From Fragilariopsis cylindrus CCMP1102 (Eukaryota > Bacillariophyta > Bacillariophyceae > Bacillariales > Bacillariaceae): 64,000 nucleotides of DNA. The translations under genes and the position numbers were made by a program. The stretch is from NCBI GenBank assembly GCA_900095095.1, contig FMBT01000325.1:186001-250000 (forward strand), given 5' to 3'. Numbering within the stretch: position 1 is the stretch's first letter; each line of letters starts with the position of its first letter. Below are positions 1-64,000 of the stretch, in pieces. Under the pieces are notes generated by a model. It had not been told where the DNA came from, did no database searches, and saw only the letters and a list, made by a program, of their open reading frames with translations.

Positions 1-42
1 TAGAATGAACTTTTATATCACAAAAAGGACAAAACTACTTAC

Positions 43-2763
43 GTTATATACTTGAGTGTTGTCGGCGCTTCGTTCGAGGTATTCCCGTTCAATCAAAGCC
101 TCGATACGTTTTTTCACAAGACGAGGGTTGGGACTGAAAAAGTTCAATTGAGCAAGAACTTCTGACAAAAGTTGTTGATGCTGAAGAGTTTTACGTGCTT
201 TCATGATCCGAACAATGGCAGCCTCAATCGCAATCGTTCGATCCTCCTCAACGCGCTTCGTATTCAATTGTCCATCCAACGAGGCCATCGGGATACGAAT
301 TTTACGCATATTGCTAGAGAATTTCTCGTTGGCGGTGAAAGAATCCGTAGTGTTGATCTTGTTACTGGCAGGTGTCTTTTTGATCACTTTATACTTTCCA
401 CAAGAAAGAGAATGCATCAAAGGCTTCAGAATATTTTCTTCCACATTAAGCTTTGTTGCCAATTCTGTGAACGTCATAGTTGCACCACCATTCATAGCAT
501 CCAACGCCACCGCCTGAAGTGTAGCGACCTGAAGGTCGTACGACTTCTTTCCAAAAATCCCACGAACCGATGCATTCCCTTGAGAAAATACCCAACCCAA
601 TTTTCTCTTTTGATGCTTTTGATCGTGCCAATCCTTGAAGATGTCCATACATTTGGACATTTGTGGTGTAAGAGCAATTGCGGGACTCTTATAAGTAGGC
701 CAGAATCCCGTCGTTAATACTTGTACACTAAAATCAAGTTTCGTATCAACAGTCGCAGTTGATTTCCGAATTCTGATCGTTGTCCAGCACCAACAGCGAG
801 ATCATTAAGCATACCTTCCATCTTGGATGTAAATTGCGTTCCACACTGCATCTTGAGTTTGGCAATCATCGATTTTTCCGCATCATTACTCGTGGATCGT
901 TGACTGAGTAGTCGCTTTGCGAGTTGATTACGGTAGATTTCAGCGAACATATCCTTGTCCGTCAAGTACGAAAAGAGTTGAACGATTTTTTCTAAATTGG
1001 CATCAACTTCCTTTTCACTAAGTTTTTCACCACCACTTTTGAGGATTCTGTCGCAGAACGTCGACATCAATTCTGCGTTTGTGAACTGACCGACATTTTT
1101 GTTGACGATCTCGACGAATGCATCCTTCAATCCCTTTTGAAAGAGCGAGTTCCCACCAAAGTCTCCTTTACAACACCTAGGTATTTTTCATGAAGTGCCA
1201 TAATCGACTTAACGAATTTTGGATCGTCATTCTTGTCCTTCTCTCCACTGTCCAGACGGGCTTTGCGACGATTGATTATATCTTCACCCATCGATGTGAT
1301 AAAGTTCTGTAATATATTAGCCATAGGATTAAGGCCGTTCTCGAGTCTACCAAATAGACGGTACATACGTTGAAGATCTTCCGACTTGTCGTTCTGCAAT
1401 AGGGCCCGGCATCCAGATCCTTCCTTTTCTAGCAGAACCATTTCGACACGTTCTAAAATTTCTTCCTCGACTACCTTCAAAATCTTGGCTTCCGAGGACG
1501 TATGGAGGTAATCCTCGACACGCTTCCGCTCTGCGTCTAATGCATCTTCAGCCTTGATAAGATAATCTGGAGTAGAATCGTTGATCCAATCTTCACGCTT
1601 TTTGGCATAGTATTCTCGCGTAGAAGTAAGTAGTGGTTCTTCTAGATCGGTATTGTATGCATCGAGGGTACCCATTCCCATACTCTCGTAAAGTTCAACA
1701 ACACTCTTCACTAAACTTTTATCGATGATCTTTCCTTCACGTTCTTCGTTGATAAGTCCATGTATTGCCGAGGTCGTATCGCCCTTTATTTCGTCGTAGA
1801 CATTAGTTCGAAAACATCGTAATCCCGCTTCACTTAAAGTAGGTAAACTATGATGTTTGACGTAGTACCGATCGAGGTAGGTAAAGAACTTCTTTAACCA
1901 TTTATTCATAATTTGATGATTTTGCCAACGGTGTTTGAGTTCCGATATAGAATTGTTCCACCCTGACTTGTTTTATCACGTAATGCGGGAAGAACGTTGG
2001 TAGTAAGGTATCGTTCGATCGTTTCGCCATGTCGTTGGTATAGCTCACGAGACCAATTGTACGGAGAACGTTGTGTGCACATGTCGTAACATGTTCTATA
2101 AAACAAAACGAAATGAGAAAGTGTCAATTAAATCAAACGAAGAGTTAAAAGTTAGAAGAATCCATATTTGAAACTGATATTTGAATGACAACAAAATACC
2201 ACGACCACTAACAAATAACTGCGCCGAATGTATATTATAATAATTTTAGTTTTAGTATTTAAGTTTACTCACGTGTAGATCTGAACGTATTCCTTGGGTC
2301 CAAATATACTACCCGAAAGGTCGCCGTTCAATAAGCCTTCCAGTCTATCGATGGCCTGAAAAAGAATGAAAAAGGAATAGCAGGAGAAAGATAATAAATC
2401 GTGTGTAAGAAAGAAAATATCTGAAAATGATTTTTTAAATTTAAATCAACTTCTTGTTGTAGTCGTCGGTCGGAGACATTTTTACTATTTTTGTCTTCGA
2501 GAACTCTCGGCCGTAGATTACTATTCTGACGGTGAAAGTTCGAGCCCTAGGAAAATTTAGATCCATTTTTTGACACCCTCTTACTAGTTTTCCGCGGGAG
2601 GGGGCTTCAAAATTAAATTCTTATATCCAATGATCGATTCGATTGATCCAACAATCATATTATTCTCCTATTTCTTTCTTTCTCTTACCTTAGCTTTAAT
2701 TTCATCATCCCATCCCTCATCAAGAGGAATGATTCTTTGGTTATTGCCCGCATTTCCTGCCAT
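43..2763 (-). CDS. CUL1: Cullin (CUL1-type) SCF ubiquitin ligase scaffold, 3' end outside window
   Basis: This is the scaffold of a cullin-RING E3 ubiquitin ligase, which holds substrate adaptors at its N-terminus and RBX1 plus E2 at its C-terminus. Exons are 2763-2689, 2355-2273 and 2095-43. The start MAGNAGNNQRII is followed by IDRLEGLLN, LYQRHGETIERYLT, FFTYLDRYYVKHHSLP and GGNSLFQKGLKDAF, all characteristic of CUL1-like proteins. The C-terminal winged-helix region has IEAAIVRIMKARKTLQHQQL, which contains the neddylation-site lysine region, and KKRIEALIEREYLER. A GTAAGT donor follows QVYN at position 42, so the last few residues (usually YVA or similar) lie beyond the window start. The reading frame shifts near 1945, 1150 and 770. 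Each shift is cured by one extra base beside a short homopolymer (for example T3 to T4 in T-F-G-G-N), so I judge the gene intact. CUL1 rather than CUL2, 3 or 4 is my best reading, with less certainty than family membership. Confidence 0.9.
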
Positions 2764-3255
2764 CTTGGTCTAGTTGTTCTCTTTAGAAATATTTGGACGA
2801 CCCACAACTTTTTTTAATTGTGCTACAGGGTCGAGGAAGGCGCTTCGACGCTGTCTCTTTATCTTTTGCATTCGATTTTTTACCGTGTAAACAAGAAGGC
2901 GCGAAACGAGTTATTGATGAATATTGAATCGAATGAATCGAATTGAATCAGTACAGTAATTATAATTCATTCGTGGAAGTCTGCGCCATTAAGGATAGAG
3001 CTTTTTTGCTACACAGAGAATGTCTTGCGATACAGTACTATGATTGGCCGCATGGTGAATAGCTCAGAATTTAGAAGGCAGATCGGATCCACTCAGAGCT
3101 TTGCGTGTGACACGTGAAGTAATTCTGAATCACAAAAATACTGTCGAAATATAAATGCCAATTAACAAATTCGTTTCTCGATACTAGACATATTATCTTC
3201 TATTAAACCAAAAAAAAACATTCATATACCAAATATACAATATAATCAATTTACA
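2764..3255. other. Divergent intergenic region, cullin and plastid-type gene
   Basis: About 490 bases separate two divergent start codons and must hold both promoters. The 70 bases before the plus-strand start are A/T-rich with an A9 run. I see no gene and no convincing known motif. Confidence 0.5.
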
Positions 3256-5085
3256 ATGAAGCTTTCCAATTTAGGCTTGGCTGCATTTGCGGCATCTGCA
3301 GTTTCTGTTGCCCACTCCTTCTCCACAGCACCAGCATTTTCTCGTCATACACTAACAACGTCGTCATGGTCGTCGTCGTCGTCGAATTCTGCTCTGAACA
3401 TTGCGCAATGGGGCAAGTCGGATACAGAGGATATGGCCACATCCGCCGATAATGCAATCCTGAAAAAAATATCCAATCCTATATTGAAGAACCTGATGGT
3501 ATTGATCCACGTGCGAAGTTAGAAGGTACGATTATGGTATCAGGTTATGTCAATGAAAAAGAACGAACCGATCAATATATCTTTGACTTAATAAATCATG
3601 AAGATTCTGCATTTGAATTTAAAAAGATTGTTGCATTTGTCAATGATGCTAAATTCGCTAAGAAACGTCTGTTGAGTCGTTCGTCAAGATATTCAGGTTT
3701 GTTAGACAAGCTTGATTTTTCAGAGGCGGCATCGGAGGGGGCATTACCTACTGTCGACCAACTTGAGGGGATCAATTCATGGTTGGCATCCGTCGAATCG
3801 AAAGGCGACATGATTGAACAAATCAAGTCTATTGCTGCATTGGCTAAGGATGCATCCTCACTTGACAATCTTTCCGTCATGGTAACGAACGCTGCTGGGG
3901 ATGCACGTCCGCTGAAGATCGTGCAGCTGCCGTCCAGGCACTAAAAGACACCGGAAAGGAATACACCCTATTAGTAGTAGGAAAAATTGAAGATCGTGTT
4001 GAAGGTAAATTTCCATACAAATTCAGAGCTTTTGATTCCGAGATCGACGAAGATGCATCCTTGCCAGAAGACGCTGTCTTTTCAAGGGAAGAAGCTATGC
4101 GAATGGTCACTGAAACCTTACAATTGGATTCGGGTGCGAATAAGGCATTAACATTTTCAGAAGTTACTGATAGCAATACAACTGAAGCAAAGCTTATCAA
4201 AGGATTACGTGAGGCAGGATACGCCCGGTGTCAGGAAATCGATCACATGCTTCGCAACGGAACTGAAGTGAGTATTTTTTAAAATTTTATTTCGTCCTTC
4301 TAAAATCATTATCGTCGTCATCAAATTAAATTGTCCTGTCCAATCTAATATTTTTCTATAATCTTACCCCAACGTTGAATTTTACTTTTGTTCGAAAAAA
4401 TAAAATTACGCTACCAGAATTATCAAAAGGCTTTGGACGAATTCCTTGAAAAGAACCCTAACATGGCAGAGGGTGTCTACGCGACTGTAAGTTATTTTAC
4501 AAAAAAAAATCGGCGGGAAGGATTATACATTTCATACAGTGTAATTGTAAACTCTTGACATGTGATGCATCCACTCACCATATTTTTTCATCTTTTCTTT
4601 GGACATCATTGTTTTCGCAAATCAGGAGGCCTGGTGGGAGGCACCGGCATTTTTGAAACAAGTTGAAGATGCTAGAAATAATTACAGTCCAGGTGGTGGT
4701 CCCTTGATGATGATGATGACGAGGAAGAAGTAAAGGACGAACGAACGTTGGAAATCGAAAAGATCGGTACTGAGTGGGCCAAAAGAGAATATTTTTCTCA
4801 ATCCATGGCTGGAACGGTCGATGAGGAAATGACGGAAGAGGCATTCATCGAATCAGTGTGGGAACGTGCCCTTTTCGAAGGCGATTTGAAGTTCCGTCAG
4901 TCTGCGGGAGAAGAAGCCGACGTCGAAGCAGAGTTATTAGATTTCAAGGCTCAACAAGAACGTAAGCAGCAACGATGCTGAAACAGGCCAAGAAAGAATT
5001 GCAAGATGTTCTTGATGAAGAAGATTTAGGCAAGGTGTACGAAGAAGGCGACTTGGACGATCAAGAAGACGACGACGAAGAGTAA
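3256..5085 (+). CDS. Unknown protein with bipartite plastid-type leader, 514 aa
   Basis: I do not recognise this family. Exons are 3256-4267, 4418-4486 and 4626-5085, with GTGAGT and GTAAGT donors. The N-terminus is a signal peptide (MKLSNLGLAAFAASAVSVAHS) followed by FSTAPAF and a Ser/Thr-rich stretch, which is the diatom signal-plus-transit plastid leader. The mature part contains EGTIMVSGYVNEKERTDQ, a helical middle region rich in charged residues, and a strongly acidic tail ending DDQEDDDEE. The frame breaks four times (near 3465 in an A7 run, and near 3908, 4698 and 4972). One added base at each site gives a continuous 515-codon frame, which supports assembly error over decay. The product is probably a soluble or thylakoid-associated plastid protein; this is inferred from the leader only. 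Confidence 0.7.
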
Positions 5086-5440
5086 ATGATTCTACAATAA
5101 TTACTAATGAAATGACAGCAACTTTTATGTTATTACATTGCATCTCGAGTATAAACTACAATAAATATCTTAATAAATAAAATTAAATAATATGTATGTA
5201 ATTTCTTTTGTTAGTTGGTTGATCAATAAAAAAATAAAACAGCATTAATTTATTTTTCTCATTCGCGTTTCGATTTTTAGTTGCGGTTCTTTCTTCATGA
5301 AAATATGCAATGAGTCAGGCCCAGATTCCGTTGTCATTGTATAATGAACCAACTTATAACTTCGTGGGCGACATATAAGTCAGCGCTGTTTAAAGATATA
5401 TATTTCCTGTTGAATATTAGCAGATAGTATCATAGATCTG
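5086..5440. other. Convergent intergenic region
   Basis: Some 355 A/T-rich bases lie between the 3' ends of two convergent genes. AATAAA-like words occur near 5160-5185 and may serve polyadenylation. Nothing else is seen. Confidence 0.4.
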
Positions 5441-7380
5441 TTAGATTGCAAAACCATCACTATTCGGGCTACGTCCAGGACTGCCAATATTCCCATCGTC
5501 AATTGAGTTTCCCGTAGCCGTATTCATTCCGGTCTCAGATACAAATTGATTACTTCTTGTATCCTGTGTCTGCTGTTGCATCCCCTCCTGTGATGCATCA
5601 TTCTGCACCCCCGCCAACGAGGCAAGTTGGGAAAGATTAGGTTGCTGATCCATCGCTGGTAGAGATATGATAGACTGCGTGTGAGATTATATGAAAGACG
5701 TTTTATTGTGTGGTACACTTTTTTTCTTTCACGAACGAAGCAAATTCGACAATAACAACAACAACAATGGCATATAATAGCAATATATCAACTTACGTAT
5801 AGATCCGGAATATTGCTGATATGGATTATTTGAAGCTCCACGAAGCTGAGCCATTATCATTGAGTTTCCAACTAGAGGATTATAGTTGTACTGGTTGTAC
5901 GGAAAGCCCATGTCAATCTGTCCAAAACTCGTAGCAGCAGTTCCTGGTAAAGTGTTTGTACCGTTCACTCCAAACAAAGCACCATATCCATTACTATTGC
6001 TGTTGTTAGCAATAGATGGATCCCCCATAATATTCTCTCCCAGATGTTGCTGAGGTCCACCACGAACTCCACGCAGGGCCAATGCGGCCATCATTTCGTC
6101 TGTCATGTTCGGATTGCCGTCCATCCCCGGGACGCTACCCAGACCAAGGAGATGGTCGTCGACACTGGCGTCGTTATCGATCATAGCATGGTGATGCGAG
6201 CTGGAAGAGAAATCAATTTCTCCATCTGGTATGGTTAGTTTTTCCTTTTTCTTCCTGGATTTACCCCCAACCGCAATCGATGATCGGTCCATATCACCAA
6301 ATACATTGAGAGCGCTCATAACCTTCTTTCGTCCGTCATTATTCTTCCGCCATTCCTGCATTCTTATCCTGTAGCCGTCCCATCGTACTTTTTCTTCGTC
6401 CTTGAGATTTTTTCGTATGTCGTCTGGTACCTCCTTCCACATCCCACTTAAAATCTTGCTTATTTCTCCATTTGAACAATCCGGATTTTCTCCTTTGACT
6501 TTGCCACGGAGCTTGTTTGCGTATGATAGATATGCCGACATGGGACGTTTGGGTGCATCTGGATCTTTCTTCCTCTTGGTAGTAACAGACATGCCAGGTG
6601 GAGGTACGTAGTTTTTCTTTTCGATATTGTATCGTTCCTTGTCTTCTTGTGCCATTGCTTCGAATCTCTCTCGTTCCGTCGTTTCTAATGCTCTCCATGC
6701 CTGTGATACCAACGATGTAATATTTGTAGCCTATATAGCGATGACGACAGCGAATGAATCGATTAACAATCATTAGGAAAGTTATAAAAGAAGATGCATA
6801 GGAACAAAGTAAAATCACATCATAAACATTGAAATCAATACCATTAATGTTCGAAATCTTACCTTGTTGGGTTCTGATTCCCCTCCACTTGCTAATCTTG
6901 CCTTGATTTCTTTATGTTTCTCCATGGAAAAAAAGATAAATGAGCTATATATACGGTAAATAGGAACATCGTCGAAGACACAAAAATTAATGAATGGATA
7001 AACGACACAACATAGAGAGAGTAGGGTAGAGTAGAGTAGAGTAGAGTAGTTAGCAATGTAATTTCCATGATATTTCCGTGTTCAGTGTTGCGTAGACACA
7101 ATGTATTGTATCGGTATATACTGTAAATCACAAGTACGTACCTCTTGAAACGTTTTGGTGCGTCCGGTGGTTTTTTCGTTACATTGCTTCTTCTTTTCTT
7201 TCTTGGTTTTTTCTTCTTTTCAGCATCGAAGGTTGGCAGGGGGGTTGACATCATCATCGTTGCTGTACCTGTACCGTTAGTACCATTCGTTGTTGTGAAT
7301 CTATTGTCCAGTATGAGAGGATCGAAGTTATCTACTATACTGTCGTCGGCATCAGTATGATGATTATTGATCCCTGACAT
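5441..7380 (-). CDS. Protein with two HMG boxes
   Basis: This is a nuclear DNA-binding protein of the HMGB type that bends DNA through HMG boxes. Exons are 7380-7142, 6944-6863, 6730-5797 and 5655-5441, summing to 490 codons (489 aa). After an N-terminal basic stretch (KKKKPRKKRRSNVTKK), box 1 runs from PPDAPKRFKSSFIFFSMEKH across two introns to AWRALETTERERFEAMAQED. Box 2 follows directly, from DPDAPKRPMSAYLSYANKLR to WRKNNDGRKK, with the usual Trp and basic residues. The C-terminal half is rich in Asn, Gly, Met and Gln, and looks disordered or activation-like. Box 1 being split by introns at both ends of its first helix region is the only oddity. No frame breaks occur. The target sites are unknown; it could be an architectural chromatin protein or a transcription regulator. 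Confidence 0.88.
7021..7050 (+). repeat. GTAGA pentanucleotide repeat in HMG-gene intron 1
   Basis: About five units of GTAGA (one imperfect) lie inside the first intron of the HMG-box gene. This is a simple microsatellite. Confidence 0.85.
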
Positions 7381-8361
7381 TTTAGTTCCTATCTTTCCTA
7401 TTCGCTATTCTTTGTTTTTGCTATTACAGTCGGCACAGGAAAGAGAGTCGATGATGGATGATGGGATGATATACGAAATTGATTCGATTCGTCGATTCGT
7501 TTTCAGTGTTACAATGATTCAATTCGAAAATTTATTCGAAATAAGATGAGGGAAGTGATTTATATGTGAGATGAGGTATTGTTAAGTGTTGAAGGCTACT
7601 GTACACCACTACTTTAGTGCTGTATTGAGTCGAGAAGGTAAATGGAAGCAACTACACCCAATTAATTGTACTGTACCCTTTTTTTAATAATTCTTCGTAC
7701 GTTCGTAACATTCTATGGCGATGGCTTGAGAGGCGTCCTCGTGTACGGAGAGTAGTGGATGCTTCCGGAACGCGTCGTACGTAGGAAGGACATTGGGCGC
7801 GACGCAAATTCAAAATACCAAGGAAAGGGTATAACGCGGAATGAAAAAACACAAGACTTCTCGATAGATTTTTTTCTTTATAAAAAATATAACATGACAC
7901 AATTATTGACGATGTACCTTAAAACTCTTCTCTTCTCTTCACTCTACACTACACTACACTACAAGTACTGTACTACTAGAATTCTAGAAGTACCATCGAA
8001 ATCAAATCTATTTATCGACATCAATCATAGCCGACGAAGACGAATTAAACCGAACAGTCGACGAAGACGAGTTAGACCGAACAGAGGTCGATAGGACGTG
8101 AAATATGATGAACAGCATAATGTCAAACATAATATATTGGTGGATCGAAATCGGCGAAGATCACAATCAGAATCGCAACCTAAATGAAGTAATTCAGAAG
8201 AATGATAATGATGCTCTTCTTCTTCACAACTCACAAGGGAACAACAGGGTCTATTAAATTTTGATGAGATTGTCGCCCTTTGGTGTTTCATCCTTGTTGT
8301 TTGGTATGGATTTTTTAGATTTCGGAATTGGAAAATAAGTAGAAAAAGGAGAAGGACAACG
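7381..8361. other. Divergent intergenic region, HMG gene and membrane-protein gene
   Basis: Nearly 1 kb separates two divergent starts. It contains a short CTACA-type repeat near 7945-7965 and a 27-base tandem duplication at 8032-8085. Open frames here are short and without recognisable protein character, so I call no gene. Confidence 0.5.
8032..8085 (+). repeat. 27-base tandem duplication
   Basis: Two adjacent 27-base copies beginning CGACGAAGACGA differ at only two or three positions. They lie about 280 bases upstream of the membrane-protein start and could be a recent slip or duplicated promoter element. Confidence 0.8.
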
Positions 8362-9561
8362 ATGTCAACGACAACAACAACAACTACAACGAGCATAAAT
8401 AATGATACAGATTATGATGATATTCAATACGGATTCTCCCCTATCCATTGGTTGATCGTATCGATTGCGATTATGGGACTTGCCAATTTTTTGTTTTCGG
8501 TCAGACTATTACAAGTTATGGGACATCGTTCGTCTACCGGTATCGGAGGTGGTGTGTTAAAACTTTCCTATGTCAGTGAGTACCAACCAGAAGTAGTCTA
8601 CAGTACGCGTGGCGACACATCGTACATGATAGAAGATGAATATCATAGTTATGTTGTGTACTGTTTTCTTCTCATCGAATATCACAGCAACAGACTAAAT
8701 ATTTTTCCTACCTTTTGTTGTTGTTGCTTCTATGATTATTTTACATTTTTTCCAGACATGTTTCTAGCTTGTCTCCGCCATCCTTGTACACTAAGTTTGG
8801 GCGTTCTAGCTCCTAAGATTGCATTTGGATCCGATCGATATTACTACTTCCCTTCCAATGACTACGCCGTTGGAGGAGAAAGTATCAAAAGCACTGCGAT
8901 GTGTCTAGCTGCACTTTCATGTGCTCAAGTTATTGTACGGTTAACAGATAACCTAATGATACTTTTCAGATACAGATCTGTCAAAGAATCGGTAGATTTC
9001 TTCGAGTATGTATTGGATGCAATTTTCCTTGTTTGGATGACCAACACACTATACAGAACAACCATTGAAATAAGCCGTGACGGTTATCACGGCCATAGTG
9101 CTGGTGGTGGTCTTATTGGTCAAAATCGATGGCTAGCGTGGTGGAAATCACCGACCCTACTTTTCTTTTGGATATTGTACACGATATTCGTAACTGTTTC
9201 AACTGTACTCGTTTTGATGGGAATGTTATCATTTTTTGGTGTATCGTCGTTCGGTACTGAGCATTTCATGTATGCTGATTACAAGGTACATGCCATCAAC
9301 GACTTATTGCTGCTATCTGGAATTGCTATCGTTTTACGGCCCAAACCAATCGGACATTCTGAAATATTTGATTCACACGTTAATAATGATGATGAAGAAG
9401 GAAGAGATAGTACTGATATCGATTATTCACTACTCCTTGCGGAGAGCGAGGATAGTAATCTAGACTACAATAACAACGAGGAAGGAGGGGAAGAAATCGC
9501 TTTTGAAATGACCTCCACCACTGCAACTTCTAGTATGAATGAAACTATCGGGACTATATGA
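8362..9561 (+). CDS. Multi-pass membrane protein, possibly GOST/Lung7TM-related
   Basis: The open frame encodes 399 aa. Hydrophobic segments lie near residues 28-46, then around CLAALSCAQVIVRLTDNLMI, FFEYVLDAIFLVWMTNTLY, FFWILYTIFVTVSTVLVLMG and AINDLLLLSGIAIVL, which is followed by RPKP. That last pattern resembles the end of the seven-helix domain in GOST/Lung7TM proteins (a helix with DA or ND ending in L-x-RP), but the N-terminal luminal domain of that family is absent, so the assignment is weak. The tail is acidic and Ser/Asn-rich. A stretch at 8648-8755 begins GTTATG, ends TTTTTTCCAG, is 108 bases long and encodes an odd Cys/Phe/Tyr-rich insert. It may be a retained frame-preserving intron, in which case the protein has 363 aa. 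Confidence 0.65.
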   Translation: MSTTTTTTTTSINNDTDYDDIQYGFSPIHWLIVSIAIMGLANFLFSVRLLQVMGHRSSTGIGGGVLKLSYVSEYQPEVVYSTRGDTSYMIEDEYHSYVVYCFLLIEYHSNRLNIFPTFCCCCFYDYFTFFPDMFLACLRHPCTLSLGVLAPKIAFGSDRYYYFPSNDYAVGGESIKSTAMCLAALSCAQVIVRLTDNLMILFRYRSVKESVDFFEYVLDAIFLVWMTNTLYRTTIEISRDGYHGHSAGGGLIGQNRWLAWWKSPTLLFFWILYTIFVTVSTVLVLMGMLSFFGVSSFGTEHFMYADYKVHAINDLLLLSGIAIVLRPKPIGHSEIFDSHVNNDDEEGRDSTDIDYSLLLAESEDSNLDYNNNEEGGEEIAFEMTSTTATSSMNETIGTI

Positions 9562-10212
9562 TATGGTACATTATTTGATTGTGCAAACGTTATCTTTGGA
9601 GCATCCAAAAATAATTGTCCATGAATAATGAAACCGTCAAATATGGATTGATATGGTACAGTTTCCAAATGAATAGCAATCGTATATGTGTATATATTTA
9701 TATATATATTTATAACTTGTTGCTCGTTCAATCTGCACCTATCATATGGTAGTAGTTTTGGCACCATTGTGTTGTTCACGGAACATCGTGCTTTAGTTGC
9801 CCCCTTACGATCCTGAATTAATTGAACATACAGCAGATGAGGATAGTAATCTATATTGTCAAAATATAATATTTGATCCACAATTTCTGACAGGTGCTTT
9901 CGCTTGGCACGACGACCATTAATTGGGATGATGCATTCCCTCCGCAACTTTTCAAGGAAATTTAGAGGACAAGATAGCAAAATCTCATATTTTTATCTTT
10001 TGAAGAGTTCTTAGTTACTGTAAATAGAAAACACATTCATTATGATGCGAAGAACTAACACGGTAATATACTGTATTAAATATAATTAACATCGCATATA
10101 TAGTATTACTATATAATATGCTAATTAAAAGAAAATACAGTTGATAGATCTATAATGTGTTTATCTAAAATGTTACATAATGATCACAGAGATAAATAGG
10201 AAAAAGATATTA
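9562..10212. other. Convergent intergenic region
   Basis: Some 650 A/T-rich bases lie between convergent genes, with a TATATATTTATATATATATTT stretch near 9690-9712. I see no gene; the minus-strand frame here is an antisense shadow. Confidence 0.4.
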
Positions 10213-11111
10213 TCATTCTCGTCCTCGCAATAGCATTCGTCGAGTTGCAACCGGATCGGCTGGAGCATCAGCATTCCCTTCTCCTCCTCTTCCCTTGAAT
10301 ATGGCCCAAACGACGACACCGACAAACAATAGAACATTCAGAACGGCAAAGCACTGTATGAATTTATCTGATGCCATTCGCTTCCCGAATTGTTTCACTA
10401 GTGCTTCAGCTCTAGCTAGATTATCTCCCATCCGATCTGCTTCCTTGTCAATGTTTTGAAGGACATCTCGTTGACGTTGTAGCTCTTCCAACGTCGCAAC
10501 GCCGACCTCCTTCGTTTGTGCTATCATAGCTTTTGTGTTTCCAAGCGCGTCCTGTGTCTTATCTTGCACTGTCGAAGCCTCATTCAACATATTATTCCCG
10601 GCCATTGTTGGATCTTGTTCGCCGTCCGGTCCACTAGCACCACCTGAAATGAAAAGTTCACCACGATGTTCCTCTGCCTGTAGGGCCTTTAGGTCGGCCT
10701 TCAGTGTTCGAAGTTCATTTTCCATATTTTTGAGACGTTTCGAATACTTACTGCGCTGATTCGTGTCTTGAACTAACCGAATTTCCATTTTAAAGGACCG
10801 TTTCGTTCCAGTGGCACTACGCATTTTATCATCCGCTTCTTCCAACGCCGACGCCTTATCAACTGGATCAGACAATGATTGGATGCCATCAAGAATGTGT
10901 TCAATATGTTCGATTTCTTCCGTCAGGGTATCTTCCCAGTATTGAATATCAGCCTATTCATTAAACGAGAAAACGAGAAGAGATACAGTACGATATAAGG
11001 AATTTGTTAGACGATTAACTCCTGAAAATTCATTACTTAAATACCGTTTGCAGTCCATAACGTAAGAATAAGTCGGATCATGCCGTGCATTTTATTGATC
11101 ATCCTTACCAT
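10213..11111 (-). CDS. Qb-SNARE of the NPSN/Vti1 group
   Basis: This tail-anchored SNARE contributes one Qb helix to a vesicle-fusion complex. Exon 1 is just the ATG at 11111-11109, followed by GTAAGG. Exon 2 is 10953-10213 and begins GCTGATATTCAA, giving MADIQYWEDTLTEEIEHIEH and 247 aa in total. The N-terminal half is helical with the NPSN-like RSFKMEIR. The SNARE motif runs roughly from LNEASTVQDKTQDALGN through LEELQRQRDVLQN, where the central Gln is the likely zero-layer residue, to ALVKQFGKRMASDK. It is followed by a membrane anchor (FAVLNVLLFVGVVVWAIF) and a short luminal tail. The ASDK just before the anchor resembles the ATDK of plant NPSN proteins more than Vti1. It probably acts at the plasma membrane, Golgi or division site. 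The exon-1 assignment is an inference from splice sites and reading frame. Confidence 0.8.
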
Positions 11112-12251
11112 TTTTGTAGATTTTTAGCGTTTTTGTTTGTTTGTTTGTTATCTTATTGGATATTAGATGGCTAGTAATAGCGTTAGAGTTAGCAAATTCG
11201 AACGTTAATTATTTGCTTCGCTTTGATTTTGGTACAATCGGGAAAGATGTTGTTTGTTGATTCCTTTTTTTTCCATTAACTTGTTGATTTGATTCAGTTG
11301 AGTTTTTTTGATTTGCTTGTGTTGTGTTTTTGTGTTGTTGCTACTCTTCGATTTCTCATTTCTTTACGTGTATTACGTAGTATTACACACTTATGGAGTA
11401 TGGAGTCACTAATGTCTGGGGTAGAAGGGAATTTAACATCATACCAAGGTATTTAATTAATAATTTTAATATTTGCTTTTATTTGATGCTGAGCTACAAC
11501 ATATACAAACTGCACGGTCAAGCATATAACTTCCTAGTATTTGAGTACATCCAATGATTAAAGGTTAAAGTACTAACCGGCCTAGGACAAGAAGTTTGTG
11601 GTCAGAAAATTTGAATCTATTATTCAGTAGCAATTAATTGTTTCCCTTTCATAGATAAAACTAGCACTACATCATAATCTGTTGCTGTTCTCAAATGAAA
11701 TCCACACACAAGTACTATGTGAGTTTTAAATTGCCACAGCTGACATCACTTATCAAATACGGGCATGTTGTTCAGTATGTGTTCTCATTGAGCATGCTAA
11801 TTCGTACTACATATATATGGAAGAAGACATTTTTTCCTGAATTGATGTGTCAGAATTGTATTTTTCAAAACACCAAAAAGCTTCTGGAATTATTGTATAT
11901 ATTTTGTTGTATTATTCATAACTTTTGATTCGCACTAAATAGTAACCATTTATGACGTGTGTTCTATAAAAATATCGAGATCTGTGACTTATTTGTTACA
12001 AATAATCCTGTGCAGATTTTCAATTTTTTGCAGCTGTTTTAATACTTTAAGTGCAAGACCTCGATGAAGATTTTCCACTGATGTTGTTAAATAATCTTTC
12101 ATGTGAAGCCATCTTACTACTAAGTTTCGGAAACTAAATACATGCATTATTGCTAATTTCTGCGTCTAGTAAAGAAATAAAATCGTATCATAATAGATGA
12201 AAACCAAATATAAGAGCGAGCTTTATATGTATTATATGTATATTATGAATC
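11112..12251. other. Intergenic region without recognised gene
   Basis: About 1.1 kb of A/T-rich DNA lies between the SNARE start and the glycine decarboxylase 3' end. It has several T-rich GTTTGTTTGTTTG stretches near 11135-11150 and no frame with protein character. Confidence 0.5.
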
Positions 12252-15200
12252 CTACGCTACTTCTTTGATTTCCTCATCCATGTATGCCTCAAGTGGTGGA
12301 CAGGTACAAACAAGATTGCGATCACCGTATACATTATCAACCCGTCCGCACGTGGGCCAGAATTTATTTGATTTGATCCAAGGCGCTGGATAGCACGCAG
12401 TCTCTCGGCTGTATGGGCGTTCCCATTTGTCAGAGATCATATCGTCCATAGTGTGAGGAGAATTGTGCAAAGGAGAGTCTTCGTAGGTCATCCTTCCGCT
12501 CCCAATGTCATCGATTTCCTTTCGGATGGAAAGCATGGCATCGCAGAAACGATCCAGTTCTTGCAAATCTTCTGATTCCGTGGGTTCAATCATCAGAGTA
12601 CCAGTCACTGGCCAAGACATGGTCGGTGAATGGAAGCCGTAATCTTGAAGACGTTTCGCGACATCTTCTTCTGTAACACCGGTAGCTGACTTGAGTGTTC
12701 GTAGGTCAAGAATAAATTCGTGGGCACATTGTCCGTTCTTTCCTACAAATAATACATCGTACGCTCCACTCAAACGAGCCGCCATGTAATTAGCATTCAA
12801 AATGGCTTGACCGGTAGCTAATTTTAGACCTGGTTCGCCGAGCATCTTAATATACATCCAAGATATAGGAAGAATTGCTGCAGATCCGAAAGGGGCGGCT
12901 GCAATTGCTCCATCTGTTTTCGGGACACATAAATCGCTCCCGCAAAGTTTTCCGGAGGCCTCCGGATCGGATACATGTCCAGGCAAGAAAGGAGCAAGGT
13001 GAGCGGCGACTCCGATAGAACCAACGCCCGGTCCACCTCCTCCGTGAGGGATACAAAAAGTCTTATGAAGATTCAAATGACATACGTCAGCACCAATAAG
13101 ACCGGGGCTGGTGAGTCCAACTTGAGCGTTCATGTTGGCCCCATCCATGTAAACTTGTCCCCCCGCATCATGAATGGAGTCAATGATTTCAACAATACCC
13201 TCTTCAAAAACTCCGAATGTTGATGGGTAAGTGACCATGAAGGCAGCGAGGCTTTCACGATGCTTCTCAATTTTAGCCGCTAGATCCTCTGCGTCGATAT
13301 TTCCCTGATCGTCATTGTCTACAACTACGACCTTCATCCCTGCCATGACTGCACTGGCGGGGTTCGTTCCATGAGCACTCTTAGGAATTAGGCAAATATT
13401 TCGGTGTCCTTCACCCTTGGATGCGAGGTAATCTTTGATAGCCAAAAGTCCAGCGTATTCGCCCGTGGCTCCCGAGTTAGGTTGTGCACTCACAGCAGCG
13501 AAACCGGTAATTTCAGCAAGATCTGTGTTCAGGTCTTCGATCAGTTCATGGTAGCCCTTCACTTGGTCGTGAGGAGCGAAGGGATGGATGTCACAAAATT
13601 CCGGCCAAGTGACTGGAATCATCTCGCTGGTTGCGTTTAGTTTCATGGTACAAGAACCTAATGAGATCATTGAATGGTTTAACGCTAAATCCTTGTTTTC
13701 GAGTGACTTCAAGTATCTTAGCATTTGTGTTTCCGAACGATGTTGATGGAAGATGGGATGGGTTAAAATTTCTCCCTCTCGTGCGTGCTTCGATGGTACA
13801 GTCGTCAACGAATCGTCCATTGCTGTCACATCCGGTGCTTCGAGACGGAATGCACCACATAACAAAGCGAAGAGATCGTCACGAGTAATACCCTCACCCA
13901 TCGATACACCGACTGTGTTTCATCGATGATGCGAATATTCGCTCCAGCTTCGGCAGCTCCTGCTTGGACTTCAGCTGCAGTTAATCCTTTAGAAGACACG
14001 TCAACCGCGATTGTGTCGAAATATTCTCCTGCTTCATTCAAAACGAGCTTGAACCCTCCTGCTGTTAATTCCCTAGCAGCCACCCGTGTTAATGCATGTA
14101 CGCGGCCTCCTATTTCCTTAAGTCCATCTGGTCCATGGTAAATTGCGTAGGCGGCAGCCATATTGGCCAACAATGCTTGAGCAGTACAGATATTGGAGGT
14201 AGCCTTATCACGACGGATGTGTTGTTCTCGTGTTTGCATCGCCATCCGAAGACATGGTTTACCAGCCGTGTCGACTGTGACTCCGATGATTCGACCTGGC
14301 ATTTTTCTGGAGTACTTGTCCGATGTTGCCAAAAAACCTGCATGGGGACCACCAAATCCCATGGGTACACCGAATCGTTGTGCCGATCCGACGGCAATGT
14401 CTGCTCCCCACGATGATGGAGGGGCCAACTTTGTCAATGCTAGGAGATCCGTGGCAGCGATGACCATTGTGTTATTCTCTTGAGCACGATCCGTAAAGGA
14501 TTCGTAGGATTCTCCATCTGATTCGAGTGCACCGTACGTGTTTGGATATTGGACAATCGCTCCACAATAATCGTTGCTCGAGAAATCAACATCCGAATGA
14601 TCTCCCTTCACTACCTCAATTCCGATCGCCGTGGCACGGGTTTCGATGAGTCCTATTGTTTGCGGATGTACATCGTTTGACACAAAGAACTTATTTCGTT
14701 TGTTCTTACCCTTCCCTCCCTTGATCGCAAAACACATCTGCATGGCTTCTGCCGCAGCACTGGATTCATCTAACAAGGATGCAACAGCCATCGGTAATCC
14801 TGTCAAGTCCACCACCAACGTTTGAAAGTTCAATAACATTTCTAGACGTCCCTGTGATATTTCTGCCTGATACGGTGTATAGGCTGTATACCAGCCTGGA
14901 TTCTCTAACATATTCCTTAATATAACGGTTGGAACTTGTGTGTCATAATATCCCTGTCCGATATAGGATTTCATCACTTTGTTTTTCACGGCGAATTTTC
15001 TAATTTGTGTCAGTGCCTCCGATTCCGACATTGGATCCTCCAACGATAAGGGTTTACTGGCCATGATATCGGCTGGAACTGTCGATGTTGTGAGCTCGTC
15101 AAATGATTCGAAGCCGATAGTTTGTAACATGGATGTTGATTCTTCAAGTCTTGGACCCACTGTGAGTGAATGAACATTAAAAACGAAGGAAAAAAACGAG

Positions 15201-15577
15201 TGAGATATATAGATGATGCTGTAAATGAAGGAATTGGAGTAATTTATTCATACGAGATATTGCAGTGTGGGTATTCTTCCTGAACAACGACACAACCCTC
15301 GAACAGCGAAGATTTTCTTGAATCAAAGTCACTTACTGTGACGACGGGCAAATGTATCAGTCATGTCCAATGCATCCGCAGACAAGACAGAACCATAATG
15401 GTACGACCGAGAAGCAACAGCGTTCGTATTATTGTTCGAAACTCCGAGACTATTTCTTCCAAGTAAGAGCGACGAAGACGAGCGTAATCGTAGGTGACGT
15501 TGTATTGATTTTACAGACGTTGATGATGACGACGAGGCCAACATTCTTGTCTTCATCATGATCATATTTCCACTCAT
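12252..15577 (-). CDS. GLDC: Glycine decarboxylase P-protein, mitochondrial
   Basis: This is the PLP-dependent P-protein of the glycine cleavage system. It decarboxylates glycine and passes the aminomethyl group to H-protein, a step of photorespiration and one-carbon supply. Exons are 15577-15337 and 15159-12252, giving 1,049 aa with one frame break allowed, which is normal for the eukaryotic enzyme. The N-terminus is rich in Arg, Ser and hydrophobic residues ([18 protein letters not shown]), a mitochondrial presequence. The mature start is DTFARRHMGPR across the intron. Conserved parts include [34 protein letters not shown], and [17 protein letters not shown] with the PLP-binding Lys. The end matches the family ([20 protein letters not shown]). 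A frame shift near 13910, cured by one base (giving [13 protein letters not shown]), is best read as an assembly error. Confidence 0.96.
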
Positions 15578-16205
15578 TTTTTGATATGCCTTGATGTAAG
15601 TATATCTTATTCGATGCTATCTAGTTTGTGTCGGCGATAACTATAGATCTTGATAACGACCTTTTTGTTGTGTCTACTGGAATAAAAGACTATTATTATC
15701 GACTCCTACTCTAGAACTTGAACTGGTAACGACAATGGATATCACAAGTTCCAACGAATGAATAGGATCTTGTTTCTTTCTCTCAGTTCGACAACAAGAA
15801 GGCGATGAGAATATCTGAAATAGCATTCCAGCACATTATTTTTTGCTGTAGTTTCCGCACAAAAACAAACAACAATCCAGCACATTTACGTCACGTGCAA
15901 AATTAATTATGGCACGACTGACCCAGAAATGCTGACGTCACAATATTGAATATTCGCGAATCGCATGGGACGAAGAATAATAATATAAAAATACAAAAAT
16001 TAAAATTTGCTAAAAACACTTTTCTAATTTTTTTTCAAATTATTTCAATACTAGTAAGTTACAGTACTGTACCACAACAAACAACAACGCAAACAAGCAA
16101 TTGACAATCGAATACTGCTATCAGTTCTGTCTTATCGGTGAAAGAAACGGTAACTAACAAAAAGGAGAATAAGAACGACTTTTGAAAAGAAGAAAAAAAA
16201 CAGTC
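15578..16205. other. Divergent intergenic region
   Basis: About 630 bases separate the glycine decarboxylase start from the next plus-strand start. It includes TGACGTCA near 15932, a palindromic CRE/bZIP-type site, and ACGTCACGTG near 15887-15896. Diatom bZIP factors are known to bind such words, but regulation here is only inferred. Confidence 0.45.
15931..15939. promoter_or_regulatory. CRE-like bZIP palindrome TGACGTCA
   Basis: The 8-base palindrome TGACGTCA lies in the shared promoter of glycine decarboxylase and the small membrane protein. A second ACGTCA/CACGTG overlap lies about 45 bases away. Palindromic ACGT-core sites are standard bZIP targets; in vivo use is not shown by sequence. 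Confidence 0.4.
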
Positions 16206-16607
16206 ATGAGTTCCTCGTCTTCCGCCGCAACCACAACTACGTCGACTAACGGCACCGCCAATGATAAAAGTAACCGGCCAGCGACGATGTCGGAGATGGA
16301 CCATCGGGATAATTATGCCTGGGCGTACAGTGGTGCGGCGGCGATGGTGCCATTTACGGCCTTTTGTTATTTTCATGCAAAAGGTGGTACTGCACGTGTG
16401 GTGGAGCGTGTGGTGAGGTCCCCAGTGGGTGTCTATGGATTATTCGTCTTGCCACTCGTGACGTTAGCAATGGAGAAGAGTATTTATGATACTGTGCAGG
16501 CTTGGCAGGGATTAGATCCGAATGTTGTACCAGCAGATCGTGGAGGATTCCCATCCGGTGGTGCGAACTTGCCGTCCTTAAGTTTAATTCCTGTCCAAAA
16601 AAGATAG
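16206..16607 (+). CDS. Small membrane protein, two predicted helices, 133 aa
   Basis: I do not recognise this family. The first ATG of the frame is at 16206 (MSSSSSAATTTTSTN); the frame is open upstream but has no earlier ATG. After a Ser/Thr-rich N-terminus comes NYAWAYSGAAAMVPFTAFCY, the first hydrophobic segment, then a basic loop (GGTARVVERVVRSPVG) and a second segment (VYGLFVLPLVTLAMEKSIY). It ends with a Gly/Pro-rich tail. Single exon, no frame breaks. The sequence looks like a real conserved protein rather than chance because the helices and basic loop are well formed, but no function can be given. Confidence 0.6.
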   Translation: MSSSSSAATTTTSTNGTANDKSNRPATMSEMDHRDNYAWAYSGAAAMVPFTAFCYFHAKGGTARVVERVVRSPVGVYGLFVLPLVTLAMEKSIYDTVQAWQGLDPNVVPADRGGFPSGGANLPSLSLIPVQKR

Positions 16608-16633
16608 TTAGTAGATTAAAAAAAATATGAAAT

Positions 16634-16660
16634 CAACAACAACAACAACAACAACAACAA
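16634..16660 (+). repeat. CAA trinucleotide microsatellite
   Basis: About nine perfect CAA units lie just downstream of the small membrane-protein gene. Confidence 0.9.
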
Positions 16661-16963
16661 ATAGCGCAATGGGAAGTAGTGCGCAACGTGCAGAATATAG
16701 TTGTTAACAGTTAGTTTTGTGACAATTATAGAGCGGGCGACACGTTGGATTATTTTCATTGAATGCGAACGAACCACTGCTTGGATAATCAATCGCTGTA
16801 ATCATTAGGCGGTAGCGGGGGGAGGGGGGGGGGGGTAATTAGTCATGATGATGGATGACGAAGATTATTGTAGAACCTGATAATATTGTGTGTTGTAGAA
16901 GCATAATATGGAAAGTATCCTACTGTTTATTCCGGGCACGATACAAGTCCGATAACAGACGAC

Positions 16964-16999
16964 AACTGTGTTGAAAACTGTTTTGAAAACTGTGTTGAG
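16964..16999 (+). repeat. 12-base unit repeated three times
   Basis: Three adjacent copies of AACTGTGTTGAA occur with one or two differences per copy. Function unknown. Confidence 0.8.
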
Positions 17000-18125
17000 A
17001 ATCAATGCGCTACAGTAGTATGTTAAGTGGACGAAGATAGATAGAACCTGATAATGTAATATAATATAATATGTAAATTAGTTTTGATACAAATAAATAA
17101 TCCAATAATAGAAGAAAAACCTTGAAAAGATGTCGCAGTCCAGTAGTTGTATATTAAGTTCTGTTGGCTAAACACTATCAGAATCGGTGAGCTTGGGCTC
17201 GTATGGTAGGGCAGCAGTATGTTTCTGCAGTTGACCTAGGGTCATGACAAAGATTTTGGAGATGAGTGGTACGCAGTATTGCACTATTATTACACTTAAT
17301 AGACCACTGCTATTAAATTACCATCATCATTGTTGTCCTTATTACTGTGCTGGTCAATAGCATTGTAATAATAGTTGCTAAAGACACAGACTGCTACTAG
17401 ATTGTACGAGAGTACATGTGCTATTACATTGGTAGAACCATGATGTGATTAATAATTATGACATAATATAATGCCAGATGATAGTAATTCATCTTCAGGT
17501 TTTGTTACCCTATCAAATTCTGTCTGATAGATAATAACTCTTACCAAGCTAATAGGGGACAGGCCTACTGTATCATTCAAAATAAGGTCTGAACAACTAA
17601 ATGGGATCTTGTTACCGCAGCTGTCATTATTATTTATACCACAGTACTGAAGTAGTGCTAACTATATTACTAGTAGTACCGGCACTAACGGAACTTAAAA
17701 TAACACTCAAGAAAATGTCAACGATATGCGCGCCGGACTGTCACGTTTTTTCACCGGCAAATTTTTAAAAATAGCACACAAAATTGCTTCACAAAAAAAC
17801 TCTGACCGACCTCGAGACCGTTACTTTTCCATAAGTAGGCAAGCAACTAACCCTGAGTAAATGCTAAACCTGAAACAGATCCGCCGACTATTAGGTGCAG
17901 AGTGTTGATGAGTCAAATCTTCAACGAACAAACGAACAAACAGAATAGGCCATCAGAAGTAGTTTAAGATAGTCAACACGAATAAGCTGAATTGAATTAA
18001 GTGACTTAGGCATCGAAAAAAAAGATAACCGAGAAATTACATTACTCTCCAACCAAAATCCTTCTGGTGATTTCTATTTCATTTATATTTCCGACTTCAT
18101 CCCGACCGATTGATTCATTCATTCG

Positions 18126-21100
18126 ATGACGAGAACCAATACGCACCAAAATGGGTCCCGAGTTAGGGTAGGGGTTCGCGTCCGCCCTATGGCATCACAA
18201 GAGATTAGACAGGAAGGAAATTGTAGTCTCAATATTGATTCTTCCACCATTCGCATGGGTAAAAGGAGATTCACATACGATGCAGTATTTGACTCGAATT
18301 CTGGTCAGGCAGATTTGTACGAAAGTGTCTCCTCGCCATTACTAACGAGCTTTGTCGATGGATATAACGCGACGGTAAGTACATATTATATTTACAGTAA
18401 AACCGTCTTTGATCTATATAATCATCCATTTATTCCTACTTTCTAACTCTAATCTTTTGATCCAATCCCTTTAGATTATGGCATATGGGCAGACTGGTTC
18501 TGGAAAGACTTTTACTATGGGGAGTGAAGCACATATAGAACCCGAAACTTCATCCCATACAGGATTGATACCGAGATTCATCACAGATTTTTTCCTTGAA
18601 ATGCAACGTAAAAAGGCAGCATCGGATAAAGGAGTAGAAGGGAACCAAGTCCTGCTTGATTACAGTCTGAAAGCATCCTTCTTAGAGGTATACGGGGACA
18701 ATGTTCATGATTTATTAGACGCAAATCGTACTTCTCTGCCATTGCGAGAAGACTCAACGGGTGCAATCAGGGTTACTGGATTGACAAGCCGTGATGTTTC
18801 TACTACGGCAGAAGCCTTGCAAGTGCTACACGAAGGAACGATGAACCGAACTACCGCAGCGACCTTGATGAACGATACTTCAAGTCGATCGCATGCCGTA
18901 TTTACCATACATATGTCACAAGTAACTAGACTTAATGCTAGTGACAGCGTAGACGTAACAACCACCTCACAATTCACATTTGTAGACTTGGCAGGAAGCG
19001 AAAGGATGAAGAAGACTGGCGCAGAGGGTGCACGTGCACGGGAGGGTATAAAAATCAACGAAGGACTATTGGCACTAGGAAACGTAATCAACGCGCTTGC
19101 CGAAGATAAGCCGGCAAACGAAAAAAAGGTTCATGTACCATATCGCCAGTCTAAATTGACACGTCTTCTTCAGGATGCCTTGGGTGGAAATAGCCAGACG
19201 TTATTCTTGGCCTGTGTTTCACCTTCCGACACAAATGCTAGCGAAACTTTATCTACCTTGAACTACGCCAATCGAGCTCGAAATATTCGCAATGCACCAA
19301 CTAAAAATGTTGATGGAGCATCCGCTGAACTTCAACGTCTCCATAATATCAATCGTGTCTTACAGTCTGAACTGGTAAAAGCACGCTTTCAAGAAGGTGG
19401 TGCAACGGCAGACGGAGAAAATGGGATTGGTAAGGTCGACGATGCTCTTTTGAAGCGTGACGATGTTGAAGCGTATATCCAACAGGTCTATAAGGCAGCC
19501 GGTGCAATGGCGAGTCCGAGCAGGGCTCTTCTTCCCTTTGGTATGTCTTCCAACGATTTTGTTCCTAGCGAATTACATACCGTGAGTAGGCAGGGGGGAG
19601 GTGATGGAAATATCGGTATAATAAATATTAATTCGAAGACACAGAACCGATTGTCTGAAAAATTTGACCATTCAATTCTAGAAGATATCAATCCTGATGA
19701 AGAAATGGCAATACTTGATCAGTTACTCGAGCTTCAACAACAGGATCATGAATACGAGAAAGCAAAGAAACAAGACGATTTCAAGCTAGAGGAGATGGAT
19801 GGGGAACTAGAAAAACAAGAATCCATGCTGCTTCAATTACGTGATAGTTTGAAAGTATATCATGGATTAAAGGGGAAATATGAAGAACTGATGGAGGAGG
19901 TACAACAGCTAGAGAGTGAAAAGTCTAGTCTGGCGAAGCAGCTAGATCGAGCGGTATCCGACCCTACGATAGGGTGTTCAGCAGCTATCAAAAAGAAGCT
20001 CGAAAGGGTTGAGATGAATCTTTCTCGTGCACGACAAGATACGCAAAATCATCGACAGAAGCATAGATTAGCAGAGGATCAGGCACGGAAATGTAAAGTA
20101 CTTGAGAGGAAAGTTACCGAGCTAAAGCATGCCAAGTTATCCCTGCAAAAGAAGCAGAAAGAGGAAGCTGCTCATTACAAGAAAATGACGGACGCAAAAA
20201 CACAACAATTGTTGGCATTGAAACGAAAAGCAAAAAATGCAGACAAGAAAATGTCAAAACTTGAAAACGAATTGAACATTCAGAAGAAAAACCTTGGTAA
20301 ACGAACACAATACTGTACTAAGATATCGGAGAAGCTGAAAAAGACCGAAAGTCATCTGACGAAGTTGCTTGCAATGCGACAACGTGACCTTGTAAAACGC
20401 AGCGGTACTTTGGTTGGTGGAAGATCGTCCAGTATGCAACGCTCTTCAGGACGAGGTTATACTACTAACATAGCAATACCAGAGACGCATTCAACACCTC
20501 TATCAGATGAAGAAATTAAAGCGACCAAGTATATCTTTGATAGAATGGTGTTGGATAAGGTAAAACAAGCTCGCTTGAAGAATAAGTATGAAGATCTTGT
20601 CGCAACTTATAGCGAAACAATGCGTAACATTGTATCCGAGGTTAAGCTGTTGAAAGAAACACGCGGCAAGTCATTAGGTCGCGAATGTAACTCAGTCGAG
20701 ACATCTATGATGATCAAAGATTTACAGGAAAACATTGTTGACATGGAGTTCAAACTCGAGCTTCTCGATTCCGAATTGCAAGATATTTCTACTCAGATGC
20801 CTGAGAACATTGTATCGTCTGAAGAAGATATCGACGATGCAGTAGCAACGATAATGAAGGGAATGTCGACTTATGCATTGCAATCCATCCTGCTGGAAAC
20901 GTTTTCGAAATTTGTTGAAGCAGAGGTACGTACGCCACATAATTATCTATCACTATTTTTACTGTTATTGATCTCTTATTTTCTTCTGTACACTAACACA
21001 TACAACTTTCCTTCCCTCTATGAATAGACGGAGCGTCAAACCGTAACAGAATCGCTCCAACGAAAGGATGCAGCTTTGCTTGGCGTTGAGACAGAAGTCG

Positions 21101-23424
21101 ATTCACTCAATTTTAAGTTAAAGTCACTGTCGAAAGACCTAGCACATAGAAAGGATCTTGACGAATCAGGAACAGATCACTTTGAGGTTGTTAAGCAATT
21201 GACAGAGATAAAAAGTAAATACGAGGATAGTTTGTCAGAGGCACATATCAATCTAGAACAATCAAATGCAAAGATTCTTCGGTTGGAAACTTCGTTGAGT
21301 ACCGCGCAAGTAGAGTTATCAGTATCAAAAGAAAATCTAGCTGTGACGAAGGCATCATTAACAAAGGCAGATGGAAATAGTGAAGTTGAGAAGATGGTTG
21401 CTTCGGTACAGGAGGTTTGGGGAGAACTTGGGGCTGATAGTTCGTTTCGTAAGGAAGCACAGAAAAGGATTGAATACTGTCTGGAAGACACATGCAAGAA
21501 TGTACTGGATAGCGCTATTATAATGAAGAGTTCGACAGAACAAGAAATAGGTAGTCTTTCGTATCGACTACAGATGATGAGGACAGCTTTAGGAGTTTCT
21601 GCTCAGGATCCCAACGACTCTCTCAGTGGAATGTCTTTACTTCAAACTTTGAAAAAGCTTCGGGATGCAGTTAGTAATTTAAAGGTGCCATATCGCTTCG
21701 CAGCTGCTAGAAGACGCAAGATTGTGGAAGCAACTAGGGACCTTACAACGGCACTTGGGTTGTCTACTTTAGATTTGCACAACGATCTAAAGGTTTTACT
21801 CCAACATGGCAATAGTAGACCAATCGCAAAGGATGAAGAAGGAAGCATGACTCATAATACAACAACGTCTAATAATGACAACTCGCCTTTCACTGCTCTT
21901 CCATCCAAGTGTCTTCAAACAGAGTTCCTTACAAGATGTGATAGTCATGTTACAGAGTTGAGAGTTGCGAAGTCAGAAATGCTTCTGAAAAATAGGGAGT
22001 TGCAACAAAGCATCTCGGATCTCAGTGGGGAAATGCATTTGAATGATCGACAATCTTTAGAACTCATTGAAAGTTGGATCAAACAAAATGGGTCTACCTA
22101 CCCTAAATGGTGGAATTCAAGATTTGCAGGGGACATCCTCTGTGATATAGGTCAGATGAAATTTCTTTCAATCTCATCTACGGAAATTTCACAACATCTG
22201 GAGTTATTATGGAAATCATTATCGAGTGAAGCAGCCTGTCGACGTTCAATGTCCGAAACACTCAAATCGGTGATTGAGCATGCTCAAAAGACCCTCCTCA
22301 ATATTGTTGGAAGAGAAATTGATGCCAGCGAAGCTTATGCTGACTTTCATGATGCTCTCTATCGTTTACCGCGTCTATCAAAGGATCTGATTACTTCTTG
22401 TATATCCGAAGTAGAGGCTTTGATTGACGGCATTGAGGCAATGACTCAAAGTGAAACCGAAGCGCTGATTGTCGTATGGGATGCGCTTAAAATTCCATCC
22501 AGAGATCGAAGGAACTTCTGGGGAATACTAGAAAAATCAGAATCAAACATGGAAACAAGTGATAAGAACCCATTTTTTGAAAAGTTTCCTGGATCAAGTT
22601 TTTCGAGCGAAGAGTGGATGGTTGATGCGATTGCTACAGCAACAAATACCAATGATACGTTGGACGTACGACTGAAGAATCTAGAACAAATACACAAGGA
22701 AGTTGAAAGATTGCGATCAAAGCAAGGCATAAAGAGTCGAATTCTATCGTTGGATTCGGAAATTCGAATCATGACCACCAAATTATTGGACTTTGAGGAG
22801 CTTCAGTGCAACAAGCAACGATTGTTCACCAAAAAGAATGGCGGGACAGCCCTTTTAAAAGAGGAGCGTTTCAGAAAGCAGATGCAAGGCAAATTTACAG
22901 CTAATCTCAAACAGCTGGTGAGCCTACTTCGATCATGGGAAAGAAAAGAAAATGCGTCCTTCGACGACTCGCTTTTGAGTGACGATGTACGGGAACTTCT
23001 GAAAATAGACCCAAATCAAATGGATAATTGGGTCGAAAATAGGACAAAGCTCATGACTTTGAGGACAGTGAAAACACCGAGAAAGAGAACATTCGAAGCT
23101 TCAAATTCTTCAAGTCGACGCCATGTAGAAAAAAATGGTTCACGACATGCTTCGGGGCTTACGCCGCCTACTAAAAGGATGACTACTTCATCTTCTGTTA
23201 GGATCGGATCTATTAGTAGAGCAGACGATAATTCGATGAAAAATGAGGGGAAACAAGATCAAAAGAGTACAGGTCTTCGCGTACGCGATGTTAACAATGG
23301 AGGCGACGGAAGTTCAAGATCTCCTAAAAGGCAAAAAAGGAAGAAAGCCCTGATTTCGCTACCACCATTTGGTCGCATCCTTGCAGACTCTCCGACACAA
23401 AATATTAATGATGATAATATGTAA
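18126..23424 (+). CDS. Kinesin-4 motor fused to a PRC1/Ase1/MAP65-like microtubule crosslinker
   Basis: Exons are 18126-18374, 18475-20925 and 21028-23424, giving 1,698 aa in a continuous frame with no breaks. The motor (about residues 11-365) has the P-loop GQTGSGKT at 88-95, switch I NDTSSRSH at 216-223, switch II DLAGSE at 254-259, and kinesin-4 signatures YNATIMAYGQTG and EGIKINEGLLALGNVINAL. A long coiled-coil stalk runs to about residue 1015. From about 1025 on, it reads like PRC1/Ase1/MAP65: VQEVWGELG followed by helices, ALIVVWDALKIPSRDRRNFW near 1376, then LLDFEELQCNKQRLFTKKN with GGTALLKEERFRKQM near 1500-1525, matching the PRC1 signature (RFTNRGGNLLKEE). The tail is basic, Ser/Thr-rich and has TPRKR and SPKRQKRKK like PRC1. 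KIF4 and PRC1 are known partners in other eukaryotes. The second intron lies in the stalk, so the two halves are joined by splicing. Confidence 0.88.
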
Positions 23425-23526
23425 TACAATATGTTTATATCTAAATGCTAGTTGAATATCATGCTCCACAATGAACTATAGTTTACTTGCTTATCAGTGA
23501 AATAATCGATTCACGGCATCACAAAA

Positions 23527-25488
23527 TTACATTTTATCTTTTTTTAGCCAGACCAAGATGACACAAACATTATCAGCCGATCCTCTCTCTAGCGCTTCAT
23601 GTGCAACAAATCTAGCCATTTTTCTTCTTCTAAATTCCGGTGTCAAGATTATTTTTCCTTTCTTCGTTTTAACACTCTGGGTAGGGCACTCCAACATCTC
23701 ATGAACAAAATCAACAACTTCTTGGCTCGTCATCACGTCCCAAAGGCCGTCTGATGCCAACAACTTTTTAATTATATTAGTTTTTATAGCAGATAGCGCA
23801 AGCGACATAATAATGATACTAAAATGAGATTTTTTTTTCTACCGTCTAGATTTGAAATAAAGCTTGTAACGATTAAGAACGCACACGCACACCAAAAAAA
23901 TTAACATAATCTTGAACTTACGAAAAATTCGTCTTCGTCGTCATTAACAGGGAGAGAATCTATTTCAGCTTCACTCGAAACGACAGGCTTGGCAAATCTA
24001 TCTCCAATCGCTCTAGATAGTGAAAGATCTTTCACACGATATATCTCCCCATAGGGATCCCATTGAACGTCTTCTCCCATGGATCGGATTCTAGCTTTCT
24101 CTCTTTCGTCACTTGGTTTATGATCTCTTGTAAGATCAACAGCCTTTTTTCCTCTACACAAGATGGCTCGACTATCTCCGACATTCGCCGATATCAATGT
24201 CCGGTTTCCGTCTTCGCCTACGTGTACGATTACTGCTACGGCCGTACTCCCTTGATATTCAAAATGATCGTGTCGCAAGGATTCTCGTTCAATACGTGAA
24301 AATGCACCCCGAATCGCAGCCGTGTGGCTCTGTATCGAAGGAATAGATTTCTTATTATTATCATTATTATCGTTTTCGTTATTATTGTTGACCTCGTCAT
24401 TGTCATTGTCGTTGACGTCGTCGTCGACTTGCATTTCATCAAGCGTTGATCTATGAGCTTCCTCGTGATGACGTTGAGTTAATGCCTTGGAATAAAGTCT
24501 ATGTACATGATCTCGTAGCATACCGCTAACACCAGCCCCACCGTGTCCGTCAAAGACAGCGGCGAAATGGCCACCGTTGGCAACCGAATAAGTATCTTCC
24601 ATAGTCCATCGGACTCCTTGCTCGGCACTTTTTGATACCTGCTCTCACGATGATGATAATGGACAATGACAACACAACGAAAAGTAAATATTAATGACAG
24701 ATCAACATAAAGGAGAAGCAACAAAAGTAGAGAATAAATAAATCAACAACAAGGAATAAAATCATCAAATCAATTATTATTCACATATCAATCAATACAC
24801 AGTGTAATAATAATAATCCAAAAAGAAGATCGTGATAAATAAATTTTAAAAATCCACGCACCTGATAAGGATCTTTTGCAATAGAATCCTCGTATGCTTT
24901 CACATCGTTATCAGATTTTTGCTTCTGCATATCAGAAGAGGAAGAAGAAACCGCCGCTGGAGCGACCACTGCTGCATCGACGGAAGGTCCACCTCCTCCA
25001 TCTCCTCCTCCACCCTCACTTCCGCCACCTCCTCCACCCTCACTACTAGTACCTGTCGTTAATTTAGGAGCGGGTGTTGTGGTTGTGATATTTGTTGTCG
25101 TTGTATTAATAACCGGTGATGACGTATTAGCGGCAACAAAATTCAATGAACATGCGGTCAATACGGCGATCGTCGAGGCTAAAAGGAAATTATCATTATT
25201 TTCAGCGGAACTACCAGTATTAGACGTCGATGATGCTACTGCTGTTGTCGAAGCCAACAGGAAAGGGGATGCTGGTAATAAATGCATACCAGCCGTTGTG
25301 GATAAAGCACGACACGATATCGTCGGGGAGGACGGTATCTTTTGTCGTTTTGGTGCTCGTACTATTGTGGAAGCGGAAGAAGCCGTAGTAGTACCGGTCG
25401 AAGTCGATATAATCCTGCTATTGCGAGCTCGACATGATGATGACAATAGGGCTGAACGTGTCGCCGTACAAGCTGCACATGATGCCAT
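23527..25488 (-). CDS. PP2C-type Ser/Thr phosphatase with N-terminal membrane anchor
   Basis: This is a Mg/Mn-dependent protein phosphatase. Exons are 25488-24862, 24638-23922 and 23763-23527, summing to 527 codons (526 aa). The catalytic domain shows MEDTYSV, VFDGHGG with the metal-binding Asp and Gly, SANVGDSRAILC, LTRDHKP, LSLSRAIGD, LLASDGLWDVM and GSADNVCVILVWL in order, so it looks active. A 42-residue Asp/Asn-rich insertion follows the first helix. Upstream lies a 200-residue extension: an Arg/Ser-rich start (MASCAACTATRSALLSSSCR) resembling a mitochondrial presequence, two hydrophobic stretches (MHLLPASPFLLASTTAVA and FLLASTIAVLTACSLNFVAA), and a Gly/Ser-rich linker. This suggests an organelle-membrane-anchored phosphatase; location is inferred. 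Translation could only begin further upstream at non-ATG codons, so 25488 is preferred. It converges on the kinesin gene. Confidence 0.92.
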
Positions 25489-26603
25489 GATTCGTTTCTT
25501 AATGTGGTGCAATATAGTCTATACCAGTAGTATAATAACAGTAGTATTAATGATTAGTAATGACACCGATTGCTCTTCCGGATCCAAATTAATCGAATAG
25601 GGTGTCAACGGACAATTTTTCTTTTAAGTTGATTGATTGATCGATCGATTGATCGAGTGTATGCTACTACTTATGCTATGTATGCTAAGTGCCGAAATTG
25701 ATCTCTTGGTCTTGCCTGCCAGAATACGACGTACTGCACTGTACTATATCTGCAATCTCTCCCCACAGCAAACACGGCGAGAAGTTATTGATTTTCGGCC
25801 GGAAGAAATAAAAGAGCAGAATAAGTATCAAAGTAAGCAACAATTAAGAATGTCACCGACAGCAAGTCTAAGACGTGTCGTTTAACTCTCTCTTGACTTC
25901 CCTAACTAAGGATGACGAGATACAGAGAGATAGTAGTAGGGATAAGGGAGATGCCACTTGTCTTGATTTCACTTCTTTCAAGTTCTAATTCTCTTTTACA
26001 ACTCTCCTCCAATCACACAAACATACGTGAGTGTTGACAGGTGGTGTTTTGAAGCCCAAGTTGTATTGCTGTTGCATATAATATCTCTATTCTTTGTGGT
26101 TGATGGCGTTTGAAGGGCAACGCTTATTGAAGAACTGTCGCAGCGACACATTCTTTCGTGCTGCCGTGTTATTGCGCGCACTTTGTTATTATCTAGTAGA
26201 TACTGTACTAATAATAGATCTAGTACGTACTACAGTACTACCTACTACTAGCAGTGTACGCGTGTAGGAGGAATAGTTTAAGAACGCACAACATTTATTT
26301 GCTACCATAAAAGTGGGTGTACATAGATAATAATATATATACCGTATACATATACAGTGTAATATTGTACATATATATTATTTGAAAAACAGAATGATTT
26401 ACTACACAGAAAAATCCTACAAGTGTACGTTGTATTGAAGCTAAAGAGAAAAAGGAGCAAAAGAAGATATTGAGTAGCTCCGCGATAAACCTACAGCAGC
26501 TTCAACTAACCTGAACCACCTATTTACAAATAAATCACATATTGGCCGGTAGTCAAGGAATGGAAGGATCTACTACCTCATGCTACTCAAACACCGTTTC
26601 TTT

Positions 26604-26638
<35 letters not shown>

Positions 26639-27296
26639 CAGCCACTGCCAAAACAATTAAAAAATGAAAGCCTCCTCTGCTAGGAAGAGGAAATCCCATG
26701 TGCATAGGAATTATATAGGAATCCAATGTGCAAAGCACTAGATTCTGAATGCAATTATTGTATGAATAGCATCTTGATTAGACAATCACATTGCTACTAA
26801 TGATATAGAGATGAGACCTTTACCTGGTTGGAAGAATGATGTTTTGTGAGATACATTCACCCTTTGTAAATGGAAAGAGAGGCTTCTACAGATAAAGTAA
26901 CACAGGTAGAACAAACAATGATGAGTATTGCTAAAAAACATTACTATTCACATCATCCACATCAAAAACAATGTATATGGATAAGCATATATGCCCATAT
27001 TTAAGTAACAAATTGAAATAAAAGATGGTACTACATTATCATTTCTCTGCTGCACCAAAAAGCAGTATCAAGTTCTGTCATTAGTACTAAAACTATTTGT
27101 ATAGAAGGAAGTGAATTGTGATTTTATGTGTTCCATAGTTGTTAGTTGATCAATTTAATTAGATACAATTAGCTAGCTGTTATATCATTTATACTACCTT
27201 ACTTAATCCATGCACATTTTTTCGTACTATAAAAAGGCAAGAGCTGACGACAATATATCATTTACATACAGTACAATATAGTAATAAGTTCTAGGA
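25489..27296. other. Intergenic region with microsatellite
   Basis: This 1.8 kb between the phosphatase start and galactokinase 3' end is A/T-rich. It holds a GA microsatellite at 26609-26636 and TATATA-rich sequence near 26330-26380. Short frames near 25637 and 26000 have no protein character. No RNA gene was recognised. Confidence 0.5.
26609..26636 (+). repeat. GA dinucleotide microsatellite
   Basis: About 14 perfect GA units. Confidence 0.95.
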
Positions 27297-28847
27297 CTAT
27301 TCTTGGACGAGAGGGTTGTAGTCTGTAAGAGATAACAAGTGGGCACCTCTTGCCGGTCTAGTCACGAAGCAAGGACAGTCTGTTCCAGTCCTTGTTTTGT
27401 ATTCCGTTTTCATATGTTCCATGAGGTCTATGGCTCGTTCTTCGTCTACCAATGTGACCGTGCACCCACCAAAACCACCTCCCGTCAATCGACTACCATA
27501 AACACCAGAGAAGTTCTGGGCTATGTCAACCAAAATGTCAACTTCTTCGCAACTGACCTCGTAATCGTCTCTCATACTGGAATGACTTGCGTTCATCAAC
27601 TCGCCGACTTGTTTCCAATCTCCTCGTTCTAATTCCTCCTTGGCTTGGATCGTTCGTTCGTTTTCAGTGATGACGTGTCTGGCCCTTTTACAAATCACAT
27701 CATCCATATATTCCTTAGCATTTTCTACATCTTCCAAGGTTGCATCTCTCAACATGAGTATGTTGGGATCAACCTTTTGAAGGGCTTCCGTGGCCGTCTT
27801 ACATTGCGCCACCCGGATCGGGTATTCTCCTCCCCCTATTGAATGTTTAACATTGGAATTTGCTACTACCAATACAGGAAAGGGATCGTCCGAATGTAAA
27901 GATTCGTTCGCCATCTTTGTTGGCGTAAAATCCAATACTCTGCAATCGATCAGGAGGAGACTTCCACCAGTAGCGGCACTGATTATTGCTTGATCCATTA
28001 TTCCGCAGGGAGAGTCACACCATTCGTTTTCTGCCTTTTGACAACGAAGTGCCCTAACTTTTGAAGGCGAAAAGTCACCACCGTCTTGCTGTTCCGATGA
28101 AAATGCATTTTCTCCTATTATTGCCTCAACAAATCGAGCCACGGCAACTTCCAACGAAGCGCTGCTAGAAAGACCAGACCCTAAAGGAACATCACCCGCG
28201 ATACAAAATTCTAGACGAAGTTCTGCACCTTTTGGAAGATCTGGTAGATACTGAAAGACAGTACCTTCTACGTACGTAGTCCAAGAGGGTATTTCTGGTG
28301 GTGTAGACGATTCTGAAATTTCCGCTATCTCTAACGAATCCGGAGACATTGCGCTTACGAAACTTATAAATGCCTTTCGTTCATTATTTGTATCGTGAAC
28401 GACAATACTCCCTTTACCATAGACAACAGTAGAATAATCGATGGCAAACGGAAGGACGAGTCCACCAGTATAATCTGTGTGTTCTCCGATGAGATTTACT
28501 CGACCGGGTGCAACGGCGATGGCTGTTGTGACAGGAATAACGTCTTCGAAACGCTCTGCCGAATCATTGTTCAACGACGACGATGAAAAATGTTTTCCAA
28601 ATAACGTCTTGACCGTGTCGAGTTTGGTTTCCATTGTAATGAATCCGGAATTATTATTTGTTGTAGAAAATAGTTTGGTTGTTTTTGTTGGAACGATGTT
28701 GTTCACGTTGTTTTTGTGAGAAGAAGAGCTCGATAGTTGAATAGAAAAACCAGTCGTCAATGTCGTAGGAAAGAAGAGTAATACTTCTAGAGTTGCTGTA
28801 AACGAGAAGCACAAAAGAAAGGTCCTGACAAGTGAAACGACCAGCAT
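27297..28847 (-). CDS. GALK1: Galactokinase (GHMP kinase) with secretory/plastid-like leader
   Basis: This enzyme phosphorylates galactose to galactose-1-phosphate in the Leloir pathway. Single exon, 516 aa. GHMP motif 1 is PGRVNLIGEHTDYTGG at about 114-129, motif 2 is PLGSGLSSSASLEVA from 221, the catalytic Asp is in CGIMDQ at about 281-286, and motif 3 is GGGFGGCTVTL near the C-terminus. The enzyme usually begins close to motif 1. Here about 70 extra residues precede it: a hydrophobic signal-like segment (LVRTFLLCFSFTATLEVLLFF) followed by TTGFSIQLSSSSS, which resembles the diatom plastid leader with Phe after the cleavage site. A second in-frame Met at about residue 72 (METKLDTVKTLFGKHF) would give a cytosolic form of ordinary length. 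Kinship to galacturonokinase or arabinokinase is possible but the motifs fit galactokinase best. Confidence 0.9.
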   Translation of the reverse strand: MLVVSLVRTFLLCFSFTATLEVLLFFPTTLTTGFSIQLSSSSSHKNNVNNIVPTKTTKLFSTTNNNSGFITMETKLDTVKTLFGKHFSSSSLNNDSAERFEDVIPVTTAIAVAPGRVNLIGEHTDYTGGLVLPFAIDYSTVVYGKGSIVVHDTNNERKAFISFVSAMSPDSLEIAEISESSTPPEIPSWTTYVEGTVFQYLPDLPKGAELRLEFCIAGDVPLGSGLSSSASLEVAVARFVEAIIGENAFSSEQQDGGDFSPSKVRALRCQKAENEWCDSPCGIMDQAIISAATGGSLLLIDCRVLDFTPTKMANESLHSDDPFPVLVVANSNVKHSIGGGEYPIRVAQCKTATEALQKVDPNILMLRDATLEDVENAKEYMDDVICKRARHVITENERTIQAKEELERGDWKQVGELMNASHSSMRDDYEVSCEEVDILVDIAQNFSGVYGSRLTGGGFGGCTVTLVDEERAIDLMEHMKTEYKTRTGTDCPCFVTRPARGAHLLSLTDYNPLVQE

Positions 28848-29297
28848 GGAATACAGTGGTTTTTAATAAGATGGTCCCAGATTCTCTCCTAAGGTATCCG
28901 CCACTCTGGTCATTGATTATTGACACGACATATAATTTTGTTTATTGTTTGTTTGTTTTGTTTCGATATGACATTAACTTGAAGTAGACACCGGTAACTA
29001 AATAGTTCGATGAGACCAGTGAAAAATTTATTCATGAAAAATTTAAAAAACCATACCCCCCCAATCGCGACGGAAAGCGCGCATTTTCCATCAAATCTAT
29101 TTGAAGGCTACCGTACTGTTACTTTACTAGTACATTAGTAACGTTAACGGTGCTTGTAGTGCACCACTGCCTATTTTCTATTTTCATACACTTCATACCG
29201 TTTATACTCAATACATAGTACTTGCTTCACTTGTCACTTGTACACAACATTACATTAATGAGATTCTGAGGCTGAATTCATTTAAGTTGTGGCGTCG
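28848..29297. other. Divergent intergenic region
   Basis: About 450 bases between two divergent starts, with a repeated AAAAATTTA word near 29019-29045. Nothing further is recognised. Confidence 0.4.
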
Positions 29298-30412
29298 ATG
29301 GCAGTAGACGACTGGGCAGCACTTGCAATGAGACCAGGTCTCGAAGATCAGGCGGAGGAGGAAGACGAAGAGGAATGGGAGGGAGAGGATGCAAAAGAAG
29401 AAGAAAAAGAAGAAGATAATGATGGTGACGACGACGACGACAACGATGACGATGATGACGATGATGATTACTATGAAGCACAACACGAAAGAAGACGTAA
29501 TAAAATTAGACGAACTAAACCTCGCACACCATGGATACTGAAAGTAGTTATTCCAAGTGGCGATAGCAACTACGATACGGCAAGTGTTTACGTCGACCCT
29601 AATATGACGGCAGAACGACTTGGACAATCTATTTTCCAAGCCATATCTTCCGATTGGCACCGATCAGTTCCAGAAGATCGTACTTCTAATACTTTGGTGG
29701 GCCTTTTTGCGAACGACAGAGTCTTCTATTCCTTGGAATGTATTCTCGCTATGAAATCGATGGATGCTGAAAAGAGGCTGTTTTCCATTACGAAACCTAT
29801 CAAAAAGCGCAAAGTAATTGCACCACCTCAAGATCATATGTCCCGTAATTTATATGTGGCCGCTATAGTCACATTCCTATGATTCTCGTCCTTTATCGCC
29901 ACTTCTGGAGTTATCTAATCCATTCGATTGTATCAATTGTCCCTACGGATTTACCATCGATGTGGCTGATGATTAGTTATTTTTGCGACTGGCCGGCCCG
30001 AGAATTATATCGCTATGGTCCATCTGCGATAGGTTGGGAGGGACGAGACATGATCGATATCTGCACACTTATGAATCGTCGTTTTTTTAATGGTCTCGGT
30101 GGAGGAAGGAGCGAATTCGATGACCGAGACTATTGGAATCGAAACATGGAAACATGCGACACGATGTATCGGATGAAAGAAGAAAGTTTTGTTCGGATGT
30201 GCCGTCCAATTTGGTACCTTACCTTAATGTCATTGTGTTTCGTAATCGTTCAACGGTTGTTGATGGCAGTATCCTATCGTGAGAAACCAAAAACCAATCC
30301 AACCGACCGTGCAGTTTTAAAGACATATTACGCCCTCCAAAATCTCTTCGGAGAACACCAAAAACAAGAGCAACGACGACAACAAGTTGGACGTCCAAAA
30401 TCCGGGAGATAA
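29298..30412 (+). CDS. Unknown acidic protein with C-terminal membrane segment
   Basis: I do not recognise this family. The first ATG is at 29298 (MAVDDWAALAMRPGLED). The N-terminus has a long Glu/Asp run including DDDDDDDD, followed by a basic patch (RRRNKIRRTKPRTP) and a folded-looking region (ILKVVIPSGDSNYDTASVYV) that may be ubiquitin-like in size. The frame shifts once near 29850; one T added to a T3 run joins it to CGRYSHIPMILVLYRHFWSY and gives 371 aa in all. Downstream are a hydrophobic segment and a later one (PIWYLTLMSLCFVIVQRLLM), then a Gln/Arg-rich tail. An ATGA overlap of the two frames looks like a bacterial start-stop overlap but is a coincidence in a eukaryotic gene. Probably a membrane protein of unknown role. 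Confidence 0.6.
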
Positions 30413-30501
30413 CAATGAAACTAATCGACAATTAACTACAGTTTTCGGATTATGTATTTATATTATTAAGACTATCATAATATTCTAACCACTTGTGTTT
30501 T

Positions 30502-31799
30502 TCATAGCATCCCATTACCCGCGAGAATTTTTCGTACCGCAAAATCTAGGATCCGATCTGCTTCATTGTCATTTTCACAGGATTCATATTTCTTTGCTTT
30601 CTTCATCGTTTCTTTAGCATCCTCACAGGCCTCGACGAGGACCTTCTTTTTCCATTCATCAAAAACAGGGTTCGGACGAGAATAACGTCTTCGTTGGTTG
30701 TCACTAAAGTCATTATAGATTGTTTTTCATTGTAAGGAGCTGATGGAGGATTTTCACCCGAGATGTCGTGACTGGTATTACGTTTCCTAGCGGCAATCGT
30801 AGCTTCAGAAGACTCGGACGCTTCCTTCCTCGATCGTTTCCTCGAAGCCGTCGTTGACTTGGTTTCATTTTCAGAGGAAGATCTTCTCGAAGAAGATAAT
30901 GTCGATTCAATATCCTCCCGCAACTCTTTTACGTAACCGAGTACAGTCTGAAATTGCGATGGAGCCTTGATGACGTCAATAAAGGTTGATAGGTCAAGTT
31001 GTCGTTCTATGTCGTCCTCATCGTCGTCATCGCCTGTCTTTGATCGACGACGAACTTTACTATTGCTATTACTTCTGTCGTGGCCACGACCAGATGTAGC
31101 TATTAAGTAGAAACATGCCGCCTCGTATGAAAATTGATTCCGTTGTATGTCCCGTAATCCATGCACACCACCACCCTTATTCGACGGTTTTTTTAATAGT
31201 TCTATAACATCTTGGAAATAATCTTGTGCGCGCTTAGCCACATCACTGGAATTTGGAACGAATGCACCAAGCTGAATGGCCAGAAATGGAATGGAACTCT
31301 TTTTTAAAACGATACTACTACTGTTGTTGCTACTTCGTCTATTCTGAGGATTTTTCGTCGTCGTCGTCTTCGTTACTGCCGCTGCCGTCACACCCCTGGT
31401 TGTCCGTTTCTTCGTCGTCACTGTCGTAGATGGAGGATCGATGCGAAAATTTCCGATTTTTTCGTGATACTCGCGAAAGTCCTTCAGTTTCATTAAAGCT
31501 GCCTTGGCCAGTTGGGCCATCGAAATCTCAATGTTATTGTTGTTGCTGTTGCTGTTGTTATTATGGTCATCACGCACAGCATATTCTAGTAAAGCGCATG
31601 CTCTTTTATTTTCACTGTCCGACTTTCCTAAACTACCATATGGATGTCTCAATTTCAAAACACGAAGTGACGCTCTCGTTGCTTCCAAGATCTTTCGTGG
31701 AAGTTTCAGCTTTAGCTTGTCCTCCACTACTTGGGTAACAGTATCTCGGTTTCGACTTTCAATTCCCGCTGAACGGCGTCGTTTAACTGCGGCCGGCAT
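30502..31799 (-). CDS. ORC6: Origin recognition complex subunit 6
   Basis: ORC6 is the smallest and most divergent subunit of the origin recognition complex that loads MCM helicases. The protein has 432 aa if one frame break near 30724 (A5 to A6) is restored. The N-terminal half fits two cyclin-like TFIIB-type folds: RACALLEYAV to MKLKDFREYHEKIGNF, then SIPFLAIQLGAF, RAQDYFQDVIELLK, FSYEAACFYLIATSG and STFIDVIKAPSQFQTVLGYV. The decisive part is the C-terminus, NPVFDEWKKKVLVEACEDAK, which matches the conserved C-terminal ORC6 helix (Y-E-E-W-K-x-K-I/V-L) that binds ORC3. Insertions of Asn, Thr and Ser separate the domains. The call rests mainly on that motif and the domain order. A basic linker (RKRSRKEASE) may bind DNA. 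Confidence 0.7.
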
Positions 31800-31969
31800 G
31801 GAATTCGTTAGTTGTTTGTTGATTTTTGAATGAATCGAACAATAATAATGCAGTGCAATCTACTTTGAACATTGTGAACATGCAATAATACGCCAGTACA
31901 GTATTTGAATATGTTAGAAGTTTGACAATAGAGATAACTACACACAAAAAAATGCGGTTTCATCCCGCG

Positions 31970-32023
31970 CCAACTTTTATACTTAAGCCAACTTTTATAC
32001 TTAGACCAACATTTATACTTAAG
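31970..32023 (+). repeat. 18-base unit repeated three times
   Basis: Three adjacent copies of CCAACTTTTATACTTAAG lie between the divergent ORC6 and 78-residue-protein genes, differing at one to three positions. Such arrays in a bidirectional promoter could be protein-binding sites; this is inferred. Confidence 0.85.
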
Positions 32024-32255
32024 GGAAAATGTGTTGAAAGGTCGGGTCACAGACATCAGACATTGACTTCAAGCAAGAACTTCATGTCAGTCTTGGGGAA
32101 AAATACAAAATATATTCAATTAGCAATTTTAAAATTCTCATCCATTGTTCTCATAAAAACTCTCCTATTCGTTCTACCAAATACCTAATTTACCCTAAAC
32201 TAACATCGACCGATCCGCTTCTTGCAAGAAGACGAGAAAATAAAAATAAGCAAAG

Positions 32256-32611
32256 ATGGCGGACATGATGTATTTTATGGGACAGAACAAGAAAACGGAA
32301 GCTACCAAACAAAAAGAACGAGAAGAAAAATCGAAATGGAAGGATGTGAATATGGCAGCTCCTAGCTTTGATCGGAAGATTTTGAACGATCAACATCAAC
32401 GAGGAAAGGATGAAATGGCAAAGGTTCGAGCACAGCCGAAGGAAAATGCTAAATTTGACATGGCCGTGAGTTTTTCCTTTTATCGTACATGTCGTGTTGT
32501 TCATTCCGAATGTGTATTTGTATTTGTATTGTTTGTTTGCTTGTTTGTACCTTTGTGCTGTATGTATGTATTTTTCCTTCTCAGCGCACGGTCCACAACT
32601 CTAACGATTGA
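32256..32611 (+). CDS. Small basic-helical protein, 78 aa, two exons
   Basis: I do not recognise this family. Exon 1 (32256-32465) encodes 70 residues: MADMMYFMGQNKKTEATKQK, then charged helix and PSFDRKILNDQHQRGKDEMA. It ends KFDMA before a GTGAGT donor. Exon 2 (32585-32611) encodes only RTVHNSND and the stop after a TTCCTTCTCAG acceptor. Reading through the intron instead gives hydrophobic non-protein-like sequence, which supports splicing. It is rich in Lys, Glu and Gln and probably soluble. Divergently placed from ORC6 with the 18-base repeat in between. Confidence 0.6.
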
Positions 32612-32900
32612 CATGTTTGATGCTTTCTATGTGATCTTCTATTTCGTCTCAGAATGCTATATTTGGAAACAACTAGGAGCCTACAGGTGTTGTTATTATT
32701 ATTTTGTTGATGGAAGAAACAATAATATTGGAAATGATTCCTGCCTGTTGTAGCGAGTTGTACATATGTGCTGTACTGACACTACCTAATTAGATCATAA
32801 TACGATAATGGCCATTGACACAACATGAAAATTAATGCGGAACGGTCGTAGTAGTAAACTGAAACGCTGTAAAAATAAATAGTATTAGTAGCAGAAAATA

Positions 32901-35900
32901 TTATCTTCGTTTTTTTTGAAATGCTGGTCCCTTTCTAGGGAGATTTCTGTTTCGTTTCTTTGGCATAGATTCAACGTTGCAAGACCATAACGCAGGGATT
33001 AGTGATATATCGATATCGCCGTTCTCTTTCACCCTTTCGTCCCCAACTAATTCTTTCAGTTGCGCAGGATTCACAACTGATTGTAGTCGTTTTATGACAC
33101 TGAAATCGCACATTCCCATCTCTTTACATTTTTCAAACACTGTGCCCACAGCAGATGCTCTTCGTTCATCTGGTGCGAGAAGATTTCGTAGCGCTGTTAA
33201 GACAGTGACAAATGTAACATGATTTGGGATTACATCATCTTCATTTATCATCTCCTTGTACACGTCCACGAATACTTTCAAAGCATCTCGTTTCTCCAAC
33301 GAATCTCTCTCAGTGTATGCACAAGCATTGAAGACCGCAGTATAGCAGTAAATATTCGGTGGTGATTTGATAATACCCGATTTATAGAGGAATTTCATCT
33401 TCTCTAATATCGCTTTCGCGTGGGTTGCTTTTCCGAATTTTCGCGACTTGGCCCAAGCTGTGATGGCTGATATAATATAAATTGGATTCAAAAGAAAAAT
33501 GGAGCAAAATATTTAGAAACAAAGAATAAATACAAATTTGTCAACAGTACATCTCGGTCGTGCTTGTTTCTCTGACAAACTCTCATAACAGTGTTACAAC
33601 ATACCAGATGAAAATGGGAATGCGATTGGCCTCAGCTTCGGGTCCTTATCCTCTTGATAAATATCGATCGACCAATCCAACAATGCTTCCGCACGTTCGC
33701 CAGCATTATTGTCCCCCGATTTACTCCAACAATCGATAACTGTAGCGACCAATTGAGCATTTGGTTTAACAGGAATTTTCCCGCTCTTGTACTCCTCGTA
33801 CATACTTCTTACGATATTCTCCGCTCGTTCTGCAGCATTTTCTTCGCCTGATTTGACGATGCTATCGACGAGCGTTACATAGCTGACGAAATTCGGTTGC
33901 GCATCTTGATTCCCGGATAGAAACATCGATTTCAATCTATCGAAAATGATCATTGTTTGTGTCGATTTCTGTGGATCGGTAGATTTGGCCCAACCGTTCA
34001 TTAATGTAGAATAAGATACTACGTTCGGTTTCATACAATAATTTCCATTCCTGTAATGTTCTTCCATTTTATCTAATAAAGCAGTTGCTCTTGAAAGTCT
34101 TCCAACTCGTATCAGTGAATTCATTACACTGTTCATATGATGAGTGTTTGTCTCTAGATTACTTTCAGTCATTTCTTTCATCAGCTCTTCTATACGCGTT
34201 ACAGAAGCATGGCTGGTTTCGCGATCGTTACTAGTGTACAAAGCGATCATCGTCCCGTAAGTCACTTCATCAACGTTTCCCTGTGACTTCATTTTTTGAA
34301 AGAGCTAATTTCAACAGTAATCGAAAGAAAAAGAAGTAATCGATATTAGAAATAATGGAAGATCAAAATTAGCATTAGCGGATATGGAATTGGATATACA
34401 GCGGCAAAAGATAGAGAAGAAAAATATGAAGAAAAGAAGCAGGAATCTCGGATTGAAAACAACATAGGCAACGAGGAAAATAGAGCAACGATTGCAACGA
34501 TCGATCAAAAAAGTATTGGGAGTAATATTGAATATCAATAATCATCATGATCGATAACTGACCAGCACTTACTTCCTCGGCTTTAGTAATTGCATCCTGT
34601 CCTGGACTTTCTCTGAGCAATTTCAATGCCGTGTTGTATACGACCGTTTGCCCAACTTCGTCGACAGTGTCAATATTATCTTCCATTAATGCTAAAATTT
34701 CTTCTACCCTAACCGATGCATCGGATGGATGTGTTGTTGCGTATGCGTCTAATAATGTTGCGTACACATACGAGTCTGGAACGACACCGCGTTTGACAGC
34801 ACGTTGTCGAATTTTTTCTACCCGTTCAACGATGTTATCTTCACCACTTCTAATAACAGCACGCATAGCGGCAACATACGTAGCAGATATCGTCGATTCT
34901 GGATTCTCATATGCAGATGTGTCAAATGATATCTGTCGTTCTTCAATTGAATCTAATATTGCTTCAGCTCGTTCACCCCGTCCAACCTCATCTGATTTCG
35001 ACCAAGCGTCTAACAGCATCGAATATGAAATTAGTCTGGTAATATTGTAGATCTACCCTCACTGTACATATCGACCATCCTTTTAACGATTTGTTCAGCC
35101 TCCATAGCTCGGCCCTGTCTTGCATTTGCTAAAATAAGTACGTTATAATCTTTTACACGCATTTCATCAATCATATGCTCCTCCATAATTTGTAATATCT
35201 CTTCTACTTTAGAAATATTGTTCTGAATAACGTATGCATTCATCCAAGAGTTGTATGTGACAGCATTGAGTTCGATGTTACGTTCCTTCATACGATCCAC
35301 CATTTCCGTCGCTCTTTGAGCCGAAGCAGGATGACCCGATTTCGACCAAGCGTTCAGTGCGATAGTATAATGACCACAATGAAGTCTGTACGCAAATTTC
35401 TTATCGTTGATGTTGTCATAGATATCGCTACCACCACTACCTTGACTACTGGTACTGCTATCATCACATCGTTCTTCTAATCTAGTTAATATTTTTTGGA
35501 TCATTTCGGCTCCCTCCACTGTTTCTTTATAATGATAATTCAAAACGGATATGATTGTATTGGTTGTTATTTTAGCTGATTTCCAATATATTTCCTCTTC
35601 ATCTACAAGATTAATAGGGCCATCGTCATCATCATCATTCTCGTCATCGTCATCATCATCATCTTTACATAATATTCGACGAGTAATTTCTGTCATAGCA
35701 TTACTGTAGTCTAAACGAAGAATATCTACAGGTTCAGCCGTAAATTCTTCTATCAGTCCAGTACCGTTACCGTTTTCTATAGTCGTAGAGAATGTTGATG
35801 TTGATGTTGATGTTGATGTTGTCATCATCGATGATGGAACTTGTCGTCTACTAGTAGTACTACATGATGATGTACTTCTTTCTGAATGTGTATTGGGTAC

Positions 35901-35957
35901 AAATGCATGATGAAAATTCAATTGAAGAAAAACGAGCACCAAAAATAGAGGTTTCAT
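32901..35957 (-). CDS. PPR protein with plastid-type leader
   Basis: Pentatricopeptide-repeat proteins bind organelle RNA and act in its processing, stability or translation. Exons are 35957-34573, 34304-33605 and 33466-32901, giving 883 aa. The start MKPLFLVLVFLQLNFHH is a signal peptide, followed by AFVPNTHSE, a clear diatom plastid motif. After an Asp-rich stretch come many PPR-like helix pairs, such as YTIALNAWSKSG, VTYNSWMNAYV, ISYSMLLDAWSKS, VTYGTMIALYTS, VVSYSTLMNGWAKS and YCYTAVFNACAYTER. No DYW or SMR domain is seen, and the C-terminus is basic (KKRNRNLPRKG). One frame break near 35040 is cured by one base. The array of more than ten repeats fits a P-class plastid RNA-binding factor. 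Confidence 0.9.
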
Positions 35958-36350
35958 TTTAAGTAGTATTATATTTTACAGAGGCATGCTGTTCAATGTC
36001 GTATACCAATATTACGATTTCTATTTCTATTTTTCGTCGATACACTTGTTTATTTTCTCGCAAGCAGAAAACTTTATTTTAGAATTGATGAAGACAACAA
36101 CACATCATACCAAAGTTCGAAAGTTGAGGACGAAACGACGAATGGTTATTATTATGTGGCGTGTGCATTAGCCTTATTGAAGTTTGAAATTTTCTTGGGT
36201 TTTGCATGTGCTTACAGCTGGAACCAGCTGAAGTGAGACGTGCATACCATAATCTATGGTACACGACTGGGTATTTTGATTTTCGTATTTTTGTTTTGTA
36301 GTTTTATTTTATGATGATTGATTGGATCAGAGATTAGAGATGGTTAGACC
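35958..36350. other. Divergent intergenic region
   Basis: About 390 bases between divergent starts, T-rich around 36000-36050. No gene seen. Confidence 0.4.
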
Positions 36351-38036
36351 ATGCAATCGAATACTTCACTAGTACAGTATGTAGCTATGACGACGTCAAT
36401 CAGCAGAATGGGCAGCAGCACTGTTACCTTTATATTATTGGCATTCGTAGTAATCATCCTGCCCCGATCGAGGACCGTGACACAGTTAGCCGATTGTTTT
36501 TCAGCACAACCGACGAAGGCATCATCTGTTTTACCATCGTCGTTGTTATCGGTGGTAATACAACAACAACAGCAGCAGCAGCAGCAGCAGCAGCAACAAC
36601 GTGGTCAATCGTCATTGTTATTCTCAGATGAAGTTTGTCAATGGCTTGACCAGCAACCAAGCATTTGTTATCGTCATGTGAAATTTCCTCCACCATTATT
36701 GGATTTTTTTCCAACAACGAAGAATATTGATCATATCTTTATTGAGCTCGAAAAAAGAAACGATGTTGGTAGAGAAAACAATACAATTATTGGACTTCAT
36801 TTGATAAGTACACCGACAAGGTTGGAAGAGTGTCTACCACCCAAATTTCAGAAAGATGTTACTGATTATTTCAATCAAATAAAGGAAAACAGCAACAACA
36901 ATAAGCGGTATTCTAAAGTTATTCATTTACATCAAGATATATGGAACTATAAACGAAAAATCGTTCATCATAGACTTGTGGCTCAATTGGGTTTAGGATT
37001 AGCCACATCATCGACCGAACACGATGGACAGGAAAAAGGACGATCAACAACCCGACGAATATATGCTCGCAAAACAAAGGTTAGACGTATAAATGCAACT
37101 GCTGCAATGGAATTTCTAGATACGAATCATCTATGGGGAACCACCAAGGCTAAACACAATTATGGACTGTTCTTCGCTGAAAAGAACAAGAATACGAACG
37201 ACGGCGATGGTGTAGAAGAAGAAGAACTCGTGGCGGTCGCTACATTCTCGACGAGACGAAAAATAATACGTATGGGGAAACCCCATCGATCACATGAATT
37301 ATTACGTTTCTGTTCTCGAAGAGATTCGAACGTTGTCGGTGGGATATCAAAACTTATAAAAGCGTTCGTCACAAATCAAACGCCAGATGATATCGTAACC
37401 CTCATCGATCGAGACTGGGGGGACGGATCCGGATGGCAATCTATTGGATTTGATACAGTCGCTATGATGGATCCAATAGTTATGGTTGTACGTCCGAAGA
37501 ATAAAAGTAGTCATCAAGATGAAGATGATGAAGAGTCCTGCTGTCCGGAACCGGAACGGCGACAATTGGTAGGCGCTGGAATCCAAAGTACTACTAATAC
37601 ATCTAATATCGACAATCGCGGGGGGAAAAACAATAGTACAATCATCAAAAACAGAGACCGAATGGGACTCCCTATCGAATTGCTGCAAGAGTTAAATTCT
37701 ACTGACTCTACAGAGGCGGTTCTTCAGAAACTTTCAGACTACAACTACTTTCCAGTATACGATACGGGGGTACAACGACTAATGAAGCTAATATCATATG
37801 ATGATTTTGATGCTAATAAATCCAACAATAATTCAACAAAAATGACGACGAAGACGACGACGACTACTGCCGCTACCGCTGCTGAGTTACTATGGCAGAA
37901 CTCCCAACCAACATATGCGAAGGAATATTATTCATCCAATGTAGGAATCGCCGCTTTACTAAAGAATGCATCGATGACACCTTCCTGTCTACCACTGATG
38001 ATGGTCTCCGACTGTACTACTACCGAACAGAAATAG
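36351..38036 (+). CDS. Protein with phage-type Hef-like homing-endonuclease-associated domain
   Basis: Single exon, 561 aa, no frame breaks. The N-terminus has a hydrophobic segment (STVTFILLAFVVIILP) and then ADCFSAQPTKA, a weak plastid-transit-like start, followed by a run of 13 Gln (36559-36597). Residues about 188-385 match a module common in large tailed phages and annotated there as Hef-like homing endonuclease: IHLHQDIWNYKRKIV, RRIYARKTKVRRI, AMEFLDTNHLWGTTKAKHNY with GLFF, LVAVATFSTRR, HELLRFCSRRDSNVVGGISK and LIDRDWGDGSGWQSIGF. The last part has a GNAT-like look. The nuclease half seems degenerate (HQDIW in place of an acidic pair and Trp), so it may bind nucleic acid rather than cut. 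The remaining C-terminus is Asn/Thr-rich. The host gene is unbroken and carries a eukaryotic leader, which argues for domestication; function unknown. Confidence 0.7.
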   Translation: MQSNTSLVQYVAMTTSISRMGSSTVTFILLAFVVIILPRSRTVTQLADCFSAQPTKASSVLPSSLLSVVIQQQQQQQQQQQQQRGQSSLLFSDEVCQWLDQQPSICYRHVKFPPPLLDFFPTTKNIDHIFIELEKRNDVGRENNTIIGLHLISTPTRLEECLPPKFQKDVTDYFNQIKENSNNNKRYSKVIHLHQDIWNYKRKIVHHRLVAQLGLGLATSSTEHDGQEKGRSTTRRIYARKTKVRRINATAAMEFLDTNHLWGTTKAKHNYGLFFAEKNKNTNDGDGVEEEELVAVATFSTRRKIIRMGKPHRSHELLRFCSRRDSNVVGGISKLIKAFVTNQTPDDIVTLIDRDWGDGSGWQSIGFDTVAMMDPIVMVVRPKNKSSHQDEDDEESCCPEPERRQLVGAGIQSTTNTSNIDNRGGKNNSTIIKNRDRMGLPIELLQELNSTDSTEAVLQKLSDYNYFPVYDTGVQRLMKLISYDDFDANKSNNNSTKMTTKTTTTTAATAAELLWQNSQPTYAKEYYSSNVGIAALLKNASMTPSCLPLMMVSDCTTTEQK

Positions 38037-38537
38037 CGGGCATGCACTTCTGTCCTGCGGGTACCCAGTAAATTATAATTTGATGCTACAGTATTAAAGT
38101 ATCAAGAAGTACAGTATACACAATTATCGAATTAAAATTATTCCTCAAAAACAAGCTGAATGTAAGCTATTTTGCCACCCCCTTTAATCAACTAATATTT
38201 ATCTCCCCCGAATGCACCCCGAATTGATCCTTGTATTAAATTCTTGTAAAATTCTTGTAACGTTAACGTTACTAGTATCGCGTCCGAAGTATGGCTGTCT
38301 CTATAATGGTATGCTTGCTTCTTTTTAATGATACCATCGTTTGATATTAATTCATAAAATTGAAATAACACATTCTGCCAGTGAGTTATTGGACTGATTT
38401 CTTTTCTCCTATTAACCACTAACCTACTGATATGAACAATTTTGACGTGTTTACTACATAACCTACTACCCGTATTGTTTGCCCTATCGTTTTAAAAAAA
38501 GACGAAAAACGGCATCTCACTTATAAGAGACAATATA
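38037..38537. other. Intergenic region
   Basis: About 500 bases between two tandem plus-strand genes. A minus-strand frame at 38192-38419 lacks any ATG and a place for an upstream exon, so I do not call it. Confidence 0.4.
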
Positions 38538-40448
38538 ATGGTGGAAGGAAAGAACGATGAGGAATCGTCGCTATCGCCGACAATTGCATCGTCATCCCCA
38601 AATGTTGGTGCAGGTAATAATCCCAATAATGATGTACAAGCGGCTCGTCGTGGGCTTTTAAAAGCTATTTTTCAAACATCCATAGCGCCTCGCTTCTCGT
38701 CAATACCCATCGATTTGCAGACAAAGAACGCCAATTTTTCTGCCGGTGCATTCTCGTCGAAGCCAATCGAGATGGATGGATACTTCTCTTCAGACCGTGA
38801 TCATAGTGGTGGGAGTTTTGTCCGTGAAAATAGCTGCGTAACCATTGGAACGAACAAACGTAATGGTGATGTTGATGCTGGTTCGAAAAAACATACCGAT
38901 GAGGAGACTCGAGTGTTCCAAAATTCGATCTACCAAGAATCTTCTTGTCTCACACCGAGTGAACGAGGTTACCTACAGGGGCTCCTCCAATCAGATGATC
39001 TTGACTCGATTAGAAGAGCTAGCATTCGTTTATCCGATAAAGACTTTTTCCTACTACTACCGATAGCGATGATGACGTAGGATCAGGAATGAAAAACGAA
39101 GTATCAGCAGCAATAGAAAATGGGGATGGATTGAACAATAAAGAGGCTCCAGCGACAACAAAAAGTAACAATATGCAGCTACCACCAACACATCAACGAC
39201 GACGTGATTCACAAGTACACAAGAACAGCTTTTAGAATGGCATGAAAAGACAACGATCATGCCAAGTGTAGTACTCAACGAATGAGCAGCAACCAATCCG
39301 CGAGGAAAACACCACCGTTACATGTTGGTAGCAGAACGATCTCTCAAGTTAACTCATTGACTCAGGACGACAACTACGAGGCAGATACGATAGGGACGGA
39401 AGAAAAAGAATACGAGGATGAGAGATCCCTCGAAGAGAACAAGCAACAGAAACTGCTTCACGATGACAACAAAAATGAGCAACAAGAAGACGAGACTTGG
39501 AATTCTGATTTATCGGATCTTAATTCTTGGATCGCAAGGACGGAAGGTATTGAGGTAGACGAAGAGGGACATCCAACTACACCCACTAACATCAATACAA
39601 ATCCGTTCAAGATTCTTGGTACATCGGCGAATGATGTTTCCTGCCGACCCATGGTCCTGTCTCCTCCCTTGATGGAAGGTTTGCAACTATTCATGCCCGA
39701 ATCCTTGCAGGAATATCATTACTGGCTGAAATACTCCTTGGTAAGAGACGGACCTGGTCTCATGAAAATGTTACGACACTGTAGAGGTTCGCAACATACC
39801 ATATTGGCTATTGAAACTACTGACGGGCATGTTTTTGGGTCCTTCACATCTCAGCCGTGGCGATTGATGTCTCCTGGCACTTCTGGCAAAGGAGGAACCA
39901 ATCACTACTACGGGAGCAAAGAATCGTTTGTATGGAGGATGAGAAAATCTCGATTTGAACCCTGTGAATCAGTTGTTGAGCAGATATTAATGGAAAGCAA
40001 GATGGATATCTTCCCTTTCACCAGTCAAAACAACAAGGTGCAATCTTCTACTACGACCGGCATTGCCTTGGGCTATGGAGAAGTGTTAATAGAAGAGGAA
40101 AAGATGATGGAGGTGAAACAAAATGATATTGGTGAGACAAAGAAAACAATCGCAAATAATACAAATCACTATGGGCATGCCATAAAATTAGATAAAGCAA
40201 TGACTAGCGGATCTACCAGCTCGAGTGAAACATTTGGTAGTCCCTGTCTAATAGAAAGAGAAAGCCGGGGGAAGATTTTTGAAGTAGCTAATGTAGAATT
40301 ATGGTCATTGACTCCACACGATACAGTGGAGGAGGCAGATCAAGCCGAGATGAAGATATTGTTCCTTGAAGAAGAAAATCGGCATAATGACAACAGCCTC
40401 AATTTGATTGAGATTTTGGTTGGAGCGCCCGGGACGCCTAACAGGTAG
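38538..40448 (+). CDS. TLDc-domain protein
   Basis: TLDc domains (TBC, LysM, domain catalytic) occur in oxidation-resistance proteins such as OXR1 and in V-ATPase regulators. The C-terminal part shows SLQEYHYWLKYSLVRDGPGL, HTILAIETTDGHVFGSFTSQ with PWR, a long variable insert, then a stretch SPCLIERESRGKIFEVANVELWSL consistent with the end of the TLDc fold. The N-terminal 180 residues (MVEGKNDEESSLSPTIASSS) are disordered, with a phosphorylation-prone look. Frame shifts occur near 39050 (T5 run), 39215 and 39270; one added base at each joins the parts into 638 codons. The three breaks lie within 230 bases in a low-complexity linker, so a short intron there is a lesser alternative. Confidence 0.75.
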
Positions 40449-40742
40449 AGACTAAATAAAATATTATCCTTTTAATGAAATTTTAATACAATATATCGCC
40501 TTCCTATTATACAGTCGCTGATTCTTTCCTTCTTCAATAAACAGTGCACAATTGATGAAGCACTTGGCATTTGGCATAATTTGCTTCTGAAGATTTCGCG
40601 AGAAGAATAGATATCCACACTGAGGTAAAGATAGAAGTGCTAACGATTGCTACACGTATATTACGATCTGAAAATAGCTACTATGATTATTATCTAATAC
40701 ACAATACTACTGGTACGAAAATTGCTTCAGAACACTTTTGGT

Positions 40743-42170
40743 TTACAAAATTGATGATCTCCTTTTTCGCCGTGATCTAGTAGCGTCTGGATTTCCTTTG
40801 CAAAAATGGACCTTAATTGCACCGAGTGGACATAGATCAGGTTCTCCCATTTTTGGCACAAATTCTACTGGTAGCCGATTTTCTTGACCGTGATCGTCGT
40901 GCAGGCACTCGTGATATTTGGGAGGTGATAGTCGAAACCATCCCCTCGGTTTCTTCGTTACGCAATCTTTTTCTTGCATAGACATATACAGGTCAGGAAC
41001 AGATACCCAATACGGTGCGTATTTGAAACGAGCAACATCAAGGACTAGTACTGTGTCACTGTCTTCGTGGTACGCTCCAACTGGGCTGAAATGTCCGTCA
41101 CCTGTTTGATTCAAAGCAGTTCTAGAGAAAGAGACGACCAGTATCGGTTTATGTTTCGATATCGTATCTGATAGTATAGATCGAATGTCACTTCGGAAGT
41201 CTTCGAGAGAAAACGAATGTTCCACCTCGTCACTATTCATAGTGTTTCTATCATTATCGTTTCTGTCACCATTAGTTGTATTATTGTTCTGATTGTCATG
41301 TGGTGACGATTGTGGTGAATGCGAATATGATGTATGATTATTGTTGGAGGATGTCGTTGGTCGTTTGAGGTCAATAGTAAGTCCATGGCAACGTCCCAAT
41401 CGAGTAAAATCTTCCATTACAATCCCCTTTCGTCGGATACGTTCCGCACTAAAGCAGCATCGGTCCAGTAGAACATCTTCTGATCCATAGAACCTCCATC
41501 CACCACGCCAACGAATGTTTGGATCAATACACAATGCATTAAGACACATTAATAACGTCGTTACACCACAAAATGCAGGATCTGATTGATTTACAAAATG
41601 TTCTGTTAAATTCCAATAACTTTCTGCTGTCCCACCTGCAAATGCTTCCATCAAAAATTGTTTCCCCCGTTTTGATGAAAATGCGGTCAACGTTGTAGGT
41701 AGTACACGTTTGTGTACCGTGTACTTAGGTTCCGGTAGGGGTGGTGGTAAATCCTCGTCCAATTCATCCTCGTGTTGATCACTACCACATGCAAAACGAG
41801 ACGTCGTCGTCGTCGTTGTTGTTGTTATGGCCGTCGTGGGATTTATTTTATTATTATATGTCGATTTCTGTTGTAACTGTGATTGTGATTCTACCGCCGT
41901 GATCGATGTTGTCTGGTTGTTTCTATTCACATTATCTAGATAATTGTTCAAGTAGTCGTGATTATTCTCGTCTTCATAATGTTCCCACGCGATCGCTGAA
42001 GAGAAGGGACGTTTATAAGACGACGACGACGATGTCGACGGCGTTGATGATGAGATCGAACACGAAGTAGAAGTCGCGCTGGAATAGAACATTGTTCGGG
42101 ATGTATTCTTTCGAAATGCGATCCGACAATGGATTATTTTGCACAACTTATTTGCTGTCGACATGGTCAT
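40743..42170 (-). CDS. PCS1: Phytochelatin synthase with N-terminal extension
   Basis: This transpeptidase makes phytochelatins from glutathione and detoxifies cadmium and other metals. Single exon, 475 aa. The papain-like domain starts near residue 165. The catalytic Cys is C201 in QSDPAFCGVTTLLMCLNA, His is H360 in TGDGHFSPVGAYHED and Asp is D378 in LVLDVARFKYAPYW; all three triad residues are present. A 50-residue Asn/His/Asp-rich insertion (about 271-319) splits the domain before the helix SLEDFRSDIRSILSD. Before the domain lie 160 residues; the first 60 (KIIHCRIAFRKNTSRTMFYS, then a Ser-rich part) resemble an organelle presequence. The usual Cys-rich C-terminal sensor is lacking and the protein ends soon after the domain. 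Probable function is clear; location is inferred. Confidence 0.93.
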   Translation of the reverse strand: MTMSTANKLCKIIHCRIAFRKNTSRTMFYSSATSTSCSISSSTPSTSSSSSYKRPFSSAIAWEHYEDENNHDYLNNYLDNVNRNNQTTSITAVESQSQLQQKSTYNNKINPTTAITTTTTTTTSRFACGSDQHEDELDEDLPPPLPEPKYTVHKRVLPTTLTAFSSKRGKQFLMEAFAGGTAESYWNLTEHFVNQSDPAFCGVTTLLMCLNALCIDPNIRWRGGWRFYGSEDVLLDRCCFSAERIRRKGIVMEDFTRLGRCHGLTIDLKRPTTSSNNNHTSYSHSPQSSPHDNQNNNTTNGDRNDNDRNTMNSDEVEHSFSLEDFRSDIRSILSDTISKHKPILVVSFSRTALNQTGDGHFSPVGAYHEDSDTVLVLDVARFKYAPYWVSVPDLYMSMQEKDCVTKKPRGWFRLSPPKYHECLHDDHGQENRLPVEFVPKMGEPDLCPLGAIKVHFCKGNPDATRSRRKRRSSIL

Positions 42171-42881
42171 TATTGAATGAATATTTATATTGGAATTAAT
42201 TCAAAAACGCAGTAGAACACCTGATGACTTCAAATATGATTATAGATAGCTATCTCGATCGATTTATATTCTTCAAAACAACAAAAATCCTTATCATTAT
42301 CGATTATGTATGAAATCTTTGGTTAACTATTTTTTCCTCATACGCAATGAATACGGTTATAGCGTTAGATGTGCGACAAGATGAATTATGATGAAACTTT
42401 GTTCAAGTTTACGACTCACAAAAAAATAAATTAATAAACTTTTGGCGCGCTTGTGAACTGTGTAAAACGCGTGAATTTTTTATCTGCTTCATTATTTTCA
42501 AATATTGTTATGTGAAGAAAAATGATGTAATAATCGTCACAATGACATCATTGGCTATGAAGAGTGGTCAGTCGTAAATATTATGTTTGAGGTACTGAAC
42601 TAGCTGTTTTATCGCATTTTTTAATTTATGGGCTTATGTGAAATTGCTCTAGATGTGCGATTACGTCATGATCTAATGTGTGTTGTTTTTCCGATGATCG
42701 AATCGAATGAATCATCGGAAAATTAGAAAGCTATTGTGTGTAAAACTTGTAGAAACAATCCTCAATCATCCTCACAATCATAATTTCCAATCATTACATC
42801 TTTCAATTGGAGTCAAATCGTTAGAATTCAACAAGAAAAGACAAGAAAAGACAAGATAAGACAAGACAAGCATCGATCAGA
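42171..42881. other. Divergent intergenic region
   Basis: Some 710 bases between phytochelatin synthase and fibrillin starts. It has a palindrome-like TTGGCGCGC near 42442 and, just before the fibrillin start, an array of ACAAGAAAAG-type units at 42829-42871. Confidence 0.45.
42829..42871 (+). repeat. ACAAGAAAAG unit array in fibrillin 5' leader
   Basis: Four to five degenerate copies of a 10-base purine-rich unit end about 10 bases before the fibrillin ATG, so they would lie in its 5' UTR or core promoter. Confidence 0.7.
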
Positions 42882-43733
42882 ATGAAACCGATTATTGCAT
42901 TCACAATACTACAAGTATTCGTCGCTATCATTGTCTTCCCTCGGTCGTGTTGGTCGTTTGAAATCTCAAAAGTTTTTTCGAAATTCACATCCTCCCTTCC
43001 GCAACCACCGACGAAAAGCAGAGGAATCGAAACGGCAAAGAATGAATTACTGCAGACAATATCATCAACAAATAATGGAAAGGATTCAACGGTAGAAACA
43101 CAAATACGTGTTCTTGGTCTTATTGATTATTTAGAAACCAATCAACCTGTGAGTGATTCATTATTTACAAATCCAATCGAATCTAAAGCTATTGATGGTG
43201 TTTGGTACCTAAAATACACACAACCATCGAGTATTGATGGTATTGATACTGATTCTGTTGGCGACGACATTGATGTTGATAAGATCCAACCATGGACACC
43301 AAAAGAAAGTACTCTCGAACTTACGAATAAACTTGATACAAGAGAAGCTAAAAATGCAGGAACGGTCTCCTTTTTAGGTGTTATCAAAGTACCGACGTCC
43401 AGTAAATTAACAACGCAAACTATTGGAGTTAAAGATAACATATTTGCTAATTCTGTGATACAAGATTTTGGTACTATTGAAGTAAAAGGAAATTTTGAAC
43501 TTGATTCTGTGCCGAATCGTATAATTGCAGCTTTCGACAGTGGTACTCTTACATTAAATAATGGATTTGTGATCGACTTTAGTTTTTTATTTGCATTGCG
43601 GTTAAAGTTAAATGGTGGCATGAAGGCTGGGGGTTGGTTAGAAACAACGTACTTAGACAATGATATTCGGATCGGGAGAGGAAATAGAGGTAGTCTCTTC
43701 ATTCTGGCTAGGGACAATACAATTGTAATGTAA
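42882..43733 (+). CDS. Plastid lipid-associated protein (PAP/fibrillin family)
   Basis: Fibrillins bind lipids in plastoglobules and thylakoids. Single exon, 283 aa. The start MKPIIAFTILQVFVAIIVFP ends in CWS followed by FEISKVFSK, a signal peptide plus Phe-led plastid transit start. The domain begins with TAKNELLQTISSTNNGKDST, continues with the conserved GVWYLKYTQPS, a central beta-strand region (TVSFLGVIKVPTSSK, NIFANSVIQDFGTIEVKG), and ends with the family signature GWLETTYLDNDIRIGRGNRG followed by SLFILAR. All of this is typical of a single-domain PAP/fibrillin. Confidence 0.9.
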   Translation: MKPIIAFTILQVFVAIIVFPRSCWSFEISKVFSKFTSSLPQPPTKSRGIETAKNELLQTISSTNNGKDSTVETQIRVLGLIDYLETNQPVSDSLFTNPIESKAIDGVWYLKYTQPSSIDGIDTDSVGDDIDVDKIQPWTPKESTLELTNKLDTREAKNAGTVSFLGVIKVPTSSKLTTQTIGVKDNIFANSVIQDFGTIEVKGNFELDSVPNRIIAAFDSGTLTLNNGFVIDFSFLFALRLKLNGGMKAGGWLETTYLDNDIRIGRGNRGSLFILARDNTIVM

Positions 43734-44053
43734 AATATAAGCTATTAACAGCTATCCAAATTCAAATTCAATTAATGTATTATTTAGCTATCGTATCTCC
43801 ATATATTCAAACATAGTCGATCTTCTTTATAAGCTTTAGCTATATTGTTGATAATTATAGAGAACAAGCAGTAAAGATACTTGTCCTAGTACAGTACCGG
43901 TATACAATATTTATAAAACAACCGGTATTCAATATTTATGAAGTAATAGTAAAAAAAGTACTCTTTTATCAATTTTATACTATTATACATCATAAAAATT
44001 TATTCTACTGTTTATTTTATTGATTACGTTATTTCTTTTGTCAAGAAATTTAT
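43734..44053. other. Convergent intergenic region
   Basis: About 320 A/T-rich bases; a short ACCGGTAT-AATATTTAT motif is repeated near 43898-43940. No gene seen. Confidence 0.4.
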
Positions 44054-47000
44054 TTAAATTTCAACGCGTGAATCTGGGGAAGTGTAGTAACCAATGTTCT
44101 GAACCTCCGGATCATTGTTGCTTGATCCACCACGTGGCGTAGACCACTCTAAAGTATCTAAAGGAGAGAAGGATTCTTCCGTACTGGTGGCGAATGGATC
44201 CGAAGGATCCGGCGAGAAAAGATCATTATCCGAAATCTCAGCTTCCAGTTCATCCTCTTCGTCGGCATCATCGACAGCGAAAGGATCAAAAACATCTTGT
44301 TTTGTGTTTGTCTCTTCCTTCCAAGAATCCTTTTCGATGCGCTGCTTTTCAGGAGTACAAAAGGGTTGCTTATGCTTATTATTGTTCCCAACAGGAGGAC
44401 TCCATACCGCAGATGGATTTCTAAAATCTACCGGTGCATTAATCTCCACCTGATGATCGGTTACGGCCTTTTGGGGAGGTGGTGTATTGGATTTTGAGGT
44501 ATCGTTATTACTATTGCTACCAACAGGAGGACTCCATACCGCAGATGGATTTCTAAAATCTACCGGTGCATTAATCTCCACCTGATGATCGGTTTCGGCC
44601 TTTTGAGGAGGTGGTGTATTGGATTTTGAGGTATCGTTATTACTATTGCTATTCAGACCGACGGATGATACTGACGCATCATCACCTAGTGAATCGTTGT
44701 CGATGTCAGGATCACGGTCTAACCATTGATCCGTTTCGTCGAATTTAATCGCCTCATCGCGCTCTTCATTAGAAGCTGAAGTCGAAGCCCAAACATCGAA
44801 AACCTCCTTCGATGTATTATTATTATTTATCTGGACAGTTTTTGCATCAGGACCAGGAACATTATCGTTGGCAGCAATATTCCCATAATTTCTTCTTTGG
44901 AATCCACGTATTGATGTCGGTGTTTCGTCTCCAAAATAACCAATTCGGTACTTATCGTTATCCTTTGGAGACGGATTAATAAGCGGTATTTGTATGCTTT
45001 TCCCAGCTGGAGCTGGTGAATTAATAACGGCTGGTGTATCTATCTCTTCTTGCCTTTTGGTACATTCTACGTCAATTTCTAGGTTCATTTGCTGAAATTG
45101 GGCTGTCAATATCTTATCTTCTTTTTTTGATATTATACGTTCGTCTTCCACATAGACGCTCATATCCTCGCTGTTCCATGTTGCGATATTGCGTGATCTA
45201 TCACTTGTAGTCTTAAATGATTCCGATGCTCCCAATCCTCGGTCGCTATCGTTTTGATTAATGTACGAATCATCATCATAATACGGCGCCTTCTTCTGGG
45301 AATGGTTGGATGTTTCATCTTCCCGAGTATTTACAACACAATCTGGTTCGGACGATGGGTACCCGTCAGCATCTTCTCCCAGGATTATATTTTCGTTGAT
45401 AGATAAGTCACCACTCTTTTTCTCCTCTATGTAATAGTCATTATTTGAGTTCGTCATTAAATCTGGGATCTTACCTTCATCAACAGCAACGTCTTCGTCG
45501 ATTATACTAGCTTTATCTTCTCTAGACAAATCTCGAAAAGTAGTTGGTACTAAACATTCGACATCTTTCTTTGAAGAAGTACATCCATCAGACGATTGTA
45601 CAATTTCTGGCGTTTTCAGTTGTTCAATTGTTCCGATAGCCGATTTCGCAGAATAGGAGTCTTTGTTTTTTGTTGACGAACGCATCTGCCATGATTGTAC
45701 AATACTATGCGTAGTATCTTTTTCCCACGGCTTGCTATTAGTTGACGGTTGAGTGTTTTCAGTTGATTCTTGTGACTTTTGGGGCACAACAACATCTTGA
45801 ACCGACTCTGTTGTCGGCCACGGCACCGGTTCATGTTCAATGTCACGATTCTCGTCATAATTGTCTTCTACTTGCGTGGGCGGTGGGGCCGATTCAAAAT
45901 ATTTCGATTCTTCGTCTTGAGACATATTTTGTCCATCGCTGTTTCCACTGCCCGTACTGTGTACTGTCGAATCCGTAGTACGACCTTTTTCTTCTTTCGT
46001 TTTTTTGATGTGCGAATACATAAGAGAGACTAAGCTTACGGACTGAGATGGTGTCTTCAGCTCGTCAGGTTTTGGAGTAATATTTTGTCCATTGCTGTTT
46101 TCATTATCCGTACTTTCCACTGTCGAATCCGAAATACAACCTTTTTCCTCTTTCTTTTTTTCGATATGCGAATACATAGCAGAGACTAAGCTTACGGACG
46201 GAGATGGTGCCTTTGGCTCGTCAGGTTTTGGAGTAATGGCTTGAATTCCACCTGCGTCAACGTTGTCAGAATCATTCGTTGGTTCAGGATCGTCATTCCA
46301 AGAGGAAACTACACCTGCGCTAGCATTCGCGCTGCTGTCAACAAAAGCCTTGTTTACTTTACTTTCTACTTGTTCGTCACCTGCATCATCAATTCTCCCT
46401 GACGATTTATAATATTCAAGGACGCGAGATCTTTCTTCTACGGCCGCTGATTTCGGTTCCACAAAGGTTTTGGCGTTCTTTTCTGTGTACTCATGTTGTG
46501 GTATCTCCTGGACCTGTTTTTCTTCCTTGTATTTTGTATTCCAAGAGGATATAACAGACTGTCGTTGAGGAGAACGTGGCCCTTCGGAATAAACAGTTGG
46601 GACCGATGTATCGTCATTACGAGTAGTCATCGTCGACTCCTCTTCCAAAATTTGCTCCTCCTTTATTAGAATATCATTTTGTACCTGTACCCTAACCGCT
46701 GCTTTATAATACTGATGTACCTTGTTGGGTGATGTTTGTTGCGTTTGTTCGTATTCTGGGTTGTGTTCATTTGATTTATCATCAACCGTCTCGGAGGATG
46801 TGTCAGGACGGGTTTTTTCCGGCGAAGGCTGCTTACTAATATTACCACGTCCTGTGATAGACCGGTATCGAGAAGCCACCCCATCTGTTTTGACGAAAGA
46901 GGATGAATTCCGAGGCAAGCTATGTCGAACGCGCGAATCGGTACTATTCATAGGCATTAGTGGTGTCGTTTTCGGAGAATCAAACATAGCATGCAGACTA

Positions 47001-48351
47001 GTTACACTTGCTTTTTGAGGAGTTTCGATGATCGCACCAAACGCTTCTCTCTCGTGACTGCCTTTGACTGGTTCCTTCTGTATAGGTTTCAGCAAGTTCT
47101 TGTACATACATCCCTGGGATGGTGACGATTTGTTGCTGCTGCTGCTGCTGCAAGTGAAATTTCTCGGGGATCCATACCTGGCGGAAGAAATCGATCTTTG
47201 CACCTCCGGTAGTCTAGAAACTTTACTAACAGTAGGACTTTTCCAAACTTTTTTAATCTTGTCACTGTTATTATTACTACTCTTCGGAATATCTTAAACT
47301 GTTGCTGCTGCTGAGCTAAAGGTGAAGAATCTGTGCTGCTGCCTATGATTGCTGTGGGACTTCGAGATACCATAACGCGACCACCGCGTGGATGAATTTT
47401 GGTAAGAGGTGCCACGTTGGGAGAATGTTGCTGCCAGTTTTGTGCATTAATGATGTTGCTGTTGCTGTTGATGCTTTTGTTTTCAAAAGACGCTGAGGAA
47501 GGACTTGCTACTGATCCCCCATCTGATGATTGGAAACTTCTATTGTGAGGAATCTTATTTTTATAGTAGTTGTGAGGAGGACCTTCGGTGGAAGTAGGTT
47601 CATCGCTTCCGTCGGAATCTTCCATTGCACTGGCTTGATATATCGAAGATTCACAAGGTGACGATGCGGTTGGCGAGGGATGTGCTTTGGGTGACCAATT
47701 GGCAATTTGGTTGGATTTCTGTTGCTGATGTTGTTGCGTAGGAATAACGTGGTTAGGGTGGTCGTCCCCACGATTGTTGTGTTGCTGTGTGTCTACTGAT
47801 GCTGGAAGATCGTATTCAGAAGTCACTTCTGTCGTCGAAGACTGATCCGAATGAGTTTCACCTGCTACTGCTGCTTCTGCTTCTGCATTACCACTGTTGC
47901 TATTGTTGGCTGCGACAGAAGGATTTTTATACGACGCTCGCTCAGCCTTATTTTTTACAGAAGTTTTCGTTGATAGAGCCATCATTCGATCCCTTCGGCT
48001 CAAGTTGCTACTTTCTTGTGACGACGTATCAGTATCCAACACCACCGCATTCGATTTGGGTGATGCAGCTGGCGTCGTCGACGTTTTGATTGCCGTTGGC
48101 GACAACGATATCGAAGAAGACAAACGTGATGATGCGACCTTGTTCTTAATTTTTTGACGCCTGTTTCGTTCGTCTGATTGAACAGTTCCATTCCCAGTGG
48201 ACATACTACTTCCTACCGAATTTATGGACGAGCACCTATCTCCTTGTCCGGCGTCGTCACCGCTATTACTGTCGTTGAGTTGGGTGCTATTAGCCCAGCT
48301 ACGATGTCGCCGTGAGCGTTGAAGACGCACCTGCAGGGAGTTGTTCACCAT
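44054..48351 (-). CDS. Large intrinsically disordered protein, 1,432 aa, with internal duplications
   Basis: I recognise no domain. The start is taken at the ATG at 48351 (MVNNSLQVRLQRSRRHRSW), because the open frame upstream has no ATG; an upstream exon is possible. The frame shifts once near 47295 (one A added gives QFKDIPKSSNNNSD), giving 1,432 aa. The sequence is rich in Ser, Asn, Asp, Glu, Gln and Pro throughout, with poly-Gln and poly-Ala tracts. Short recurring motifs such as SSWNTKYKEE, SSWNDDPEP and QSWQMRSS, and SVSLVSAMYSHIEKKKEEKG, recur along the chain. Two tandem duplications are present (see repeats). The C-terminus is acidic with DPFAVDDADEEDEL and DPFATSTEESF, and DPF motifs of this kind are recognised by clathrin-adaptor ears. 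That suggests a scaffold, possibly in trafficking, but it is inference from short motifs only. Confidence 0.65.
44388..44651 (-). repeat. 132-base in-frame tandem duplication
   Basis: Two adjacent 132-base copies (44388-44519 and 44520-44651) each encode 44 residues containing KSNTPPPQKA and DFRNPSAVWSPPVG. I see only about two base differences across most of the unit, so the duplication is recent. Confidence 0.95.
45924..46235 (-). repeat. 156-base in-frame tandem duplication, older
   Basis: Two adjacent copies with a 156-base period (52 codons) encode TPKPDE followed by SVSLVSAMYSHI and EEKG. They differ at many positions, so the event is older than the 132-base one in the same gene. Confidence 0.9.
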
Positions 48352-49601
48352 CGCGGCTCTTTTCTTGTTATTTCTATCTATTTGTACGTTTTGATTTAGT
48401 CTTACAGGTAGGGGACCAGCGGTTGGTTGCCTACTTCCTATTTCGAACAAAGGCCGTATGTAAGTTAGAAAGTAACTGCTTGTATTCCGTAATTGGTGAA
48501 GCAAATTAAATAGAAAAAAATATTTCACATCATCCCTTCCAACGTGAATGGAGGGCTATTATAATAAGAGCTCGATGATTCATTAGCGATTATTAGCGAT
48601 GAATCACTAGTAACTAATCCCGTGAATAAGTGCGCACTGCATTCTCCTCCGATCTATATTAAGTATTCAAACAATAGTCTGCTATTGTTGTTAATGATGG
48701 TAGGAGTTTCAGGTTTGCGATAGTATGGAGTAACCCTCCTAACATTGACATTATTGATGTCTGTTGGGGATTTTTCAATCAATATCGATCCATAATTAGA
48801 CAAAAATGATGGTCGATCGTGAATGGATGATAATCCAATTGTAAGTAGATACTGTGTAGTTTGTTAAAAACTTTGTAAAAAGTTCCATTGAATTCACTCC
48901 TCTCCGAGGAATTCGTGGCCTTAACAAAGATCATTTACTACATGACATTTATCACATTGAAAGGAACAAACGCTCTTAATTTTGACAGCTATCATCCACT
49001 CCATTGACTTCATCTTCATTCATATTTGTTTGGGACTGTATAGCATCCAGCTAGTGCAGCAGAACAACATCAGGGAGCAGCTTTGTATAAAAATTATAAA
49101 ATGATCCATTCTTATTTGGTGATGATGCACCTGATACATATAATTTAGCAGATTTGTTATGTGCCGTAATAATTTGAGTCAGCAGCAGGAATCAATGGGA
49201 TTATTATATGTATATGAAACTCTGTTTTAATTAATTAAATAAAAAATTCACTCATGCTACACTGTTGCATAATATTATGTGTCACATGATGGAGGAGAAA
49301 GTTTAACAGCAGTATGTAATGTCCCATACCCACACAATTTATAAATGTTACAGTTTATCCAAAGTGAAAAATTGTGAAGAAATCAATAAAGATTGATCAC
49401 AATAATATATATGGCCATTGCTTGATATTTTATAGTCAATACATTCAATATTATTATTATTTAATATTACTGCTTACTATGGTAACTTCTACTAGTAGTC
49501 TTTAAGAATTTCCTACAATTACTACTTGTATCTGGAGCAACTGGACTTGATTGCAAATGTTTGGTATTATGTAGAATTCAACACTGAGAGATATGCTTGT
49601 C

Positions 49602-49649
49602 TACAAGAGTCACTATTGGCCAAACTACAAGAGTCACTATCGGCCAAAC
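49602..49649 (+). repeat. 24-base tandem duplication
   Basis: Two adjacent copies of TACAAGAGTCACTATTGGCC plus four bases differ at one position. Confidence 0.9.
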
Positions 49650-49904
49650 AAAATGTGTTTGATAAGGACATTGGAATAAATATGATAATAGGATAGTTCC
49701 AGTAGGTAGGACAGCAGCATGGAGTATCAATTCGTCATCATTGATATTCAGCTAAAGTTCCAAGTAGTACACATCATTTTCTTTTCAAAAGAAATCTAAA
49801 AGCCACTTCCTGATTTTGTTCGTGGAAGAAGCCAATCTATCAGAGAGAAAAAATAGCCTGGCTGAGTAGCAGAGATTTTTCGGTATAATATTATACTATA
49901 ATAC

Positions 49905-49925
49905 ATTATATATATATATATATAT
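49905..49925 (+). repeat. TA dinucleotide run
   Basis: About ten TA units lie shortly beyond the 3' end of the SNAP-like gene. Confidence 0.85.
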
Positions 49926-49984
49926 AGGACTAGGACTATGTACTATATTCCTATGTAAATATATACCTATATACTATGCAGTCT

Positions 49985-51499
49985 CTAGCGAAGATCGATA
50001 TCATCATCGTCCATATCCGATTCATCGCTATCATCACCGAAATCGAGACCATCTAATTCATTTTGTAGAGCGTTCGTGTCAATGGCGTCGGCCGCAGTAA
50101 TATCTTCTTCATATCCTGTTTTCATTGAAGATAATTCTTCAAACGAAGCGGTTTCTTTTTCCTTTGTTTTGGATGTAGATGAAGCTGATTTAGAACTACT
50201 TTTCTTCGACGACTTTTTCGTTGATGTAGATGAGGAGGGTTCACCCTTCCGAGCAACTCCACTAATACGAATCATACTCAATACCTCCTTCAAGCTTTCG
50301 TGGAGGTTCCCGATTGCTGCTCGATTGCTCATGGTTGTAGATCGTGTTTCATCAAGGGCTTCGTCGTCGCGTGTTTTCACGGCTCGGAATAGTTCCTCAC
50401 CTAACTTACATTCTCTTGAAGATAAATAAGAAGTTTTTTGGACGTGACGGTTCAAGAATTCCTGCTCGGCCGCGATAGAATCACCAGTAGCCAAGGTAAG
50501 TATAGTCTCAGCAACAAATGATCTCGACAGAGTCAGTGATGAAACACCGTCTCGACTCAACAATGTCGATACTGCGCCTTGAGCATATAGTGCAGATGTG
50601 TATTCGCCAAATGAAATCAATAAATAAACGACCTCCTGAACCGATTCGTGGGCGTACGGTCTATTCACGATTTGATTTTCTGCAAACGCTAAGGTTTCTG
50701 CTGACGGATTATCGGCGGTCTCTTCAGACTCTGGATCGATGTAAGCGGATATACCTGTTTGTCGATATCTAACGTATGGGTTCATAGGATCTGGAACGTG
50801 TGCCTCGACAGATTCCTCTAAGGCAGTCAAAGCTGCTTTCCCCAATGCACTCGAATCATCACCCCACGTCAAAGCTAACGCTGCCGAGATCTTTGACTGA
50901 GCAGCTTTTCCCGGTTCGCTCATATTTATCCACGCTTCGGAGGCGTTCAACAGGCATTTTCGTCCAATTTCACGTTTCATTTCGGTCGTTTCGTCGTCTG
51001 CGACCTCGACAAGTTCGGCGGCTCTGGTATATTCGGAAGCCGCAGTCGCATAAGCTCCCGTTGACATCTGGCAATCGGCGCTTTGAATTCGATAGAGACG
51101 TTCCAAACGAAACTCATTGCATTGTTGGTAGGCATCAGCGGCTCGCTTGTAGTAAGTAGACGCAGCAAGCGGATCAGATGATTTGAATATACCCTTTTGC
51201 ATTGCCTTTTTGGCCTTGTCACGAGAATCTTCAGCTTCCTTTAGTCTAGCATCTTTGGCTGCCCCGGAGAGGCCAACGGATACCTTCGATGACTTTTTCG
51301 ATGAAGAGTATTTATATCCAGAAGAAGACGCTGTTGTCGATTTTGGTTTCGTTTTTTCGACGGATACTACTCCTGTGCTGCTTTGTTTATCACTACTACT
51401 TGAAGTAGTAGTTGATTTCTTTTTCTTCTTCTTAGTTCCTCCACCGGCGCCACCAAATAGCGCATCTCTATTCGACGACGCATTTTGTTTGTAACTCAT
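49985..51499 (-). CDS. SNAP (gamma-SNAP-like) NSF attachment protein with disordered ends
   Basis: SNAPs recruit NSF to used SNARE complexes for disassembly. Single exon, 504 aa, from the ATG at 51499 (MSYKQNASSNRDALFGGAGG). A Lys/Ser-rich N-terminus of about 85 residues precedes the all-helical TPR-like SNAP fold: AKDARLKEAEDSRDKAKKAM, STYYKRAADAYQQCNEFRLE, YATAASEYTRAAELVE, then GDSIAAEQEFLNRHVQKTSY and SRECKLGEELFRAVKTRDDE with ALDE, typical of the SNAP C-terminal half. It departs from alpha-SNAP in its long acidic C-terminus (DGLDFGDDSDESDMDDDDID), whereas alpha-SNAP ends in a short Leu-rich tail. The gamma assignment is tentative. Length is about 1.7 times the usual 295-310 residues. Confidence 0.72.
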   Translation of the reverse strand: MSYKQNASSNRDALFGGAGGGTKKKKKKSTTTSSSSDKQSSTGVVSVEKTKPKSTTASSSGYKYSSSKKSSKVSVGLSGAAKDARLKEAEDSRDKAKKAMQKGIFKSSDPLAASTYYKRAADAYQQCNEFRLERLYRIQSADCQMSTGAYATAASEYTRAAELVEVADDETTEMKREIGRKCLLNASEAWINMSEPGKAAQSKISAALALTWGDDSSALGKAALTALEESVEAHVPDPMNPYVRYRQTGISAYIDPESEETADNPSAETLAFAENQIVNRPYAHESVQEVVYLLISFGEYTSALYAQGAVSTLLSRDGVSSLTLSRSFVAETILTLATGDSIAAEQEFLNRHVQKTSYLSSRECKLGEELFRAVKTRDDEALDETRSTTMSNRAAIGNLHESLKEVLSMIRISGVARKGEPSSSTSTKKSSKKSSSKSASSTSKTKEKETASFEELSSMKTGYEEDITAADAIDTNALQNELDGLDFGDDSDESDMDDDDIDLR

Positions 51500-52174
51500 T
51501 CTCTTTAATGTGATATTCACTATAGTAGTGGGCTATGTGCTATTGTCAATTGCTTTCGTTGTTTACCTTGTGAGACCACGACGATATAGTAGAAGTACTA
51601 GTAGTAAAGTGTGAAGTGAGACAAGTTATTTTTTTGAAGTCACGATCCGTCATAATATGTCTCGAGATATACAGTATTGCGACTGATATCACGTATTGAA
51701 ATTAGGACTAAATCATGCCTGCTAAAAGATCTAGATTTTCAATATACACAATAGTCAATAAAAACTTGCTACTAGTATCAATCTGCAATGAACAATTCAG
51801 GAGGCTAACACGCAAGTTATTTGAACAATCTCATCGTTACTCGAGTATAAGACTGTCCAGTGCATAGGCAAAGAAACACAAATATCACTACTTGCAGTAG
51901 AAGACAAAGGAAACTGGATAAACGAAGAATACCTTTTAATTCTTATTATGAAAGTAGATTAAAACTAGAGTGCTCGCTTGGAAACTAGAAAGCCCCTTCC
52001 TGATTGATTTAAATCTTGATTGCCTCAGAGCATTTAACAGTATTATAGAAGATTCAATATGCGAAGAGTGTTTGCCAAGATAACAATACTAGAACAGGTA
52101 TACTTTGAATTGCGTAGTGCGTGTATTAACATGATACAGGGACATTGAGATTGATTTGTTGTGATATTTAACAT
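51500..52174. other. Intergenic region
   Basis: About 670 bases between two minus-strand genes. No gene or clear element seen. Confidence 0.4.
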
Positions 52175-55042
52175 TTAAGTGTATTTGGCCCCTTTGTTCA
52201 AATCAGCGTTGCGCTTGGCCAATAACTCGTTTTCGTCGGCTATTTTTTCGTCGTCGTCGAAGAGATGGTCCAATTCTTTAAGACTCGCACTCACATCAGG
52301 TACGGCCAACGATTTTCGAATGAGACTAGGAAAGAAAAGATATTGGAATAACAAAAGCGTACACACAGAGTCAGCAGCGAGTCAACATTTAGCGTTAGAC
52401 GAATAAATTAACTAGCACAAAATGTCAATAAAACCAAGATAAAGAAGTCTGTTTTCAATTCAATGTGACCATGTTAAAAACTTACCTATTATTAGCCAAT
52501 GCCGAGTTCTGGAAAAATTTGGATTCCCGTACTTTTTTGTTGAATTTCTTGCTCATTCTCATGGCGCACATGAATCCAACAGCACTTCCAGCGAACGTGC
52601 CGAGGATGATATACAAGCTGATGAGATACCAGCTAGGTCCCCTCATCAGTAGCTCGGGGTGGAAGTTCCAAGGAACTAAGAATTGTAAAATAGCGAGAGG
52701 TAATTCTGTGAGGACACGCAAATTATTCAAACGTAGTAGAACCTAGACCCGATTTTCTTGTTGCTAACTTACGTGTGTTGATTTCATATAACATACATCC
52801 AAGAGCCCATCCCATCTTTTGGCCATTAATAACATCTACTGCTGTCATCTCGTAATCGTCACCAAATCGCCATCCATTTCGAAGAAGTTGATAGACAAAG
52901 ACAGATCGGAAACAAAATTGAGCCAGTACGAGGTCATCGTCGATGGGACTTTGGAGCTTGTCATTGTAGTCTCTCAAATCTTCCCAGCTTAGACTGCAGA
53001 CTTCTTCTGCTCTCTGGCCGATTTCATGAACAGGGACCCGATCTCCTAGCTGCAAAAATTTATAAACATCTACAAAGTTACTTGTAGCAACAAATTCGTT
53101 GATGTCTGAATTATTTTGTGGAAATGGCGGTTGGTAAATACCTGCAAAGCCACAATTACCGTCCATCTGGAAGTCACACCAATCCGTGTTTGTCCCTGTC
53201 CTCAAAAGTGTGAACGTTATATCAGAACAGGCTTTGTGGTCGTAACTGGTGGCGTTATTGTACATAGTCACGGAGAATGGGGTACTTCTTGGGTCCGATT
53301 TCGCCAAAAATTGCGATTCTTCGTTCATATGCATCCAAGATTCAAATTGGACCTCACTTCCAGTTGGCAGGCACGGGTTCACATCCAATGCATCCCAATG
53401 CAATTTGGAGTTGAGTCGGGACCAGGCACCGTTTATCCCGAAGTACAAGTAGGAATGGACATATACGTTCCAGTGTCTTGATCCTCCAAGCTGTAGTTTG
53501 AATAGATTGGCCTTCGAAATAGCAAAAGTTGGAAATGAAAAAGAAGAGATGTAAGATGCGAATTATATATTTCTGTTGACGATTTTGTAACCTAATATTC
53601 CAATATATGTATTTAATGTTTGATCCCTACCGGTAGTTGACTTCACTTACCATCAAATCTCCATCATTCTCAAAATTAGCGATTTGCGTCGATGCACCAC
53701 CCATTTCCAACATCCCGTAGGTAAGTTCTGTGTTAATACAAACAGTCGGAGAAAAAAAATTTAAGTCAGAAGTGAAGAAACGAAATAAAAGCTTGTCATC
53801 TCGGACCACTTTTATTCATCTCTAGCGAGTACTACAACTTAAATCGTTGTTGAAGGTAGTTTACGACGCAATAGGATTGTATCACTTACGGGGGTTGTTA
53901 CCAAGGCCAGTTCCTTCACTTTGGTCGATCAGTACTCCCTTCGCTACAGGCACAACAATGAGAAAAAAAATCACATTACATATTGTAAATTTCAATGTAG
54001 GGAATGAGGGGGGAGATAAAATGTAATATTAGATGGAAAACAAATATCAGCTTCGCTTTGCGACGAGGTCGTTATACCGTTAATTATTCTGGCAAGTATA
54101 TACCGAACACAATAAAAAAGTCCCCTATGAATTTTTGAATTTCACACTTACCAAAATTCACACCGACCCAACCGTAAATTGCCTCTTCTTCTCCACTAAT
54201 CACCCGGGCACGTTCATCTTCAAATGCAAACGGATTATAGGTTTTGTTATTAAAGAGGTCTCTTACACAGTCCATAAGACGAACACGTTCCGGCTGAGCT
54301 AAAGTTCGTAGTCCACCAGTAGCCTTGAGATAAATAGGATATGTGTGCCATTCATCCTCTTTATCCTTAAGGACTTCCTTCGCGAAGTCCAATAGAGCGC
54401 CTAGGTATTCGCCGACTGCTTTTTCGAGTTTTTCAGGATTTTTGTGGTATCCAAACACATCTAATCCTGGAGTGTACTTATCTGTCCAGCGATTGTTCGA
54501 GGTAGGGTACGATAATTTTTTGCCGTGTGATACTTGCAAGAGGTCGTCCTCATCAAGAAGAAACCGCTTGTCCCATTCATATATATGTAGTCTTGTTCCT
54601 TGCTAAATAATGTGTGAAAAAAAAGAGGTGTTTGTATCATAATTAGTAACGAGAAAAGGAAGCAATATCAAAATATAAAACCAAAAACATTCTTAAAAGT
54701 GCTTACCGACCCGGCATCGATCATCATCCCATGTGTTGTATCTCCACCAGCAAAGGGAATGTGCTTTTTGGGTTTCTTGTGTTTAATAGTGTACGGCATG
54801 TCAGAGTTTTCGGCATTTTCGGCGGAGGCTTCGTCCTTCGGTGGACTAGCATCGGTGGTTTCTTCTACTAGTCTTCTTAAATTGATATCGCCTTCGATGG
54901 TAGCCTCTCCAACTGCTATTAGTTCACGCGACACGTGAAGATCCCATGACTGGTGATCTTCTAATGGATGTTTCAGTGAAAGTGACGAACCAACGATGAC
55001 ACCGGGAAGGGCAAGGACGATAATTGTGCTGACAAATTTCAT
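52175..55042 (-). CDS. Apyrase/nucleoside diphosphatase, GDA1-CD39 family, membrane-bound
   Basis: This enzyme hydrolyses NTPs or NDPs in the secretory lumen or outside the cell. Seven exons: 55042-54707, 54602-54152, 53943-53890, 53727-53651, 53511-52773, 52705-52486 and 52325-52175, total 675 aa, all introns GT-AG and phases consistent. A signal-anchor (MKFVSTIIVLALPGVIVGSS) starts the protein. The apyrase conserved regions are present in order: ACR1 MMIDAGSQGTRLHIYEWDKR across an intron, ACR2 LKATGGLRTL, ACR3 VISGEEEAIYGWVGVNFAKG, ACR4 YGMLEMGGASTQIA. A C-terminal membrane helix (WYLISLYIILGTFAGSAVGF) is followed by an acidic, probably cytosolic tail of about 85 residues (KELDHLFDDDEKIADENELL). 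Two membrane segments give the CD39-like topology. Golgi or surface placement is inferred. Confidence 0.93.
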
Positions 55043-55744
55043 TGTTGCTTTATCTTTAGGTTGGAATAACTTGTACCTGTGCTTAAGTTAGTGTTTTCGC
55101 TGTTTTCGGCACAAATTAATTTATGACTAACAGGATGATGGGAAAGAAATAATACATACTGTATTCCTTCAACTCTGCGGGTAACTTATTAGGCGAACAA
55201 TGAATCAATAAAATCTTTGAACGAAGAACGTTATACTGTACAGTACGTCGTGCTAAGTACTTCGAAGTACTATCTTAAAGCAAGCAAGCATGCAGGAAGG
55301 TAGGGAAGAAAAATATCTTTCTTCGTTATAGCCCAAATCAACTTGCAACAATTAAAAAAGGCCCTAAACATATTCACGCGTGTAAAAAGCACTATCATTA
55401 TTTGTGGTATTAATAGTTAAAATACTTAACAAGATTAAATCAGTTTTAAGGCGGCAAATTTCCCACACGCGCAACATCGTTGAATTGGCCTTCTCTGAGC
55501 TTGTCTTCAAATTTGGTGTCAGATTTGCACAAGTCGTAGGTCGTGGCATCAACATGAATAAATACAACGGAAGAATCAGCTGCCACATACCATTTCTCAA
55601 CAGTCTATACTTGTATACACAAATATTCAATATATAGTATGCATGATTCTTATGTGTTTATATTCAATATGAATTCAGAAAAATTGGGCCTGAGAAAATA
55701 CTCTATCTACTAATATTGAATAATTATATTGTTTAGTCGTTATT
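55043..55744. other. Intergenic region
   Basis: About 700 bases between the apyrase start and the next 3' end. Open frames on both strands near 55364-55637 overlap each other and lack protein character. No gene called. Confidence 0.45.
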
Positions 55745-57576
55745 CTAATCAAGATGATTACTTTTAGAAAGTAGTATCTTATTCATAAGTGCTCTTGTTG
55801 GTCTCCCCGAGGAACTTTTGGTACTTGCAAGATATACTGACGGAGTACTGGACAATTCTTCTTCAATTTTGTTTGAGGCATAGATATGCCAAGGATGGTC
55901 CTAATATAAACGACATGGGAAATGGGAGAGAGAAAAAGATAAGATATATCTTTTAACTATTTACATTAAAATACACTTATTTGTTATAAAATCCCGATTC
56001 TGATGCAACATTTTTTCTTTTTCCTTACCTCATCCATCACTGAATTCGTCAATATTACACGAGTTTGTTCGTCCGAACCAATAGAAAGTGCGTTACCAAT
56101 CCAGCAGTATGATGGTGGAGAGCTACCAAAAAGGAAAAGAGAGAAAAACGATGAGTCAAAAGAAGAGAGAACAAACAATATTGTCATCATCAACGACAGC
56201 AACAGAACAACAGCAATGAATGGAGACCCAAAAAAGATGTATAAATATATATATGTATATATATATCTGTAGTACCCAACTTACAAATCTCGTAATATAA
56301 AAGGTGCTGGTCCACGTGGTGGTTCTGTTCCACCGTAAAAACTAGCTTGTTGAAAGAATCCATTTTGATTATGATAAATTTGATTATGAATATTATCGAT
56401 TGATTTATATTCATCATCATCATCATCATCGTCATAATAGTTTGTACTTCTATTTCTTTTTTTATTGTTATTTTCATTTTCACCATACGATAAGAATCGC
56501 GGAGACAAAACAATGACAGGAAGTTGTTGTATGAACGCACACGCGATCGTTGTTTGTAAATCATTGATTGTATTTAAGGATGGTACAGGTGGATTAAATT
56601 CTTGATTGAAATCGGTCGGTTGTACAACGATCAATAATCCATTCGTTGCATCCACGGCATAGTTATCATCATTATTACTATTACTATACTTTCGTTTTCT
56701 ATGAAGTGCTTTCGGTATACCATCAGAAATAGTTTGTATTATAATATGATTGTATGCCTCTCGTTCTCTTTTTTTAGTACAGTTGTTTTGTAAGAATTGC
56801 ATTTCTCTCCTTGCCAATAATGCCTCCTTGATCGTATTGAAACTAAGAACGACCGGACGATACGATGATGATACTGATTTTGATTTTTTATTATCATTAT
56901 TATTATTTTCATACTCCCTCCAAGAATAATTCGATGATAATTTAGCTGCCAATATCAATGATATACGTCGTTGGGAACTATTCGGACCTATACGTGTACG
57001 TGTACGTTTATTTGTACTTGTAGTAGTAGGAATATTTTTACTTGAAGAAGATGCGAATAAAAATTCAGCACCATCAATTTCAACTCCAATTCTACCAGCA
57101 TCACTTGAACTTCGTGTTGGACGATGTGTATATAAACTATTCGATCTTGCATTATGTGCTATAGCTGGATCAAGTCTTTGTTTATTATAAAGTGTACCAG
57201 CAATAGCATCAAATGCATCATTCACAACCTGGATTGGTTCTGTTGGACATTTTGCTTCTGTATTATAAGCATTTTCTTTATAATATGTTATACCCCATTC
57301 ATCCTTTGGATCTGCTGCTGCTGCTGCAGATATAGATGCTGATGTTGAATCTGACGATGATTCTGAATCTGATGATGATGACATTGACATTGACATTGAC
57401 ATTGATAGTAAATGGCTGTTACTTTTTCTCTTGTTCGTAGAAAAACAATTATAATCATAATTATGAATGGGTATTTGGAAGCTGAAAACCAATCTGCTAC
57501 TACTTGCACTGTAGTAAATATAAATACACAATAAGTACGTGCAGTAGGAAATAAGTTTTAATTTTACTTCTTTCAT
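55745..57576 (-). CDS. DUF1995-like plastid-type protein
   Basis: Exons are 57576-56285, 56122-56029 and 55900-55745, giving 513 aa. The start MKEVKLKLISYCTYLLCIYI forms a signal peptide followed by SASSSRLVFSFQIP, a plausible Phe-led plastid transit start. Then come a run of Met-Ser repeats (MSMSMSMSM) and Ser/Ala tracts. The main domain has GRIGVEIDGAEFLF, ISLILAAKLSSNY, NGLLIVVQPTDFNQEF and PVIVLSPRF, alternating beta strands and helices as in DUF1995 proteins of plastids. It ends with PAPFILRDFSPPSYCWIGNA across an intron, and HPWHIYA. The DUF1995 assignment is from pattern memory only and is moderate. Asn- and Asp-rich insertions interrupt the domain, including an Asp7 run. Confidence 0.68.
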
Positions 57577-58674
57577 CGTAGAGGCGAAGTAGTAAACTAA
57601 ATGCCGTAGCAATAACCTTCAAATGCCCCTACACTTCAATCGATCGTCGGCAATAATCGAATAATGAATAAAAAGGTAGAGTGAAGAGTGAAGAATATCA
57701 TAATGATGATGGAAGATGGAACGATGGAAGATGATGGAACGATGGAACAGATTGAAGATATTATGATTTAACCCCCACACATCACGATAATGAATAAGCA
57801 AATGGAAAGACATGATTTAGTCTCTTCTGGGATGTGATGCCATAAAAAATTTGGTTGGATAATAATTAATTCATGTCGACCATGTAATTCCTTGACTTGT
57901 TTCACATTAAGTACTGTAGTTCTTCTATGTTCATTGATGATATAATGTCTGCATTCACACAAGCTGAGAGAACATCATCAGAAGTCAACTATGATACGGC
58001 GTGCTTGGAATCAGAAATTGCAGTGGTGTCATGTCAGGATTTTTGGCAAACGTTGCAGCTCCCTATTCCCATACACTAAAGAGATTCTTAAATTGTATAT
58101 GTATCTACTCTCATGATATGTCAAAATCTGCACTAGCCCCGCCCCTAGGATACAACTAGAGATAGATACCATTGGTGGATCATCAACGAAGAATTACATC
58201 TTTGAAGAATTACATATTTCCAGCATAGTCATGGTGGTGGAACATGACCAGACAGAGTAATTTTTATTGTTATCCCATTTGAATAAACAAATGCACAATA
58301 AGCATCACAGGCAGAAAATAGGTCAAATCATATGCATTTCATTGGTGGAAGCTATTACATGTAAAATCACTTATCATTTGTATTATTAAAGTAAAGAAAA
58401 CTAGAGCAATTGATGATGACAATCCCACACTCAAAAATAAATAATAATGATCTCCTTTTTCACTGCGATTGGGAAGCGTAGAATGAGTACAATTATTTTT
58501 GCTGTTGTTCCTATTAGAATCCAACCAAGTTGTTGCTAGAGAGAGAATAATAGAATATGGGGGGGGAGGGGGGGTTATTGATAGAGGAGAAGGAACAAGA
58601 TGGTGAAAAATAAAAAATGATGCCCTCCCAATTAATAGTAAAAAGTTATAAAAATAAAAGACCAAAATAAAGAC

Positions 58675-58680
58675 AAAAAA
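58675..58680 (-). terminator. Pol III terminator (T6)
   Basis: Six T on the minus strand begin one or two bases after the 5S 3' end, the normal RNA polymerase III stop signal. This supports a functional 5S gene. Confidence 0.85.
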
Positions 58681-58681
58681 G

Positions 58682-58798
58682 GAGAACAACACCTGGGATT
58701 CCAACGTGGTCCCCCACCGTAGTACTAACCAGGCCTGAACATGCTTAACTTCGCTGAGCAGACGGGAAGCGGTGCTGTCATGTTAGTATGGTCGTTCT
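58682..58798 (-). rRNA. 5S ribosomal RNA
   Basis: The minus strand reads AGAACGACCATAC at the 5' end and CCAGGTGTTGTTCT at the 3' end; these pair as helix I. In between are GAAGTTAAGCATGTTC (internal box A region) and GGCCTGGTTAGTACT (box C region), both characteristic of eukaryotic 5S rRNA and Pol III type 1 promoters. Length is about 117 bases, within the usual 117-121. It is a single copy in this window, between protein genes and not next to an rDNA unit. The ends are uncertain by one or two bases. Confidence 0.95.
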
Positions 58799-59238
58799 CT
58801 CTTTTTCCTCCGGATTTTGTTTCTATAAACAAAAGAAAACTAAGGAAGTGGAGGCAGAAAACGGCATTTTGTGATGTTGTTTACAGTTGAAACGAGCATT
58901 TTTTCAGACAACAACTTGCCAAGAAATGCACATCACAGTAATTTTGTACTGGAAACAACGGCGTTATTTTTAGATGTTAATAGTCCGACGTATTTTTTTA
59001 GTTTGACATCGGCATCGACATGATGGTAATATTCCACTTATATAGTAGAACTGAGAGTAGAATATTCAACCAGCAAATACAGTATCACAGTCTATATAGA
59101 GCATAAGCGAGAAGTTAGAGGCAGAACGAGAACGAGAACAAGAGCATAAATGAACGACATTCTTCGAACATTATCTTATTGAAAATTAATTTCCAATTGA
59201 TAGCGTATCATCAATAATCGACTTTCTTTACGCATGCA

Positions 59239-59336
59239 ATGTTGACTTCTCAATCGCATCAGGATAAGACTAACGACGACAATCATAATGATAATAGCAT
59301 AAACCAGGAAGAACAAGTAACCTTAAATAATGACAA

Positions 59337-59367
<31 letters not shown>

Positions 59368-61004
59368 AACGAGACAAAAAGAATAATAAGAAGAAGAGCA
59401 AAAAATATTGTTTTATTAACATATGAGTTTACATATAGTCCATTTAGTGGTAATGGTATCTTAGCAAGATCTTTGGTAAAATCATTACTCGGTTGGGGAT
59501 GTACTGTAACTGTTTGGTGCTGTCGACCATCATCGAGTAATAGCGGTGATGATGATATCAATAATAACAATAACAGTAACAACAAGAACAAGAACAAGAA
59601 CAGTAATGACAATCACTTAACTTTACCTGAAATATCTCAAGATTCTGTTCGACGGTTGACAGTATTATCTAATATAGTCAATGGAAAATCTTGGAAATGT
59701 CTTGATGAGCAATCCTGTTGGAAAGATTTTACTATATCCAATCTTTCTTCTTCTTCTTCGCCTATTATTGATGATGAACAACAAAGGAATATTCTTCAAC
59801 ATGCTCTATTACAGGCAAATAATGTCGTCTGTACGATTGATTGGTCTGGTGCTGTTGCATATCGATCATTGGAATCGGCAACAATGATAATACCAGACCA
59901 GACATTTCGTCTTTATCTTAATTTTCGTGTGTATAGTTTAGGAATAACTAATAATGACGATAATACCGGTAATGCTGATACAGGTGGTAGCAACGATGAT
60001 GATGACGACGACAGTCGTATCAATAATCGTCGAGCATGGTATGATAATTTGAATACAAGGCGATGAAAGATGCTGACGTTGTGATTTCGTTATCATCAAA
60101 AGATACCCAATACTTGTACGGTATACAGGAAAAATTCTCGAAACAAGAACAAACACAGCAACAAGAGGGAGTACAGCAACTAGTAGGAGTACAATTGCAT
60201 GAGCAGCCAGCAATCATAAAGAAACCAATTGAAATAGTCCTTCCTCCACTAAGAAAAGATATGCATAGATTTGCTACTAAAAACGGCACTTCCGAAGATT
60301 TTTTCTTCATCTACCTGATTCTATCCAATCTCTAATCAGTATGGTTGATGATGATGATACTACAACTCATCTTTTTTCGAAACGACCACTTATAACATGT
60401 GTGGCACGACAATCACCAGAAAAATGTATCCACGATTTGTTGCATTTATTGAGATGGCTGCCAATACCGGTATTTTAGAACAATTGAACCTTACAGTTGT
60501 TTTAGCAGGGGCCGTATCAGATTTAAATTATGCTCAACAATTACATAAGAGATTATTACGAGCTGTCCCAACAGCAATAATCATTGATCGATTCCTTTCA
60601 CCGTTCGAATTAGGAGCTCTATTTGCTCATACGATATTAAATTTCCATCCTCCTTCTTATGATGCATACGGGATGACTGTAATTGAAGCAGCTGCATTTG
60701 GTGCACCTACAGTATTAGCAGGTACATCAATAGGAGCATATCGATTATTAGGAGAAGATGCGTGTATCCAAGTAGAGATGGTGGCTGACAATGAGAATTA
60801 TAATAATAGCAACAATGAAAGGAACGTAATATATTTTCTCATGATTCTTTGAATACTATAACAAATTTCCTTACAGAATGCAAGAACGATGATATGATAT
60901 GGAAAGAACTTTCATTGAAAGCCCAAGAAAAGGCACTTGGATGGGACGAAGAATCATACGGGAAACAAATGTTGGATATTATTGATAAATATTCAGTGCA
61001 ATAA
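59239..61004 (+). CDS. GT4-type glycosyltransferase
   Basis: This is a GT-B-fold sugar transferase; donor and acceptor cannot be told. Single exon, 589 aa when four frame breaks are bridged. The N-terminal Rossmann domain starts NIVLLTYEFTYSPFSGNGIL with LARSLVKSLLGWG, a typical GT4 opening. The middle has MKDADVVISLSSKDTQYL. The C-terminal domain has RPLITCVARQSPEK, LNLTVVLAGAVSD, ELGALFAHTILNFHPPSYDA and YGMTVIEAAAFGAPTVLAG, the GT4 sugar-nucleotide loop with the acidic pair. Asp and Asn runs (DDDDDDDD, NNNNNSNNKNKNKN) interrupt the first half. Breaks near 60045, 60297, 60420 and 60830 each fall in a T or A run, and adding four bases makes the length divisible by three. No signal peptide is seen, so a cytosolic enzyme is likely. 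Best judged intact. Confidence 0.82.
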
Positions 61005-61271
61005 TAGAAAGACGAAGCATTAGTAATTGTATATGGTCCTACCTTTACCGGTCTTTACCGGTATTGTCTATCATAATAATCACGTTACCAATAGTGAAAT
61101 CTTCCTTATATCTTCGCGCGTGGACACTTCAAGGCGAAGGAACGTGCTAAATGATATTAAAAAAATCATTTCAGGTTTTCGTGAGAAAGCAAAGTTTGCA
61201 GAACAAGAACTTTCGCAACGAAGGTTTGTTAACCATGCTTACATATATTTACATATGATCATCTTCCCATC

Positions 61272-63285
61272 ATGTCTACTTCTTTCTCATTATATCCACA
61301 TCAGCTGGAGGCTTTAAATAGTGCAAAGACTAGAAACACAATAGTCAACTTACCGACTGGCGAGGGAAAAACTCTGATAGCAGCCAAACTAATTGAGCAC
61401 CATATATCTAATGAACCATCCAAAAAGGTGGCTTTCTTAGTACCAACTCGAGCTCTTGTGGCGCAGCAGTCATCCTACTGTAGACGGCACTGTAGGCTCT
61501 CTAATCCTGATTCCCCTGCTCCTGTTGTTGTTCAACAGCTTGTCGGTCAAGATCAAGCAGAATGGACTCAAGCCGATTGGGACAGCTGCATACGCAGAAG
61601 TCACATCCTTCTAGGAACGGCAGCAATTTTTCAGCAAGCTTTCGTCACCGACAAGTACATCGACATCAGCATGTTTTCTCTGATTGTATTTGATGAGTGT
61701 CACAACGCTTGTGGAAACTCGCCCATGGCTGCCGTCATGAGAGATGCTGTTGCCCCTCATCAAGAGAAGGGCTTCGATGGCCCTCGCATCCTTGGACTCA
61801 CGGCTTCTTTCATCAACGGCAGCATGAATAATATCGAAAAGAAAAGAAGAGAAATTGAAACCTTACTTCTTTCGACAATTATATGCCCAGACGTTATAAA
61901 TAGAATTGATGACGACCGATTCAAATTCATTAGTTGGAGCAAGGCTAGAGATGCCGCAGTGCATAAAACAGCGATCGAAAATCATGTGACGCGGGCTGTC
62001 CAGCACGTTAAAGCGATCAAAGAAATCACCAAGGCGGTTCGAAACTGTACTCATGTTTTTGAAGAATTGGGGTGTGACGCCTTAGTATTTTACATTGACA
62101 AAGTGATCGTTAATCAAATCAATGTAAAAGCACGACACCTGAAAGAGCAGGTTGACGCTGCTAGCGTACGCCTTGCTGATCGGATGTTGCGGGGCATCCC
62201 GCATCTGAAGCTCGAGTTGAAGGTATTATGCCAGGGTTTAGAAGCAGATCCTGTGATACAGGAAACTGATAGCATGTCGATGAAAGTTCGATGCCTTATT
62301 GACCTATTGATACCACTCTTTAGAGAAAACGGCAGCGGGTACAGAGGTATCGTATTTGTAGAACGAGTGGCCCTGGTTTCATCGATGGCAAAGGTACTAA
62401 ATGATGCGTTGACTTCGTTTATGATTCGGTGCGGTGCAGTTGCGGGGACAGGGAGTCAAAACGAAAACGAACGTCAGTCACAGCTCGATATGTTCAGGAG
62501 TGGCGAAATCAGATACTTGTATCTACTGCCGCCCTTGAAGAGGGCATTGATGTATCCGAGTGCGCATTTGTGGTGCGATATACATCAATCACCACTACAA
62601 AAGCTCATATTCAAGGCGCTGGAAGAGCTCGTCACCCCAAAGCTCTTATCTTGTACTTTGAAAATGACCCTCAGCTAGAACGGCGGAAAGAGAAGGCCCT
62701 GAACGTCGCTGCAAAGGATAAATCACTTTCGTTGACCACGCAAGAGCTTCAAAAGGCAGCCACCTCAATCAATATACCATTTGATGAACGGCATCCATAC
62801 CCTTTCCAAGGTAGACGAGTCATAGATGCTGATGATCAAGGCGAGGTCAATGTGTTCAATTGTAAGCAATTTTCAATCAATACTGCTCGATGAGCTTGGG
62901 CGCCTCCATTCAACCCAAAAAGTTTCTTTTCAAATACGAATGGACAGCAGGTGGACGGAAAGTTCTTTCAATGGTTCGCTACCCATCACCACACGGTTGG
63001 GTAACTCTATCGTACATCGACTTTAAATCCTTCTGGGGGAAAACTAATTTCGATCCAATATTTTGTGAACAGCGAGTCAAACGCAAAACTACATTAGAGA
63101 AGGAAGAGATGTGCTTCGTATACATGGTGGTTGTACAACTACGCGAAGACAAATTTCTTAATTCTCATAACAAGGTGAATCCAACGATTGGAATTCATGT
63201 CCGCCAGAACTGCCCTCTAGATGCAGACTGGCCTCGAACGATTGCAATCAACAATAGAGTATTCCAGAGCGAAAATATGTTGTAG
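61272..63285 (+). CDS. Dicer-type DECH helicase with dimerisation-like domain, no RNase III
   Basis: This is a superfamily-2 helicase of the Dicer/RIG-I/FANCM group. It has 671 aa with two frame breaks (near 62505 in an A3 run and 62872 in a T4 run) bridged, and the total then divides by three. Q-like YPHQLEAL is at 8-15, Walker A PTGEGKT at 28-34, DECH at 141-144, motif III LTAS at 176-179. The helicase C half has GIVFVERVALVSSM, ILVSTAALEEGIDVSECAFV with VRY, and IQGAGRARHP. Then VNVFNCKQFFNQYCSMSLGA looks like the start of the Dicer dimerisation (partner-binding) domain, in which an Asn-x-Tyr-Cys motif is typical, with an unassigned domain to residue 671. The stop is 370 bases before the next gene, so no PAZ or RNase III domains follow. 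It may act with a separate nuclease in small-RNA or antiviral defence; that is inference. Confidence 0.8.
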
Positions 63286-63600
63286 GTAGATTCCTACTGT
63301 ATAATTATTGATCCACTCACATATGAATAGCCAAGCTATGTTTGAATGTAGTAAGTGATTGTATTCAAAACCTTTCCAAGGATGACCACAACAACGGCGA
63401 CAATACTAAAGATGATGATAATTTATAATTGGACGATGAAGATGAGGTATATATATAATTTCAAAATTTTATCTAATTGTTGTCTATCTATACTGCCTGC
63501 CTGCTTGCCTCGTTACTATCAAAACGCTATGAAAGATAACAAATAATGGTCTGGAATCGTCTTTGAATGCTTACTACACTACTCTCGAGGAGTGATTTTT
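63286..63600. other. Convergent intergenic region
   Basis: About 315 bases between convergent 3' ends. No gene or RNA is seen. Confidence 0.4.
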
Positions 63601-63987
63601 TTATGCCACCGGTGCGTACTGTTTGTACGAGACGTGTTGTAGCTTTGGCGAACTCGCACATTTCGGAATACGAATCTCTTCCTCTGCCTTTAGCTTCTTT
63701 ATATACTGATTCCAAGCATCCAGCGCACTATCGTCCTCGTTTATTCGATTTTGTTCTTGTTCTTGTTGTATTTTCAGAAGAAGCATATCACCCCACGGAA
63801 TAGGGTCTACATCTGGTCCATCAGGTGGATCTTCCTCCAAACCACATTCCACCATGAAGGCTGTATGTCGCATTTCTCCAATCTCATCATCTTGATAGAA
63901 ACAATCATCGATCAAATGATTTTCCAATCTAGGAATAATTTCTATTCTAGTAACGAGCTCAACGGACCATTGAATAAGCATTACCAT
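63601..63987 (-). CDS. Unknown protein, 5' end possibly outside window
   Basis: I do not recognise the family. The frame runs from MVMLIQWSVELVTRIEIIPR through LENHLIDDCFYQDDEIGEMR and HTAFMVECGLEEDPPDGPDV to DPIPWGDMLLLKIQQEQEQN, with a basic end. It remains open to the window edge, so either the start is the ATG at 63987 (128 aa) or the gene extends beyond 64000. The dense acidic region and the well-formed helical pattern argue for a real, conserved gene. Probably soluble. Confidence 0.6.
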   Translation of the reverse strand: MVMLIQWSVELVTRIEIIPRLENHLIDDCFYQDDEIGEMRHTAFMVECGLEEDPPDGPDVDPIPWGDMLLLKIQQEQEQNRINEDDSALDAWNQYIKKLKAEEEIRIPKCASSPKLQHVSYKQYAPVA

Positions 63988-64000
63988 AATGGCAAAAAAG

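Follow-up and report, generated by a model that had tools for sequence, protein, structure and literature searches.

Within the window, a 64,000-nucleotide stretch of the genome of the diatom Fragilariopsis cylindrus, positions 18126-23424 of the forward strand carry three exons that join into a single 1698-residue protein with no internal stop in the joined frame. In this protein, a kinesin-4 motor and stalk are fused in frame to a complete MAP65/PRC1-type crosslinker, in agreement with a preliminary description that had read a complete kinesin-4 motor and a MAP65/ASE1/PRC1 crosslinker in one polypeptide. Exon 1 (18126..18374) encodes residues 1-83, the N-terminal stretch of the motor. It is followed by intron 1 (18375..18474), a 100-bp GT-AG intron across which the joined frame is open and whose junction, DGYNAT/IMAYGQTG, agrees with that of relatives in the alignment. 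Exon 2 (18475..20925) encodes residues 84-900, comprising the remaining motor and the coiled stalk. Beyond intron 2 (20926..21027), which is 102 bp long, in phase 0 and likewise GT-AG, exon 3 (21028..23424) supplies residues 901-1698 and the stop codon and encodes the MAP65/ASE1/PRC1-like part. ARAGORN listed no tRNA in the window.

The kinesin motor domain (18159..19287, residues about 12-354) is split by intron 1. It matches the Pfam Kinesin family (PF00225) over residues 21-354 with an E-value of 3.2e-102 and PF16796 with an E-value of 3.4e-21, and the P-loop, switch I and switch II motifs (GQTGSGKT, NDTSSRSH and DLAGSER) can be read in its translation. When the motor portion encoded by exon 2 was used to query the PDB, the best sequence was KIF4 (2.2e-70), with 7x4n and KIF7 next. 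Downstream lies the KIF21A_4th stalk domain of kinesin-4 (PF25764; 19732..20229, residues 503-668), with an E-value of 2.8e-8 and 34.1 bits, the cut-off being 33.1; a genome search places the domain identically. With a motor nearest to KIF4 among solved structures and a KIF21A_4th stalk, this portion is, by homology, a kinesin-4. Unlike other members of the family (KIF4, KIF7 and KIF21), the protein runs on into a crosslinker beyond the stalk. It also differs from KIF4, the tail of which has a dense cysteine cluster, in that its 14 cysteines are scattered along the protein. The motors of nine sampled fusion genes form one clade in a tree (support 100/98). A tree of the genome's own motors left the kinesin-4 on C679 unplaced because of its many long branches.

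Exon 3 presents a dimerisation end, a rod and a spectrin-like microtubule-binding end in the same order as the MAP65/ASE1/PRC1 family (PF03999), although the fused copy sits behind a kinesin and is strongly diverged. The N-terminal dimerisation/rod part (21373..22041, ends approximate) is collinear with human PRC1 chain positions 20-266; positions 116-338 of the A1 profile align here with 4l3i, and Pfam profile positions 1-271 are matched in relatives. Trp1031 (21418..21420), a position occupied by W in 33 of 33 rows, aligns with PRC1 W26 in the predicted kinesin-docking pocket, the residues of which are named in passages of PMC10620760. The rod segment holding the residues that are extra relative to PRC1 (22045..22551, ends approximate) follows, and the distance from W1031 to K1511 is 480 residues, whereas the corresponding PRC1 landmarks, at chain positions 30 and 391, lie 361 apart. 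This segment yields a confident helical model (pLDDT 88), for which solved structures gave no match at E<=0.001. The spectrin-like microtubule-binding domain (22699..23058) aligns with PRC1 337-444 and features basic residues R1498, K1511 and R1514 in KQRLFTKKNGGTALLKEERF (22819..22869), also aligned with PRC1. Among the 33 rows, the first of these positions is always R, the second is K in 32 and R in one, and the third is R in 27 and K in six. We take their counterparts to be the PRC1 microtubule-contact residues R377, K387 and K390; their numbering is consistent with a shift of 4 in the aligned chain, and a literature search for two of the three found no mention of them. The protein ends in a disordered basic Ser/Thr tail (23059..23421) with KTPRKR and SPKRQKRKK, where pLDDT falls below 50 at exon 3 residues 675-778 and 781-798. 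Near its end, the motif PFGRIL followed by SP (23365..23382) is conserved in 93 of 97 family sequences. The C-terminal motifs quoted in the preliminary description are present in the translation.

The C-terminal third of the window's own protein scores 13 bits against Pfam MAP65_ASE1 (E 0.042), below the cut-off of 26.9; whole exon 3 gave no MAP65 match in Pfam, and the window was absent from the matches of a genome-wide MAP65 family search. The profile match that had been anticipated is thus lacking for the window alone but is found through its relatives, with 24 of the 33 aligned C-terminal rows matching MAP65_ASE1 at E<=0.01. Five of six relatives scanned singly exceed the Pfam cut-off, and both halves of the profile are matched in order (positions 1-238 in P0067, 3-271 in P0085, and 319-414 in P0017 and P0013). 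The sub-threshold score reflects the limits of searching with one diverged sequence, whose orthologues pass. The A1 profile aligns with human PRC1 (4l3i) in two collinear stretches (E 0.0039) and scores 21.3 bits against a separate MAP65 encoded in the same genome, the best of 100 shuffled sequences reaching 0.9. The comparison of the predicted fold with PRC1, which had also been suggested, gave four PDB matches at E<=0.001 in Foldseek, all of them PRC1 chains at a probability of 1.00, spanning about 560 columns with low TM-scores. Exon 3 used on its own as a query against PDB sequences returned chance matches only.

It could be argued that the fusion is real and that its C-terminal part is a generic coiled coil resembling MAP65 by composition. 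The sub-threshold Pfam score would fit this explanation, as would the observations that coiled-coil constructs outscore PRC1 in a PDB sequence search of the A1 profile and that PRC1 does not stand apart from an unrelated helical bundle in a VIA-align table. The ordered matches to both profile halves and the Foldseek result, in which PRC1 is the sole PDB protein, nevertheless make it highly improbable. Moreover, a GGxxLLKEE motif and the invariant Trp are common to the fusion and PRC1, and in HHalign the tail of another kinesin-4 from this genome gave an E-value of 0.15 versus 1.5e-4 for the separate MAP65. The generic coiled coil was rejected on profiles and fold. When the family is considered as a whole, the assignment to MAP65 is secure at the level of sequence comparison and modelled fold, and the crosslinker part is a complete but diverged MAP65/ASE1/PRC1, which would be expected to crosslink antiparallel microtubules as a dimer.

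It is just as hard to credit that two adjacent genes have been wrongly joined at this locus, namely a kinesin-4 ending at intron 2 and a downstream MAP65-like gene. The last three bases of intron 2 are an in-frame TAG, and an in-frame ATG at 21394 lies just upstream of the dimerisation part, as such a model would have it. However, the residue facing the ATG in the A1 consensus is Thr and not Met, and in 40 relatives, each at least 1400 residues long, DLAGSER and the crosslinker part share one polypeptide. These long relatives, which come from diatoms and Triparma, were retrieved via the crosslinker part, with each protein search scoring about 8000 candidates sharing most words. Three of them (P0042, P0069 and P0083) occur in MMETSP records, and P0042, a single-member entry, crosses the second junction. 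P0059 and P0043 have an insert exactly at this junction, while P0083 and the other long relatives shown have none; P0083 is identical to P0059 at 1726 of 1849 aligned positions and lacks precisely the 46-residue V...Q insert that the latter carries. Relatives linked to transcriptome records are unbroken across the junction. The two-gene model was rejected on the relatives and the junction, and a gene-model artefact is very unlikely, since three relatives are found in MMETSP transcriptome records and the aligned relatives support the removal of intron 2.

The same fusion was found in other diatoms, where the preliminary description had proposed to look for it, and in Triparma (bolidophytes) as well. 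No match under the names Phaeodactylum tricornutum or Thalassiosira pseudonana appeared among the approximately 8000 candidates scored per search, which does not imply absence. Across 41 long sequences, motor, stalk and crosslinker distances correlate with r of 0.72-0.91, a level reached by none of 2000 permutations. To judge from these sequences, the fusion is old and conserved in diatoms and bolidophytes; a recent private fusion event was rejected, as Triparma carries the fusion too.

The search for a separate PRC1 gene, also proposed earlier, turned up the MAP65 at C69:24015-25474 (E 7.8e-49 in the genome-wide family search), which belongs to the same family as the fused part but is unfused and far nearer the Pfam consensus. 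The genome encodes two further kinesin-4-like genes and no second copy of the fused crosslinker at E<=0.01. The tethering of motor and crosslinker is supported; given the separate MAP65 and the two other kinesin-4-like genes, the machine may not be self-contained, as had been suggested.

The closest known system is the KIF4A-PRC1 complex of animals, which combines both protein families and in which the C-terminal side of the kinesin meets the N-terminal dimerisation domain of PRC1 (passages of PMC6616649 and PMC10620760). The animal KIF4A tail docks on this domain and, with the animal proteins in vitro, the PRC1:KIF4A ratio sets overlap length, as described in parts of PMC6616649. In the fusion, the kinesin tail is joined to the PRC1-type N-terminal dimerisation domain, the equivalent of the KIF4A docking place. 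In the animal complex, two proteins come together in a variable ratio through regulated docking, whereas the fusion is one polypeptide in which the ratio is fixed and the docking step unneeded. The protein is thus quite probably a covalent, KIF4A-PRC1-like midzone module with a ratio of 1:1. The crosslinker halves would dimerise and place their two spectrin ends on antiparallel microtubules, with the kinesin stalks exiting mid-dimer, where the KIF4A tail docks in animals. Moving toward plus ends, the motors would haul the crosslinkers along, make the overlap slide or become more compact, and restrain growth of the plus ends. Because one gene would fix the motor:crosslinker ratio, overlap length would be governed by the number of fusion molecules within the overlap and by how far the separate MAP65 or other kinesin-4s dilute them.

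The fusion most likely acts in the central spindle of diatoms during anaphase. It is less probable, and on present evidence unlikely, that a true fusion acts outside the anaphase midzone, such as in the microtubule arrays of cytokinesis or silica valve formation. Kinesin-4 and MAP65 proteins also serve the plant phragmoplast and cortical arrays, the genome retains a separate MAP65 and other kinesin-4-like genes, and the kinesin Dsk1 has reportedly been proposed earlier as a motor of the diatom central spindle. Conversely, the presence of the fusion in Triparma speaks against a function restricted to diatom valves, and a KEN within the last 60 residues of 52 of 97 family sequences would fit mitotic turnover, although the window's protein has no KEN there. 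If the fusion does act in the central spindle, it may tentatively be regarded as a main motor there and as a component of the electron-dense matrix. In this possible though somewhat doubtful extension, the ancestor of diatoms and bolidophytes would have replaced an adjustable length regulator made of two proteins with a hard-wired 1:1 unit. The rod, about 120 residues longer than that of PRC1 between the two landmark positions, would determine how far apart the microtubules of the near-crystalline array lie, and tuning would be left to the separate MAP65.

The preliminary description knew of no account of a kinesin-4/MAP65 fusion, and full-text literature searches found none. The diatom central spindle has served as a key system for studying microtubule sliding in anaphase, and the inhibition of its elongation in vitro by pan-kinesin antibodies implicates a kinesin (passages of PMC5192431). 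The fusion gene is a candidate that would unite motor and crosslinker in one molecule for this spindle. Since it is a covalent form of a complex whose ratio sets overlap in vitro, it makes it testable whether a fixed ratio still yields a defined overlap. Because its two halves correspond to proteins that are binding partners in animals, the fusion suggests an old kinesin-4/PRC1 partnership, and in diatoms it may be a builder of their unusually ordered spindle.

The fused gene lies on contig C97 of a 67.9 Mb genome and consists of three open exons on the plus strand, 18126-18374, 18475-20925 and 21028-23424, the last of which encodes the crosslinker part. Joined, they give 1698 codons with the frame open throughout. 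Both introns begin with GT and end with AG, and the final three bases of intron 2 (102 bp, phase 0) form a TAG that is in frame. Just downstream, in opposite orientation, is a gene for a PP2C-type protein phosphatase (23904-24644, minus strand). Elsewhere in the window, also on the minus strand, a glycine decarboxylase P-protein (12255-15247) occupies two overlapping frames, 12255-13919 and 13829-15247, attributable to an intron or an assembly indel, and a phytochelatin synthase gene is found at 40746-42200 (Pfam E 2.3e-70).

The alternative to a fusion would be a kinesin-4 that stops at the TAG in intron 2, with a separate MAP65-like gene downstream. The relatives P0042, P0069 and P0083 carry MMETSP labels, which we take to denote a transcriptome project. 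P0042, a single-member entry of MMETSP source, is unbroken across the second junction (KLVESE-TENRANLEIL). Exactly where the window has intron 2, P0059 features a 46-residue insert with V first and Q last, which from the protein letters alone fits a phase-0 GT-AG intron read through (V as GTN, Q as CAG); P0043 too carries an insert there. P0083, identical to P0059 at 1726 of 1849 aligned positions, lacks the P0059 insert. P0083 represents a cluster of two sequences, only one of them MMETSP-named, and the letters compared may belong to the other. The fusion motors of nine genes form a single clade (support 100/98). Across 41 long sequences, distances in motor, stalk and crosslinker are correlated (r 0.72, 0.74 and 0.91), as expected from long common inheritance, with none of 2000 permutations as high. 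Taken together, the sequences indicate that motor and crosslinker are one molecule, not two.

By sequence comparison, the motor is a kinesin-4. Pfam matches the fused protein to Kinesin (E 3.2e-102), Microtub_bd and, at residues 503-668, KIF21A_4th (E 2.8e-8). Compared with solved structures, the motor portion encoded by exon 2 comes closest to KIF4 (2.2e-70), followed by 7x4n, annotated as a kinesin-like protein and presumably the kinesin-4 KLP-12, and then KIF7.

The preliminary description had also assigned the C-terminal part to MAP65/ASE1, an assignment that the profile upholds through the relatives but not through the window sequence by itself. Exon 3 as a whole had no MAP65 match in Pfam, a shorter piece (21658-23421) got halfway to the MAP65_ASE1 cut-off with 13 bits (E 0.042), and a family search across the genome at E<=0.001 listed no MAP65 in the window. 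A protein search with exon 3, which scored about 8000 candidates, gave 35 relatives at E<=0.01, of which 13 carry a precomputed PF03999 label (e.g., P0013, P0017, P0018, P0020, P0022, P0023 and P0025 to P0029). An alignment was built from the window and 32 C-terminal pieces or partial proteins, chosen from the 74 then gathered and leaving out full-length proteins and some near-duplicates. At E<=0.01, MAP65_ASE1 matches 24 of its 33 rows, the strongest with 6e-12; the remaining nine include the window. Scanned singly, five of six relatives (P0013, P0017, P0067, P0077 and P0085) exceed the curated cut-off, with P0025 under it at 23.7 bits; their best stretches span the N-terminal (1-271) or C-terminal (319-414) half of the profile.

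Positions aligned with PRC1 R377, K387 and K390, which we take to be microtubule contacts, are basic in all 33 rows. Every row has Trp at W1031, the counterpart of PRC1 W26; at the I25 position, 21 rows have Ile, eight (window included) Val and four another residue. Together with M54, E57 and E58, PRC1 I25 and W26 are predicted to hold the kinesin tail motif (PMC10620760). When PRC1 numbering is aligned with an offset of 4, the consensus keeps the E57 position, while those of M54 and E58 lack conservation. The spacing of W1031 and K1511 is 480 residues; it is shorter in PRC1 (361) and in the genome's separate MAP65 (about 395), making the rod of the fusion about 85-120 residues longer. The extra segment (22045-22551) is confidently modelled as helical, with pLDDT 88 when folded alone, and had no PDB match at E<=0.001. 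The stretch is highly conserved, e.g., GRExDASEAYAxFHDALFRLP.

That other diatoms share the fusion, which the preliminary description proposed to check, is borne out by long motor-bearing relatives, which extend to Triparma. Two protein searches, each with a full-length query scored over the crosslinker part alone and each covering about 8000 candidates, gave 42 and 45 matches, with overlap between the two sets. Among the 97 gathered sequences (window included), 41 have at least 1400 residues and DLAGSER; a strict regular expression (motor plus spectrin motif) found 36 and missed five of the 41. At least eight of the long sequences, P0038 and P0042 among them, start after the P-loop, so the first exon is missing from those records. 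Among named long relatives, those of Bacillariaceae/Nitzschia diatoms are closest, with 49-51% identity in the crosslinker, and the motor tree groups them likewise. Long fusions occur in Nitzschia inconspicua (P0039), Nitzschia sp. Nitz4 (P0041), a Bacillariaceae MAG (P0038), Fistulifera solaris (P0092), Chaetoceros tenuissimus (P0073), Thalassiosira sp. (P0095), Extubocellulus spinifer (P0083), Triparma pacifica (P0069), Triparma verrucosa (P0072) and a Kryptoperidinium foliaceum record (P0042). The last of these genera is a dinoflagellate that carries a diatom endosymbiont, the likely source of P0042. Triparma belongs to the Bolidophyceae, the sister group of diatoms, and the fusion is therefore most likely older than diatoms.

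A PF[G].[IL]L-type motif stands at the extreme C-terminus in 93 of the 97 sequences (shuffle mean 0.06), followed by [ST]P in 88, and 52 have KEN within 60 residues of their end (shuffle mean 1.75); being related, these sequences are not independent. The window tail (23365-23382) has the motif and SP and lacks KEN. The motif may serve in docking or as a signal for degradation.

Apart from the fusion, the genome has a single MAP65/ASE1 gene, at C69:24015-25474 (E 7.8e-49 and 1.7e-8). At positions 1166-3122 of L035, the locus cut from C69:22500-27500, this gene is spread over three frames, and a shift near L035:2720, inside the conserved spectrin motif, looks more like an indel of one base than an intron. 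Either an error of assembly or decay would account for the shifts, and in the case of decay no other intact MAP65 than the fusion might be left. A second kinesin-4-like gene lies on C679 (KIF21A_4th, 71 bits), and its tail (minus strand of C679:682500-690000) repeats a VF[DE]RL-form motif four times by eye. A further one on C425, where the genome search for KIF21A_4th found nothing, likewise has KIF4 as best PDB match; a near-identical counterpart lies on C631.

No description of a kinesin-4/MAP65 fusion was found among the best matches listed from open-access full texts. In a survey that covers 1624 kinesins with 105 domain architectures, the main text makes no mention of MAP65 or of diatoms (PMC2867816). 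Databases already show the domain pair through their precomputed Pfam labels. The fusion appears to combine established modules, and partners already known to interact, in a fixed architecture that is new: the two ends that meet in animal KIF4A-PRC1, kinesin tail and PRC1 N-terminal domain (PMC6616649), are here joined covalently.

The fusion most likely acts in the diatom central spindle. This structure has been described as an almost paracrystalline array, and pan-kinesin antibodies inhibit its elongation (PMC5192431). A crosslinker dimer would place its spectrin ends on two antiparallel microtubules, and motors on stalks from the dimer centre would drive it to the plus ends. With motor and crosslinker fixed at 1:1, control would have to shift to copy number, the separate MAP65 or phosphorylation of the Ser/Thr-Pro tail. 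Dsk1 is reportedly an earlier candidate for the motor of the diatom spindle, which makes it less likely that the fusion is the long-sought motor. Tentatively, the fusion might still be both a main motor and part of the electron-dense matrix of the central spindle, its hard-wired ratio combined with a longer rod that would space the array and a separate MAP65 that would tune it.
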